Notes under the pieces: model-generated
The model's database searches: none
The model's input: the letters and a program-made list of their open reading frames with translations, nothing else
Told to the model about the DNA's origin: nothing
Program-made: the position numbers and the translations under genes
Part shown: in pieces, positions 1 through 43,784 of the stretch
How the letters are laid out: each line of letters opens with the position of its first letter
Numbering within the stretch: position 1 is the stretch's first letter
DNA from: Candidatus Woesearchaeota archaeon
Lineage (GTDB): Archaea; Nanobdellota; Nanobdellia; Woesearchaeales; JAGVYF01
DNA length: 43,784 nucleotides
Reading direction: 5' to 3'
Assembly: GCA_018303425.1 (NCBI GenBank)
Contig: JAGVYF010000032.1
Location: 1 to 43,784 of the forward strand

Positions 1-1
1 C

Positions 2-952
2 AAAGATGGAGAATTTGGGCCTGCAATGGATAGCGCAAATGGCCTTTGGGAAAATTATGTAAATCGTAATTGCCAGCAACAGCATAAATTTTATATTTGT
101 CCAAATGGTTGCAAAAATGGGGCATGTGTTTCAGATACTCCTTGTACTGATTCCGACGGTGGTAAAAATTACTTTGTTAAAGGAACAACTTCGGGCATGA
201 CAAAAACATACTACAATGGCACTGAATCAGAAAAATACTCAAGTTCAGATGATATTTGTGTAAAAGATAATCAAATTCCGCAATCTGGTTATGAAGAAGG
301 GCTTTTCGAGCACTATTGTGAAAATAATTATTTGCAAGTAGATGGTTCAGATAAAACCTTTATTTGTCCAAATGTGTGCGAAGATGGTGCATGCGTTGAA
401 AGTAATGATAATTCTGAAATAAAAACACGTTACGCATATTGGGAATGTTCAAATGGCGTAAGTTCAAAATCAGGAGGACCTACGAGCTGTAAACCCCGAT
501 ATATTTGGGAAGAATATGGCAATGAATTCTGCAGAGCGCAATGTGGTGATATGGGATGTACGCTTAAAAAATTTGATACCTGGGAAAAATGCGGTGAAAT
601 AATAGATGATATTTTAATTTTACCAGCTGTAGATTTACCGGTTTACACATTACCTATTGATATGGCGGTAGATACAACGATTAGAGAATCTGAAAAATGT
701 AATGGTTGCTTTAATAATGAAATTTGTCTTCCATTTGGTACAAGATTATTAAGTAATGATCTTCCAAGTTATTGTTCAATTAATCAAAAAATTGTAACTC
801 AATTAGGGGTTGATGAACCCTGTATGAACAGTTATGAATGCAAAACTAACCAATGCGCAAGCAATGTTTGTATTGATTTAAAACAAGAAATTGCTGAAAC
901 AAGAGGCTTATTGCAAAAAATATTAGACTGGCTATCACAATTATTTGGTTAG
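2..952 (+). CDS. Cys-rich secreted/surface protein, 5' end outside window
   Basis: The reading frame is open to the left edge, so the start lies upstream; an in-frame Met at base 26 is not necessarily the start. About 316 residues are visible. The protein is rich in Cys and has two copies of a module of the form Y/F-I-C-P-N-x-C-x-x-G-A-C-V (near bases 90-130 and 355-400), a C-T-D-S-D-G-G motif between them, and further Cys pairs towards the C-terminus, which ends in an amphipathic helix. This pattern suggests a disulfide-stabilised extracytoplasmic protein. No catalytic motif is seen. Small Cys-rich repeats like this are frequent in surface proteins of DPANN archaea; the precise function is unknown. 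The next gene also encodes a secreted protein. Confidence 0.6.
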   Translation, partial: KDGEFGPAMDSANGLWENYVNRNCQQQHKFYICPNGCKNGACVSDTPCTDSDGGKNYFVKGTTSGMTKTYYNGTESEKYSSSDDICVKDNQIPQSGYEEGLFEHYCENNYLQVDGSDKTFICPNVCEDGACVESNDNSEIKTRYAYWECSNGVSSKSGGPTSCKPRYIWEEYGNEFCRAQCGDMGCTLKKFDTWEKCGEIIDDILILPAVDLPVYTLPIDMAVDTTIRESEKCNGCFNNEICLPFGTRLLSNDLPSYCSINQKIVTQLGVDEPCMNSYECKTNQCASNVCIDLKQEIAETRGLLQKILDWLSQLFG

Positions 953-990
953 ATTTATTTTTTCTGTTTTATATTTTAACACTTTTAGTA

Positions 991-1000
991 ATATATATAA
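991..1000 (+). promoter_or_regulatory. TATA box for the transglutaminase-like gene
   Basis: ATATATATAA is centred about 28 nt before the ATG at 1024. That is the archaeal TATA distance for a leaderless mRNA starting at the initiation codon. Confidence 0.5.
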
Positions 1001-1023
1001 AGTAAAATACCCCCAATTATAAT

Positions 1024-2976
1024 ATGAAAAGAGGTATAGCTATACTTTTACTTATTGTTATTAATGTGATTTCTGTTAACGCGCAAAATTTTAGCGCATT
1101 TGATGAAATTAATCTTAATTTAAACATCAGTTCATCATTAGTCAATTTATTTCTTTATCCTGAAGATAATTGGCAGCAAAATGTGTTAGATTTAAAGACT
1201 GAGCCAAATGCAAGTTTGAATGATGGAAGCATTTTATTTCAATGGCAAAATCTCGAAGAACAAAAAATAGATTTTCAGGTTACTGCCAATGTAAAAGTAA
1301 AAAATAAAGTATTTCCTATCAGAGATAAAATATCTTTTCCTATCAAAAACCTTCCAGATGAACTAAAAGTCTGGACACGGCCTACTGAAAAAATTAATTC
1401 TGATGACAGTAGAATCATTAGGCTTGCTTCAGATTTAGCGGAGGGTGAAGATGACTTGTTTAAAGTCGTGTTTAAGCTAGCCAATTTTACTAAAAATTAT
1501 ATTCGTTACGATTTAGCATTTGCCGGGGAAGTAAAATCTGCCTTATGGATACTTAACAACAGAAATGGAGTATGCGGAGACTTTAGTTCATTATTTATGG
1601 CGCTTACTCGCGCTTTAGGAATTCCGATAAAATATGTTGTAGGTGTTGCATACACCGATTTTGAAGATGCAAATGAATTTGTACCGCATGCGTGGACAGA
1701 AGTATATTTTCCTAATGAGGGGTGGATACCATTTGATCCTACCTATGGTGAATTTGGTTATATCGATATAAGCCATGTAAAACTTAAAGAATCTGTTGAT
1801 GTTGACAATCCTTCAGTGCATTATGAATGGAGGGGTAAAAATTTTGATATAGCTATTGATAAATTGGAGTTTAAAGGTCAGATCACGTCTGAAACTGGGA
1901 TATATGTGAAACCTATTTCAATTGAAACAAGTGTAGAAAGCAAAATAGTGGATATTGGTTCATATCAATTAATAACTGCCATAATTAAAAATTTAAAAGA
2001 TTATTATATTACAGACCAAATTAATTTATTCGTTCCTTCAGAGATAAAATTAATTAATCCGGCTGTTCAAGTTTTGTATCTTGAACCCGGTCAGGAAAAA
2101 ACGTTATATTGGATAGTGCAGGTTGATGAAATACTTAGCCCAAAATATACTTATACATTCCCTTATACCATTAAAACATTAAGAGATATAAGCGCAACTT
2201 ACCAATTTGAATCTGTTCCTGGTTCAGAAAGTTATACATTGCTCGAACTGCAAAATAAGATTAGTCAAATTGATGAAGAAAAAGAAAAAGTTTATTCAAG
2301 CAATGTAGAATTAATCTGTACCGCCACGCAAGATGAAATTTATACATTTGAACCATTAGAAGTAAATTGTAAGATGACTAATGTAGGCAATCAATATCTT
2401 GAAAATTTGCATGTCTGTCTTTCTAGAGACTGCAATTTTCTTGATTTAGGCATTGGGCAAGAAAAAGAAACAAAATTTAAAACAGTGTTTAATGAATCAA
2501 GATCATCTATTGAAATAATTGCAAAAAATAATCTAATTACTAAAGTAGAAATTTTGGATATTAAAATCATCTCGCCACCAATAATGCGCATAAAAGACAT
2601 TGAATACCCATTAGAGTTAAATTTTAATGAAAAGTATAAACTAAGTTTTAAACTATCAAAGGAAAAGTTATCAGATGCGCAAGATATATTTATACATTAT
2701 AATCATAAGGTTTATCCTGTAAATGATTTTTCTCTTGAAAAAGAGATTATGATTAATAATCTTAAAGCATATGATTTAGTAGAAGGTGATAATAATCTAA
2801 AAATATTTATAGAATATAAAGATAAGAGAGGCAACAAATATACTATTTCTGAAGCAGTCACATTAAAATTAAATCATTTGAATATTTGGCAAAAAATAGT
2901 CAGCAAAGTAAATTATTATCTTAACTTATTATCTTCAGCAGTTGAGAATGCTTACATATCTCCAATTTATAAATAA
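1024..2976 (+). CDS. secreted transglutaminase-like (papain-fold) protein
   Basis: 650 residues. An N-terminal signal peptide (Lys-Arg followed by a hydrophobic stretch, residues 2-20) predicts export. The transglutaminase-core domain spans about residues 120-245, with the catalytic triad visible as Cys184 in GVCGDF, His222 in PHAWTEVY and Asp238 in PFDPTYGE. The rest, about 280-620, is beta-rich and looks like CARDB/Ig-type domains that may bind surface polymers. Such proteins may cleave or cross-link peptides or amides at the cell surface; the substrate is unknown. The upstream neighbour is also a secreted protein, but each gene seems to have its own promoter. The family call is secure from the triad; whether the activity is protease or transamidase is open. 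Confidence 0.8.
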   Translation: MKRGIAILLLIVINVISVNAQNFSAFDEINLNLNISSSLVNLFLYPEDNWQQNVLDLKTEPNASLNDGSILFQWQNLEEQKIDFQVTANVKVKNKVFPIRDKISFPIKNLPDELKVWTRPTEKINSDDSRIIRLASDLAEGEDDLFKVVFKLANFTKNYIRYDLAFAGEVKSALWILNNRNGVCGDFSSLFMALTRALGIPIKYVVGVAYTDFEDANEFVPHAWTEVYFPNEGWIPFDPTYGEFGYIDISHVKLKESVDVDNPSVHYEWRGKNFDIAIDKLEFKGQITSETGIYVKPISIETSVESKIVDIGSYQLITAIIKNLKDYYITDQINLFVPSEIKLINPAVQVLYLEPGQEKTLYWIVQVDEILSPKYTYTFPYTIKTLRDISATYQFESVPGSESYTLLELQNKISQIDEEKEKVYSSNVELICTATQDEIYTFEPLEVNCKMTNVGNQYLENLHVCLSRDCNFLDLGIGQEKETKFKTVFNESRSSIEIIAKNNLITKVEILDIKIISPPIMRIKDIEYPLELNFNEKYKLSFKLSKEKLSDAQDIFIHYNHKVYPVNDFSLEKEIMINNLKAYDLVEGDNNLKIFIEYKDKRGNKYTISEAVTLKLNHLNIWQKIVSKVNYYLNLLSSAVENAYISPIYK

Positions 2977-3067
2977 ATTGCGTAACTTTAGTTTTTATTA
3001 ATATAATTAATTTAAATTAAAAATAGAAATAAATAAAAAAATAAGAAAAAAAGATATTTTTGATATT

Positions 3068-3310
3068 TTATCTTCTTACAACTTTTCTGACAGCTCTTCT
3101 TTTAACTGATCTTTTAGCTGCAGATCTTCTTGCTACTCTTTTAACTGCAGTTTTTCTTCTTACAACTTTTCTGACAGCTCTTCTTTTAACTGATCTTTTA
3201 GCTACAGATCTTCTTGCTACACTTTTAACTGCAGTTTTTCTTCTTACAACTTTTCTGACAGCTCTTCTTTTTACAGATCTTTTTGCTGCAGTTTTTCGTC
3301 TTACAACCAT
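3068..3310 (-). CDS. histone H1-like Arg/Lys-rich repeat protein
   Basis: 80 residues made almost only of Arg, Lys, Val, Ala, Ser and Thr, built from a 28-residue unit (84 bp in DNA) repeated nearly three times, e.g. KRSVKRRAVRKVV. This composition resembles H1-type tails and the bacterial Hc2/AlgP tails that bind DNA or RNA. No globular fold is visible. The minus strand is the coding one: a GAGGTG Shine-Dalgarno lies at 3323-3318, 7 nt before the ATG, with an AT-rich promoter behind it. A role in nucleoid compaction or RNA binding is inferred from composition only. The opposite strand is also open but reads as a Leu/Thr-rich shadow. Confidence 0.7.
   Translation of the reverse strand: MVVRRKTAAKRSVKRRAVRKVVRRKTAVKSVARRSVAKRSVKRRAVRKVVRRKTAVKRVARRSAAKRSVKRRAVRKVVRR
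3074..3303. repeat. 84-bp tandem repeat inside the H1-like gene
   Basis: Nearly three imperfect copies of an 84-bp unit, in frame with the 28-residue protein repeat. The copies are very similar at DNA level, including synonymous positions, so recent duplication or gene conversion is likely. It is a coding repeat, not a CRISPR array. Confidence 0.75.
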
Positions 3311-3640
3311 TGAATTGCACCTCTTTTTTATATTTTAATAACAATAACCTGAATTTGTTTTAAATTCCGATATAACTTTCTATTTTATATGGATTATTAT
3401 TTATAAATGTTTCTATTTTCTTCCGTGAATCATTTAATTTTTTTTTAAAGTAATTGGTTAAGATTTTCTCGTCGAGAAAAATTAAGTAATTTTATTAAAC
3501 GGGCAAGCCAAAACTTTTGTTTGCGGATTTGGGTCAAACTTACGAAATGTACTGTCGTACTCTTATTTTTACTTAATAGTTCTGTTTGATTAATTATTTG
3601 AAACGAAACAATTAAATACCTTTAAAGTAAATTCAATAAC
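3311..3640. other. intergenic region with promoters and a 17-nt inverted repeat
   Basis: This stretch separates divergent genes. It holds the promoter and Shine-Dalgarno of the H1-like gene on the left and the TATA box of the PINA-like gene on the right. In between is a perfect inverted repeat, TTTTCTCG-T-CGAGAAAA (3464-3480), which could be an operator. No convincing small ORF or tRNA was seen. Confidence 0.45.
3612..3618 (+). promoter_or_regulatory. TATA box for the PINA-like gene
   Basis: TTAAATA is centred about 26 nt before the ATG at 3641, consistent with a leaderless transcript. Confidence 0.5.
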
Positions 3641-5455
3641 ATGATGAAATACAAAAAGATTATTCCCGATACTTCAATTTTAATTGAAAATACTTTATCT
3701 AAACAACTGGAAGCTAAAGAAATCACCGTCGATGAAATCATAATACACGAAGCAAGTTTAGCTGAAATGGAGGCACAGGCCAATAAAAATAAAGAAATTG
3801 GCTACTTGGGGTTAAATGAAGTAAAAAAATTAAGAATACTGTCAAAACAACTAAAATTTGAGATTTCATATAAAGGACAAAGACCAGCTGAATTTGAGAT
3901 ATCCTTTGCAAAGTCCGGAGAGATTGATGCATTAATCAGGTCATTAGCATATGATGAGCAAGGAACATTATTTACTGCTGATAGAGTCCAGGCGCTTGTT
4001 GCAGAATCAAAAGGGATAGATGTAAAGCTTATTGAATTCATTAGGAAAGCCACTAAATGCCAAATTGAAAAATATTTTGACGATAAAACTATGAGTGTCC
4101 ATTTGAAGGAAGGTGTTATACCTGGCGCAAAAAAAGGGGGTCCGGGCAATTGGCAATTTGTCGAGGTTGGTAAAAAGAAACTAACACAAATTGAAGTAAA
4201 AGAAATTGCAAATGAAATTGTTGAAACTGCTAACACTACTAAAGACGGATTTATAGAAGTTTCAAGAAAAGGTTCAACTATTATACAAATGGGCAGGTAT
4301 AGGATTGTAATTACCAAACCGCCGTTCGCAGACGGTTGGGAAATTACAGCAGTCAGACCAGTTAAAACATTAATGTTTAAGGATTATGAATTATCTGATA
4401 AACTTAAAAATAGAGTTTCTGAACAAGCCGAAGGAATTTTAATTGCAGGTTCGCCGGGCATGGGTAAAAGCACATTTGCGCAAGCACTGGCGGAATTTTA
4501 TGTAGATAAAAAAAAAATTGTTAAAACGGTGGAAGCTCCCCGTGATTTATTAGTTTCAGATTCAGTTACACAATATTCATTAACATTAGGGGATCATGAT
4601 GAGATTCATGACATACTTTTATTATCAAGACCAGATTATACTTTTTTTGATGAGATAAGAAATTTCCAGGATTTTAAAGTATTCGCAGATTTAAGACTTG
4701 CAGGGGTTGGTATGGTTGGAATTGTTCATGCAACTAACCCTATTGACGCAATTCAAAGATTTTTAGGCAAAATTGAATTGGGGATAATTCCTCAAGTTAT
4801 TGATACTGTTATTTTTATTAAAAATGGTATTGTTAATGCAGTACTTAGTATGAAAATGGAAGTTAAAGTGCCTTCCGGCATGCAAGAAGCTGATTTAGCA
4901 AGGCCTGTTGTAACTGTTTCAGATTTTGAAAGCAATAAACCCGCATATGAAATATATACTTATGGAGAACAAACAGTGGTGATTCCTGTAACTGAAACAA
5001 ACATGAAAAGCATGGTAAAACGTTATGCTGCTGAAGAGATTGAAAGAAGATTAACAAATGAAATTGGAAAAGTAAAAGTTGAAGTTACTAGTGAAGAGCG
5101 TTGCATAGCTTACGTTCCAGAAAAAAATATTGCCATGATTATTGGTAAACAGGGCCAAAACATTGAAAAAATTGAACAACGCCTTGGAATGAGCATTGAT
5201 GTTCAACCATTGTTACAGCTTGAAACAGGCAAAATTGAATTGGGATATGATATAGCAATTGCAAAAAACAATATTTCTATAAGTTTTGAACAGCGTGCAA
5301 TCGGCAAACAAATTAGCTTATTTATTGACGGAGAATATTTATTGAGCGCCAGGGTTTCAAAAGATTCAAAACTGCGCATTAAAAAGAAAAGTGAGCAAGG
5401 AAAAGATATTATGAATGCAATTAATACAGGTAAAGTTTTAAAAGTTTATTACTAA
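3641..5455 (+). CDS. PINA-type PIN-ATPase-KH protein
   Basis: 604 residues in three parts. An N-terminal PIN-nuclease-like domain (1-130) has Asp10 in IPDTSIL. A VirB11/PilT-type ATPase follows, with Walker A GSPGMGKST at 270-278 and acidic residues Asp337-Glu338 in FFDEIR. A C-terminal KH domain carries GKQG at 502-505. This matches archaeal PINA, a hexameric ATPase that promotes Holliday-junction branch migration and works with Hjc/Hjm; that role comes from crenarchaeal studies and is inferred here. The length is typical. Met-Met is encoded at the start and either may be used. It is followed by serS and orc1, so the region is information-processing. A VirB11-like secretion role is less likely because of the PIN and KH domains. 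Confidence 0.85.
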   Translation: MMKYKKIIPDTSILIENTLSKQLEAKEITVDEIIIHEASLAEMEAQANKNKEIGYLGLNEVKKLRILSKQLKFEISYKGQRPAEFEISFAKSGEIDALIRSLAYDEQGTLFTADRVQALVAESKGIDVKLIEFIRKATKCQIEKYFDDKTMSVHLKEGVIPGAKKGGPGNWQFVEVGKKKLTQIEVKEIANEIVETANTTKDGFIEVSRKGSTIIQMGRYRIVITKPPFADGWEITAVRPVKTLMFKDYELSDKLKNRVSEQAEGILIAGSPGMGKSTFAQALAEFYVDKKKIVKTVEAPRDLLVSDSVTQYSLTLGDHDEIHDILLLSRPDYTFFDEIRNFQDFKVFADLRLAGVGMVGIVHATNPIDAIQRFLGKIELGIIPQVIDTVIFIKNGIVNAVLSMKMEVKVPSGMQEADLARPVVTVSDFESNKPAYEIYTYGEQTVVIPVTETNMKSMVKRYAAEEIERRLTNEIGKVKVEVTSEERCIAYVPEKNIAMIIGKQGQNIEKIEQRLGMSIDVQPLLQLETGKIELGYDIAIAKNNISISFEQRAIGKQISLFIDGEYLLSARVSKDSKLRIKKKSEQGKDIMNAINTGKVLKVYY

Positions 5456-5477
5456 ACATTCATAAAATCAACAATAC

Positions 5478-5486
5478 TTTTAAATA
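5478..5486 (+). promoter_or_regulatory. TATA box for serS
   Basis: TTTTAAATA is centred 28 nt before the serS ATG at 5510. It supports that start and a leaderless mRNA. Confidence 0.5.
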
Positions 5487-5509
5487 TCCTTTCTATATAC
5501 TTAAATATT

Positions 5510-6787
5510 ATGATAGACATTAAACAAGTACGGGAAAATTCGGAGATATATCTAAAAGATCTGGAAAAAAGGAAAGTACCTGATAAAATTAAATGGTTAA
5601 AAGACCTGGTTAAATTAGACCAAAAATGGAGACAGGTAAAGTTTGATTTGCAAAAGGTTGTACACCTTAAAAAAGAAATTTCTATGGAAATTAGTGAAAT
5701 GAAAAAGAAAGAAGAAGATATAACTCTAAAATTAAAACGGTTAAGACAAATCCCTGAGACTATTGAAGTATATGAAGCGGAAATGGACAAGATGGAAGAA
5801 AAGATTAATTATTACTTAATGAGACTTCCAAATTTATTACATGAATCAGTTCCTCAAGGAGATAGTGAAGAAGACAATGAAGTAGTAAATTTATATGGAA
5901 AAAAACCCACTTTTGATTTTGAACCCAAAAGCCATGTAGATTTATTAAAAGAATTAGATATTGCAGATATTGAAAGAGCGGGTAAAATTTCAGGTTCAAG
6001 ATTTTGGTTTTTGAAAGGAACATTAGCAGAATTAGATTTAGCATTACAAAAGTATGCAGTAGATTTTATGACAAAGCGCGGGTATATTTTAATTCATCCG
6101 CCATTTATGATGAATAGAGAAGCATATGAAGGGGTCACAGACCTTAGCGATTTTGAAAATGTAATGTACAAAATTGATGGTGAAGATTTATATTTAATTG
6201 CAACATCTGAACATCCATTAACAGCAATGTTCTATAATGAAATTATGGATGAAAAACAATTTCCTATCAAAATGGTCGGTATAAGTACATGTTTCAGGAA
6301 AGAAGCGGGTTCACATGGCAAAGATACTAAAGGAATATTTAGGGGTCACCAATTTAACAAAATAGAACAAGTCATAATATGCAAACCTGAAGAATCATGG
6401 ACATTCCATGAAGAATTGATTAAAAACATGTCCGATTTTTTTGAAAGTTTGAATCTTCATTTTAGGCAGGTAAATATCTGCACTGGTGACATTGGCACAG
6501 TTGCAGCTAAAAAATATGATTTAGAAGTATGGATGCCTGTGCAAAAAACATATAGGGAAGTTGGTTCATGTTCAAACTGTACAGATTATCAGGCAAGAAG
6601 ACTAAAAATGCGCTATAAAACAAATAAAGACACCATTATTCCGCACACATTAAATTCAACATGTGTAGCAACATCAAGAGCACTTGTAGCAATCCTTGAG
6701 AATTATCAGCAAAAAGAGGGTTCAATTAAAATACCTAACGTATTAGTACCTTATATGAATGGTAAATTAATGATTAAAAAAGTTTAA
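5510..6787 (+). CDS. serS: seryl-tRNA synthetase
   Basis: 425 residues, the usual length of the common (non-methanogen) SerRS. An N-terminal helical hairpin of about 110 residues (charged coiled coil) is the arm that grips the long variable arm of tRNA-Ser. The class II catalytic domain follows, with motif 2 around Arg263 (CFRKEAGSHGKDTKG, then FRGHQF) and motif 3 around Arg390 (TSRALVAILEN). TSEHPLTA in between is typical of the family. It charges tRNA-Ser with serine in the cytoplasm and supplies the substrate for selenocysteine synthesis where present. The start fits the TATA box 28 nt upstream. Confidence 0.95.
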   Translation: MIDIKQVRENSEIYLKDLEKRKVPDKIKWLKDLVKLDQKWRQVKFDLQKVVHLKKEISMEISEMKKKEEDITLKLKRLRQIPETIEVYEAEMDKMEEKINYYLMRLPNLLHESVPQGDSEEDNEVVNLYGKKPTFDFEPKSHVDLLKELDIADIERAGKISGSRFWFLKGTLAELDLALQKYAVDFMTKRGYILIHPPFMMNREAYEGVTDLSDFENVMYKIDGEDLYLIATSEHPLTAMFYNEIMDEKQFPIKMVGISTCFRKEAGSHGKDTKGIFRGHQFNKIEQVIICKPEESWTFHEELIKNMSDFFESLNLHFRQVNICTGDIGTVAAKKYDLEVWMPVQKTYREVGSCSNCTDYQARRLKMRYKTNKDTIIPHTLNSTCVATSRALVAILENYQQKEGSIKIPNVLVPYMNGKLMIKKV

Positions 6788-6812
6788 ATATAATTAACAC
6801 TATTATTTCTGC

Positions 6813-7400
6813 ATGCAAAAAGATTTGAAGGTTGTAATTGGCATATTTATCGTGAGTAGCGTATTATTACTTGGCATGGAAGCAAAAACAGAAATTAAAT
6901 CAGTTATGCCTGAATCTAAAATTGACAGTGTGATTACAATACCGCATGGAAACTTTGACATTGGCAATAAAGAAAGAGGCACAATTACGATTAATATGGA
7001 TTCTAATCATTATAATCAGATGATTTTAGAGAAAAAAGATAGAAATGTTAAATCATTAATCTTTTTTAGCTCAAAGGTTATGCCTGGTTTAGAAATTAGG
7101 TATAATATTAAAGAACAAGTTTTTGAAGCAGGTATACCTCCTTTTAAAAGTACCAGTGTTGAACTGCTTAATGGGCAACAACATACACTTGCATTTACAT
7201 ATCAACTTGGAGAAAAACAAGCAATATATTTTGATGGTCAAAATATTGGATATAGGCCATTTGTAAGCTATAATAGAGACCAAATTTCCGGATTTGCAAT
7301 TAAAGGATATGGCACCGAGGAAATTATTGTGGAGTCATTAGCTTCAAAGATGAGGATTGCAGACTATGTAATTAGTGAAGAAGAACTTCTTGCGCGTTAG
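6813..7400 (+). CDS. membrane-anchored or secreted LamG-like protein
   Basis: 195 residues. A hydrophobic N-terminal segment (about 6-22) is a signal peptide or anchor. The rest is beta-rich and resembles the concanavalin-like LamG fold: a GTITINM strand, a QAIYFDGQNIG strand near the middle, and a C-terminal end (MRIADYVISEEEL) like the common LamG ending 'VRIYNRALSEEE'. Such domains bind carbohydrate or protein at the cell surface. No catalytic residues are recognised. It lies 26 nt after serS and ends 79 nt before the preferred orc1 start. The family call is from pattern memory, so moderate. Confidence 0.5.
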   Translation: MQKDLKVVIGIFIVSSVLLLGMEAKTEIKSVMPESKIDSVITIPHGNFDIGNKERGTITINMDSNHYNQMILEKKDRNVKSLIFFSSKVMPGLEIRYNIKEQVFEAGIPPFKSTSVELLNGQQHTLAFTYQLGEKQAIYFDGQNIGYRPFVSYNRDQISGFAIKGYGTEEIIVESLASKMRIADYVISEEELLAR

Positions 7401-7449
7401 GATTATTACTTCTGCGCATAGACTTTTAGGTTCTTATACATCGAAATTC

Positions 7450-7458
7450 TTAAAAATA
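7450..7458 (+). promoter_or_regulatory. TATA box that fixes the orc1 start
   Basis: TTAAAAATA is centred 26 nt before the ATG at 7480. This supports 7480 as start rather than the in-frame GTG at 7375, which would overlap the end of the upstream gene. Confidence 0.55.
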
Positions 7459-7479
7459 TCAGAATATAATCAGGGTTAT

Positions 7480-8550
7480 ATGGGTCTTTTCGATAATTTT
7501 CAAAAAGAAGGTGAGTCATTATTTAGAGCGCGTGTCGCACTAGATTTTGATTATATGCCTAAACTAGTTAAGTTTAGAGAAAATGAACAACATTATATTG
7601 CATCATGTATTAAACCTTTATTTGAAAAACAAAGTGGTAGAAATTTATTACTCTATGGACCACCGGGTATTGGTAAAACTGTAGCAACAAGACATGTATT
7701 AAGTGAGATTGTTGAACATACTGATGATGTAATTCCGCTTTACATAAATTGTTGGCAAAAAAATACCACTTATAAAATATTATTAGAAATATGCGAGAGG
7801 GTTGGTTATGCATTGCCTTATAACAAAAATACTCAGGATTTGTTCAAAATTATCAAAGAAAAACTCAATAAATATTCAGTTGTATTTTGTTTTGATGAAG
7901 TGGATAAATTAGAAGATTTTGATATTCTTTATATGATACTTGAAGATATTTATAAGAGTTCACTTATTATGATTACTAATTATAAAACCTGGTTGACCTT
8001 GCTTGATGAACGCATACGTTCTAGATTAACGCCAGATACATTAGAGTTTAGGGATTATAATGATTACGAAATCAAGGAAATTTTAAAATATCGGTTAAGT
8101 TATGCTTTTGCGCCTACGGCATGGGAAGAAAATGCGTTACAAAAGGTATTTGAAACTACACTTGAAGTTGGAGATGTCAGATCCGGATTGTATCTGCTTA
8201 AAGAATCAGGCATGTGTGCTGAAGAAGCTTCATTAAAAAAAATAACTCTTAACGAAGTTGAAAAAGCTATCTCTAAATTAAATGAGTTTTCTGTTAAAGA
8301 TAGTGAAGACCTTGAAACAGAAAACAAATTTATATTAGAAATAATTAAACAAAACTCGGGTAATAAGATCGGAGATTTATTTGAAATTTATGAAAAAAAT
8401 AATGGTCAGCGGGGATACAAATCATTTCAAAGGGCAATAAAAAAACTTGCCGATGCGAATTTTATATTGGCTGAAAAAGTAACTGGTGGGGGCGGTAATT
8501 CCACAATTGTAAAATTCAATGACCAAGCAAAAACTTTATCTGATTATTAA
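7480..8550 (+). CDS. orc1: Orc1/Cdc6 replication initiator
   Basis: 356 residues from the preferred ATG. It is an AAA+ ATPase with Walker A GPPGIGKT (60-67), Walker B FCFDEVDKL (Asp139-Glu140), sensor 1 IMITN, and a C-terminal winged-helix domain (from about 285) that contacts origin DNA. The N-terminal MGLFDNF segment and the YMPKLVKFRENE stretch match the usual Orc1 entry into the AAA+ fold. It binds origin recognition boxes and loads the MCM helicase. The frame extends upstream to a GTG at 7375, but that overlaps the previous gene and adds sequence atypical of the family. Archaeal orc1 genes often lie beside the origin they recognise, which fits the repeats at 8625-8677. Confidence 0.9.
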   Translation: MGLFDNFQKEGESLFRARVALDFDYMPKLVKFRENEQHYIASCIKPLFEKQSGRNLLLYGPPGIGKTVATRHVLSEIVEHTDDVIPLYINCWQKNTTYKILLEICERVGYALPYNKNTQDLFKIIKEKLNKYSVVFCFDEVDKLEDFDILYMILEDIYKSSLIMITNYKTWLTLLDERIRSRLTPDTLEFRDYNDYEIKEILKYRLSYAFAPTAWEENALQKVFETTLEVGDVRSGLYLLKESGMCAEEASLKKITLNEVEKAISKLNEFSVKDSEDLETENKFILEIIKQNSGNKIGDLFEIYEKNNGQRGYKSFQRAIKKLADANFILAEKVTGGGGNSTIVKFNDQAKTLSDY

Positions 8551-8853
8551 GTTATTTTTTAAAATAAATTTAATTGCTATTTATATTTTAATCATTTTTT
8601 AATTATTTCTACAAAAAAAGTAAAGCACTGGACATATGATTATTCGACGGTGATTTATAAGCACTGGACACTGGACATTTATGGATGAACTTTATAAAGT
8701 AAAAGAGTAATCATTTCTATAGCCTAAACTAAGAAATAAGGCAGGTTTCACAATAAGCAAGGTTTTTGTATCAAGAACGTTGTTTTTTGGCGCTACACTG
8801 TTTTCTTGCCTCTTCTTTAAAAGGCTAGTAAAAATAATAGAGGTGAATTAAAA
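8551..8853. other. candidate replication origin and cassette leader
   Basis: About 300 bp without a convincing gene directly after orc1. The first part is a strongly AT-rich stretch (8551-8620), a possible unwinding element. Then come three copies of CACTGGACA (8626-8634, 8662-8670, 8669-8677). The remainder (8690-8853) is a leader of the following small genes, with a weak GCCT...AGGC hairpin around 8815-8833 and an AGAGGTG site near its end. The origin call combines position beside orc1, AT-richness and repeats; it is inference. Confidence 0.4.
8625..8678. repeat. three CACTGGACA repeats, ORB-like
   Basis: GCACTGGACA occurs at 8625-8634 and 8661-8670, and a third overlapping CACTGGACA at 8669-8677. 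On the other strand the repeat reads TGTCCAGTG, and its TCCAGTG part equals the core of known archaeal origin recognition boxes (TCCAGTGGAAAC type). The G-rich flank of classical ORBs is missing. Confidence 0.5.
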
Positions 8854-8979
8854 ATGAACAATGAGAACTTAAACACTGAATATATACATAATTTGTTTAT
8901 TCAACAAATACATAATTTATCAGTTAAAAATCAGATACGCGATTTAATTTTATTCAATCTTGTAAAGGGTGAAGTATGA
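8854..8979 (+). CDS. 41-residue small protein
   Basis: Small hydrophilic protein (Asn-, Ile- and Leu-rich) starting MNNENLNTEY, with an AGAGGTG Shine-Dalgarno 8 nt before the ATG. Its stop codon overlaps the start of the next gene in an ATGA arrangement, typical of translational coupling, which supports both as real genes. The helical pattern suggests a short dimerising or partner-binding protein, but no family is recognised. It is the first gene of a three-gene cassette with the 51-residue protein and the DUF4186 gene. Confidence 0.5.
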   Translation: MNNENLNTEYIHNLFIQQIHNLSVKNQIRDLILFNLVKGEV

Positions 8980-9131
8980 TGAAAAGACAAAAATTAATTT
9001 TTAAGATTGTTGAATATGATGTAGAAAATGTTGACAATGTTGAAAGCAGAGAGGGTATAGAGTATGCAGCTGAAGATGATATTCTTTCAGGCGCAGAAGA
9101 GGGTTTTTTGATGGGTTATACTGGTGCATAA
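8976..9131 (+). CDS. 51-residue acidic small protein
   Basis: Starts ATGATG, overlapping the previous stop by 4 nt. The N-terminal part (KRQKLIFKIVEYDV) looks like a beta strand; the C-terminal part is acidic and ends in AEEGFLMGYTGA. I have seen this kind of ending on short proteins of uncultivated archaea and candidate-phylum bacteria, but know no function for it. It is followed after 2 nt by the DUF4186 frame, so the three frames read as one operon. Confidence 0.5.
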   Translation: MMKRQKLIFKIVEYDVENVDNVESREGIEYAAEDDILSGAEEGFLMGYTGA

Positions 9132-9133
9132 AA

Positions 9134-9570
9134 ATGTTAGCGGCAATAATGACGGCTAGGGCAAACGATTATAAGTATAATAAGTTTAGAAACTCTTTTC
9201 ATTTAAACTTTACGGAAAAAAAATACATCAAAGAACAGGGTTACTTTGAAATTGAAAAATATGCTCAAAATAGTATTAGGCGTAAATTAAAGATTAAGCT
9301 TAATAATGATGGTAAGCAAACTCCTTATAGCGGTCATCCAATCTTTAAAGCTCAACATGCTACCGCTTGCTGTTGCAGGAAATGTATCCAAAAATATCCT
9401 CAATTCCAAGTTATAAAGAATTGTCAGACCCTGAATTAAATCATCTTGTTAATACAGTAATGACTTGGATTAAAAAAGAGATGGAAGGGGGTTGTTTGAT
9501 TTTGAGTTTATTTTATTTTTTTATTTTAAGAAAATATAGAATTTCTAGTTTATTAGAAACTTTACTTTAA
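9134..9570 (+). pseudogene. DUF4186 family gene with a frameshift
   Basis: The first frame (9134 to about 9400) encodes the typical DUF4186 start (KFRNSFHL) and core (NDGKQTPYSGHP, FKAQHATACCCRKC). The family continuation, IPSYKELSDPELNHLVNTVM followed by TWIKKEM, is in another frame (about 9400 to 9570). The two parts join as CIQKYP-SIPSYKEL if one base is re-read near 9400, i.e. a -1 shift, equal to one missing base; an A5 run at 9390-9394 is a candidate site. So the gene is broken by a 1-nt deletion, or the assembly has an error, or the shift is programmed. The tail after WIKKEM is hydrophobic and unlike the family. DUF4186 has conserved Cys and His residues but no known function to me; it is commoner in bacteria, which suggests transfer. 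Confidence 0.7.
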
Positions 9571-9583
9571 AGGTAAAATTGAT

Positions 9584-9612
9584 ATCCCATACAGAGGGAT
9601 GTAATATTTTTT
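9584..9612 (+). terminator. hairpin plus T-run after the small-gene cassette
   Basis: ATCCC (9584-9588) pairs with GGGAT (9596-9600) over a 7-nt loop, followed by TTTTTT at 9607-9612. It lies just after the DUF4186 frame and before the tRNA-Trp promoter. Confidence 0.5.
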
Positions 9613-9644
9613 GCATATTCCTTTATAATATTCCTACCACAATC

Positions 9645-9652
9645 TTTAAATA
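9645..9652 (+). promoter_or_regulatory. TATA box for tRNA-Trp
   Basis: TTTAAATA is centred 28 nt before the first base of the tRNA acceptor stem at 9677. Confidence 0.55.
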
Positions 9653-9676
9653 CCTTTAATTTTATCTTTTGTTTAT

Positions 9677-9780
9677 GGGGGCGTAGCATAACCTGGTCAG
9701 TGTAGCCGGCTCCAATATGGGTCCGTGTTCAAAATAATTTTTAAGAAAAATTTAAGTTAATGAAAATCACGGCGTCCCCA
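9677..9780 (+). tRNA. tRNA-Trp (CCA) with T-loop intron and a defective-looking anticodon arm
   Basis: The acceptor stem GGGGGCG (9677-9683) pairs with CGTCCCC (9773-9779), including one G-T pair, and A9780 is the discriminator. D-stem GCAT pairs with GTGT around the loop AACCTGGTCA. The anticodon loop CTCCAAT holds CCA after the conserved T33. T-stem CCGTG (9723-9727) pairs perfectly with CACGG (9768-9772). The T-loop is interrupted by a 33-nt BHB intron (9734-9766); removal gives the canonical loop TTCAAAT and a 71-nt tRNA. The anticodon stem keeps only about 3 of 5 pairs (C-G, C-G, G-T), and the variable region is about 1 nt instead of 4-5, so roughly 4 nt are missing. CCA is not encoded. 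The identity is convincing, but function of the mature RNA is uncertain. Confidence 0.7.
9734..9766 (+). other. 33-nt BHB intron at tRNA-Trp position 59/60
   Basis: The exon 4-mer TTCA (9728-9731) pairs with the intron 3' 4-mer TGAA (9761-9764), forming the 4-bp central helix. It is flanked by 3-nt bulges AAA (9732-9734) and AAT (9765-9767). Cutting after the second base of each bulge removes exactly 9734-9766. The T-stem is the outer helix. An internal hairpin AATTTTT-AAG-AAAAATT lies at 9736-9752. Confidence 0.75.
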
Positions 9781-9846
9781 CTTGATTTTTCAAAATTATT
9801 AAAATATATGATATGTCAAATAAAAATAAAATAGAAAAAATAAGTC

Positions 9847-9999
9847 TTACTTACCAAGAATTCTGTACATACCTGTACCACATTTAGGGCATTTTCCTTT
9901 CATTGCTTTTCTACCATTTTTCATGGTAACTGTTTTAGCATCTGCCATATCTCTTTTTGCTTTACATTTTACGCAATAAGCTTGTACTTTTTCAGCCAT
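9847..9999 (-). CDS. DUF5679-type zinc-ribbon protein
   Basis: 50 residues with two knuckles, YCVKCKAK near the N-terminus (Cys9, Cys12) and CPKCG near the C-terminus (Cys37, Cys40), so a single zinc ribbon; MKNGRKAMKGKCP and MYRIL match DUF5679. The function of the family is unknown; the size and basic charge suit nucleic-acid or ribosome binding, which is inference. A strong GGAGG Shine-Dalgarno lies about 10 nt before the ATG. The gene faces the tRNA-Trp gene and is monocistronic. Confidence 0.8.
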   Translation of the reverse strand: MAEKVQAYCVKCKAKRDMADAKTVTMKNGRKAMKGKCPKCGTGMYRILGK

Positions 10000-10109
10000 T
10001 TTTAAATCTCCTCCATTAATTATTAAATAATAATACTATATTAATTAAAGTGAAGGGCATTTATAAAGGTTTGCCAAAGAAACACTTCAAATATTAAAAA
10101 TATTTATAA

Positions 10110-10400
10110 ATGGAGCAATTTACTAAAAAATCAATGATCATCAAATTAATGGGAATTATAGATTTAATTACTGCGTTAATTTTAATTTTAATACCGTTTA
10201 ATATTATTAACTGGCAAGGAATGATAATTGGGACCTTATATTTACTATTAAAATCTTACTTATTTAAAGGAGATATTGCGAGTATAATAGATGGAATTTC
10301 GGGGGTATATCTATTTTTGACATTTTTAGGTGTTACTACAATATTCACCCCGATATTTGGGGCTTATTTAATCCAGAAATCAATATTTAGCTTATTATAA
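10110..10400 (+). CDS. small multi-spanning membrane protein
   Basis: 96 residues, mostly hydrophobic, with about three transmembrane segments (roughly 15-32, 38-48 and 60-90) and few charged residues. TATA-like TATTTATAAA sits directly at the start, so translation may use an upstream-transcribed leader or a later Met. No family is recognised. It is convergent with the S2P-like membrane protein, separated by 6 nt. Confidence 0.5.
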   Translation: MEQFTKKSMIIKLMGIIDLITALILILIPFNIINWQGMIIGTLYLLLKSYLFKGDIASIIDGISGVYLFLTFLGVTTIFTPIFGAYLIQKSIFSLL

Positions 10401-10406
10401 CTCTAA

Positions 10407-11126
10407 TTATTCTAAATATTTAAATAATAAAATCCAAATAAATGCACTAATAAACAAGGTAATAATTAAAGTAAAAAATACGCCTACTTCTAAATATGCA
10501 AATAATGCCGCTATTAATACAGCTCCTAAAGTAGTAAAATAATTTATATAAGAAATTATAATCAAATAAAATCCAGTAGTAGATGGAATTGGCAGCATGG
10601 AAAATATTGCGATTAACAAACTAATCACAACAATCTTTTCAAATATTAAAGATACGCCATATAATGGAGCAAACAATGCTCCAATTAAAATAAGAAATAA
10701 TGAGCTTATGGTGCCTATATAACCAAATGATGAATATTTCATCATTTTAAGTTTACCCAGCCTATGCTTTTTCACATAATTAAAATAAATACTGCCGGGA
10801 ATAAGCAATATAAACAGTCCCTCGCTCATAAAAGTTAAAAATAATGCAATTCCTAAAATCGTTTTACTTAATTTAAATTCCGCTTTATATCCTTTCCATA
10901 TAGCTACAATTTTAATAATTGAAAGGTAGACCATATATAACAAGAAAAAAATACCCGATGAAATAACCCATGCTGAAATTCCGGATTTTACACTAAAAAT
11001 ATTTTTGCCCCAATCTCTAAAACTGAGCATAAAACCAAATAAAATGGTTGCTAATAGGATAGAAAATAATTCTTCTTTAGAAAACTTAAAATATTCTTGA
11101 AGTTTTCCCGATATATTCCTAAACAT
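10407..11126 (-). CDS. degenerate site-2-protease-like membrane protein
   Basis: 239 residues with about six transmembrane segments. The order of features recalls M50 site-2 proteases: a PGSIYFNYV entry loop, a glycine/serine-containing membrane segment, then FSMLPIPSTTGFYLI, which resembles the M50 motif LLPIPPLDGG. The metal-binding HExxH is absent, and the Asp of the LDG motif is replaced by Thr/Gly. It is therefore probably a catalytically dead relative, perhaps binding membrane peptides. A different membrane family remains possible. The upstream side has TATA-like ATATAAAC. Confidence 0.45.
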   Translation of the reverse strand: MFRNISGKLQEYFKFSKEELFSILLATILFGFMLSFRDWGKNIFSVKSGISAWVISSGIFFLLYMVYLSIIKIVAIWKGYKAEFKLSKTILGIALFLTFMSEGLFILLIPGSIYFNYVKKHRLGKLKMMKYSSFGYIGTISSLFLILIGALFAPLYGVSLIFEKIVVISLLIAIFSMLPIPSTTGFYLIIISYINYFTTLGAVLIAALFAYLEVGVFFTLIITLFISAFIWILLFKYLE

Positions 11127-11329
11127 AATATTGTTTATATAAAGTAAATATATAAATGTTATTATATGGCACTTGAAACGCAGTAATATTTTGATAAGAT
11201 GAAGCTTTCCCAGTGTACTGCATTTTTCAGGATATATAAGAGATGAGTGTAGTAGGCTTGATATAATAACTATTTACGCACAAGCGTAAACAATCTCAAA
11301 TTAGGGAATAAAACTATAAAATTAAAGTA
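11127..11329. other. intergenic region with candidate small RNA
   Basis: About 200 bp between two minus-strand genes. It shows an AT-rich TATA-like stretch on the plus strand (11131-11155), a 6-bp stem GCAGTA/TACTGC (11180-11185 with 11216-11221) and a 7-bp hairpin TTTACGC-ACAA-GCGTAAA (11273-11290). No tRNA or box C/D motifs could be fitted. A small RNA or a terminator of the plus strand is possible. Confidence 0.3.
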
Positions 11330-12043
11330 TTATGAAATAAACTCAATTTGGGAGTTATCAATTTTTTTTATAATTTTAATAATCTCGTCTTCATGACCTG
11401 CGCCCACAACAGCAATGATTTTTTCGTTTGGGAATTTTTTAAACAATGCAACTAACTTTTTTGCCATTACAATATTACGGTCGTGAATCAATACTTTATA
11501 TAATGAAGGATAACGCATTTTAACATTTTTTAATAATTTAGCTATAACTTTTTTAGAAGGTACTTTAGTAATGTCAAAAGTATCAATCCCTAACTCTTTT
11601 ATCTGATTTTTCTTAAAAAATAAACCTTTTAATATATCAACAAAAAAGTTCCAGCGCTCTTTCCAGGTAAAAGCTTTAGAAAATTTATATAATGTAATAG
11701 TAATATCCTGATCAATGAGTGCCAGTTGGGATTTAGTTTTATTAGCAAGTTTAACTGCTTCTAACATTTCAGACCCTGGATCAACACCGACAATTCTCCC
11801 CAACTTTTTTTGTATATAAGATGCGATTAATATAAACAAATAAGCTTTCACGCCTAATCTAAATATTTCTTTTAATTTCAAACGCTTATGGCTTTTATCA
11901 AGTAAACCGGCAAGCCGTTTTTTGTCAAGCTCAATTGCAATTATTCCGGGTTTTTCAGCTTCAACAGCAGACCTAACTTCTTGAATACTTTGCTCTGCAA
12001 TATGTGATGTGCCAATTAATGTTAACTGTTTGTATTTTATCAT
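11330..12043 (-). CDS. TraB/PrgY family protein
   Basis: 237 residues. The N-terminus has the TraB signature: LIGTSHIAEQS at 9-19, then PGIIAIELDKKR. The C-terminal part has VVGAGHEDEI. The conserved Glu, His and Arg residues suggest a metal-dependent peptidase-like fold. In enterococci PrgY blocks peptide pheromone; archaeal members have no defined role. It lacks the C-terminal transmembrane region of some relatives. The start overlaps the NFACT stop by 4 nt, so TraB, NFACT and AK6 form one operon (AK6 first). Confidence 0.8.
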   Translation of the reverse strand: MIKYKQLTLIGTSHIAEQSIQEVRSAVEAEKPGIIAIELDKKRLAGLLDKSHKRLKLKEIFRLGVKAYLFILIASYIQKKLGRIVGVDPGSEMLEAVKLANKTKSQLALIDQDITITLYKFSKAFTWKERWNFFVDILKGLFFKKNQIKELGIDTFDITKVPSKKVIAKLLKNVKMRYPSLYKVLIHDRNIVMAKKLVALFKKFPNEKIIAVVGAGHEDEIIKIIKKIDNSQIEFIS

Positions 12044-13146
12044 AATTCTATAGTTATAGTTTTATCCTTGGAGTTTAAATTTTTAATTAGTTTGTGTCCT
12101 TTTAGTTTTTCTTTTATTTCATCAAAAGAATATTTTTCTAGAGCTTTGCGGATCTGTAGTAAAACTTCGCTAATTAATTGATAATTTGAGTATAATTGTT
12201 CGCCTTTTTCACGATTTTCCTTTTCATCTTTTTCTAGTTTTAACAAATTATTTCTTTGAATTTCTATAATTTTATTTATCTTGTTTTGTTCTTTATTTAA
12301 AGAAGTTTCCAAAATCGATTTAGTTTCCTCTTTTGAAATATTTGTAAAATAATTATCCAGCGCTTCATTATAAGTATTAAATTCTTTAAACTCTTTATTT
12401 GCATATGATTTAAGTTGAAAAGGGCTGATATCTTCGTTAGTGTAATTATACCCTTTATTTCCATTTTTTAATTCCATCAAGATTTTAAATAGATTTTCAA
12501 GTTTTTTTCTGCCTAATGCCGGTTCAGAATTTTTATCAATATTAGCGATAATACATGCCTCTTCAGAATAAGTTTTGCCCAGTCCTAAATCTAAAGCCAA
12601 AGTTTTAACAATAGATTCCTGTGAAGATTTTTTACAAAATTCTCGAAATTGTTCTTCGTCCATTTTAAGAAAATTAATCGGTTTATTCGGGAAAATATAA
12701 TCGTTACCTGGCATAACTGACCTGTCTGCCCATTTTTGCTGTTCAACAGCGCTCAATATTTTATTATCTTTTACCAGTATAATGTTTCCTTTGCCAAACA
12801 GCTCAATAAATAAACTTAATTTGCCCTCTTGTTTTTCAATTTCAATTTCAACTATCCTTTCAAAACCTTTTTGTTCTAATTTTCTTATTCTAGCGCCTAA
12901 CAGCTTTTTTCTAAGGTATAAACAAAAAGAGGTCGCGCCCTCGAATTTTGGTTTATAGTCAGTTAAATACATAAATTTACCTGCCATGATTCTTAATATT
13001 TTTTTACCTAAAGAAGGCACATGTATAATTAACATCAGCTCTTTCTTTGAAGGGTTATAAATATTGTCTAACTTACTTCCTACAAGAAATTGTAATTCCT
13101 TAATTATATAATTAAGTTCAAGGGCTGCTATGTTTTGTTTCATCAT
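12040..13146 (-). CDS. NFACT-N domain protein (Rqc2/NEMF relative) without NFACT-R
   Basis: 368 residues. The N-terminal NFACT-N domain (about 1-180) shows the family pattern: LELNYIIKEL, LDNIY, GATSFCLYLRKKLLGARI, LFGKGNIIL, and WADR with GNDYIFP at the end. A helical and coiled-coil region (about 265-345) follows. In ribosome-associated quality control, NFACT proteins bind stalled 60S/50S subunits and, in archaea and bacteria, elongate the nascent chain with alanine. Family members are usually 550-700 residues with a C-terminal NFACT-R domain; this one stops before it. It may act with a separate NFACT-R protein. It overlaps AK6 by 29 nt and TraB by 4 nt. Confidence 0.8.
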   Translation of the reverse strand: MMKQNIAALELNYIIKELQFLVGSKLDNIYNPSKKELMLIIHVPSLGKKILRIMAGKFMYLTDYKPKFEGATSFCLYLRKKLLGARIRKLEQKGFERIVEIEIEKQEGKLSLFIELFGKGNIILVKDNKILSAVEQQKWADRSVMPGNDYIFPNKPINFLKMDEEQFREFCKKSSQESIVKTLALDLGLGKTYSEEACIIANIDKNSEPALGRKKLENLFKILMELKNGNKGYNYTNEDISPFQLKSYANKEFKEFNTYNEALDNYFTNISKEETKSILETSLNKEQNKINKIIEIQRNNLLKLEKDEKENREKGEQLYSNYQLISEVLLQIRKALEKYSFDEIKEKLKGHKLIKNLNSKDKTITIEL

Positions 13147-13615
13147 TAATTTTTTTCACAATGCTGCTTATTTTGTAACCTTCAGAAGTTTCAACAACTA
13201 AAATCTTATGTTTATATTGTTCTTGCGCTTCTGTTAAACATACATCAAATATTTCTGCATCCAGGTTATCACGTATTTTTTTATCTTTATATCCGCGTTC
13301 TTTTAAACGCTTTTTTAATTCTGAAATTTCGCACTTGCATACAACGCACAAATCAATATATTTTTGCGGGATATAATGGGATAAATGGGAATCAATAATT
13401 AACCGGTTATTTTTATTTATCAAATCAATTAACATTTTTGCTAATTTTTTAGGATCGATTATTAAACATTCATTCTGCTCATCAAATCCTTCACAAATAG
13501 TGCTTTTTTCAAGTAAAGCCTTAACATCAATAAATTTATGATTATATGCTTTAGCCAATTTTTTTGAAATAACTGTCTTTCCGGTTCCGGGTGTACCAGT
13601 AACTATTATTATCAT
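13118..13615 (-). CDS. AK6/Fap7-type adenylate kinase-like ATPase
   Basis: 165 residues, the usual size of the family. P-loop GTPGTGKT at 7-14; the NMP-binding region contains CEGFDEQNECLIID; a middle SHLSHYIP motif and KKRLKERGY complete the AK6 pattern. AK6/Fap7 (hCINAP) is an ATPase with weak adenylate kinase activity that acts with ribosomal protein uS11 in small-subunit maturation. Being first in an operon with an NFACT protein suggests ribosome-related work. The start is set by a TATA box 27 nt upstream. Confidence 0.9.
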   Translation of the reverse strand: MIIIVTGTPGTGKTVISKKLAKAYNHKFIDVKALLEKSTICEGFDEQNECLIIDPKKLAKMLIDLINKNNRLIIDSHLSHYIPQKYIDLCVVCKCEISELKKRLKERGYKDKKIRDNLDAEIFDVCLTEAQEQYKHKILVVETSEGYKISSIVKKINDETKHSSP

Positions 13616-13636
13616 ATTTTATAGTAATGAAAAATC

Positions 13637-13646
13637 CTATATAAAA
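13637..13646 (-). promoter_or_regulatory. TATA box for the AK6-NFACT-TraB operon
   Basis: On the minus strand TTTTATATAG is centred about 27 nt before the AK6 ATG at 13615; a leaderless transcript is expected. Confidence 0.5.
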
Positions 13647-13768
13647 GTATCTTTATTAATGACTTAATATTAAAATGAGGTTAATTCCTTTTCGTGAAGG
13701 TTACCCCGTGTATAAATTGGTTTAAATATTTGGATACTCCTTTTAATTAATAGTTGTTATATGATATG

Positions 13769-15655
13769 TTAAAGGTATTTAAAAAAACTAGCTTCTTTAA
13801 CATTTTTTTTTGCTTTTTCAATATGTTCTACTGAAAAGTATTTATTTTTTTCTTTATCCTCCTTTTCTTCTACTTTTTCAATGATCGACTTTTTTCTAAA
13901 TTTTAGGAAAGAAGGTATTAACGCAAATTTAGTGCTTCCGGGAGTTAAACTGCCCCAACCTTTCAAAAGATTTCTTCTTCGAATTACATTAATCAATATA
14001 ATCAGGAAAAATATTGCTAGTGAAATCCCTATCAAATAAAACACTTGTTTAGATAATGTTTCTAAAGGTTGGCCATAAACTAAAACTTTCTTTAGCATAT
14101 CTTCAGCTATAACAAATGGATTATATGATAAATATACCCTAAATGATTCAGGTACAGATTCTAACGGAATAATCAGATTCGAAAGCAACAAAAATAAACT
14201 ACCTATAGAAATTGCGCCTAACGTCCCTGTTTCTTCAGAGTTAAATAAATATCCTATTAACATTCCAATGACCGTAAAAATTGTAGTGATTAATACAAGT
14301 GATACAGATGCTTCTAAAATAGTGGTAATGAGGTTAGGACTAAAGAATACAATTGAAATACCTATTATAATTATTATTTGGATTAAAACTAATACCATAT
14401 TTGTAAAATAGATTGAAATTACAAACCAAAAATCAGAAACAGGTGAAATAAAATTTCTAAAATATGCTGGACTATGTTTTTCCATCATTACAAGAGTCGT
14501 GGCAAGCAATATACTTACAAACATTATAACTAACACAATTAAACTTGGAAATAATAAATTAAGATGTGTTGTTTCAGAGGTTACTGCTTTAATATTAGTT
14601 TTAATTGGGCTAACAACCTCATCAGCACCAGAAATTTGAACACTGCCTACAGAATTATCAATTTTATTAAATGCTTCCTGTATACTCTCTAAAGAAGATA
14701 AGCTTTCATCTATATTAGTTTTAATAGTCAGCAGCAAAGTATTTGCATCTGTCCGTGTTTTGGATGCAAGTTGTAATTTATCACTTGTTTCAATAATTTT
14801 GTTATAAGAAAGTTCTATCATTTGCATTAATTCCCCTGTATTATTTGCACCACTTTCAAGAAGGCTTTTAGCGTTTGTTAAACTGGAATATGCCGAATTT
14901 AAATCCGAAACAACTTCATCTCCGCCGCTTAATGAAGTCGCGAGAGCCATTGCAGCGCTAACTTTTGATCTTGCTGAAGTAATGCTGCTGAGAGCCTCTT
15001 CTTTATCCGATTCTAGGATTTTAGCCTTAAGCTCAGGCATATTAAATTCTTCAATATTCACATTTAAATCTAAAGAAGATAAATCTGTTGTAATTGACTG
15101 GATATTAGAACTTATTTGTTTATTATCTGAAATAAGCTTTGATAGCAAAGGTTTTTTACTAAATACTTCTTTTCTGGTCTCTTCTAAACTGGTTAACAAT
15201 GTATTTGTAAGTTCCATACTTATTTCTTTTGAACGTAATGAGATTTTATTTGTTAAAGTTTCAAGAATCAGGTAAACCATATTAATCCTTGAATAATCCA
15301 CATAAAATGTTACTTCATTATTACGATTTTCACCTACAATACTAAAATCATTTGGAAAAATAACACAAGTATGCAAAGCTCCTTCTTTAATCCTTTGAAC
15401 ACAGTCAGTTTCAGTATTTGTCTTTACAACATTAAATTGTTTTTCTGAAAGTTTATCTATAAAGGAATTAACTATTTCATTTACATTTGAAGAATAGATT
15501 CCAATATTTAGCGCATAAGTATTTGTGTTATCAAATGCAAAACCCAGCAACAATATTACTAATAATGGTCCAAGGATAACAATTAACGCTGAAGCTTTGG
15601 ACCTAATCAAAAGTTTAAAATTCTTTTGTATTAATTTAATAAATTTGTTAAGCAT
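13769..15655 (-). CDS. ABC-2 type transporter permease with large extracytoplasmic domain
   Basis: 628 residues. One transmembrane helix near the N-terminus (about 21-40) is followed by a long soluble, Ser/Lys/Leu-rich and helical part (about 45-365), and then by about six transmembrane segments (365-575) and a Lys/Glu-rich cytoplasmic tail. This layout fits ABC2_membrane_3/YhgE-like exporters. It forms a transporter with the ATPase encoded just upstream; ATPase stop and permease start overlap by 1 nt. The substrate is unknown; lipid-like, peptide or drug molecules are typical of the class. Confidence 0.8.
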   Translation of the reverse strand: MLNKFIKLIQKNFKLLIRSKASALIVILGPLLVILLLGFAFDNTNTYALNIGIYSSNVNEIVNSFIDKLSEKQFNVVKTNTETDCVQRIKEGALHTCVIFPNDFSIVGENRNNEVTFYVDYSRINMVYLILETLTNKISLRSKEISMELTNTLLTSLEETRKEVFSKKPLLSKLISDNKQISSNIQSITTDLSSLDLNVNIEEFNMPELKAKILESDKEEALSSITSARSKVSAAMALATSLSGGDEVVSDLNSAYSSLTNAKSLLESGANNTGELMQMIELSYNKIIETSDKLQLASKTRTDANTLLLTIKTNIDESLSSLESIQEAFNKIDNSVGSVQISGADEVVSPIKTNIKAVTSETTHLNLLFPSLIVLVIMFVSILLATTLVMMEKHSPAYFRNFISPVSDFWFVISIYFTNMVLVLIQIIIIIGISIVFFSPNLITTILEASVSLVLITTIFTVIGMLIGYLFNSEETGTLGAISIGSLFLLLSNLIIPLESVPESFRVYLSYNPFVIAEDMLKKVLVYGQPLETLSKQVFYLIGISLAIFFLIILINVIRRRNLLKGWGSLTPGSTKFALIPSFLKFRKKSIIEKVEEKEDKEKNKYFSVEHIEKAKKNVKEASFFKYL

Positions 15656-16707
15656 TATCGTTTTTGTGAGTTAATAAACACTTCCTCCAAAGATGGTCTT
15701 GATACAGTTAATTTTACGATATGGTCTTTTGATAGTTTAACCATTTTGATTAAATAGTCTAATACTTGTTCAGTATTAGGGGTATGAAAAATTAATGAGT
15801 TTTCAATTTTTACAATATTAGATACTTTAAAACTTTTTTTAGATTTAAGTTTAGGAATGAGTTTACTATAATTTTTTGAAGTTGTAGTCAGATAAACTTC
15901 ATTATTAGTTGTATAAAGCTGTTTAAGTTTCTCAATTGAACCAATTTGACTAAATTTCCCGTCATGTAATACGGCGATAGTATCACATTCACTTTCAAGT
16001 TCATCCAACAAATGAGAAGCAATAATAATTGTTGTTCCCGCATTATTGACCTTTGCTAAAAGTTCCCAGGTTTCTCTCCTCATTATCGGATCAAGGTCAG
16101 CAGTAGGTTCATCCAATATCAATACTTTTGGTTTATGAATTAACGCGCAAGCAATCCCTAAACGTTTCTGCATTCCAAAAGAGAGTTCCATTGCCAATGA
16201 ATCTTTAAATTTAATTAAATTTACCAAACCTAACAATTCTTTAGATGTTTTTGCAATTTCTTCACTTGAAAGACTATATAGTGTACCAAAATATTCCAAG
16301 TTTTCTTGGGCAGTTAATTTGGGATAAAAAGAAGAATCCTGCGGTGCAAATCCAATCAATGTTTTAATAATTTTTGAAGATTTCGAAATTGGCATCATGC
16401 CTTTATCAGTCCTAAACAATACTTCACCTGTTTCAGGGGATAAAAATCCTATCAAAACATTTAATAAAGTACTTTTACCTGAACCTGACATTCCAATTAT
16501 ACCCATCACTTCTCCGGTTTTAACTGCAAGATCTAAATTACTTAAAACTTTATTTTTGCCATATTGTTTGGATATTCCTTTACAATCTATGATATACTGA
16601 TTATTTTTGTTTTTAGCAGAATCTTTAAAAATTGATTTTTTTTTAGAAATCACTTTATTTTTAACACTAGCTTTTGCCATAGATTTACCTCTTTTTCTTT
16701 TAGGCAT
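15655..16707 (-). CDS. ABC transporter ATP-binding protein
   Basis: 350 residues. A Lys-rich leader (1-37) is followed by an ABC domain: Walker A GMSGSGKST (72-80), Q-loop Gln123, signature LSFGMQ (175-180), Walker B VLILDE (195-200) and H-loop His231. A C-terminal domain of about 90 residues is typical of ABC-2 exporters of the CcmA/NatA type. The basic N-terminal extension is unusual and may contact membrane lipids or nucleic acid. It is translationally coupled to the permease. Confidence 0.9.
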   Translation of the reverse strand: MPKRKRGKSMAKASVKNKVISKKKSIFKDSAKNKNNQYIIDCKGISKQYGKNKVLSNLDLAVKTGEVMGIIGMSGSGKSTLLNVLIGFLSPETGEVLFRTDKGMMPISKSSKIIKTLIGFAPQDSSFYPKLTAQENLEYFGTLYSLSSEEIAKTSKELLGLVNLIKFKDSLAMELSFGMQKRLGIACALIHKPKVLILDEPTADLDPIMRRETWELLAKVNNAGTTIIIASHLLDELESECDTIAVLHDGKFSQIGSIEKLKQLYTTNNEVYLTTTSKNYSKLIPKLKSKKSFKVSNIVKIENSLIFHTPNTEQVLDYLIKMVKLSKDHIVKLTVSRPSLEEVFINSQKR

Positions 16708-16731
16708 TAATATATATTATAGAATATTTTA

Positions 16732-16739
16732 TTTATAAA
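16732..16739 (-). promoter_or_regulatory. TATA box for the ABC transporter operon
   Basis: TTTATAAA lies about 28 nt before the ATG at 16707. Transcription therefore probably starts at the gene and does not include the hairpin region at 16764-16880. Confidence 0.5.
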
Positions 16740-16763
16740 ACTTTCTTTTATTCTGCTTTGGAG

Positions 16764-16880
16764 AAAAACTCATTACATGAGGTTGACTTCAAGTTAGTAT
16801 TCTAATCAGTCCAATATCTCTAAGAAAGGTTTTTTGGTTACTTTAAATTTAAACTGAAATACTAACCAAAAGAAGTCAAC
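16764..16880 (-). ncRNA. structured RNA or 3' UTR with terminator, downstream of the Nudix gene
   Basis: GTTGACTTC and GAAGTCAAC (16782-16790 with 16872-16880) form a perfect 9-bp stem. After a 2/5-nt internal loop a second perfect 9-bp stem follows, GTTAGTATT with AATACTAAC (16793-16801 with 16858-16866). CAGT/ACTG (16807-16810 with 16853-16856) can continue it, leaving a loop of about 42 nt. On the minus strand a second hairpin, CTCAT-GTA-ATGAG (16769-16781), is followed by TTTTT, like a terminator. It starts 22 nt after the Nudix stop, so it is a 3' UTR or a separate small RNA; no known RNA family is recognised. Confidence 0.5.
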
Positions 16881-16901
16881 AGATTTTTACCGGGCTTTCA
16901 C

Positions 16902-17558
16902 TTATACAATATCTCTACCAAACACCAGAGACTTTTTTTTGAACTTATAAAGTTTTGCAGGCCTATGCGCGCCTTCCATTTTAGACTCTCTGGTTTCATC
17001 AAGAATATCTAAAGAAAGTAACTTTTTTCTAAAATTCCGTTTATCAAGTTTTCTATCAAGAATAATTTCATACAACTTCTGTAATTCAGTTAATGTAAAT
17101 AACTGCGGCAATAATTGAAAAGCAATTGTAGTATAATTAAGCTTATTCCTTAATCTTTTGATAGCATAATCTAATATTAAATTGTGATCGAACCCTAATT
17201 TAGAAACTTTGCTAATTGGAAACCATTTAGCATTTTTTGCATCTGTTGAAGCCTTTAACTTAATTTTTGTAGAATCAATTAATGAATAATATGTCACTGT
17301 AATCACTCTTCCCCGGGGGTCACGTTGAGGATTACCAAAAGTGTAAAGTTGTTCCATATAAATATTATTTACACCTGTTTCTTCAAAAAGTTCACGTTTT
17401 GCAGCTTTTTCTAAATCTTCATCTAATCTGACAAAACCGCCCGGAATTACCATTAAATCTTTCCATGGCTCAAACTTTCTTTGAACAAGCAATACCTTGA
17501 GAGTTTCGTGTTCAACAGTAAAAAGAACAATATCTACAGTCACTAACATTTTATCCAT
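16902..17558 (-). CDS. NrtR-like Nudix regulator (Nudix domain plus winged helix)
   Basis: 218 residues. The Nudix box is complete: Gly41, Glu47, then REL..EETGV at 55-63. The C-terminal 85 residues (TLTELQKLYEIIL, RNFRKKLLSLDIL) form a winged helix as in NrtR. NrtR proteins bind ADP-ribose and control NAD genes; some also hydrolyse it. The intact box means hydrolysis is possible here. The gene follows nicotinamidase and ADP-ribosylglycohydrolase, so a role in NAD/ADP-ribose control fits well. A 13-nt palindrome directly upstream may be its operator. Confidence 0.85.
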   Translation of the reverse strand: MDKMLVTVDIVLFTVEHETLKVLLVQRKFEPWKDLMVIPGGFVRLDEDLEKAAKRELFEETGVNNIYMEQLYTFGNPQRDPRGRVITVTYYSLIDSTKIKLKASTDAKNAKWFPISKVSKLGFDHNLILDYAIKRLRNKLNYTTIAFQLLPQLFTLTELQKLYEIILDRKLDKRNFRKKLLSLDILDETRESKMEGAHRPAKLYKFKKKSLVFGRDIV

Positions 17559-17560
17559 AG

Positions 17561-17573
17561 TGTATATTATACA
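17561..17573. promoter_or_regulatory. 13-nt palindrome before the NrtR-like gene
   Basis: TGTATA-T-TATACA is a perfect inverted repeat lying 2 nt upstream of the regulator's start codon and 10 nt after the nicotinamidase stop. Its position suggests an operator for autoregulation; it is also AT-rich enough to be chance. Confidence 0.35.
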
Positions 17574-17583
17574 TTTAGTTTAT

Positions 17584-18309
17584 TTAAATGTTATCCAAAA
17601 CATCATCAGTAGTAACAAACTTTGCGCCTGCTTCAGCCATTTCTTCTAAAGCCAATTTGGTTGTATCGGGAGCAACACCTTTAATTGCATCTTTCACAAC
17701 ATAACATTGTATTCCTCGCTTCTGCATACCTAAAACTGCTGCTTTTACGCAATAATCTGTTGCGACTCCATAGACGACTGCTTCGTCTATCATTGGTACA
17801 ATTCTATCATTTTTCAAACCTTTATTACTTAACAATTCTTCGATTGCAGGGTTAGTAAAAATGTCACAAGATTGTTTTTCAAAATAAACTGAATTTTTAA
17901 GTCCCAAACAACGAAATTTATAAAAAATAGAGAATAAAGAATCTCGAGCAATCCCTAATAATTTATTATTACTTCCCTTAACTAAATCGTGAGGAATATA
18001 AATTCCTAAATCTTCACCATCATAAGGTGAACCATCAATAGTTTGATGAATTTTTAATTGTCCTAAAGTTCCATCCATACAATGATCCGGAAATGGTCCA
18101 CCATATCTCTGCAATTCTTCTTCTCTGGATTTATATTCAGGTGTGCCAAAATGCCTATCAACTGAACCAATTACCTGAATTCCCGATAAATTTGCAAAAT
18201 CAATTAATAATTCCAAATTATCTTTAATCTCTTCTGCTCCTGGCACATAAAGCGCACCATCCACATTCATAAAATCATTTTGTGTATCCACATCAAAAAA
18301 TATTTTCAT
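17584..18309 (-). CDS. pncA: nicotinamidase (isochorismatase family)
   Basis: 241 residues. Catalytic triad Asp8 (FDVDTQNDF), Lys145 (YFEKQSCD) and Cys187 (GVATDYCV), with the cis-peptide region before Cys; Asp51 and His53 in DRHFG and His76 in FPDHC are the metal ligands expected in nicotinamidases. It converts nicotinamide to nicotinic acid, the entry of NAD salvage by the Preiss-Handler route. It is placed between the ADP-ribosylglycohydrolase gene (6 nt gap) and the NrtR-like regulator gene (25 nt gap), so the three are probably cotranscribed. Confidence 0.88.
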   Translation of the reverse strand: MKIFFDVDTQNDFMNVDGALYVPGAEEIKDNLELLIDFANLSGIQVIGSVDRHFGTPEYKSREEELQRYGGPFPDHCMDGTLGQLKIHQTIDGSPYDGEDLGIYIPHDLVKGSNNKLLGIARDSLFSIFYKFRCLGLKNSVYFEKQSCDIFTNPAIEELLSNKGLKNDRIVPMIDEAVVYGVATDYCVKAAVLGMQKRGIQCYVVKDAIKGVAPDTTKLALEEMAEAGAKFVTTDDVLDNI

Positions 18310-18315
18310 TTTTAA

Positions 18316-19308
18316 TCACCCCATAATTTCAATTTTGAGGTCAGAAAACTTTTTAGTTTTCGTTACCTCATATAATTTACTACCCAAATTTTTAATCATT
18401 TCATAATTTTCAAGTTTTGTTTTCCATCTATCTGGAATCTCATCAATTCCATTAAAAGTTCCTAACAAAGCGCCAACAATTGCGCCATTTGTATCAGTGT
18501 CACCACCCGAATTAACAGTTTCAATCAAAGTTTCTTCAAAATCATATGGGTTCATTGCAAACATTCCCAATGAAAAAGGTACGGCCTCTAAAACATAAAA
18601 TCTTGCTCCAACTTTTTCCAATAGATATCCTGAGTCAAATTCTAAACTTTTTTTAACAATTTGCAACTTATTTGACAAATATTCTTCAGTTGGTCCTAAT
18701 TTTGCTTCACAATCTTTTGCGTAATTTATCAATGTGTCAATAAAATGATTTTTTTCAAAATCATTACGATGATTTAATGTGTAACTGATAGCATATGCAG
18801 TTACAGCTGAACTAACTAGAGCTCTTGGATCTGTGTGTGTCATTAAACCAATATTTTTACAAGCCTCAAATATTTTTTCATGGTGCAAATGATAAAACAA
18901 ACCAACCGGTGAAATTTTCATTGAAGGTCCAGTACCTGCACTAGGCAATCCTGTTTCTTGCCAAGATTTACCATTAGCCAATTTCTCTAAAGCATTAGTT
19001 GTGGTTGGACCCCAGCCCCTCAATGGTTTTTCATTAAATGCTTCAATATGTTTTTTAACAATGTCATCAATATTAATTGCTTTTGAATCAATAATAGATT
19101 TGGCGATTGCAATTGTCAGTTGGGTATCATCGCTATATTGCCCAAGCGCCATATGTGAACAATATTTATGTCTAACTGGAGCAATAAAATCTCTTAACTT
19201 TTGAGGAAATCTTTTTAAAACCTGTTTCTTTGTTAAAAATTCTAGCGGTAAACCCAATGTATCACCTACACCGCACCCAATGAGGCAGCCTTCAATATTT
19301 TTTTTCAT
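18316..19308 (-). CDS. ADP-ribosylglycohydrolase (ARH/DraG family)
   Basis: 330 residues from the preferred ATG; an in-frame ATG 30 nt further upstream (19338) is possible but adds residues atypical of the family. Family motifs are GCGVGDTLGLPLEF at the N-terminus, YSDDTQLT (metal-binding Asp60-Asp61), THTDPR in the middle and SGGDTDTNG (Asp270, Asp272) near the C-terminus, all expected for the two-Mg2+ site. ARH enzymes release ADP-ribose from modified proteins, nucleic acids or small molecules. The ADP-ribose could then be sensed or cleaved by the Nudix regulator downstream, and nicotinamide handled by PncA. The substrate cannot be told from sequence. Confidence 0.88.
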   Translation of the reverse strand: MKKNIEGCLIGCGVGDTLGLPLEFLTKKQVLKRFPQKLRDFIAPVRHKYCSHMALGQYSDDTQLTIAIAKSIIDSKAINIDDIVKKHIEAFNEKPLRGWGPTTTNALEKLANGKSWQETGLPSAGTGPSMKISPVGLFYHLHHEKIFEACKNIGLMTHTDPRALVSSAVTAYAISYTLNHRNDFEKNHFIDTLINYAKDCEAKLGPTEEYLSNKLQIVKKSLEFDSGYLLEKVGARFYVLEAVPFSLGMFAMNPYDFEETLIETVNSGGDTDTNGAIVGALLGTFNGIDEIPDRWKTKLENYEMIKNLGSKLYEVTKTKKFSDLKIEIMG

Positions 19309-19554
19309 TAACAACATCCCCATACAATTTTTTCTCAATTAATTTTCCAAACGCCAATTTTATTAACAGGAGATTTGGAATTTAATTTTTCATCTTACAT
19401 AATTTTTTTTATTTGTGCCACATTCTTATATATTTTATATTCAATTTTCTGCAAATAAGTTTAATTCGTTTACTTCGTGTATAGACCACACTAACATCTA
19501 TATAAACTTTTCGTTAGAAACCCTTAAAAAGAGCAAAAAATCACTTAAGATAAT
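19309..19554. other. intergenic region before tRNA-Arg
   Basis: About 245 bp. It holds the divergent promoters of the ARH operon and tRNA-Arg. CTATATAAAC (about 19499-19508) and CTTAAAAAG (about 19523-19531, 26-28 nt before the tRNA) are TATA candidates. No gene or RNA was found in it. Confidence 0.35.
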
Positions 19555-19577
19555 GCACCCGTAGCGCAGTCTGGACA

Positions 19578-19617
19578 TAGCAAATCTTGATTTATGAGAT
19601 TTCCTTTGGGGCAAATA
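19578..19617 (+). other. D-loop intron of tRNA-Arg, boundaries approximate
   Basis: An insertion of about 40 nt lies between the D-loop bases GGACA and the D-stem 3' strand GCGC. It contains a hairpin AAATCT (19582-19587) with AGATTT (19597-19602). Direct repeats ATAGC (19577-19581 and 19615-19619) make the exact joints ambiguous by 2 nt, and no perfect BHB was found, so the motif is probably relaxed. Confidence 0.6.
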
Positions 19618-19655
19618 GCGCGACAGCCTCCTAAGCTGTAGGTCGGGAGTTCGAA

Positions 19656-19676
19656 ATGAATTAAATTCAGCGAAAA
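19656..19676 (+). other. 21-nt BHB intron at tRNA-Arg position 59/60
   Basis: Exon TTCG (19650-19653) pairs with intron CGAA (19671-19674), with 3-nt bulges AAA (19654-19656) and AAT (19675-19677). Cutting after the second bulge base gives the canonical T-loop TTCGAAT. An inner hairpin TGAAT-TAA-ATTCA (19657-19669) completes the motif. The geometry is the same as in tRNA-Trp. Confidence 0.8.
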
Positions 19677-19731
19677 TCTCCCCGGGTGCGTTCATATTCA
19701 CAATCATCACAATTAGATTTAGTGAGGTTAA

Positions 19732-19805
19732 GCTTACAAAGTAAGCGCACACCGCACTTGTTTTTCCCGGGTTTTATTAAAATGCAGGTAGGGTGTGCTA
19801 TTTTT
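19732..19805 (+). terminator. two hairpins and a T-run between tRNA-Arg and the glycosidase gene
   Basis: GCTTAC-AAA-GTAAGC (19732-19746) is followed directly by GCACACC (19747-19753), which pairs with GGTGTGC (19792-19798), and then by a T-run (19801-19806). It ends just before the ATG at 19810. It looks like a terminator or attenuator, or a structured leader of the glycosidase mRNA. Confidence 0.45.
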
Positions 19806-19809
19806 TAAA

Positions 19810-20880
19810 ATGATAGAACAAATAAAAGAAGGCCTATGGATGTTTTTATTTAGATTCAAACCTTACCCCAAATACAAAGGTAATGCAACAGAAATCTGTG
19901 AACAAATAGTACAAAAATGCTGGAATGGCAAATTTTTTCAAACTGGTGCATGCTCATACCCTTTATTTTGGACAAGAGATTTTGCTTTTTGTACTAATGC
20001 ACTAATGAGTTTGGGGTACAAAAAAGAAGTACATAAAACATTAAATTTTGCATTAAACCATTTTCAAAAACAAAACAAAGTTGGATGCTACATAAACAGA
20101 TATGGAAAAGTAATGAATTTTCCAATCTACGCCGTAGACACATTGCCATTACTACTTTATTCAATAGATACTGCAAATTTTAATATCAAGCCATACAAGG
20201 ATTTTCTAAATCAAGAAATTCAAGGATTTTACAAAAAAGTATTCAATGCAAAAAAAGGAATCATAAAAGAATATACTCATTTTTCTTCAATGAAAGATCA
20301 TTTCATAAAAAATAGTTCCTGTTATGATAATTGCATGATTGCGCTATTATGTAAAGAAGTAACTAAATTAAAATTAGAGAACCCATTTAAAAAATATAAT
20401 TTTAAAAAAATAATAACTAAACATTTTTGGAACGGTTATTATTTCAATGAAGATTTGACAAACGCAGAAGTTACAGGTGATGCAAACATATTTCCGTTTT
20501 GGACAAGTGTAATAACTGGTAAAAAAATGTTCAAATCATGTCTTGGCTATATTCAGACAGAAAAACTTGACAAACCGTTTCCATTAAAATACACTAAAGA
20601 GAATCATAATGGACAAATCGCGGCATCAATTTTCGTGCCAACATGGGAAGGCGATAAAATTTGGCCTTTTTTAGGATTATACTTTATCGAAATTTTAATA
20701 AGATTTAATAAACCATTAGCTCAACAATATCTAAACCTGTATAAAGAACAAATTGAAAAAAATCAGAATTTTTACGAACTTTTCACAAAAAAAGGCGAGG
20801 TTTATAAGTCATTGTTTTACAAAGCGGATCATTCAATGTTATGGGCATCTAAATACTTGTATTTAGATAGCTTTAAATAA
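19810..20880 (+). CDS. (alpha/alpha)6-toroid glycosidase-like protein
   Basis: 356 residues from the ATG at 19810; a GTG at 19795 would place the start inside a hairpin. Repeated helical pairs and motifs such as SYPLFWTRDFAF and an acidic PTWEGDKIWPF segment near residue 285 match six-hairpin glycosidases (relatives of amylo-alpha-1,6-glucosidase, GH63 and glucosylglycerate hydrolase). There is no signal peptide, so it acts in the cytoplasm, perhaps on a storage sugar or a glycan intermediate. Candidate acids are the Asp in WTRDF and Glu/Asp in WEGD; which are catalytic cannot be decided. It opens the glycan locus. Confidence 0.6.
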   Translation: MIEQIKEGLWMFLFRFKPYPKYKGNATEICEQIVQKCWNGKFFQTGACSYPLFWTRDFAFCTNALMSLGYKKEVHKTLNFALNHFQKQNKVGCYINRYGKVMNFPIYAVDTLPLLLYSIDTANFNIKPYKDFLNQEIQGFYKKVFNAKKGIIKEYTHFSSMKDHFIKNSSCYDNCMIALLCKEVTKLKLENPFKKYNFKKIITKHFWNGYYFNEDLTNAEVTGDANIFPFWTSVITGKKMFKSCLGYIQTEKLDKPFPLKYTKENHNGQIAASIFVPTWEGDKIWPFLGLYFIEILIRFNKPLAQQYLNLYKEQIEKNQNFYELFTKKGEVYKSLFYKADHSMLWASKYLYLDSFK

Positions 20881-20903
20881 ATCTAACTTTTTCAAAAAAG
20901 ATT

Positions 20904-21557
20904 ATGAGTTATGAGGAAATACAACGGAACATTCAAAATCAGATAAAATTTGAAGACGGAATTAATATACAAAGACTTGACGCAATATTCAGACTTTTAA
21001 AAAATAAAAGCGGCAAATTACTTGATGTTGGATGCAGCGAAGGTAAATTTATAATTGAATATCAAAAAAAGGGATTTGAATGCGAAGGAATTGATATTTC
21101 TGATAAAGCAATTGAAAATGGAAAACGCAGGGGTTTAGATATAAAAAAAGTTGATATTACACAAAAATTACCTTACAAAGATGAAACTTTTGACATTATA
21201 TGTTGCGGTCAAGTGCTCGAACATGTATTAGACCCTTTGCCTGTAGTAAGAGATATGCACAGAATACTTAAAAAAAATGGAAACTTAATAATCACTGTGC
21301 CTAATATTAATATGTTCAGAAATCTTTTTTTGATTTTACTTGGAAAACCTCTAGCTTATTCTTGCAGGTTTGATAGTCCGCACTATCGGGATTTTTGTAA
21401 AACCGAGGCCATAAGGATACTTAAAAAGGGCGGATTTAAAAATATTAAAATTACAGGAGATAAGTTAAATATTCCTTATTGGAAAGGCAAACTGATTAGA
21501 TTAACACCATATATCCCTAGATTTTGTGATAATTTAGTTTTAAGAGGAACAAAATGA
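20904..21557 (+). CDS. class I SAM-dependent methyltransferase
   Basis: 217 residues. Motif I LLDVGCSEGKF, acidic residue in EGIDIS (motif II), ICCGQVLEHVLDPL and GNLIITVPN are typical of Methyltransf_11/23. Its place, overlapping the ArnE-like gene by 4 nt and within a glycan locus, suggests methylation of a sugar or lipid-linked glycan; the substrate is inference. Confidence 0.85.
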   Translation: MSYEEIQRNIQNQIKFEDGINIQRLDAIFRLLKNKSGKLLDVGCSEGKFIIEYQKKGFECEGIDISDKAIENGKRRGLDIKKVDITQKLPYKDETFDIICCGQVLEHVLDPLPVVRDMHRILKKNGNLIITVPNINMFRNLFLILLGKPLAYSCRFDSPHYRDFCKTEAIRILKKGGFKNIKITGDKLNIPYWKGKLIRLTPYIPRFCDNLVLRGTK

Positions 21558-21946
21558 AAATCACCAAAAGGATGGCAATTTTCATAATAATATTAAGCAC
21601 ATTCCTAAACACATTTGCCGAGGTTTCCTACAAATTGGGCGCAAATAAATTGGAATTAAATGTAATCTCAATTATAACAAATTATTCTTTATTTTTAGGT
21701 TTAACAGCATATGGGGTTTCTGCCTGTTTATTGATAATTGCATTAAGAGGCGGAAAATTATCAGTGTTATATCCAATTTTTGCTACGGGATATGTTTGGG
21801 TAACTCTTACGTCAATATATTTTTTTCATGAGGTTTTAAGCCTTTATAAAATATTTGGCGTCTTATTTATTATTTTAGGGATTTCACTAATTAATTACAA
21901 TAACCAAACCAATCATAATAATTTAAGTAACAAGGTGTTGCAATGA
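21554..21946 (+). CDS. ArnE/EmrE-like 4-TM membrane protein (first of pair)
   Basis: 130 residues with four transmembrane helices in the EamA/SMR layout: an AEVSYKLGA segment in the first helix, and GGKLSVLYPIFATGYVW as in ArnE/ArnF. In bacteria ArnE/ArnF flip undecaprenyl-phosphate-aminoarabinose across the membrane as a heterodimer. The overlap of 4 nt with the next, similar gene supports a heterodimer here. In this locus it may flip a lipid-linked monosaccharide for the ArnT-like transferase; that is inference. Confidence 0.7.
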   Translation: MKITKRMAIFIIILSTFLNTFAEVSYKLGANKLELNVISIITNYSLFLGLTAYGVSACLLIIALRGGKLSVLYPIFATGYVWVTLTSIYFFHEVLSLYKIFGVLFIILGISLINYNNQTNHNNLSNKVLQ

Positions 21947-22293
21947 AAACTTCAATTTATGCAATTATTGGAGTATTTATCGCATCATTATTTGGAGGGA
22001 TAGGTGCGCTTTACTTAAAAAAAGGTTCAGACAATATTAAATTAAATTTTTGGAAACTTATTAAAAATTATGATTTAATCAAAGGAATTTTATGTTACGG
22101 ATTCTCAACACTTCTGTTCATTCCTTCTTTAAAATTTGGAGAACTTTCAGTTCTTTATCCTATTACTTCATTTACATATATTTGGGTAATTTTATTCTCA
22201 CTAATATTTCTGAATGAACGGATGAATAAATACAAATGGTTAGGCCTCATATTGATAGTAATAGGCGTAATTTTAATAGGCATAGGAAGTTAA
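21943..22293 (+). CDS. ArnF/EmrE-like 4-TM membrane protein (second of pair)
   Basis: 116 residues, four transmembrane helices, starting within the stop of its partner (ATGA). GGIGALYLKKGSDN in helix 1 and GELSVLYPITSFTYIW in helix 3 correspond to the partner's motifs, so the two arose by duplication. It probably forms a heterodimer that moves a lipid-linked sugar or small cationic compound; a multidrug role cannot be excluded. Confidence 0.7.
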   Translation: MKTSIYAIIGVFIASLFGGIGALYLKKGSDNIKLNFWKLIKNYDLIKGILCYGFSTLLFIPSLKFGELSVLYPITSFTYIWVILFSLIFLNERMNKYKWLGLILIVIGVILIGIGS

Positions 22294-22323
22294 ATTTATA
22301 TATACTTAATACTTTATTTTCTT

Positions 22324-22998
22324 ATGTTAAAAGTAATTTCATTAGGGGGGTCACTTATTATACCGAATGAAATAAATTATATTTTTTTAAAACAATTTAG
22401 AAAAATGATTATCAATTACATAAAAAAAGGTAATAAAGTAATAATTGTTTGCGGGGGGGGCAGTATTTGCAGAAAGTATTATAGGGCGGCTAAACTCGTT
22501 ACAAATATAAAACAATCTGAACTTGATTGGGTTGGGGTTATGGCTACAAGGCTTAATGCTGAATTAATACGGATAATATTTGGAAGTTTTGCAGAAAAAA
22601 ATGTAAAGTACAGTCCCAACAAAAAATATGATTTTAAAAAAATTTTAATAATTGGGGGAGACAAACCGGGAGGAAGTTCTGATCTTGACACAGTAGAGCT
22701 TGCGAAAAAATATAATACAAAAGAAGTAATAAATTTGTCAGATATTTCATATGTTTATGATCAAAATCCCAAAAAATATAAAAATGCCAAACCTCTAAAA
22801 TCTTTAAGATGGCAAGAATATAAAAAAGTTATAGGTCGCAAATGGGTATCTGGTGCGCATGTGCCTTTTGATCCAATCGCAAGTAACAGGGCTATGCAAT
22901 ATGGTCTTAAAGTAATAATTGCAAATGGTAAAGATTTAAATAATTTAAAAAAAATATTATATTCCAGCAGAAGTTTTAAAGGTACGGTGATTGAATAA
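22324..22998 (+). CDS. pyrH: archaeal-type UMP kinase
   Basis: 224 residues, amino-acid-kinase fold. GGSLIIP near the N-terminus, CGGGSICRKYYRAA, LDWVGVMATRLNA and GGDKPGGSSDLDTVELA are the motifs of the archaeal UMP kinase family. It phosphorylates UMP to UDP with ATP. It is joined to dcd (TAATG overlap), giving a pyrimidine nucleotide pair; UDP also feeds nucleotide sugars made for the glycan locus. Confidence 0.9.
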   Translation: MLKVISLGGSLIIPNEINYIFLKQFRKMIINYIKKGNKVIIVCGGGSICRKYYRAAKLVTNIKQSELDWVGVMATRLNAELIRIIFGSFAEKNVKYSPNKKYDFKKILIIGGDKPGGSSDLDTVELAKKYNTKEVINLSDISYVYDQNPKKYKNAKPLKSLRWQEYKKVIGRKWVSGAHVPFDPIASNRAMQYGLKVIIANGKDLNNLKKILYSSRSFKGTVIE

Positions 22999-23510
22999 TG
23001 GGAATTTTGAGCAAAGATGAGATATTAAAAGAAATTAAAAAACAAAATTTAACGATTTCTCCATTCAATAAGAATAATCTTGGCGCAGCATCTTATGATT
23101 TAACCCTTGATGAAGAGTTTAGAATATTTGATTTAAATTTAAAAGTGTTTAATGTTGAAGAAAATTCGGATTATAAAAAATTATCAAGTTTCAAAAAAAC
23201 AAAGTCAATTATTCTTCAGCCCGGAGATTTTGCTTTGGGAATTACAAAGGAAACGATTAATTTAAACAGTAACATTTGCGGTTGGCTTTCAGGCAGAAGC
23301 AGATTTGCAAGATTGGGGATAGGGGTGCATGTTACTTCAAATTTCGTTCAACCAGGGATTGATAATAAACAAGTTCTTGAAATTAAAAATTTAGGAAATA
23401 CGCCCTTAAAGATTAATGCCGGTACAAGGATTATCCAGATTATATTTGAAAGAATAGAAGGAAAAGTTTCTAAATACAAAGGTAAATTCGTAAAACAAAC
23501 CGAAATTTAA
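22998..23510 (+). CDS. dcd: dCTP deaminase (Dcd family)
   Basis: 170 residues, trimeric dUTPase-like fold. GRSRFARLG at 99-107 and QVLEIKN with Glu128 as catalytic base are typical for dCTP deaminase; an early SYDLTLDEEF loop also fits. It converts dCTP to dUTP or, in bifunctional archaeal enzymes, to dUMP; which one cannot be told. Its start overlaps the pyrH stop by 1 nt and its 3' end overlaps the opposite radical-SAM gene by 4 nt. Confidence 0.88.
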   Translation: MGILSKDEILKEIKKQNLTISPFNKNNLGAASYDLTLDEEFRIFDLNLKVFNVEENSDYKKLSSFKKTKSIILQPGDFALGITKETINLNSNICGWLSGRSRFARLGIGVHVTSNFVQPGIDNKQVLEIKNLGNTPLKINAGTRIIQIIFERIEGKVSKYKGKFVKQTEI

Positions 23511-24328
23511 TCTTGCATATTAACACATTTTTTACAAATATCTAACTTAAATTTTCCGTCTTGAAGCTCTTTTCGTAATTTAATAAAGTTAGGCTTTTTC
23601 CAAACTTCATTTATTTTTTCAGTTGTAAGGTTGCCGAATTTAACAGAACTAAAAAAATCATTACAACAAAGAATTACGTTTCCTTGAAAATCAATAATTA
23701 AAGAAGTAGCTGGAAAATTGCATTTATTCATATATTCAGTTTTAATTTTGTCAATCAAGCCTCCTCTATTTGATAAAGTGGTATCGGGAGTAAATTTTCT
23801 CAGGGTAACCTTTTTCTTTTCCGCGGCACTTAAAGAATTTAACATTTTTTTCAAGGTTTCAGAGTCAGGACCTACATGCCGGGTGATTAAAAAAGCATCA
23901 ACGCCTTTAGATAATAATAAATCAAACATTTCTTTTGTCAAAAAATCACCATTTGTAAAAACAACAATATATGCGGAGGGCAATTTTTGTCGAGTATACC
24001 CTAATAAATCAGGTAAACGTTTATCTCCTAAAGGTTCGCCATAAAAATGCGGTGAAACTCTGCCATTGTAGTTTAACTCTGCTAATTCATCAATTATTTT
24101 TTTATACAAAGACTCTTCCATATATTGATCCCCGCGGTCATATTTTGAATTTGGGCAATAGAAACATTTGCGGTTGCATTTAGTTAATGTTTCAATTTCA
24201 ACTGCTCTAAAAAAATCAGTTGTCCCATGTTTAACATAATTGTTTAGGAGATAATATAGTTTAGAAAAATGATGCTTGATTTTTTTAGGAATAATCTTCT
24301 TTCCTATTAAAAATAACTTCACTGTCAT
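23507..24328 (-). CDS. radical-SAM protein with SPASM-like C-terminus
   Basis: 273 residues. The 4Fe-4S motif is Cys51-x3-Cys55-x2-Cys58 (TKCNRKCFYCPN). The C-terminal part has further Cys residues (CNFPATS, VILCCND, ICKKC), as in SPASM/twitch proteins that hold extra clusters. The promoter faces the AglB operon. Such proteins in glycan loci may modify sugars or peptides; the reaction cannot be deduced. It does not carry the B12 domain found in the other three radical-SAM genes here. Confidence 0.85.
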   Translation of the reverse strand: MTVKLFLIGKKIIPKKIKHHFSKLYYLLNNYVKHGTTDFFRAVEIETLTKCNRKCFYCPNSKYDRGDQYMEESLYKKIIDELAELNYNGRVSPHFYGEPLGDKRLPDLLGYTRQKLPSAYIVVFTNGDFLTKEMFDLLLSKGVDAFLITRHVGPDSETLKKMLNSLSAAEKKKVTLRKFTPDTTLSNRGGLIDKIKTEYMNKCNFPATSLIIDFQGNVILCCNDFFSSVKFGNLTTEKINEVWKKPNFIKLRKELQDGKFKLDICKKCVNMQD

Positions 24329-24433
24329 ATGTTGAAAAAATCCTAATAACTATATAAATATGCTTACCTTCTTTGATTATAGATAGTGTGCTCTAATAAT
24401 CTTTATAAATCATGTTTAGATTAAAATTCTAAA

Positions 24434-25003
24434 ATGAAAAAAGAACCACTATTTTTTCTGAGAAAAAAGTTTATGGGGGGATTTATTGCAGTATTAATGA
24501 TTCTTAGTATTAGTGCAGTATTCACTTCAAACACTAATTCGGAAAAAGACCCCGTAGAGTTTAATGGTAAATGGTTTTATCCTTACAATTTGGGGTGGTT
24601 TACATATATAAATAATGTACAAACAGCATTTCCCTATTTACCTGATGAATTAACAAATATAAGTTCATTGCCATATGTATTCATAGACTCGCCAAAAGTT
24701 TATATTATAACCGATCCGAATGAAAAAAACATAACATTTGATTTGCTAAAACAACGATTGGTATATTTCCTAAATCAAAAAGGGATTACTTCGGTACCGG
24801 CATGCAGTCAAGAAGAGGGTTGTCCAGATTCATTACCCATAAAAGACTGTAAAGACATCAATGTAGCAGGGATATTTTTAAAAAGTGGAGTTCAATCTAG
24901 AGTATACAAAGATTACATGTGTTATGTTATTGAAGGGGACACAAGTCTCAATCTGAATAAAGCAACTGAAAAATTAATTTACCTATTATTAGGGGTAATA
25001 TAA
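24434..25003 (+). CDS. membrane-anchored protein encoded directly before AglB
   Basis: 189 residues. After a basic start, one transmembrane segment (about 14-32) is followed by an outer domain with four Cys residues (ACSQEEGCPD, IKDCKD, DYMCYV), suggesting disulfides. The stop codon is directly followed by the AglB ATG, so the two are cotranscribed. No family is recognised; a subunit or helper of the oligosaccharyltransferase is a reasonable guess from context. Confidence 0.55.
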   Translation: MKKEPLFFLRKKFMGGFIAVLMILSISAVFTSNTNSEKDPVEFNGKWFYPYNLGWFTYINNVQTAFPYLPDELTNISSLPYVFIDSPKVYIITDPNEKNITFDLLKQRLVYFLNQKGITSVPACSQEEGCPDSLPIKDCKDINVAGIFLKSGVQSRVYKDYMCYVIEGDTSLNLNKATEKLIYLLLGVI

Positions 25004-27922
25004 ATGACAGAACCAACAAAAATCGAAAAAAATCCAGATACTAAAATTAATGAAAATATTGCTGAAATGTTAAATTGTGCTGAAGGGGTTAAACAAACTA
25101 TTTCAGATCATTCTTCAATTATGGAAAATAATTCGGAACCTGAAATTATTTCAAAAACAAAATTTCATAGCTTCTATAAAGGTGAAAATCTCAATGAGGA
25201 AGAAAATGCCGGAGAAAACAACGAACAGATAGCTATTGAGGAAAGGCAGAAAGAAATCTTAAATTTTATTAAACAACAAAAAAAAAAAATCCCTTATGCA
25301 ATTCTTGCAATAATCTTGTGGATTGCGTATCAAATAAGAGTTAGTAATATTCCTTTAATGAGAGATATAACAACACAAAGACTTATACCGATAGATCCGG
25401 ATGCATTCGTTTTTTTGAGATATGCAAAATATCTACTTGGGCATGGAACATTGCAATATTGGGACACTATGAGATATGTGCCTTATGGTTTTAATCCGCA
25501 AGAAAATTTACTTGGAACATCTTATGTTAGTGTAATTATATTTAAAATAATTAGCTTTTTTAATCCGGCATTCACAATTGACTCAGCGCACGTATATTAT
25601 CCTCCAATAGTATTTGTTTTTGGCATGATTTTTTTTTATCTGCTTGTTAAAAGATTATTTGATTTTAGAATATCATTATTGGCTACAACCACTTTAGCAT
25701 TCATTCCAATTTTTCTTTTCCGAACAATGGCGGGGGTTTCAGATAAAGAATCTGCCGGATTTCTATTTTATTTTTTAATATTGTATTTGTTTGTCAGATC
25801 CTGGCAAGAAACAAATACATTTAAAAGTATAATGTGGGGATTATTTTCGGGCTTGTCCACAGCGTTAATGGCATATACGTGGGGCGGGGTCAAATTTATT
25901 TATTTGACAATCGGGGGATTTATTTTAGTTGAAATATTTTTAAATAAATTTAAGGAAAAGGATTTTTATTCATATTCTGCATGGTTCAGCATGATGATTG
26001 GTTTTTCAATAATTCATCCTAATCTATTGGGGTTTAAAATATTGTTAACCTCTTTTACATCTGGTATCATAGTAATTGCATTTGGAGTTGGTTTGGTATA
26101 TCATTTCTTAATTAACAAAAATTTATTTAATCTTAAGAAAACTATAGAAAAAAAAACCATCCCAGGATTAGCATGTTTAATTATCACAGTATTTTTTGGA
26201 GTAATTATTTTATCCGGGTTATATGGTCCAGCTATAATTCCGCAAAAAGCCGAAAATATTTACACAGATCTAATCAATCCTTATGGTAAGGATCGGTGGC
26301 AATTAACAGTCGCAGAAAATCATCAGCCATTCCTAACAGACTGGGTTGGACAAATGGGCTGGTTTTATATATTATTATTTTTTATAGGGTCCGGTGTTTT
26401 ATTTTATGAATTGTTAAATCCTATTAAAACTAGCTTAAAAGAGTTAAAATTAAATTATATAAATCAATTTACATTAACAATCTTATATGGACTATTCATA
26501 TATTTCTTTGTATTTAGCAGATATAGCCAAAATTCAACGTATTTCAACGGTGTTAGCACAATTTCAAAGTTTGCGTATATTGGCTCAATTATAATATTTT
26601 CGCTTATATTATTTGGAATATATTTATATTCATATTACATAGATAAAAGAGTTTATGAAAATATAAAGTTAATTGATAAAAAATATATTCTTTTAATAAT
26701 TTGGTTTATAATCGCATTAGTCGGTGCAAGAGGAGCAATAAGATTGTTAATGGTGCTTGCGCCAATTACAGCAATAATTGCATCATATTTCATATTCAAA
26801 ATGGTAGATTATAGTTTGGCGTTAAAAGATAAGCGTTATAAATATGCGGCATTAGGATTAATTATATTATTGGTTGGCAGTCCCTATGCATTGGGTTCAA
26901 CATTAAGCGAAGGTTATTTAGTGAATTTTTATAAACAGATTTCTGGAAGCGCGCAATACAGTGGTCCAGGTTATGATAGGCAATGGCAAATTGCAGGACA
27001 ATGGGTTAGAGAAAATACACCAACTGATTCAGTATTTGCACACTGGTGGGATTATGGTTATTTTGTACAAACTGGATTTGAAAGGGCTACAATAACAGAT
27101 GGAGGTAACGCTCACGGTTATTGGAATTATCAAATAGGGAGACATGTTTTAACTGCTCAAAATGAAATTGAAGCATTAGAAGTATTATATGCGCATAATG
27201 CCACATATTTATTAATTATTAGCGATGAAATTGGAAAATATACCGCATATTCATCTATAGGTTCAGATAAAAACTACGATAGATATTCATGGATAACCAG
27301 TTTTAGGCTTGACCCGCAGAGAACACAAGAAACACGAGATCAGACAATACTATTTTACGGCGGTTCATATGTACTTGATGACGATTTTGTTTACGAAGGA
27401 CAAATATATCCTAGACAAGGTGCAGGAATTGGGGGGATATTTTTACCATTTGAAACAAGAGAAACATTTAACGAAAACAATGAAACTATCACAGTCCCAA
27501 ATTATAAACAACCGACTGCGGCATTATTTTTTAATAACCAAAGAAAAGATGTACCTATTGAATGTTTATATGTAAACGGAGTTAAAACAACCTGGGATAC
27601 GCCTGGATTAAAAGGTTGTTTTAGAATAGAACCTATAATTGAGAATAATCAAATGAACCCTATTGGCGCAGGTTTGTATGTGTCAGAAGAAGGAGTTCAT
27701 GCATTATGGACACAATTATTTTTATTCAATAAAGGAACTCCTAATTTTGAATTAGTATATGATGACAGCAATCAAATGCCTCTTGCGTTATATCAAGGCA
27801 GACAAATTGGGCCTTTAAAGATATGGAAAATTAATTACCCCAAAGACTTTAAAGTAAGTGAAGAAAAGCTTAAATTATATCAAGGATTTACTCATGAAAA
27901 TCCAGATTCACTCATAATTTAA
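25004..27922 (+). CDS. aglB: oligosaccharyltransferase STT3/AglB
   Basis: 972 residues. The first 95 form a charged cytoplasmic extension, followed by about 12-13 transmembrane helices and an outer C-terminal domain. The first loop has the metal-binding DPDAF (Asp131, Asp133), and the conserved WWDYG is at 681-685 with HWWDYGYF. It transfers a dolichol-linked glycan to Asn in N-x-S/T sites on the outside of the cell. The long acidic N-terminal extension is not usual in AglB. It starts immediately after the 189-residue gene, and a GT4 gene follows 14 nt later. Confidence 0.92.
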   Translation: MTEPTKIEKNPDTKINENIAEMLNCAEGVKQTISDHSSIMENNSEPEIISKTKFHSFYKGENLNEEENAGENNEQIAIEERQKEILNFIKQQKKKIPYAILAIILWIAYQIRVSNIPLMRDITTQRLIPIDPDAFVFLRYAKYLLGHGTLQYWDTMRYVPYGFNPQENLLGTSYVSVIIFKIISFFNPAFTIDSAHVYYPPIVFVFGMIFFYLLVKRLFDFRISLLATTTLAFIPIFLFRTMAGVSDKESAGFLFYFLILYLFVRSWQETNTFKSIMWGLFSGLSTALMAYTWGGVKFIYLTIGGFILVEIFLNKFKEKDFYSYSAWFSMMIGFSIIHPNLLGFKILLTSFTSGIIVIAFGVGLVYHFLINKNLFNLKKTIEKKTIPGLACLIITVFFGVIILSGLYGPAIIPQKAENIYTDLINPYGKDRWQLTVAENHQPFLTDWVGQMGWFYILLFFIGSGVLFYELLNPIKTSLKELKLNYINQFTLTILYGLFIYFFVFSRYSQNSTYFNGVSTISKFAYIGSIIIFSLILFGIYLYSYYIDKRVYENIKLIDKKYILLIIWFIIALVGARGAIRLLMVLAPITAIIASYFIFKMVDYSLALKDKRYKYAALGLIILLVGSPYALGSTLSEGYLVNFYKQISGSAQYSGPGYDRQWQIAGQWVRENTPTDSVFAHWWDYGYFVQTGFERATITDGGNAHGYWNYQIGRHVLTAQNEIEALEVLYAHNATYLLIISDEIGKYTAYSSIGSDKNYDRYSWITSFRLDPQRTQETRDQTILFYGGSYVLDDDFVYEGQIYPRQGAGIGGIFLPFETRETFNENNETITVPNYKQPTAALFFNNQRKDVPIECLYVNGVKTTWDTPGLKGCFRIEPIIENNQMNPIGAGLYVSEEGVHALWTQLFLFNKGTPNFELVYDDSNQMPLALYQGRQIGPLKIWKINYPKDFKVSEEKLKLYQGFTHENPDSLII

Positions 27923-27936
27923 ATTAAGTATACTAA

Positions 27937-29055
27937 ATGAAAATTTGCCTAAACCCCTATATTGAAGGCTCTGGTGTAGGAACTTACACTTTAGAACTTG
28001 CAAGATATCTCTCTAAGAATTCAGAACATGAGATAGTTGTAATTGGAGACAAAAAATTAGAAAATCCAGAGTATAACATCAAAGTATTTGAAAGCCCAAA
28101 ACAAAGGTCTTTTTTTTTTGAAATACCCCCTTTTTCTTGGTTTTATGGGCCATACCAAGACTATCTAATTTCTGAGCTGGTTAATAAGATTAAACCAGAT
28201 ATTTTCCATACGAGCGACCATTTGGCGTTTAATAGGGTTAAGTGCCCTACAATTAGTACGGGGTGGGATTATCCTAAGGGACTATTAGAATGTGTTAAAC
28301 TTGCCTTAAATTATGAAAAAAAATCTTTATTGCTTTATAGAATTATCCGGGAAATAGAAATGAGTATCAAGGATTGGCTTGCCATTAAAAAGGTTAAAAA
28401 AGTATTGTGTGTTACAAATCATGTTAAACAAAATATAGGAAATAAAGGAATTTTTCTTCCGCCAGGAATTAATATTCAAAAAAATAACGAAAAAAAGTTT
28501 GAAAGGCTTACTTTAACATTTATTGGGAGAAATCATATCTGGATAAAACGCAAAGGTTTAAAATATTTATTAGACGCGCTTAGTTTGATTGAAAAATATT
28601 GTAAAATCGATTATGATTTAGTATTAATTGGAAAAATCCCTTCGAAATTTAAAAAAGTTTTAGCAAATTATAAAACAATCCGGAGCCATATTAAGCTAAA
28701 AGGGCTTTTATCACGGGAGAATACATTAAATATAATTAAAAAATCACATTTACTTGTTGCGCCTTCATTATATGATGAATTTAATTTTGGAGTATTAGAA
28801 GCATTATCCTGCGGAATACCGGTTATCGCATCAAAGTATAATTATTCATTCCAAGACATGATCGGACATAATGAAACCGGAATATTGGTCAATATTTATG
28901 ATAAGAAACAATTTGCAAAAGAATTGTTTAACCTAATTCAAAACAAAACTAAATTAAACATATTAAGCAAAAATACAGTTAAAAGAGTTAAAGAAAAGTA
29001 TTCATGGGAAGTCCAGGTACCTAAAATTTTAGAAGTTTACGAACATTATCTCTAA
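27937..29055 (+). CDS. GT4-family glycosyltransferase
   Basis: 372 residues, GT-B fold. The N-terminus shows a GSGVGTYTLELARYL loop; the C-terminal domain has LTFIGRNH, LKGLLSRENTL and EFNFGVLEALSCGIPVIAS with the E-x7-E pattern that binds the nucleotide-sugar. It should transfer a sugar from a nucleotide-activated donor to a lipid-linked glycan. It is part of the aglB operon, and its 3' end overlaps the opposite radical-SAM gene by 35 nt. Confidence 0.85.
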   Translation: MKICLNPYIEGSGVGTYTLELARYLSKNSEHEIVVIGDKKLENPEYNIKVFESPKQRSFFFEIPPFSWFYGPYQDYLISELVNKIKPDIFHTSDHLAFNRVKCPTISTGWDYPKGLLECVKLALNYEKKSLLLYRIIREIEMSIKDWLAIKKVKKVLCVTNHVKQNIGNKGIFLPPGINIQKNNEKKFERLTLTFIGRNHIWIKRKGLKYLLDALSLIEKYCKIDYDLVLIGKIPSKFKKVLANYKTIRSHIKLKGLLSRENTLNIIKKSHLLVAPSLYDEFNFGVLEALSCGIPVIASKYNYSFQDMIGHNETGILVNIYDKKQFAKELFNLIQNKTKLNILSKNTVKRVKEKYSWEVQVPKILEVYEHYL

Positions 29056-30547
29056 TTTTTCGTTCTATTCCAATTGCTCCATAAAATCCAATTTGAAATC
29101 TTAATTTAGCTAAGATTGATTGAACCGCCATGTGATAACGTTTAGTTTTAAACAGAATAACGGGGTCATAAACCGCATATCTTGCATATGTAATAAACGC
29201 ATTAACAAACTTCCTATCGTAGACCCATGGTAATGAATCAAAACCATAACCGCCTTTTTCAATTGGATCAGATGATTTTTTAAAAGCTTCGCCCATTATT
29301 TCAGGCCACCCTCTTAAAGTTTTAGCTTCGGGAACACCAAACTTTTTAGCAATATCATACAACTCACACCCTGGATAAGGACGGTATAAGTGAGGACCCA
29401 AAAGAACAGATGAAGGGCATAATTTAATTATTTGTTTCATAATATCTAAAGTCATCATAATATCTTCTTTTGTTTCGCCGGGCAATCCAACAATAAACGA
29501 ATATACTGGTTTTATTCCATACTTATTACAAACTTCAGCAGATTTTAATATTTGTCCAGGTGTAATCCCTTTCCTTAAAAATTTTAACATTTTAGGTGAA
29601 CCTGATTCAGCGCCAAAACTTAGATTGACACAACCACAATCTTTTAATTTTTTCATAACTTCATCATCAACAATTCCAATTTCAAAAAAATCAACTCTGG
29701 CATTTGCAGCCCACTCAATTTTAATATTTTTTTCTATTAACGCATCACAAAACTCAATAATCCTTTTTTTTGTTAAAAAGAAGATTTCATCTCTGAAATT
29801 TATCCATTCAATACCGTAGATTTTTACAAGATTTTCAATTTCATCTACTACATTCCTTACTTCTTTAACGCGCCATTTACGATAACAATTTAAAGCGGTG
29901 TTTATACAAAATGTACACATGTAAGGACAGCCCCTGCTAGTTTGCACAGGCAACTGTTTAACTGGTATAGGATCAGACCAAGTGCCACCAATTAAAAACT
30001 GATTTAAATCATAAAATGACCAGTTCCAGGCAGGTAAATCATTAATCTCATGAAATTTCTTCTGGGGGTTAAATATTAATTCACCATTCTTTTTATACCC
30101 CAAACCATCAATATTTTCAAAATCTTCTCCTAATTCTAAAGCTTTCAATACATCTAAAAAAGACCAATCTCCTTCTCCCTGGATAACAAAATCCACTAAT
30201 GGATCATCTAACGTTTGTTTAGGAAATAAACTTGGATGATATCCCCCCCATACAAGCGGCATTTTAGGGTAATTTTGTTTAATTTTACTAGCAATTCTTA
30301 AAGCAGAATCAACTTGTGCCGTCATAACAGATAAACCCACACAAAGTGAATCTTTTATTTCTCTTTCTAAAACAGGCCAAAAATCTTTTCCTTGTTGAAG
30401 ATATTTCCGAGAATCAAAAATAACCGGTTCATAACCTTCTTGTTTAATATATGTTGCAATAGCCAAAAGACCCAGATGTGGTGGTAGCGGTTTAAGGTCC
30501 ATATCACTAGGCATCCATGTATTTATTAATACTATTTTTTTAGTCAT
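29021..30547 (-). CDS. B12-binding-domain radical-SAM protein
   Basis: 508 residues. An N-terminal cobalamin-binding-like Rossmann domain (1-160; HLGLLAIATYI, VWGGYHPSLFP) is followed by a radical-SAM barrel with Cys207-x3-Cys211-x2-Cys214 (SRGCPYMCTFC). A C-terminal helical region follows. Class B radical-SAM enzymes often methylate unactivated carbons or rearrange lipids and sugars; the typical DxHxxG cobalamin motif is not seen, so cobalamin use is uncertain. It overlaps the next minus-strand gene (GT4) by 4 nt, so they are one operon. Confidence 0.85.
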   Translation of the reverse strand: MTKKIVLINTWMPSDMDLKPLPPHLGLLAIATYIKQEGYEPVIFDSRKYLQQGKDFWPVLEREIKDSLCVGLSVMTAQVDSALRIASKIKQNYPKMPLVWGGYHPSLFPKQTLDDPLVDFVIQGEGDWSFLDVLKALELGEDFENIDGLGYKKNGELIFNPQKKFHEINDLPAWNWSFYDLNQFLIGGTWSDPIPVKQLPVQTSRGCPYMCTFCINTALNCYRKWRVKEVRNVVDEIENLVKIYGIEWINFRDEIFFLTKKRIIEFCDALIEKNIKIEWAANARVDFFEIGIVDDEVMKKLKDCGCVNLSFGAESGSPKMLKFLRKGITPGQILKSAEVCNKYGIKPVYSFIVGLPGETKEDIMMTLDIMKQIIKLCPSSVLLGPHLYRPYPGCELYDIAKKFGVPEAKTLRGWPEIMGEAFKKSSDPIEKGGYGFDSLPWVYDRKFVNAFITYARYAVYDPVILFKTKRYHMAVQSILAKLRFQIGFYGAIGIERKIRDNVRKLLKF

Positions 30548-31683
30548 AATTTTAAAACCTCATCATATATTGAGGTGAGTTTATCAGCAACCTTAGATGC
30601 AACTAAATTTTGTTTTGCAAATTCTTTTACATTCTTAGCCAATTTATTTCTTAATTTCCCATCATTTAATAATTTGTCCATAGCCAAAACAATATCATTC
30701 ATCCTCGGTTCAATCACTAAAGCATTAACATTATTACTTAAAAAATCTGAAGAACCGCCCCTTCCTCTAAAAGTAATTATAGGTTTTCCACAACAGGCCG
30801 CTTCTGCCCAACCTCTGCCAAAAGCTTCAAACCATAAACTTGGAAACACAAAAATATCAGAGGAGTAATAATATTTTTTAATATCATCAACAGAAACTTG
30901 ACCCAAAAATTTAATATTCGGATATTTATGTTGGATTAATTTAATATTTAAATTATTTTCTTTTCTAATATCTCCCGCTATTAGTAATTTGGTGTCATCT
31001 TGTTTAAGCTTAATAAATGCTTCAATCAAAACCCTTACGCCTTTAAATGGTTCACCGCCGCCCTGATAAAAAATTGTTTTTTTGTCAAAATGCAACCGTT
31101 TTTGGGGTTTAATCAGCATATCATCATCAATTGGCTGATTGCACACATAAATTTTATTCTTAACTCCATTAATACGTAATAATTTTTTTAAAGTTGGGCT
31201 AATTGCAATAATCCCATTAATATCATTAAGAAGTTTAATTCTTTGATTTCTGTTATAATATCTTAATGGATAAAAAAATAATGCTGATAATTTTTCATTC
31301 AGAGGCCTAACATTTTTTTCTTTAATTTGACAAACTAGTCCTTTAAAGAAACTACATTTAAAGCACGGAACCCCAAAATTAGAGTCATATTTGATATGGA
31401 CTCCAGTTTGGCACGTGATTAAATTATTAATTGTTGATAATAAAGGTATGTCTAATTTTTTAGAAATCGGATAAACTTTATCAAGATCTTTGATATTATG
31501 ATGTAAGATAATATCCGGTTTAGATTTTATTAACGCTTTTTCCATTTCAAGTATACTTTTAAAAAAGGTAACATGATGTCCGGCTTTATTTAGATATTTG
31601 AAAGTAGTTGAAGAACTATTTCCGCCTCCGCCCATTTGTGTGATATCTTGGGTTGAATAAAGATAGATATTAAGCCGTTTCAT
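30544..31683 (-). CDS. GT4-family glycosyltransferase
   Basis: 379 residues, GT-B fold, with QMGGGGNSSST near the N-terminus, IFYQGGGEPFKGVRVLIEAF, KFLGQVSVDDIK and SLWFEAFGRGWAEAACCGKP with its acidic residues. A middle segment with several Cys residues (ITCQTG, VPCFKCSFFKGLVCQIK) could hold a metal and is seen in some GT4 proteins. It is expected to add a sugar to the surface glycan. Confidence 0.83.
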   Translation of the reverse strand: MKRLNIYLYSTQDITQMGGGGNSSSTTFKYLNKAGHHVTFFKSILEMEKALIKSKPDIILHHNIKDLDKVYPISKKLDIPLLSTINNLITCQTGVHIKYDSNFGVPCFKCSFFKGLVCQIKEKNVRPLNEKLSALFFYPLRYYNRNQRIKLLNDINGIIAISPTLKKLLRINGVKNKIYVCNQPIDDDMLIKPQKRLHFDKKTIFYQGGGEPFKGVRVLIEAFIKLKQDDTKLLIAGDIRKENNLNIKLIQHKYPNIKFLGQVSVDDIKKYYYSSDIFVFPSLWFEAFGRGWAEAACCGKPIITFRGRGGSSDFLSNNVNALVIEPRMNDIVLAMDKLLNDGKLRNKLAKNVKEFAKQNLVASKVADKLTSIYDEVLKL

Positions 31684-31715
31684 GAGAGAATGGAATAGAT
31701 AGCCATTTAAAAAAG

Positions 31716-32534
31716 TTATGAATCACTAAAAGTAGTAACTTTACCCGTTTTTTGATATTTATCTGTACGGTCAAAAAATGCCTTAAGTCCGCCATAATAT
31801 TGATAGATTATATTAACGATTAAAAAGGGGGGATAAATTAAAGCATAGAAGAATACAACATATTCCATTCTATTAAAGATTGACATAAAAATGATAAAAA
31901 TATTCCTAAATGAAAGTTGAAACAAAAACATTAATTTACTTAAGTTAAAGAATATTCCCGTTAATAATCCAGGTTTTTTATTGTTTTTAGGTGCAGTATT
32001 AAAAAACAAGCGCCCTAATATCTCTTGTTGTTTATTTTTGTGATAACAATAATAATTATATGTCGCATAACGCAGATTTACAATTAAATCATATGATATC
32101 ATTGACATAAGCATAATAAAACCCATGCCCAAAATCCAAAAACTTTCTGTTTTAATAAAAGATCCGAATACAATACCAAATAAAATTGCGATCTCTCCTA
32201 AATGTCCGGCTAATGCATCCATATGGTGTCCCTCAATAGAAGACATTTTTTTAAATCTTGCAATTTCTCCATCAATACAATCAGCATACCACATTAAGAA
32301 AAATAAAAAACTACCATATAAACCGAATATATAATCTCCAGTAGCATAAAATATTCCAGCCATTACACCAAACACTAAACTCATTAATGTTATTTGCGTG
32401 GGGGTAATTTCTGGAATATGCAAAGATAACCAAGTACCATAAATAGAGATTTTTCTATAAGATCTGGAAAACCAATCTTCCATCTCATTTTTATAAATTA
32501 TTTTTTTTAATTTTTTAATTGAGGGAATATGCAT
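31716..32534 (-). CDS. CDP-alcohol phosphatidyltransferase family protein, last Asp missing
   Basis: 272 residues with about six transmembrane helices. The family motif is D-x2-DG-x2-AR-x8-G-x3-D-x3-D; here Asp85, Asp88-Gly89, Ala92-Arg93, Gly102 and Asp106 are present, but the final catalytic Asp is Gly110 with His111 next to it. The family transfers a phospho-alcohol from a CDP-alcohol to an acceptor (glycerolipid, inositol phosphate, or glycan). The missing base suggests altered chemistry, a His substitute or loss of activity. A cytidylyltransferase that could supply a CDP-alcohol is encoded 2.5 kb away (35078). Confidence 0.75.
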   Translation of the reverse strand: MHIPSIKKLKKIIYKNEMEDWFSRSYRKISIYGTWLSLHIPEITPTQITLMSLVFGVMAGIFYATGDYIFGLYGSFLFFLMWYADCIDGEIARFKKMSSIEGHHMDALAGHLGEIAILFGIVFGSFIKTESFWILGMGFIMLMSMISYDLIVNLRYATYNYYCYHKNKQQEILGRLFFNTAPKNNKKPGLLTGIFFNLSKLMFLFQLSFRNIFIIFMSIFNRMEYVVFFYALIYPPFLIVNIIYQYYGGLKAFFDRTDKYQKTGKVTTFSDS

Positions 32535-32624
32535 TTCTATAGAAAAATAAAGAGAGTTTATTAAGCTTATCGAATATTAAGTATATAAATCAACTATGAA
32601 ATATTAAAAAATAATGATAGATAC

Positions 32625-33392
32625 TTAAGCTTTTAATGAACGACATACAAAAAACACAGTATTTCTGCTCTTTAATTTTAAATCTTCGGGAGCAATAATA
32701 TTTCTCCACTCATAAATTACTAATTCAAAACCGGCGTGTGCAATTTGCTGTTTAATTTCAGATAATTTGGGTATATGAATGTATTGTCCATGCTTATATT
32801 TTTCCCTAGTGGCATTTTTCCAAAACTTATCTCCAAATTCAATCTCATTGGCAGGAAAACCAAATCGCTCTAAAATATACATTTTTATCCATTGCATTAT
32901 CCAATATGGAGTTCGTTTTCCTATTTCTCTTATGTGGGATGTGAAAATAAAATACCCTCCGGGTTTTAAAACCCTATATACTTCTTTCAATGCTTTTAAT
33001 CTGTCTTCTTTTCCGGGGATTTGATCCCATCCGTTAAACGAAAATAAAGCGCCATCAAAATTTTCATTTATGAATTCTAAATTTGTTACATTTCCGATAT
33101 TAAAGTCAGTCTTTGTCTTTAATTCTTCGGCGATTTTTTTTGCAGAGGTTATCATCGCAGGTGTTAAATCTATCCCTATTACTTTATAACCCATCCTTAT
33201 TAATGGGAAAGTCGTCCTGCCAGAACCGCAACCAACATCTAAAATTTTTGACCCTTTTTTAAAATACTTATTAAATAATTTTTCTTCTGACTGCCATAAC
33301 CCCTCTTTAGTCATTTCTCTATATGCCTCTTGAACTCCTGCACCTGAATATTCATCAATAACTATCTCTTGAATTAATTTTTTGCATTTCAT
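32625..33392 (-). CDS. class I SAM-dependent methyltransferase
   Basis: 255 residues. Motif I SKILDVGCGSGRTTFP, GIDLTPAMI, ALFSFNGWDQIPG and VYRVLKPGGYFIFTSH are all conserved. It stands alone, 90 nt upstream of the phosphatidyltransferase gene on the same strand, and may methylate the lipid or glycan product; the target is unknown. Confidence 0.85.
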   Translation of the reverse strand: MKCKKLIQEIVIDEYSGAGVQEAYREMTKEGLWQSEEKLFNKYFKKGSKILDVGCGSGRTTFPLIRMGYKVIGIDLTPAMITSAKKIAEELKTKTDFNIGNVTNLEFINENFDGALFSFNGWDQIPGKEDRLKALKEVYRVLKPGGYFIFTSHIREIGKRTPYWIMQWIKMYILERFGFPANEIEFGDKFWKNATREKYKHGQYIHIPKLSEIKQQIAHAGFELVIYEWRNIIAPEDLKLKSRNTVFFVCRSLKA

Positions 33393-33528
33393 ATAACCAT
33401 GATTTATCTGATATTTATAAAATTACCTAAAAAGTAATATAAGTTTGTCTCATATTATTTATTTGCGTATTGAGTTATTGCCCTAAACTTCATTGTAACT
33501 TAGAAAGTATCTCCTTGAGAATATATAA

Positions 33529-33538
33529 TTTTAAATAT
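33529..33538 (+). promoter_or_regulatory. TATA box that fixes the start of the radical-SAM gene at 33563
   Basis: TTTTAAATAT is centred about 29 nt before the ATG at 33563, which makes the further-upstream in-frame ATG at 33470 unlikely. Confidence 0.5.
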
Positions 33539-33562
33539 TATACTTTTTACTTAAAAATCAGT

Positions 33563-35056
33563 ATGACTCATCAATTAAACTCAATTAAAAAAGTATTACT
33601 TTTAACTCCTTCTTTTACAGTAGATAAAACATCAATCAGAAGATTAGTAAATCCCATAAATTTTTTATATATTGGAGCTGTTCTTGAACAAAATGGTTAT
33701 GAGGTTGTTATTGTAGATAGCCCTTGTGAAGGTTATGATAATATTTCAGAAGAGGGAGAATATGTTACTTATGGATTAAGCCCTGAACAAATAAAAGAAA
33801 GAATCAACCTTGAAAAACCTGATGTAGTTGGTGTTGCATGTTCTTTTTCATTTAATGAAGAAAAAGTAAATAAATTATGCACTTTGATAAAATCCCTAGA
33901 TACCAATATCATCACTATAGTTGGAGGAATACATCCTAGTTTCTTTCCGAAAGAAATGATGGAAGAATGCAGTGATATTGATTTTATTGTTCTAAACGAA
34001 GGCGAATATCGGGCATTAAATTTATTGAATGCTTTGAAAAATGGAAAATCTTATGATGAAATTGAAGGAATTGCATTTCGTAAAAACAATGAGATAAAAA
34101 TAAATCCTGCTAAGGGATTTATTCAAGATTTAGATAAAATTCCTTTCCCTGCGAGACATTTAGTAAATATGGAAAAGTATTTTGAAATTGGAATGCATGC
34201 AAATCCATTTGTGCGTAACAGAAGAGTTGCAAGAGTTTTAACATCAAGGGGGTGTCCTTTTAATTGTTGTTTTTGTCCGGGCACAAGTTATTGGGGAAGA
34301 TTCCGGCCAAGAAGTGTTGAAAACATAATTGAAGAAATGAGAATACTTAAAGAAAAATATCATGCAGGAGAGTTACACTTTTTAGATGATAATCTTACCC
34401 TCGATCGTAAAAGGGCAATGGAATTATTCAAAAGAATGAAGGAAGAGAAATTTGGTTTTAAGTGGTGTACTCCCGGCGGAATAATGATGAAAACATTAGA
34501 TGAAGAACTAATCAAAGCTATGGCTGAATCCGGATGTTACCAATTAACATTTTCACCTGAAACCGGAAGTCAAAGGGTACTTGATCAAATTATCCACAAA
34601 CATTTCGATCTAAAAATAGTTAAGCCATTAGTAGAGATATGTCATAAACATGATATAGATGTGCACTCAAATTTTATAGTGGGGCTGCCTGGTGAAACCC
34701 GCGAAGAATTAATGATGACTTTTAATTTTGCAAAAGAAGTTGATTTTGATAGTGTTGCTTTTTTTATTGCGGTTCCTGTTGTAGGAACTGAATTATACAA
34801 TATATGTAAAACGCGGGGATGGCTTAAAAATACAAGTCGTACTGCTGATTTCAAGCATGCAAATATTTTTATCGGTGAACATGAAAAAGAATTTGTCATG
34901 CCCAGAGAGGAATTAGAAAAATTAGTTGAAACAAATACCAGGGAATTTAATGAATGGAGCAAACAAAAAAATCCTGAAAGATGGAACCGTAAATTCAAGA
35001 TATATAATGAAACAAAAAAAGATCTTTCTGATAAAATTATGGGAAGGGTTGTTTAA
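33563..35056 (+). CDS. B12-binding-domain radical-SAM protein
   Basis: 497 residues from the preferred start. Cobalamin-binding-like domain (1-165; NFLYIGAVLEQNGYEVVIVD, GGIHPSFFP), then a radical-SAM barrel with Cys231-x3-Cys235-x2-Cys238 (SRGCPFNCCFC) and conserved GLPGETREE. It is followed after 21 nt by the cytidylyltransferase-aminotransferase fusion and likely forms an operon with it, so it may act on the same compound, for example by methylation or carbon rearrangement. The exact reaction is not deducible. Confidence 0.85.
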   Translation: MTHQLNSIKKVLLLTPSFTVDKTSIRRLVNPINFLYIGAVLEQNGYEVVIVDSPCEGYDNISEEGEYVTYGLSPEQIKERINLEKPDVVGVACSFSFNEEKVNKLCTLIKSLDTNIITIVGGIHPSFFPKEMMEECSDIDFIVLNEGEYRALNLLNALKNGKSYDEIEGIAFRKNNEIKINPAKGFIQDLDKIPFPARHLVNMEKYFEIGMHANPFVRNRRVARVLTSRGCPFNCCFCPGTSYWGRFRPRSVENIIEEMRILKEKYHAGELHFLDDNLTLDRKRAMELFKRMKEEKFGFKWCTPGGIMMKTLDEELIKAMAESGCYQLTFSPETGSQRVLDQIIHKHFDLKIVKPLVEICHKHDIDVHSNFIVGLPGETREELMMTFNFAKEVDFDSVAFFIAVPVVGTELYNICKTRGWLKNTSRTADFKHANIFIGEHEKEFVMPREELEKLVETNTREFNEWSKQKNPERWNRKFKIYNETKKDLSDKIMGRVV

Positions 35057-35077
35057 ACTAAAGTGGGAGAGAAATAA

Positions 35078-36517
35078 ATGGTAACTGTTTATACAACCGG
35101 AACTTGGGATTTATTTCACATAGGACATCTTAATATATTGAGAAGATCAAAAAAATTAGGAGACAAATTAATTGTGGGCGTTAGCACCGACGAGTTAGTT
35201 AATTCATATAAAGAAAATTTAGTTATTCCCTTTGTAGATCGCGCGGAAATTATACAAGCTTGTAAATATGTAGATGAAGTAATATCTCAACATAAATTAA
35301 TGGATATAAGTCAATTAATTGAAATAAATCCGGATATAGTTACCATAGGCAGTGATTGGAAAGATAAGTATTTAGAAGGTTTAGAATGGTTTAAGCAACA
35401 ACCAAATAAAAAAGTAGTTTACTTGGATTATACTGGGCGCATTAGTTCAACTACAATCAGAAATAAGCTGTTTGGTTTTGATATGCATGAAAATCTTCTA
35501 AAGCCCAAGTTATTTACCATTGGTTGTCATGAATCCAGAGACATGATGTATAACAGGTCTCCTGAATTTTCTAAGCTTTATTTGAAATTGCAGGATGGAT
35601 TAAAAGAACTTTTTAAAACAAAGAATGATGTATATATTTTAACTAGCTCTGGAACTGGCGCAATGGAGTGTGTTATAACAAATATATTATCTAAAGGAGA
35701 TGAAGTTTTAGTAGTTAACGGGGGGCCTTTCGGACAAAGATGGGCCGAGATATGCAAGTGTTTTGGAATTCATGTTAAAGAATTAAAGGTGGAATTTGGA
35801 AAATCAATTAAGCCAACTGAGATTGAAGCTAATTTAGCTGGAAATATAAAAGCTGTTTTTGTGACGCATAATGAGACTTCATCATGCAATCTTACGGATG
35901 TTAAAACAATTGGGGAAATTGTCAAAAAATCAAATGCTTTATTTGTAGTTGATGCCATTTCAAGTTTTTTAGGTGAGGAATTAGAAGTTGATAATTGGGG
36001 AATTGATGTAGTAATCAGCAGCAGTCAAAAAGCATTGTTGCTTCCGCCAGGTTTATCATTTATATCATTGAGTGAAAAAGCCTGGAAAAGCACTTCTGAT
36101 TTACCTAAATATTATTTTGATTTAAGAAAATATAAATCTGAGCTAATAAGAGGTCAAACTCCTTTTACTCCCGCGATAAGTTTAATATTGCAACTTTCAA
36201 GACAGATCAATAAAAGATATTCTTTTAATAGTTCGGTTGTCAGAAATAGCATAGTTAATTTGGGTTATTCGCTTGTAGGAGAAAATCCTTCCAATTATGG
36301 CACTGCATTTTATGCAAACGATGCGCCGCAAATAATTGAAGCATTTAAAAAAGAAAAAATTCTTGTTAACCCTTCTGCTCCCCCTTATGATAAGAGCATA
36401 ATTAGGGTCGCAATAACAAATGCAGAAGATGCCCAGCATTTTTCAGAAATTTTAAAAAAAATAACTAACGAAATGAATTTTAAAATAAGAGAAAAAGATG
36501 AATTGCCCCGTTTGTGA
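35078..36517 (+). CDS. fused cytidylyltransferase and class V aminotransferase
   Basis: 479 residues. Domain 1 (1-135) is a TagD/GCT-type nucleotidyltransferase: His14-x-Gly-His17 (DLFHIGHLNILRRS) and RISSTTIR at 121-128. Domain 2 (about 145-475) is a PLP-dependent aminotransferase of the alanine-glyoxylate/serine-pyruvate/AEP group: SSGTGAMEC, Asp292 in FVVDAISSF and PLP-Lys318 in SSSQKALLLPPG. A fusion of this kind would make an amino-alcohol (or aminoalkyl) phosphate or phosphonate and activate it as the CDP-derivative, as in PntC (2-aminoethylphosphonate cytidylyltransferase-transaminase). The cytidylyltransferase here is of the GCT kind, so CDP-ethanolamine, CDP-serinol or a similar product is equally possible. 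A GGGAGAG site 7 nt upstream acts as Shine-Dalgarno. Confidence 0.8.
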   Translation: MVTVYTTGTWDLFHIGHLNILRRSKKLGDKLIVGVSTDELVNSYKENLVIPFVDRAEIIQACKYVDEVISQHKLMDISQLIEINPDIVTIGSDWKDKYLEGLEWFKQQPNKKVVYLDYTGRISSTTIRNKLFGFDMHENLLKPKLFTIGCHESRDMMYNRSPEFSKLYLKLQDGLKELFKTKNDVYILTSSGTGAMECVITNILSKGDEVLVVNGGPFGQRWAEICKCFGIHVKELKVEFGKSIKPTEIEANLAGNIKAVFVTHNETSSCNLTDVKTIGEIVKKSNALFVVDAISSFLGEELEVDNWGIDVVISSSQKALLLPPGLSFISLSEKAWKSTSDLPKYYFDLRKYKSELIRGQTPFTPAISLILQLSRQINKRYSFNSSVVRNSIVNLGYSLVGENPSNYGTAFYANDAPQIIEAFKKEKILVNPSAPPYDKSIIRVAITNAEDAQHFSEILKKITNEMNFKIREKDELPRL

Positions 36518-36828
36518 TTTTGAATAAATCCGAAATGACTTTTTTATAAGGTTGATTTTTTTGGTTAAGGCAGGCATATATTTAGTGGCGCAAAATTTAT
36601 TCATGATTCTTTTAAAAATAGATTATTCATCTTTTACAAAAATCCCTATCTGCTTTTAAAAATTAGATGTTATTACTTCATGGGTTTAATACCTTGTAGC
36701 TTACTGCGATAATTAATTAAATACATGAATTTCAAAAATACCGCGCAGCTTGTCGTGGTTGGGATTTTTATTTTAAAAAATATGGGAGACAACACAATTT
36801 ATAAATTGGACACTATTTATGTACAATC
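36518..36828. other. intergenic region with hairpin and flippase promoter
   Basis: About 310 bp. An imperfect hairpin ACCGCG-CAGCTTGT-CGTGGT (36740-36759) flanked by AAAAAT and ATTTTT could be a terminator. TTTATAAAT around 36798-36806 is the probable TATA box of the flippase gene. No ORF with a start signal was seen. Confidence 0.4.
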
Positions 36829-38355
36829 ATGAAACAAGATTCAAATGATGCATTAAAAATTCTAGTAAAAGGAGCAGGATTTGTATACTTTGGAATGATT
36901 TTTTCAAAGATTTTAACTTACTTATACAGGATTGTTATCGCAAGAATTGGAACTTCAGAATATGGAATTTTTTCATTGGGTCTTGCAATTATTAATATGG
37001 TAATGTTTATCCCACTCCTTGGCATGGATGAAGGAATAGTAAGATATGTTTCATACTATTTGGGATTAAAAGAAGATGCTAAAATCAAGGGCACAATAAC
37101 AACTGCATTAAAAATATCGGGATTCTTAAGTTTAATAGTTACGACAATTTTATTTTTTAGTTCAGAATATATAGCAATAAATATTCTCAGAGAACAATCA
37201 CTAAATATTATCCTAAATGTTTTAACTTTATCTATCCCATTTTATGTTATAAGTACAATTTATTTAAGCGTCATTAAAGCTTACAAAAGAATGGATTATT
37301 GGGTTTTTATTAAAAGTATAACTGAAAATATCTCTAAAATTGGGATAACCTTTATATTAATTTTCAAAGGTTTTGGTCTTCTCGCTGCGGCAATAGGATA
37401 TACTGTTTCTTTAATAATTGCATGCATAATCGCAATTATGATTGTAGAATTTAAATTTGTCAAAATATTTAGTTCAAAAATTAAAAGTATTACATCAACT
37501 CGAAAATTAATTGGATACTCTTGGCCAATTATGTTCCACATTATAATTGCGCAATTATTGGGTTGGACAGATACTTTAATGATAGGATATTTTAAAAATT
37601 CTATTGAAGTTGGAATTTATAATGCGGCGCTTCCTACTGCCCACGTTATGACAATTATTCCCGCAGGAATATTCTCACTATCTATTCCAATTATGACTGA
37701 TTTATATGCCCAAAAACAAAAAAACGAATTTATTAATGTATACCAAACAGCAAATAAATGGGTATACTATTTTATGGTTTACCTGTTAATTATTTTTACA
37801 ATATTCAGCAAAGAGATATTAAACATTCTTTTTGGTAGTGAATATGTTACTGGAAGTTTAACATTGATTGCAGGAGCAATTGGATACTTTATCTATTCAA
37901 ATGGTTCGGGAGACTGCATTTTAAAAGTGATTGGTAAAACTAAATATATTATGATAAATACACTAATATCAACGACCCTTAACATTATTTTAAACTATTT
38001 TTTAATTCCAAGATACGGGATGTTGGGTGCTGCTGCTGCATCAACAATATCACTTGGAGTCTGGACATTTTTAGGATTTATTGAATCATATTACATAACA
38101 AAAATACATCCATTCAAAAAAGGTTTTATAAAAATTACAATTATAGGTATAATTACATATGTACTAACAAACCTATTAAATAAATATCTTATAGTAAGTG
38201 TTATGAAATTAGCGCTGGGTTTAATATCCGCAGCACTAATATTTATCTTCTTGATTATTATTACAAAAACATTAGATAGAGAAGATAAAGCCATCCTTAA
38301 TGCGATAAAAAATAAGATTACTAAGCAAATCCTAACAAAAATCTTGCACCTTTAA
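36829..38355 (+). CDS. polysaccharide flippase (MOP superfamily, Wzx-like)
   Basis: 508 residues with about 14 transmembrane helices. The N-terminus (KGAGFVYFGMIFSKILTYLY, RIGTSEYGIFSLGLA) and the middle GWTDTLMIGYF segment are typical of Wzx-like flippases. It should turn a lipid-linked oligosaccharide from the cytoplasmic to the outer side, giving the substrate for AglB or another transferase. The 3' end overlaps the convergent radical-SAM gene by 35 nt. Confidence 0.88.
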   Translation: MKQDSNDALKILVKGAGFVYFGMIFSKILTYLYRIVIARIGTSEYGIFSLGLAIINMVMFIPLLGMDEGIVRYVSYYLGLKEDAKIKGTITTALKISGFLSLIVTTILFFSSEYIAINILREQSLNIILNVLTLSIPFYVISTIYLSVIKAYKRMDYWVFIKSITENISKIGITFILIFKGFGLLAAAIGYTVSLIIACIIAIMIVEFKFVKIFSSKIKSITSTRKLIGYSWPIMFHIIIAQLLGWTDTLMIGYFKNSIEVGIYNAALPTAHVMTIIPAGIFSLSIPIMTDLYAQKQKNEFINVYQTANKWVYYFMVYLLIIFTIFSKEILNILFGSEYVTGSLTLIAGAIGYFIYSNGSGDCILKVIGKTKYIMINTLISTTLNIILNYFLIPRYGMLGAAAASTISLGVWTFLGFIESYYITKIHPFKKGFIKITIIGIITYVLTNLLNKYLIVSVMKLALGLISAALIFIFLIIITKTLDREDKAILNAIKNKITKQILTKILHL

Positions 38356-39769
38356 CATACCTTTTAAAATCTTCATAACTTCTGATTCTTTTCAGATGAT
38401 TAAAAACACATACAGGTCTTAAATAAAATTCTCTCATTGCGCGTTTTTCCATAGCTTTGATCTCTTCTTCATTTTTATAACCAAATGGCACAAAAACGGG
38501 TTCCCATATATTATATTTAGAATAATCCGTACTTAATGTTCCGTACTTATGAGCCTCCGCAAACAACTTAGTACCGGGATAAGGGGTTGTGATACAAAAC
38601 TGTGCATATTCAGGGTTAAGTTTTTTTGCAAACTCAATTGTTTTTAATGCCTTTTCAGGAGTTTCACCTGGCAATGCAAGCATAAATGATGCCCTAATCT
38701 CAATACCTATTTCTTTACACCAAGCATTTGATATTTCAATTTGTTGTAAAGTTATGCCTTTATTAATGTTATTTAACAATTCTTGATCACCTGATTCATA
38801 GCCAAAAAAAATGTTCCAACAACCTGCATTATACATTTTTTGCAAAAGCTCTTTTGTTACTGTATCTACTCTAGAATAACATGTCCAAGTAATTCCCAAA
38901 TTAGCATTCATCATTTCATCACAGAATTCCTCCATCCACTTTTTATTAGATGTCATCATATCGTCCCAAAATGAAATATCCTTGGCCTCATACTTATCCT
39001 TCAAGTGCTTTATTTCTTCAACAACTAACTTAGGAGACCTTGCCCTAATCTGCCTTCCAAAAATTGCATTATCTGAACAAAAACTGCACGCAAATGGACA
39101 TCCCCTGATTGCCACCATATGGACAATAGGCAAATTTTTATATTGATTTGGCAAAGGAACATATTTATCCATTGGCAATAAATCTCTAGCAGGGTAGGGT
39201 AAAACATCCAAATCAGGAATCAAAATTCTTTTATTAGTGACAACAATTTCTTTATCCAATTTAAAAGCAATACCATCAATCTCTTTTAATTTGAACTTAC
39301 TTGATAAAAATGCCTCATAATCATAACTTAAACTTTTATAAAAATCTAAAACTTCAACAGCAGTTATCTCTCCTTCACCAATAGCAACAATATCAAAACA
39401 AGATTCATCTTTAACAACATTGTAATAATCTATAGTCGCATGATGTCCTCCAAGAATAATTAATATTTTAGGAAACTTTTCTTTAATTTTATTAGCTAAT
39501 GAAATGGCTCTATGATAAATAGGCGTCAATGACGTGATTCCAATAGACTTAGGTTTATGAATAGCAATATATTGAATAATATCTTCTTCATTATAATTCA
39601 ATGCTAATGAATCTATCAGACCAATTGAAAAGTTTTTTTCCCTTACATAAGCGGCAAGCGAGGCTAGTCCAAGCGGGGGTAAATGACCTCCTGTATCACC
39701 AACATCTCGGGCATAACGTTCTTTAGGAGACAGCGGGGGAGAAATAAATAATATATCCATCTTAATCAC
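38321..39769 (-). CDS. B12-binding-domain radical-SAM protein
   Basis: 482 residues. Cobalamin-binding-like domain (1-160; HLPPLGLASLAAYV, LGGHHATIDY), then Cys224-x3-Cys228-x2-Cys231 (RGCPFACSFC) and LPGETPEKAL. It resembles the other two large radical-SAM proteins in this window and overlaps the GT2 gene start region by 4 nt (GT2 is upstream on the minus strand), so the two are coupled. The substrate is probably a lipid or sugar, from context only. Confidence 0.85.
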   Translation of the reverse strand: MIKMDILFISPPLSPKERYARDVGDTGGHLPPLGLASLAAYVREKNFSIGLIDSLALNYNEEDIIQYIAIHKPKSIGITSLTPIYHRAISLANKIKEKFPKILIILGGHHATIDYYNVVKDESCFDIVAIGEGEITAVEVLDFYKSLSYDYEAFLSSKFKLKEIDGIAFKLDKEIVVTNKRILIPDLDVLPYPARDLLPMDKYVPLPNQYKNLPIVHMVAIRGCPFACSFCSDNAIFGRQIRARSPKLVVEEIKHLKDKYEAKDISFWDDMMTSNKKWMEEFCDEMMNANLGITWTCYSRVDTVTKELLQKMYNAGCWNIFFGYESGDQELLNNINKGITLQQIEISNAWCKEIGIEIRASFMLALPGETPEKALKTIEFAKKLNPEYAQFCITTPYPGTKLFAEAHKYGTLSTDYSKYNIWEPVFVPFGYKNEEEIKAMEKRAMREFYLRPVCVFNHLKRIRSYEDFKRYVKGARFLLGFA

Positions 39770-40491
39770 CTATAATAACCCATAATTGAATAAAATCTTA
39801 TTTTTAACAAATCACGGAACATTGATATGCCTGCAGTTATTGGGTTGACTTTTGACCCGGGAGGATTGTTTGATGTTACCGGAATATCTTTTATTCTAAA
39901 CCCTAATTTTCTTGCTAAAAATAAAATTTCAACATCAAAAGCCCATCCGTTTATTAACTGTCTCTGAAATATGGTTTTTGCGGCTTTTTTTGTAAAAAGC
40001 TTAAATCCGCATTGCGTATCTGGTATGCCTTTAATAATTAGCAATTGAACTATCCAACTAAATACTTCGCCAATAAAACGTCTATATAAAACTTCCCCTA
40101 CTAATGAACCAGAAAGTGAACGTGACGCAATAATGACATCAAAATCTTTTAAATATGGCAGGAATTTATTCATTTCGAATAATGATGTATGTAAATCTGC
40201 ATCTGTAAAAAGTATTAAATCGCCAGTCGATTCACGGACTCCTTTTCTTATTGAATAACCTTTTCCGCTATTTTCAGAATTTTGAAATAACCTAAAATTG
40301 AATTTATTAAGAATATAATTATCTACAATTATATTTGTATTATCAGTACTCCCATCATCTACTATTAAAACTTCATAATTAAAAGGATACTTTGTAAAAT
40401 AATAATCAATCTCTTTTAATGTTCCTAAAATTCTTTTTTCTTCATTATATGCCGGAATTATTATCGATAATTTCATATTGCTGAACTTCAT
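39766..40491 (-). CDS. GT2-family dolichyl-phosphate glycosyltransferase (Alg5/DPM1-like)
   Basis: 241 residues; a second ATG 15 nt inside (40476) starting MKLSIIIPAYNEE may be the true start. IIIPAYNEE, VLIVDDGSTDNT, FTDADLHT (DxD-like Asp-Ala-Asp) and QCGFKLFTKKAA are typical of Alg5. It makes polyprenyl-phosphate-hexose from UDP- or GDP-sugar on the inner face of the membrane. This would serve as donor for the ArnT-like transferase, after flipping by the ArnE/F-like pair. Confidence 0.87.
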   Translation of the reverse strand: MKFSNMKLSIIIPAYNEEKRILGTLKEIDYYFTKYPFNYEVLIVDDGSTDNTNIIVDNYILNKFNFRLFQNSENSGKGYSIRKGVRESTGDLILFTDADLHTSLFEMNKFLPYLKDFDVIIASRSLSGSLVGEVLYRRFIGEVFSWIVQLLIIKGIPDTQCGFKLFTKKAAKTIFQRQLINGWAFDVEILFLARKLGFRIKDIPVTSNNPPGSKVNPITAGISMFRDLLKIRFYSIMGYYR

Positions 40492-40592
40492 ATTTTAGAT
40501 TAATTCAAAAAAATTACACAGATTAAATAACTTTCGTTTGTGTATATGTGCATAGTCTTTGCCACTTTTGATACAACCTAATTTAGGGTAAT

Positions 40593-42305
40593 TTAGTTAA
40601 TTACATCTCTAACATATATTTTAAAATGTCCAAATTCTTTCTTTAAAATAAATTTTTCATCCAAATAATCTTTTACTTCTGGATTTAATCCACCCATATG
40701 TTCATTTAAAAAAGAAGAGTAAATAAAATAAGAAACATTTTCTAATTTGCCCAAATGATTCGTGTTATATGGCCCAATGATTGATCCGCATGAACTGGGC
40801 AATCTATAAACTAATGAATTATTAACCCTGCAATAATTATTTACAAAAAAATCATCATCTCTATAATATTTTCCGCCAATCAAAAATCCGGCATCATCTC
40901 TCACTACAATAAGCGCATCTTTTTTATAAATATTTTTCATGTAATCAATCAGTTCATCATATCCCCGTTCACCATAAAGATTGACAGTTGAATAATCAAC
41001 AATAGACTGTGAGAGATTAATAGATACAAAAAAAATAACCGAAATAACCAATAATGCGCTAAAGCGATATTTTCGTTTAATCGATAATATAAACATGAGG
41101 GGGGAAAAATATAGTGAAAGCAAGATTAAGTAATAAATTGAATCAATATTATAAGGCAAAAGCTTGGGGAGCATCAAAAAAGGGTCAGGTAAACTAAAAA
41201 ATAAAACGCTTGATAATAAATAAACTGCCAAATGATTCTTTTTAAATTTGAATTTAAAACCAAATGGATAAAAAATTAACAAAAGTATTAAACCAAATAA
41301 TGGAAATTTATAGTAAATATCTGGCGCTTTAATCGAATAAGCTAACCAACCTAAAATCACAAAAATAAAAATTAAATCAATTTTTTCAGCAGTTCTTGTT
41401 TTAAAATAAGCAATCAAGCGATATAAAAAAGAAGATGCAAACAAAACCATAATATATGGAGACACCCAAAAAGAATCATATGCTAATGCGGTTAAGATGT
41501 GTTTAACAATTATTTTGAATGACAATGGGGTTGCTATCCTCGCAAAAGTATAATTTAAAGTTTCAGCAAAAGTGTCAATAGAATATTGCGAAAAAAGCCA
41601 CATCGCAATTAAGAAAAGTCCAACACCCATAATACTGGTCCAAAAAGTTACATGAAATGCTTGGAAATATTTTGTTCTTAGGACATAATATAAAAACAAA
41701 GAAAGGATCAATATCGGCACTGTTGTGTATTTAATTAACAGCAAAATTCCTAACATTAAGCCAAAAATTAAAAAATTAAATTTATAATCTTCATATTTTA
41801 AAATTAAAAAAATAAAAATTCCCAAAAGTGCCGGATAAAATAAAGTATCCATGGATTGATAAGTAGACTTTTGAACGACAAGGTGGGATGTTAAATATAA
41901 AATTGGAATTAGATAAAAAAGATATTTATTTTTTTTAGCAGAATAAATTTGTTTCGAGATAATCGTTAAAACAAGGATTGTTATTAACACATTTAGATAT
42001 CCGACAAATCTTAAAGAAAAAATAGATTTTCCTAAAAATAGATAAAATAAATATAAAATATATGCACCAAGCGGGGGATGCGCTAAACCATTAATATAAT
42101 CACCAATGATCCCTCCGCCATATTGGTATCCTGTTTCTTCTCCACGATATACTAAGGGAAGCCCTAATTTATCAATCCCGTCAACTAATTTATAATAATA
42201 AATGTCATCATATTTAGGCATTTGATTAAGATGTATATTTAAAAATAAACTCAGATTAAATATAAAAGCCAATAACAGCATTATCTTTAAAAAATTCCGG
42301 TTCAT
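40593..42305 (-). CDS. ArnT/PMT-like membrane glycosyltransferase (GT39/GT83 type)
   Basis: 570 residues with about 11-12 transmembrane helices. The first outer loop has MPKYDDIYYYKL with acidic residues, and a HPPLGAYIL motif, as in PMT_2/ArnT proteins that use polyprenyl-phosphate-sugar donors. A C-terminal outer domain of about 130 residues follows (YGERGYDELIDYM on). It should transfer a sugar at the outer face to lipid, glycan or protein. Start and stop overlap with the upstream dehydrogenase gene (ATGA). Confidence 0.8.
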   Translation of the reverse strand: MNRNFLKIMLLLAFIFNLSLFLNIHLNQMPKYDDIYYYKLVDGIDKLGLPLVYRGEETGYQYGGGIIGDYINGLAHPPLGAYILYLFYLFLGKSIFSLRFVGYLNVLITILVLTIISKQIYSAKKNKYLFYLIPILYLTSHLVVQKSTYQSMDTLFYPALLGIFIFLILKYEDYKFNFLIFGLMLGILLLIKYTTVPILILSLFLYYVLRTKYFQAFHVTFWTSIMGVGLFLIAMWLFSQYSIDTFAETLNYTFARIATPLSFKIIVKHILTALAYDSFWVSPYIMVLFASSFLYRLIAYFKTRTAEKIDLIFIFVILGWLAYSIKAPDIYYKFPLFGLILLLIFYPFGFKFKFKKNHLAVYLLSSVLFFSLPDPFLMLPKLLPYNIDSIYYLILLSLYFSPLMFILSIKRKYRFSALLVISVIFFVSINLSQSIVDYSTVNLYGERGYDELIDYMKNIYKKDALIVVRDDAGFLIGGKYYRDDDFFVNNYCRVNNSLVYRLPSSCGSIIGPYNTNHLGKLENVSYFIYSSFLNEHMGGLNPEVKDYLDEKFILKKEFGHFKIYVRDVIN

Positions 42306-43528
42306 CTCCCCACACCCATATAAATTATCCCCCGTGATTCAATATTTTTTTTATTCAAACAATTTCTTCCATCAATTATAATTTTAACATTTTGCAATTT
42401 AGATGATTCTATTTCTTTAAATTTTGAGTGTGCAGTACAAATCACTAACACTTCGCATTTTAAGGCATTTTCTAAAGAAGCAACATTTGAATGTTTAGGC
42501 AACCAGGGGTCATAAACGGATAAATCCGCCCCTAAACTTTTCAATCCTGAAATAACTTTTAATGCTGGACTTTCACGGAAATCGTCAATATCCGGTTTAT
42601 ATGCAACACCAAGAACTGCAATTTTTGTTCCATTAACACATCTGCCGACAGAATTTAATGCCGAAATTAAACGTGAGATTGTGTAATTTGGCATGCTATT
42701 ATTAATTTCTCTTGCAAGTTTTAAAAATTTATGATCAAAACCCATCTCACTGCCTTTTTCAATTAGATAATACGGATCAACACTGATACAATGGCCTCCG
42801 ACCCCACAACCGGGATAATGGGGCATAAATGCAAATGGTTTTGTTGCTGCGCCTTTAATCACTTCAGTAATGTCAATCCCCATCCTGTCAAAACATTTTG
42901 CAATTTCATTAATAAAAGCAATATTAATATCCCTAAAACTATTTTCTATAATTTTTGAAGCTTCTGCCGCTTTAAGAGAGGATACTTCGACAATTTCAGC
43001 ATCTATGAAAGAACGATAAAATTCAGATGCTAATCTTAAACTTTCCTTAGACAAAGCGCCTATAACTCTAGGCAAATCTTTTAACAAATACTTTTTATTG
43101 CCTGGATCTATTCTTTCCGGACAATGTGCAAGATAAAAATCATTGCCTGCCTTTAATCCTAATCTCTCCAATATTGGCAACATTATCTCTTCACAAGTAC
43201 CAGGTGAAACCGTAGATTCAAGAATGATTATATGTCCTTTGTGCAGGCGGGGCAAGATAGATTCACACGCTGAGATTATTGGACCGAATTCAGGTTTATA
43301 TTTTTCATCAATCGGTGTTGGCACGCAGATAAGAATAACTTCACAATCTTCAATCATTCCCGCATCCGTAGTTGCTAATATTTTACCCTTTAATTCTGCA
43401 ATGTCCTTTTTTAAAATTTCATCATTAATCGGACTTATTCCTTGGTTAATCAAATTAATCTTTTCTTTAATTATGTCTATTCCAACTACCTGAAATCCTC
43501 TTTTTGCTAATTGACAAGCTATTGGCAA
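42302..43528 (-). CDS. UDP-N-acetyl-mannosamine/UDP-glucose dehydrogenase family, N-terminus lost
   Basis: 408 residues. The visible part matches WecC-type nucleotide-sugar dehydrogenases: ICVPTPID, ILESTVSPGTCEE, the Lys/Asn pair in AEASKIIENSFRDINIAF, catalytic Cys in GCGVGGHCISVDPYYL, and a C-terminal VLGVAYKPDIDDFRES. It oxidises the C6 alcohol of a UDP-sugar with NAD. The first strand and the Gly-x-Gly-x-x-Gly NAD loop are absent: the frame starts at TTG (GLPIACQLAKRG is the residual end of that region) and a stop codon lies 5 codons upstream of the TTG. The product, if made, could not bind NAD normally. See the junction finding. Confidence 0.85.
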   Translation of the reverse strand: MPIACQLAKRGFQVVGIDIIKEKINLINQGISPINDEILKKDIAELKGKILATTDAGMIEDCEVILICVPTPIDEKYKPEFGPIISACESILPRLHKGHIIILESTVSPGTCEEIMLPILERLGLKAGNDFYLAHCPERIDPGNKKYLLKDLPRVIGALSKESLRLASEFYRSFIDAEIVEVSSLKAAEASKIIENSFRDINIAFINEIAKCFDRMGIDITEVIKGAATKPFAFMPHYPGCGVGGHCISVDPYYLIEKGSEMGFDHKFLKLAREINNSMPNYTISRLISALNSVGRCVNGTKIAVLGVAYKPDIDDFRESPALKVISGLKSLGADLSVYDPWLPKHSNVASLENALKCEVLVICTAHSKFKEIESSKLQNVKIIIDGRNCLNKKNIESRGIIYMGVGR

Positions 43529-43784
43529 ACCAAATACTTCTCAAATTGTTTGTAATTATAACAATGGGTCATTAACCTTCCATTTTTGCAAATGAAATTT
43601 GGATAATTTAAATCTGCAAAACTCCATGGTTTTTCAACTAGCTTATTTGAAAATAAATATGGCACTGTAACAATCCCCCTTAATAAATTCCTTCCCCAAT
43701 TCCTTATGAAAAATAGGTTTCCCCACTTATTCCAAACTTTATCGCGAATTGAAGAATCATATAATCCTTTTGTTGCAACATAAT
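43519..43784 (-). CDS. SAM-methyltransferase-like protein, 5' end outside window and 3' end truncated
   Basis: Open from the right edge to a TAG at 43519-43521, about 88 residues visible, with no start in the window. The end FICKNGRLMTHCYNYKQFE followed by KYL resembles the last part of Methyltransf_11 proteins (R-x-x-T-H-x-Y-x-x-x-x-F-E-x-x-L-x-x-A-G-F), but the normal end (KKAGF and so on) is missing and the frame runs into the dehydrogenase sequence. So the gene is cut at the same point where the dehydrogenase begins. The family call is from a short segment and is moderate. Confidence 0.5.
   Translation of the reverse strand, partial: YVATKGLYDSSIRDKVWNKWGNLFFIRNWGRNLLRGIVTVPYLFSNKLVEKPWSFADLNYPNFICKNGRLMTHCYNYKQFEKYLVCQ

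Follow-up and report, generated by a model that had tools for sequence, protein, structure and literature searches.

The tRNA-Arg(CCT) gene is located at positions 19555-19690 on the forward strand of a 43,784-nt contig (the window). It extends from nucleotide 1 to the discriminator base G73, CCA is not encoded, and three exons on this strand are separated by two introns. Exon 1 (19555-19574) comprises the 5′ strands of the acceptor stem and the D-stem and the D-loop as far as G19 (AGTCTGG), a boundary taken from intron-free orthologues. A D-loop intron of 40 nt (19575-19614) follows at site 19/20. Exon 2 (19615-19655) carries ATA, the 3′ strand of the D-stem, the anticodon arm with CTCCTAA and the variable loop AGGTC; its 3′ part contributes the 5′ strand of the T-stem and the T-loop to A59. 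A T-loop intron of 21 nt (19656-19676) interrupts site 59/60, and the minimum-energy fold places a hairpin, TGAAT/ATTCA, within it. Exon 3 (19677-19690) adds T60, the 3′ strands of the T-stem and the acceptor stem, and G73. The complete layout is GCACCCG-TA-GCGC-(D-loop, 50 nt)-GCGC-G-ACAGC-CTCCTAA-GCTGT-AGGTC-GGGAG-(T-loop, 28 nt)-CTCCC-CGGGTGC-G. The canonical 37/38 intron is absent, the anticodon loop being uninterrupted. A putative TATA-box-like element, TTAAAAAG, was read at 19524-19531 (+), about 28 nt upstream.

ARAGORN and Rfam report no tRNA in the raw window, and ARAGORN detects nothing in the unspliced gene or in either half-spliced form. After removal of both introns, the remaining 75 nt are called as tRNA-Arg(cct), and all stems pair throughout. 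This call bears out the sequence-only reading, which had placed an Arg(CCT) isotype here, with inserts of about 40 and 21 nt and four perfect stems once the D-loop and T-loop inserts are taken out. A custom tRNA finder permitting insertions gave the gene a score of 53, versus a best score of 43 in 20 Markov-shuffled windows. Folded without constraints, the 136-nt pre-tRNA already adopts the cloverleaf, from which the two introns project as lateral hairpins (−44.9 kcal/mol, z −2.6).

Orthologues were searched at the DNA level in 145 genomes of the same order, with matches in 90. Parsing yielded 61 distinct Arg(NCT) genes; one (L030) was not reliably readable and was left out, so that 60 were counted. 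D-loop introns occur in 17 of them, T-loop introns in 16 and both in 10, a co-occurrence with a one-sided Fisher p of 0.0009 when relatedness is ignored. Most of the remaining genes have D-loops such as AGTCTGGATA, found in the intron-free orthologues L041, L051 and L057, and T-loops TTCGAAT, as in the spliced product of the window gene. Both junctions are fixed by these genes, since intron-free orthologues of the same order show exactly the spliced loops. A member of the same family (G002, locus L113) has neither intron (AGTTTGGATA and TTCGAAT, respectively); the introns were therefore gained or lost between genera. It is highly improbable that the window gene is a pseudogene, or a tRNA damaged by a mobile element, with two insertions that are never removed. 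A tRNA-Arg(TCT) is also encoded (L002) and could partly cover the AGG codons, so that the cell might tolerate losing Arg(CCT), which counts against a functional two-intron gene. The use of AGG codons, at a frequency of 6.2 per 1000 across 19 ORFs of the window, counts in favour of one. A pseudogene is opposed by the four perfectly paired stems, by exons free of defects and by the many orthologues with introns at the same two sites and conserved BHB helices. The gene is also single-copy: a normal Arg(CCT) elsewhere, which would have weakened the initial claim, did not appear when the 96%-complete genome was searched at the DNA level; only this copy was returned.

In the D-loop, G15-T16-C17-T17a pairs with GGGC near the intron end, leaving a 5′ bulge GG↓A and a 3′ bulge AA↓A (arrows, junctions). 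Two 3-nt bulges and a 4-bp helix are thus present at this site as well as in the T-loop, though the D-loop helix includes two G-U pairs. On its own, this helix is weak (z −0.2), but it forms when the whole pre-tRNA is folded to minimum energy. The motif is classed as a relaxed BHB because the adjoining helices are imperfect. ATAGC is repeated at both edges of the D-loop, which makes shifted junctions possible; in a hand check of GGAC↓ATAGC and onward, no alternative yielded a 4-bp helix, and the orthologues place the junction after G19, against the shifted alternatives.

The 17 D-loop introns share the 19/20 junction and the 3′ end, have lengths of 16-87 nt and leave a 3′ bulge of AAA or AGA. 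Their helices vary (GTCT/GGAC, GTCT/GGGC, GCCT/GGGC, GTTT/GAAC and others), and the position 16 pair is T-A in eight genes, C-G in three and T-G in three. In total, 63 of 68 helix cells are paired, a number reached in 71 of 2000 shuffles. Across the 17 genes, conservation of the junction and 3′ end is strong and co-variation of the helix moderate. The two G-U pairs and the instability of the helix alone count against a gene with two introns. Together with the imperfect flanking helices, they would suit an arrangement in which only the T-loop intron is a genuine BHB intron and the D-loop insert is an expansion, kept in the mature tRNA or removed otherwise. Such an expansion is hardly to be expected in view of the junction and 3′ end common to 17 orthologues of widely differing intron length, and of intron-free orthologues with exactly the spliced 10-nt loop.

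The T-arm forms a textbook BHB, with the helix TTCG (54-57)/CGAA and the bulges AA↓A and AA↓T (z −2.7); helix and bulges are part of the minimum-energy fold. The window encodes a second gene with an intron at 59/60, a tRNA-Trp(CCA)-like gene at 9677-9780 (+), whose intron of 33 nt lies at 9734-9766. The same T-loop geometry had been proposed for both tRNAs. Site and bulges agree; the helix does not, as it is TTCA/TGAA in tRNA-Trp. The difference from TTCG/CGAA is compensatory at position 57 and therefore strengthens the case. Acceptor, D and T arms of the tRNA-Trp gene are fine, and nt 38-43, the 3′ strand of the anticodon stem, are replaced by TAT. In the relatives L091 and L093, this position is occupied by a long anticodon-loop intron, after which comes ACCGGC. 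The genome yielded no further Trp gene, though TGG codons are common (10.9 per 1000). The apparent lack of the strand may reflect a deletion, an assembly error or unusual processing. The anticodon-loop introns of L091 (about 1530-1575) and L093 contain GCGATGA-like repeats resembling the boxes of C/D-box guide RNAs. Such boxes occur in other archaeal tRNA-Trp introns.

The genome (0.94 Mb, 96% complete) has nine tRNAs above the Rfam cut-off, compared with 14-43 in nine relatives. The tRNA genes located number about 31 and contain at least 40 introns in total, an incomplete list that corresponds to about 1.3 introns per gene; anticodons were assigned by hand from the loops. The tRNA-Lys(TTT) and tRNA-Leu(TAA) genes (L073, L086) apparently contain three introns each, in the D-loop, the anticodon loop and the T-loop. 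Use of 59/60 in unrelated tRNAs, suggested from the window, extends far beyond it: 20 genes of 15 amino-acid specificities have an intron of 21-94 nt at this site. They encode Arg(CCT, TCT, GCG), Gly(GCC, CCC), Ile(TAT, GAT), Ser(GCT), Ala(GGC, TGC), Glu, Phe, Asn, Asp, Lys, Tyr, Gln, Pro(GGG), Leu(TAA) and Trp. The site is used about as often as the anticodon loop, interrupted in about 18 tRNAs, a share biased upward by tRNAs located through two 59/60 pattern searches; 13 of the 20 genes are independent of these patterns, namely the window gene and 12 others at loci retrieved by a general tRNA model. The original remark that no intron occupies 37/38 is correct for tRNA-Arg(CCT) and wrong for the genome. 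The 59/60 pattern was also run over 279 genomes of the phylum and proved too noisy for general mapping; its excess over the control was clear in G000 (16 vs 2) and some others, not in most.

Because the exon side of the T-loop helix is the near-invariant TTCR, only position 57 is free to co-vary. It pairs with the intron base in 14 of 14 genes (G-C/T, A-T; permutation p 0.014) outside a subgroup of six genes with introns ending in AGAA, in which it never pairs. This subgroup consists of Ala-TGC, Glu, Phe, Ile-GAT, Asn and Asp (L011, L012, L016, L017, L073). It shows a 5′ junction ATATT, an end AGAAA(A/G), and three standard pairs plus a purine-A mismatch in place of a 4-bp helix. The AGAA-ending introns represent a relaxed motif that is conserved as a subgroup.

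Two groups of related 59/60 introns were recognized, one in Gly(GCC), Ser(GCT), Gly(CCC), Ile(TAT) and Ala(GGC), the other in Phe, Ile(GAT) and Ala(TGC). The best intron pairs beat all 3800 shuffled pairs; the Arg(CCT) intron is in neither group. The pattern resembles a transposition of introns from one tRNA to another at the fixed 59/60 site. Introns of the first group with 86-94 nt (L001, L008, L012, L018) share CCGGGAAAAACA-GGC-hairpin-CACC. They possibly carry a small RNA, or are simply a transposed intron family. Downstream of tRNA-Arg(CCT), the window at 19710-19790 (−) reads CCCGGGAAAAACAAGTGCGGTGTGCGCTTAC... and resembles, by eye, the long 59/60 introns and also the D-loop intron of L046 (GTGCGGCATGCGCTAAAGCTTAGCCCCACGGGAAAA). 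Rfam contains no family for the long introns or this downstream region; matches to AbsR28 and GlsR9 were far under the cut-off and were discarded.

A single EndA protein (PF01974) of 176 aa from the ATG (open frame 176-184 aa), located at 26106-26627 of contig C3, and an RtcB (PF01139) are encoded in the genome. The EndA is closest to the alpha subunit of Nanoarchaeum equitans (3iey_A, E 6e-36), followed by the EndA of M. jannaschii (1a79_A). Its active-site region keeps the conserved Tyr, His and Lys (Y113, H123, K153/K154) in invariant alignment columns. The crenarchaea-specific loop K44-P45-R46 is lacking, with 9-11 residues missing relative to the enzymes of A. pernix and S. tokodaii; it is also missing in the EndA of eight relatives aligned with A. 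pernix. The three fused units of about 390 aa that define the epsilon2 (ARMAN) type are not found in this protein. Searches of the 96%-complete genome with PF01974 and an order-specific profile gave no beta subunit at E <= 10, although a very diverged beta, or one encoded in the absent 4%, could escape them. A second subunit was also not found (E up to 10) in four other genomes, two of them 100% complete. G015 (100% complete) combines one EndA match with an Arg(CCT) carrying both introns (L042).

Alpha4 EndA is described as narrow in specificity, and only the (alpha-beta)2 and epsilon2 types are reported to remove relaxed BHB introns efficiently (PMC6379350, PMC12397907). That the single EndA found belongs to a type described as narrow counts against the two-intron gene. 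The nanoarchaeon Nst1 has an alpha subunit, no beta found, and just two introns (PMC3655853). The present genome is an apparent exception to the rule on EndA types, subject to a missed beta subunit. Tentatively, and at somewhat less than even chances, a homomeric alpha-type EndA without CSL/ASL loops and without beta may remove relaxed BHB introns in the Woesearchaeales; relaxed here refers to the 19/20 D-loop introns and to T-loop introns with three standard pairs in the central helix.

Very probably, the locus encodes a functional single-copy tRNA-Arg(CCT) of a Woesearchaeales-like archaeon, with a pre-tRNA that carries two archaeal BHB introns and would be spliced. Each intron is predicted to fold back and to pair four exon bases with its 3′ end; in the D-loop, nt 15-17a would face GGGC, and in the T-loop, T54-T55-C56-G57 would face CGAA. 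EndA would cut after the second nucleotide of each 3-nt bulge left by these pairings, and RtcB would ligate the exons to a standard 75-nt tRNA-Arg(CCU). As the T-loop helix is built on near-invariant TTCR, one intron 3′ end (YGAA-AN) could suit almost any tRNA, and 59/60 would be reused across tRNAs for this reason. Both introns sit in loops that meet as the elbow (G18/G19 with T55/C56). Since both elbow-forming loops are interrupted, we infer that the elbow forms only after splicing. Exon bases 15-19 and 54-59 would be locked in the BHBs, and tertiary folding, along with elbow-requiring enzymes, should wait for splicing. Expression, cleavage and ligation are likewise inferred.

Introns at 59/60, multiple introns and intron transposition have been described in the Thermoproteales (PMC4090602, PMC4033280, PMC8450103). 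Transposition between tRNAs at a fixed site is attributed to Fujishima 2010, as cited in PMC4090602. The likeness to Pyrobaculum and Thermofilum includes BHB introns off 37/38, several introns per tRNA and introns that are alike between unrelated tRNAs; the intron load is comparable, at about 1.3 per gene found here and 71 introns in 46 genes of P. calidifontis (same reviews). In contrast to the Thermoproteales, the present case concerns an AT-rich DPANN genome with 59/60 as dominant site, an EndA without the crenarchaeal loop and no beta found. The D-loop junction is 19/20, while the nearest site found listed is 20/21. Among EndA proteins with a solved structure, the (alpha-beta)2 enzyme of N. 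equitans (3IEY) is the closest; that species possesses split tRNAs and a beta subunit, whereas no beta was detected here. Permuted tRNAs of Thermofilum pendens and Cyanidioschyzon merolae are joined at the same 59/60 junction (PMC3218864), but the exons are in normal order here, with an intron between them. ARMAN-2 with its epsilon2 EndA (PMC12397907) is likewise an ultrasmall DPANN-type archaeon with noncanonical introns; its enzyme is a three-unit protein of 390 aa, the EndA here a single alpha unit of about 176 aa. A literature search found no paper on BHB tRNA introns in Woesearchaeota. New here are the lineage, 59/60 as dominant site and the enzyme context.

Among DPANN archaea, lineages other than ARMAN and Nanoarchaeum can thus come close to Pyrobaculum in tRNA introns per gene, and a standard tRNA model misses most of the tRNAs (9 of about 31 found exceed the Rfam cut-off). 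The universal TTCR T-loop can offer introns a preformed landing site. Given the EndA context, the hypothesis of an enzyme-intron co-evolution can be tested directly. If true, the homomeric reading of this EndA would break the published rule that a load of noncanonical introns goes with (alpha-beta)2 or epsilon2 enzymes that have auxiliary loops.
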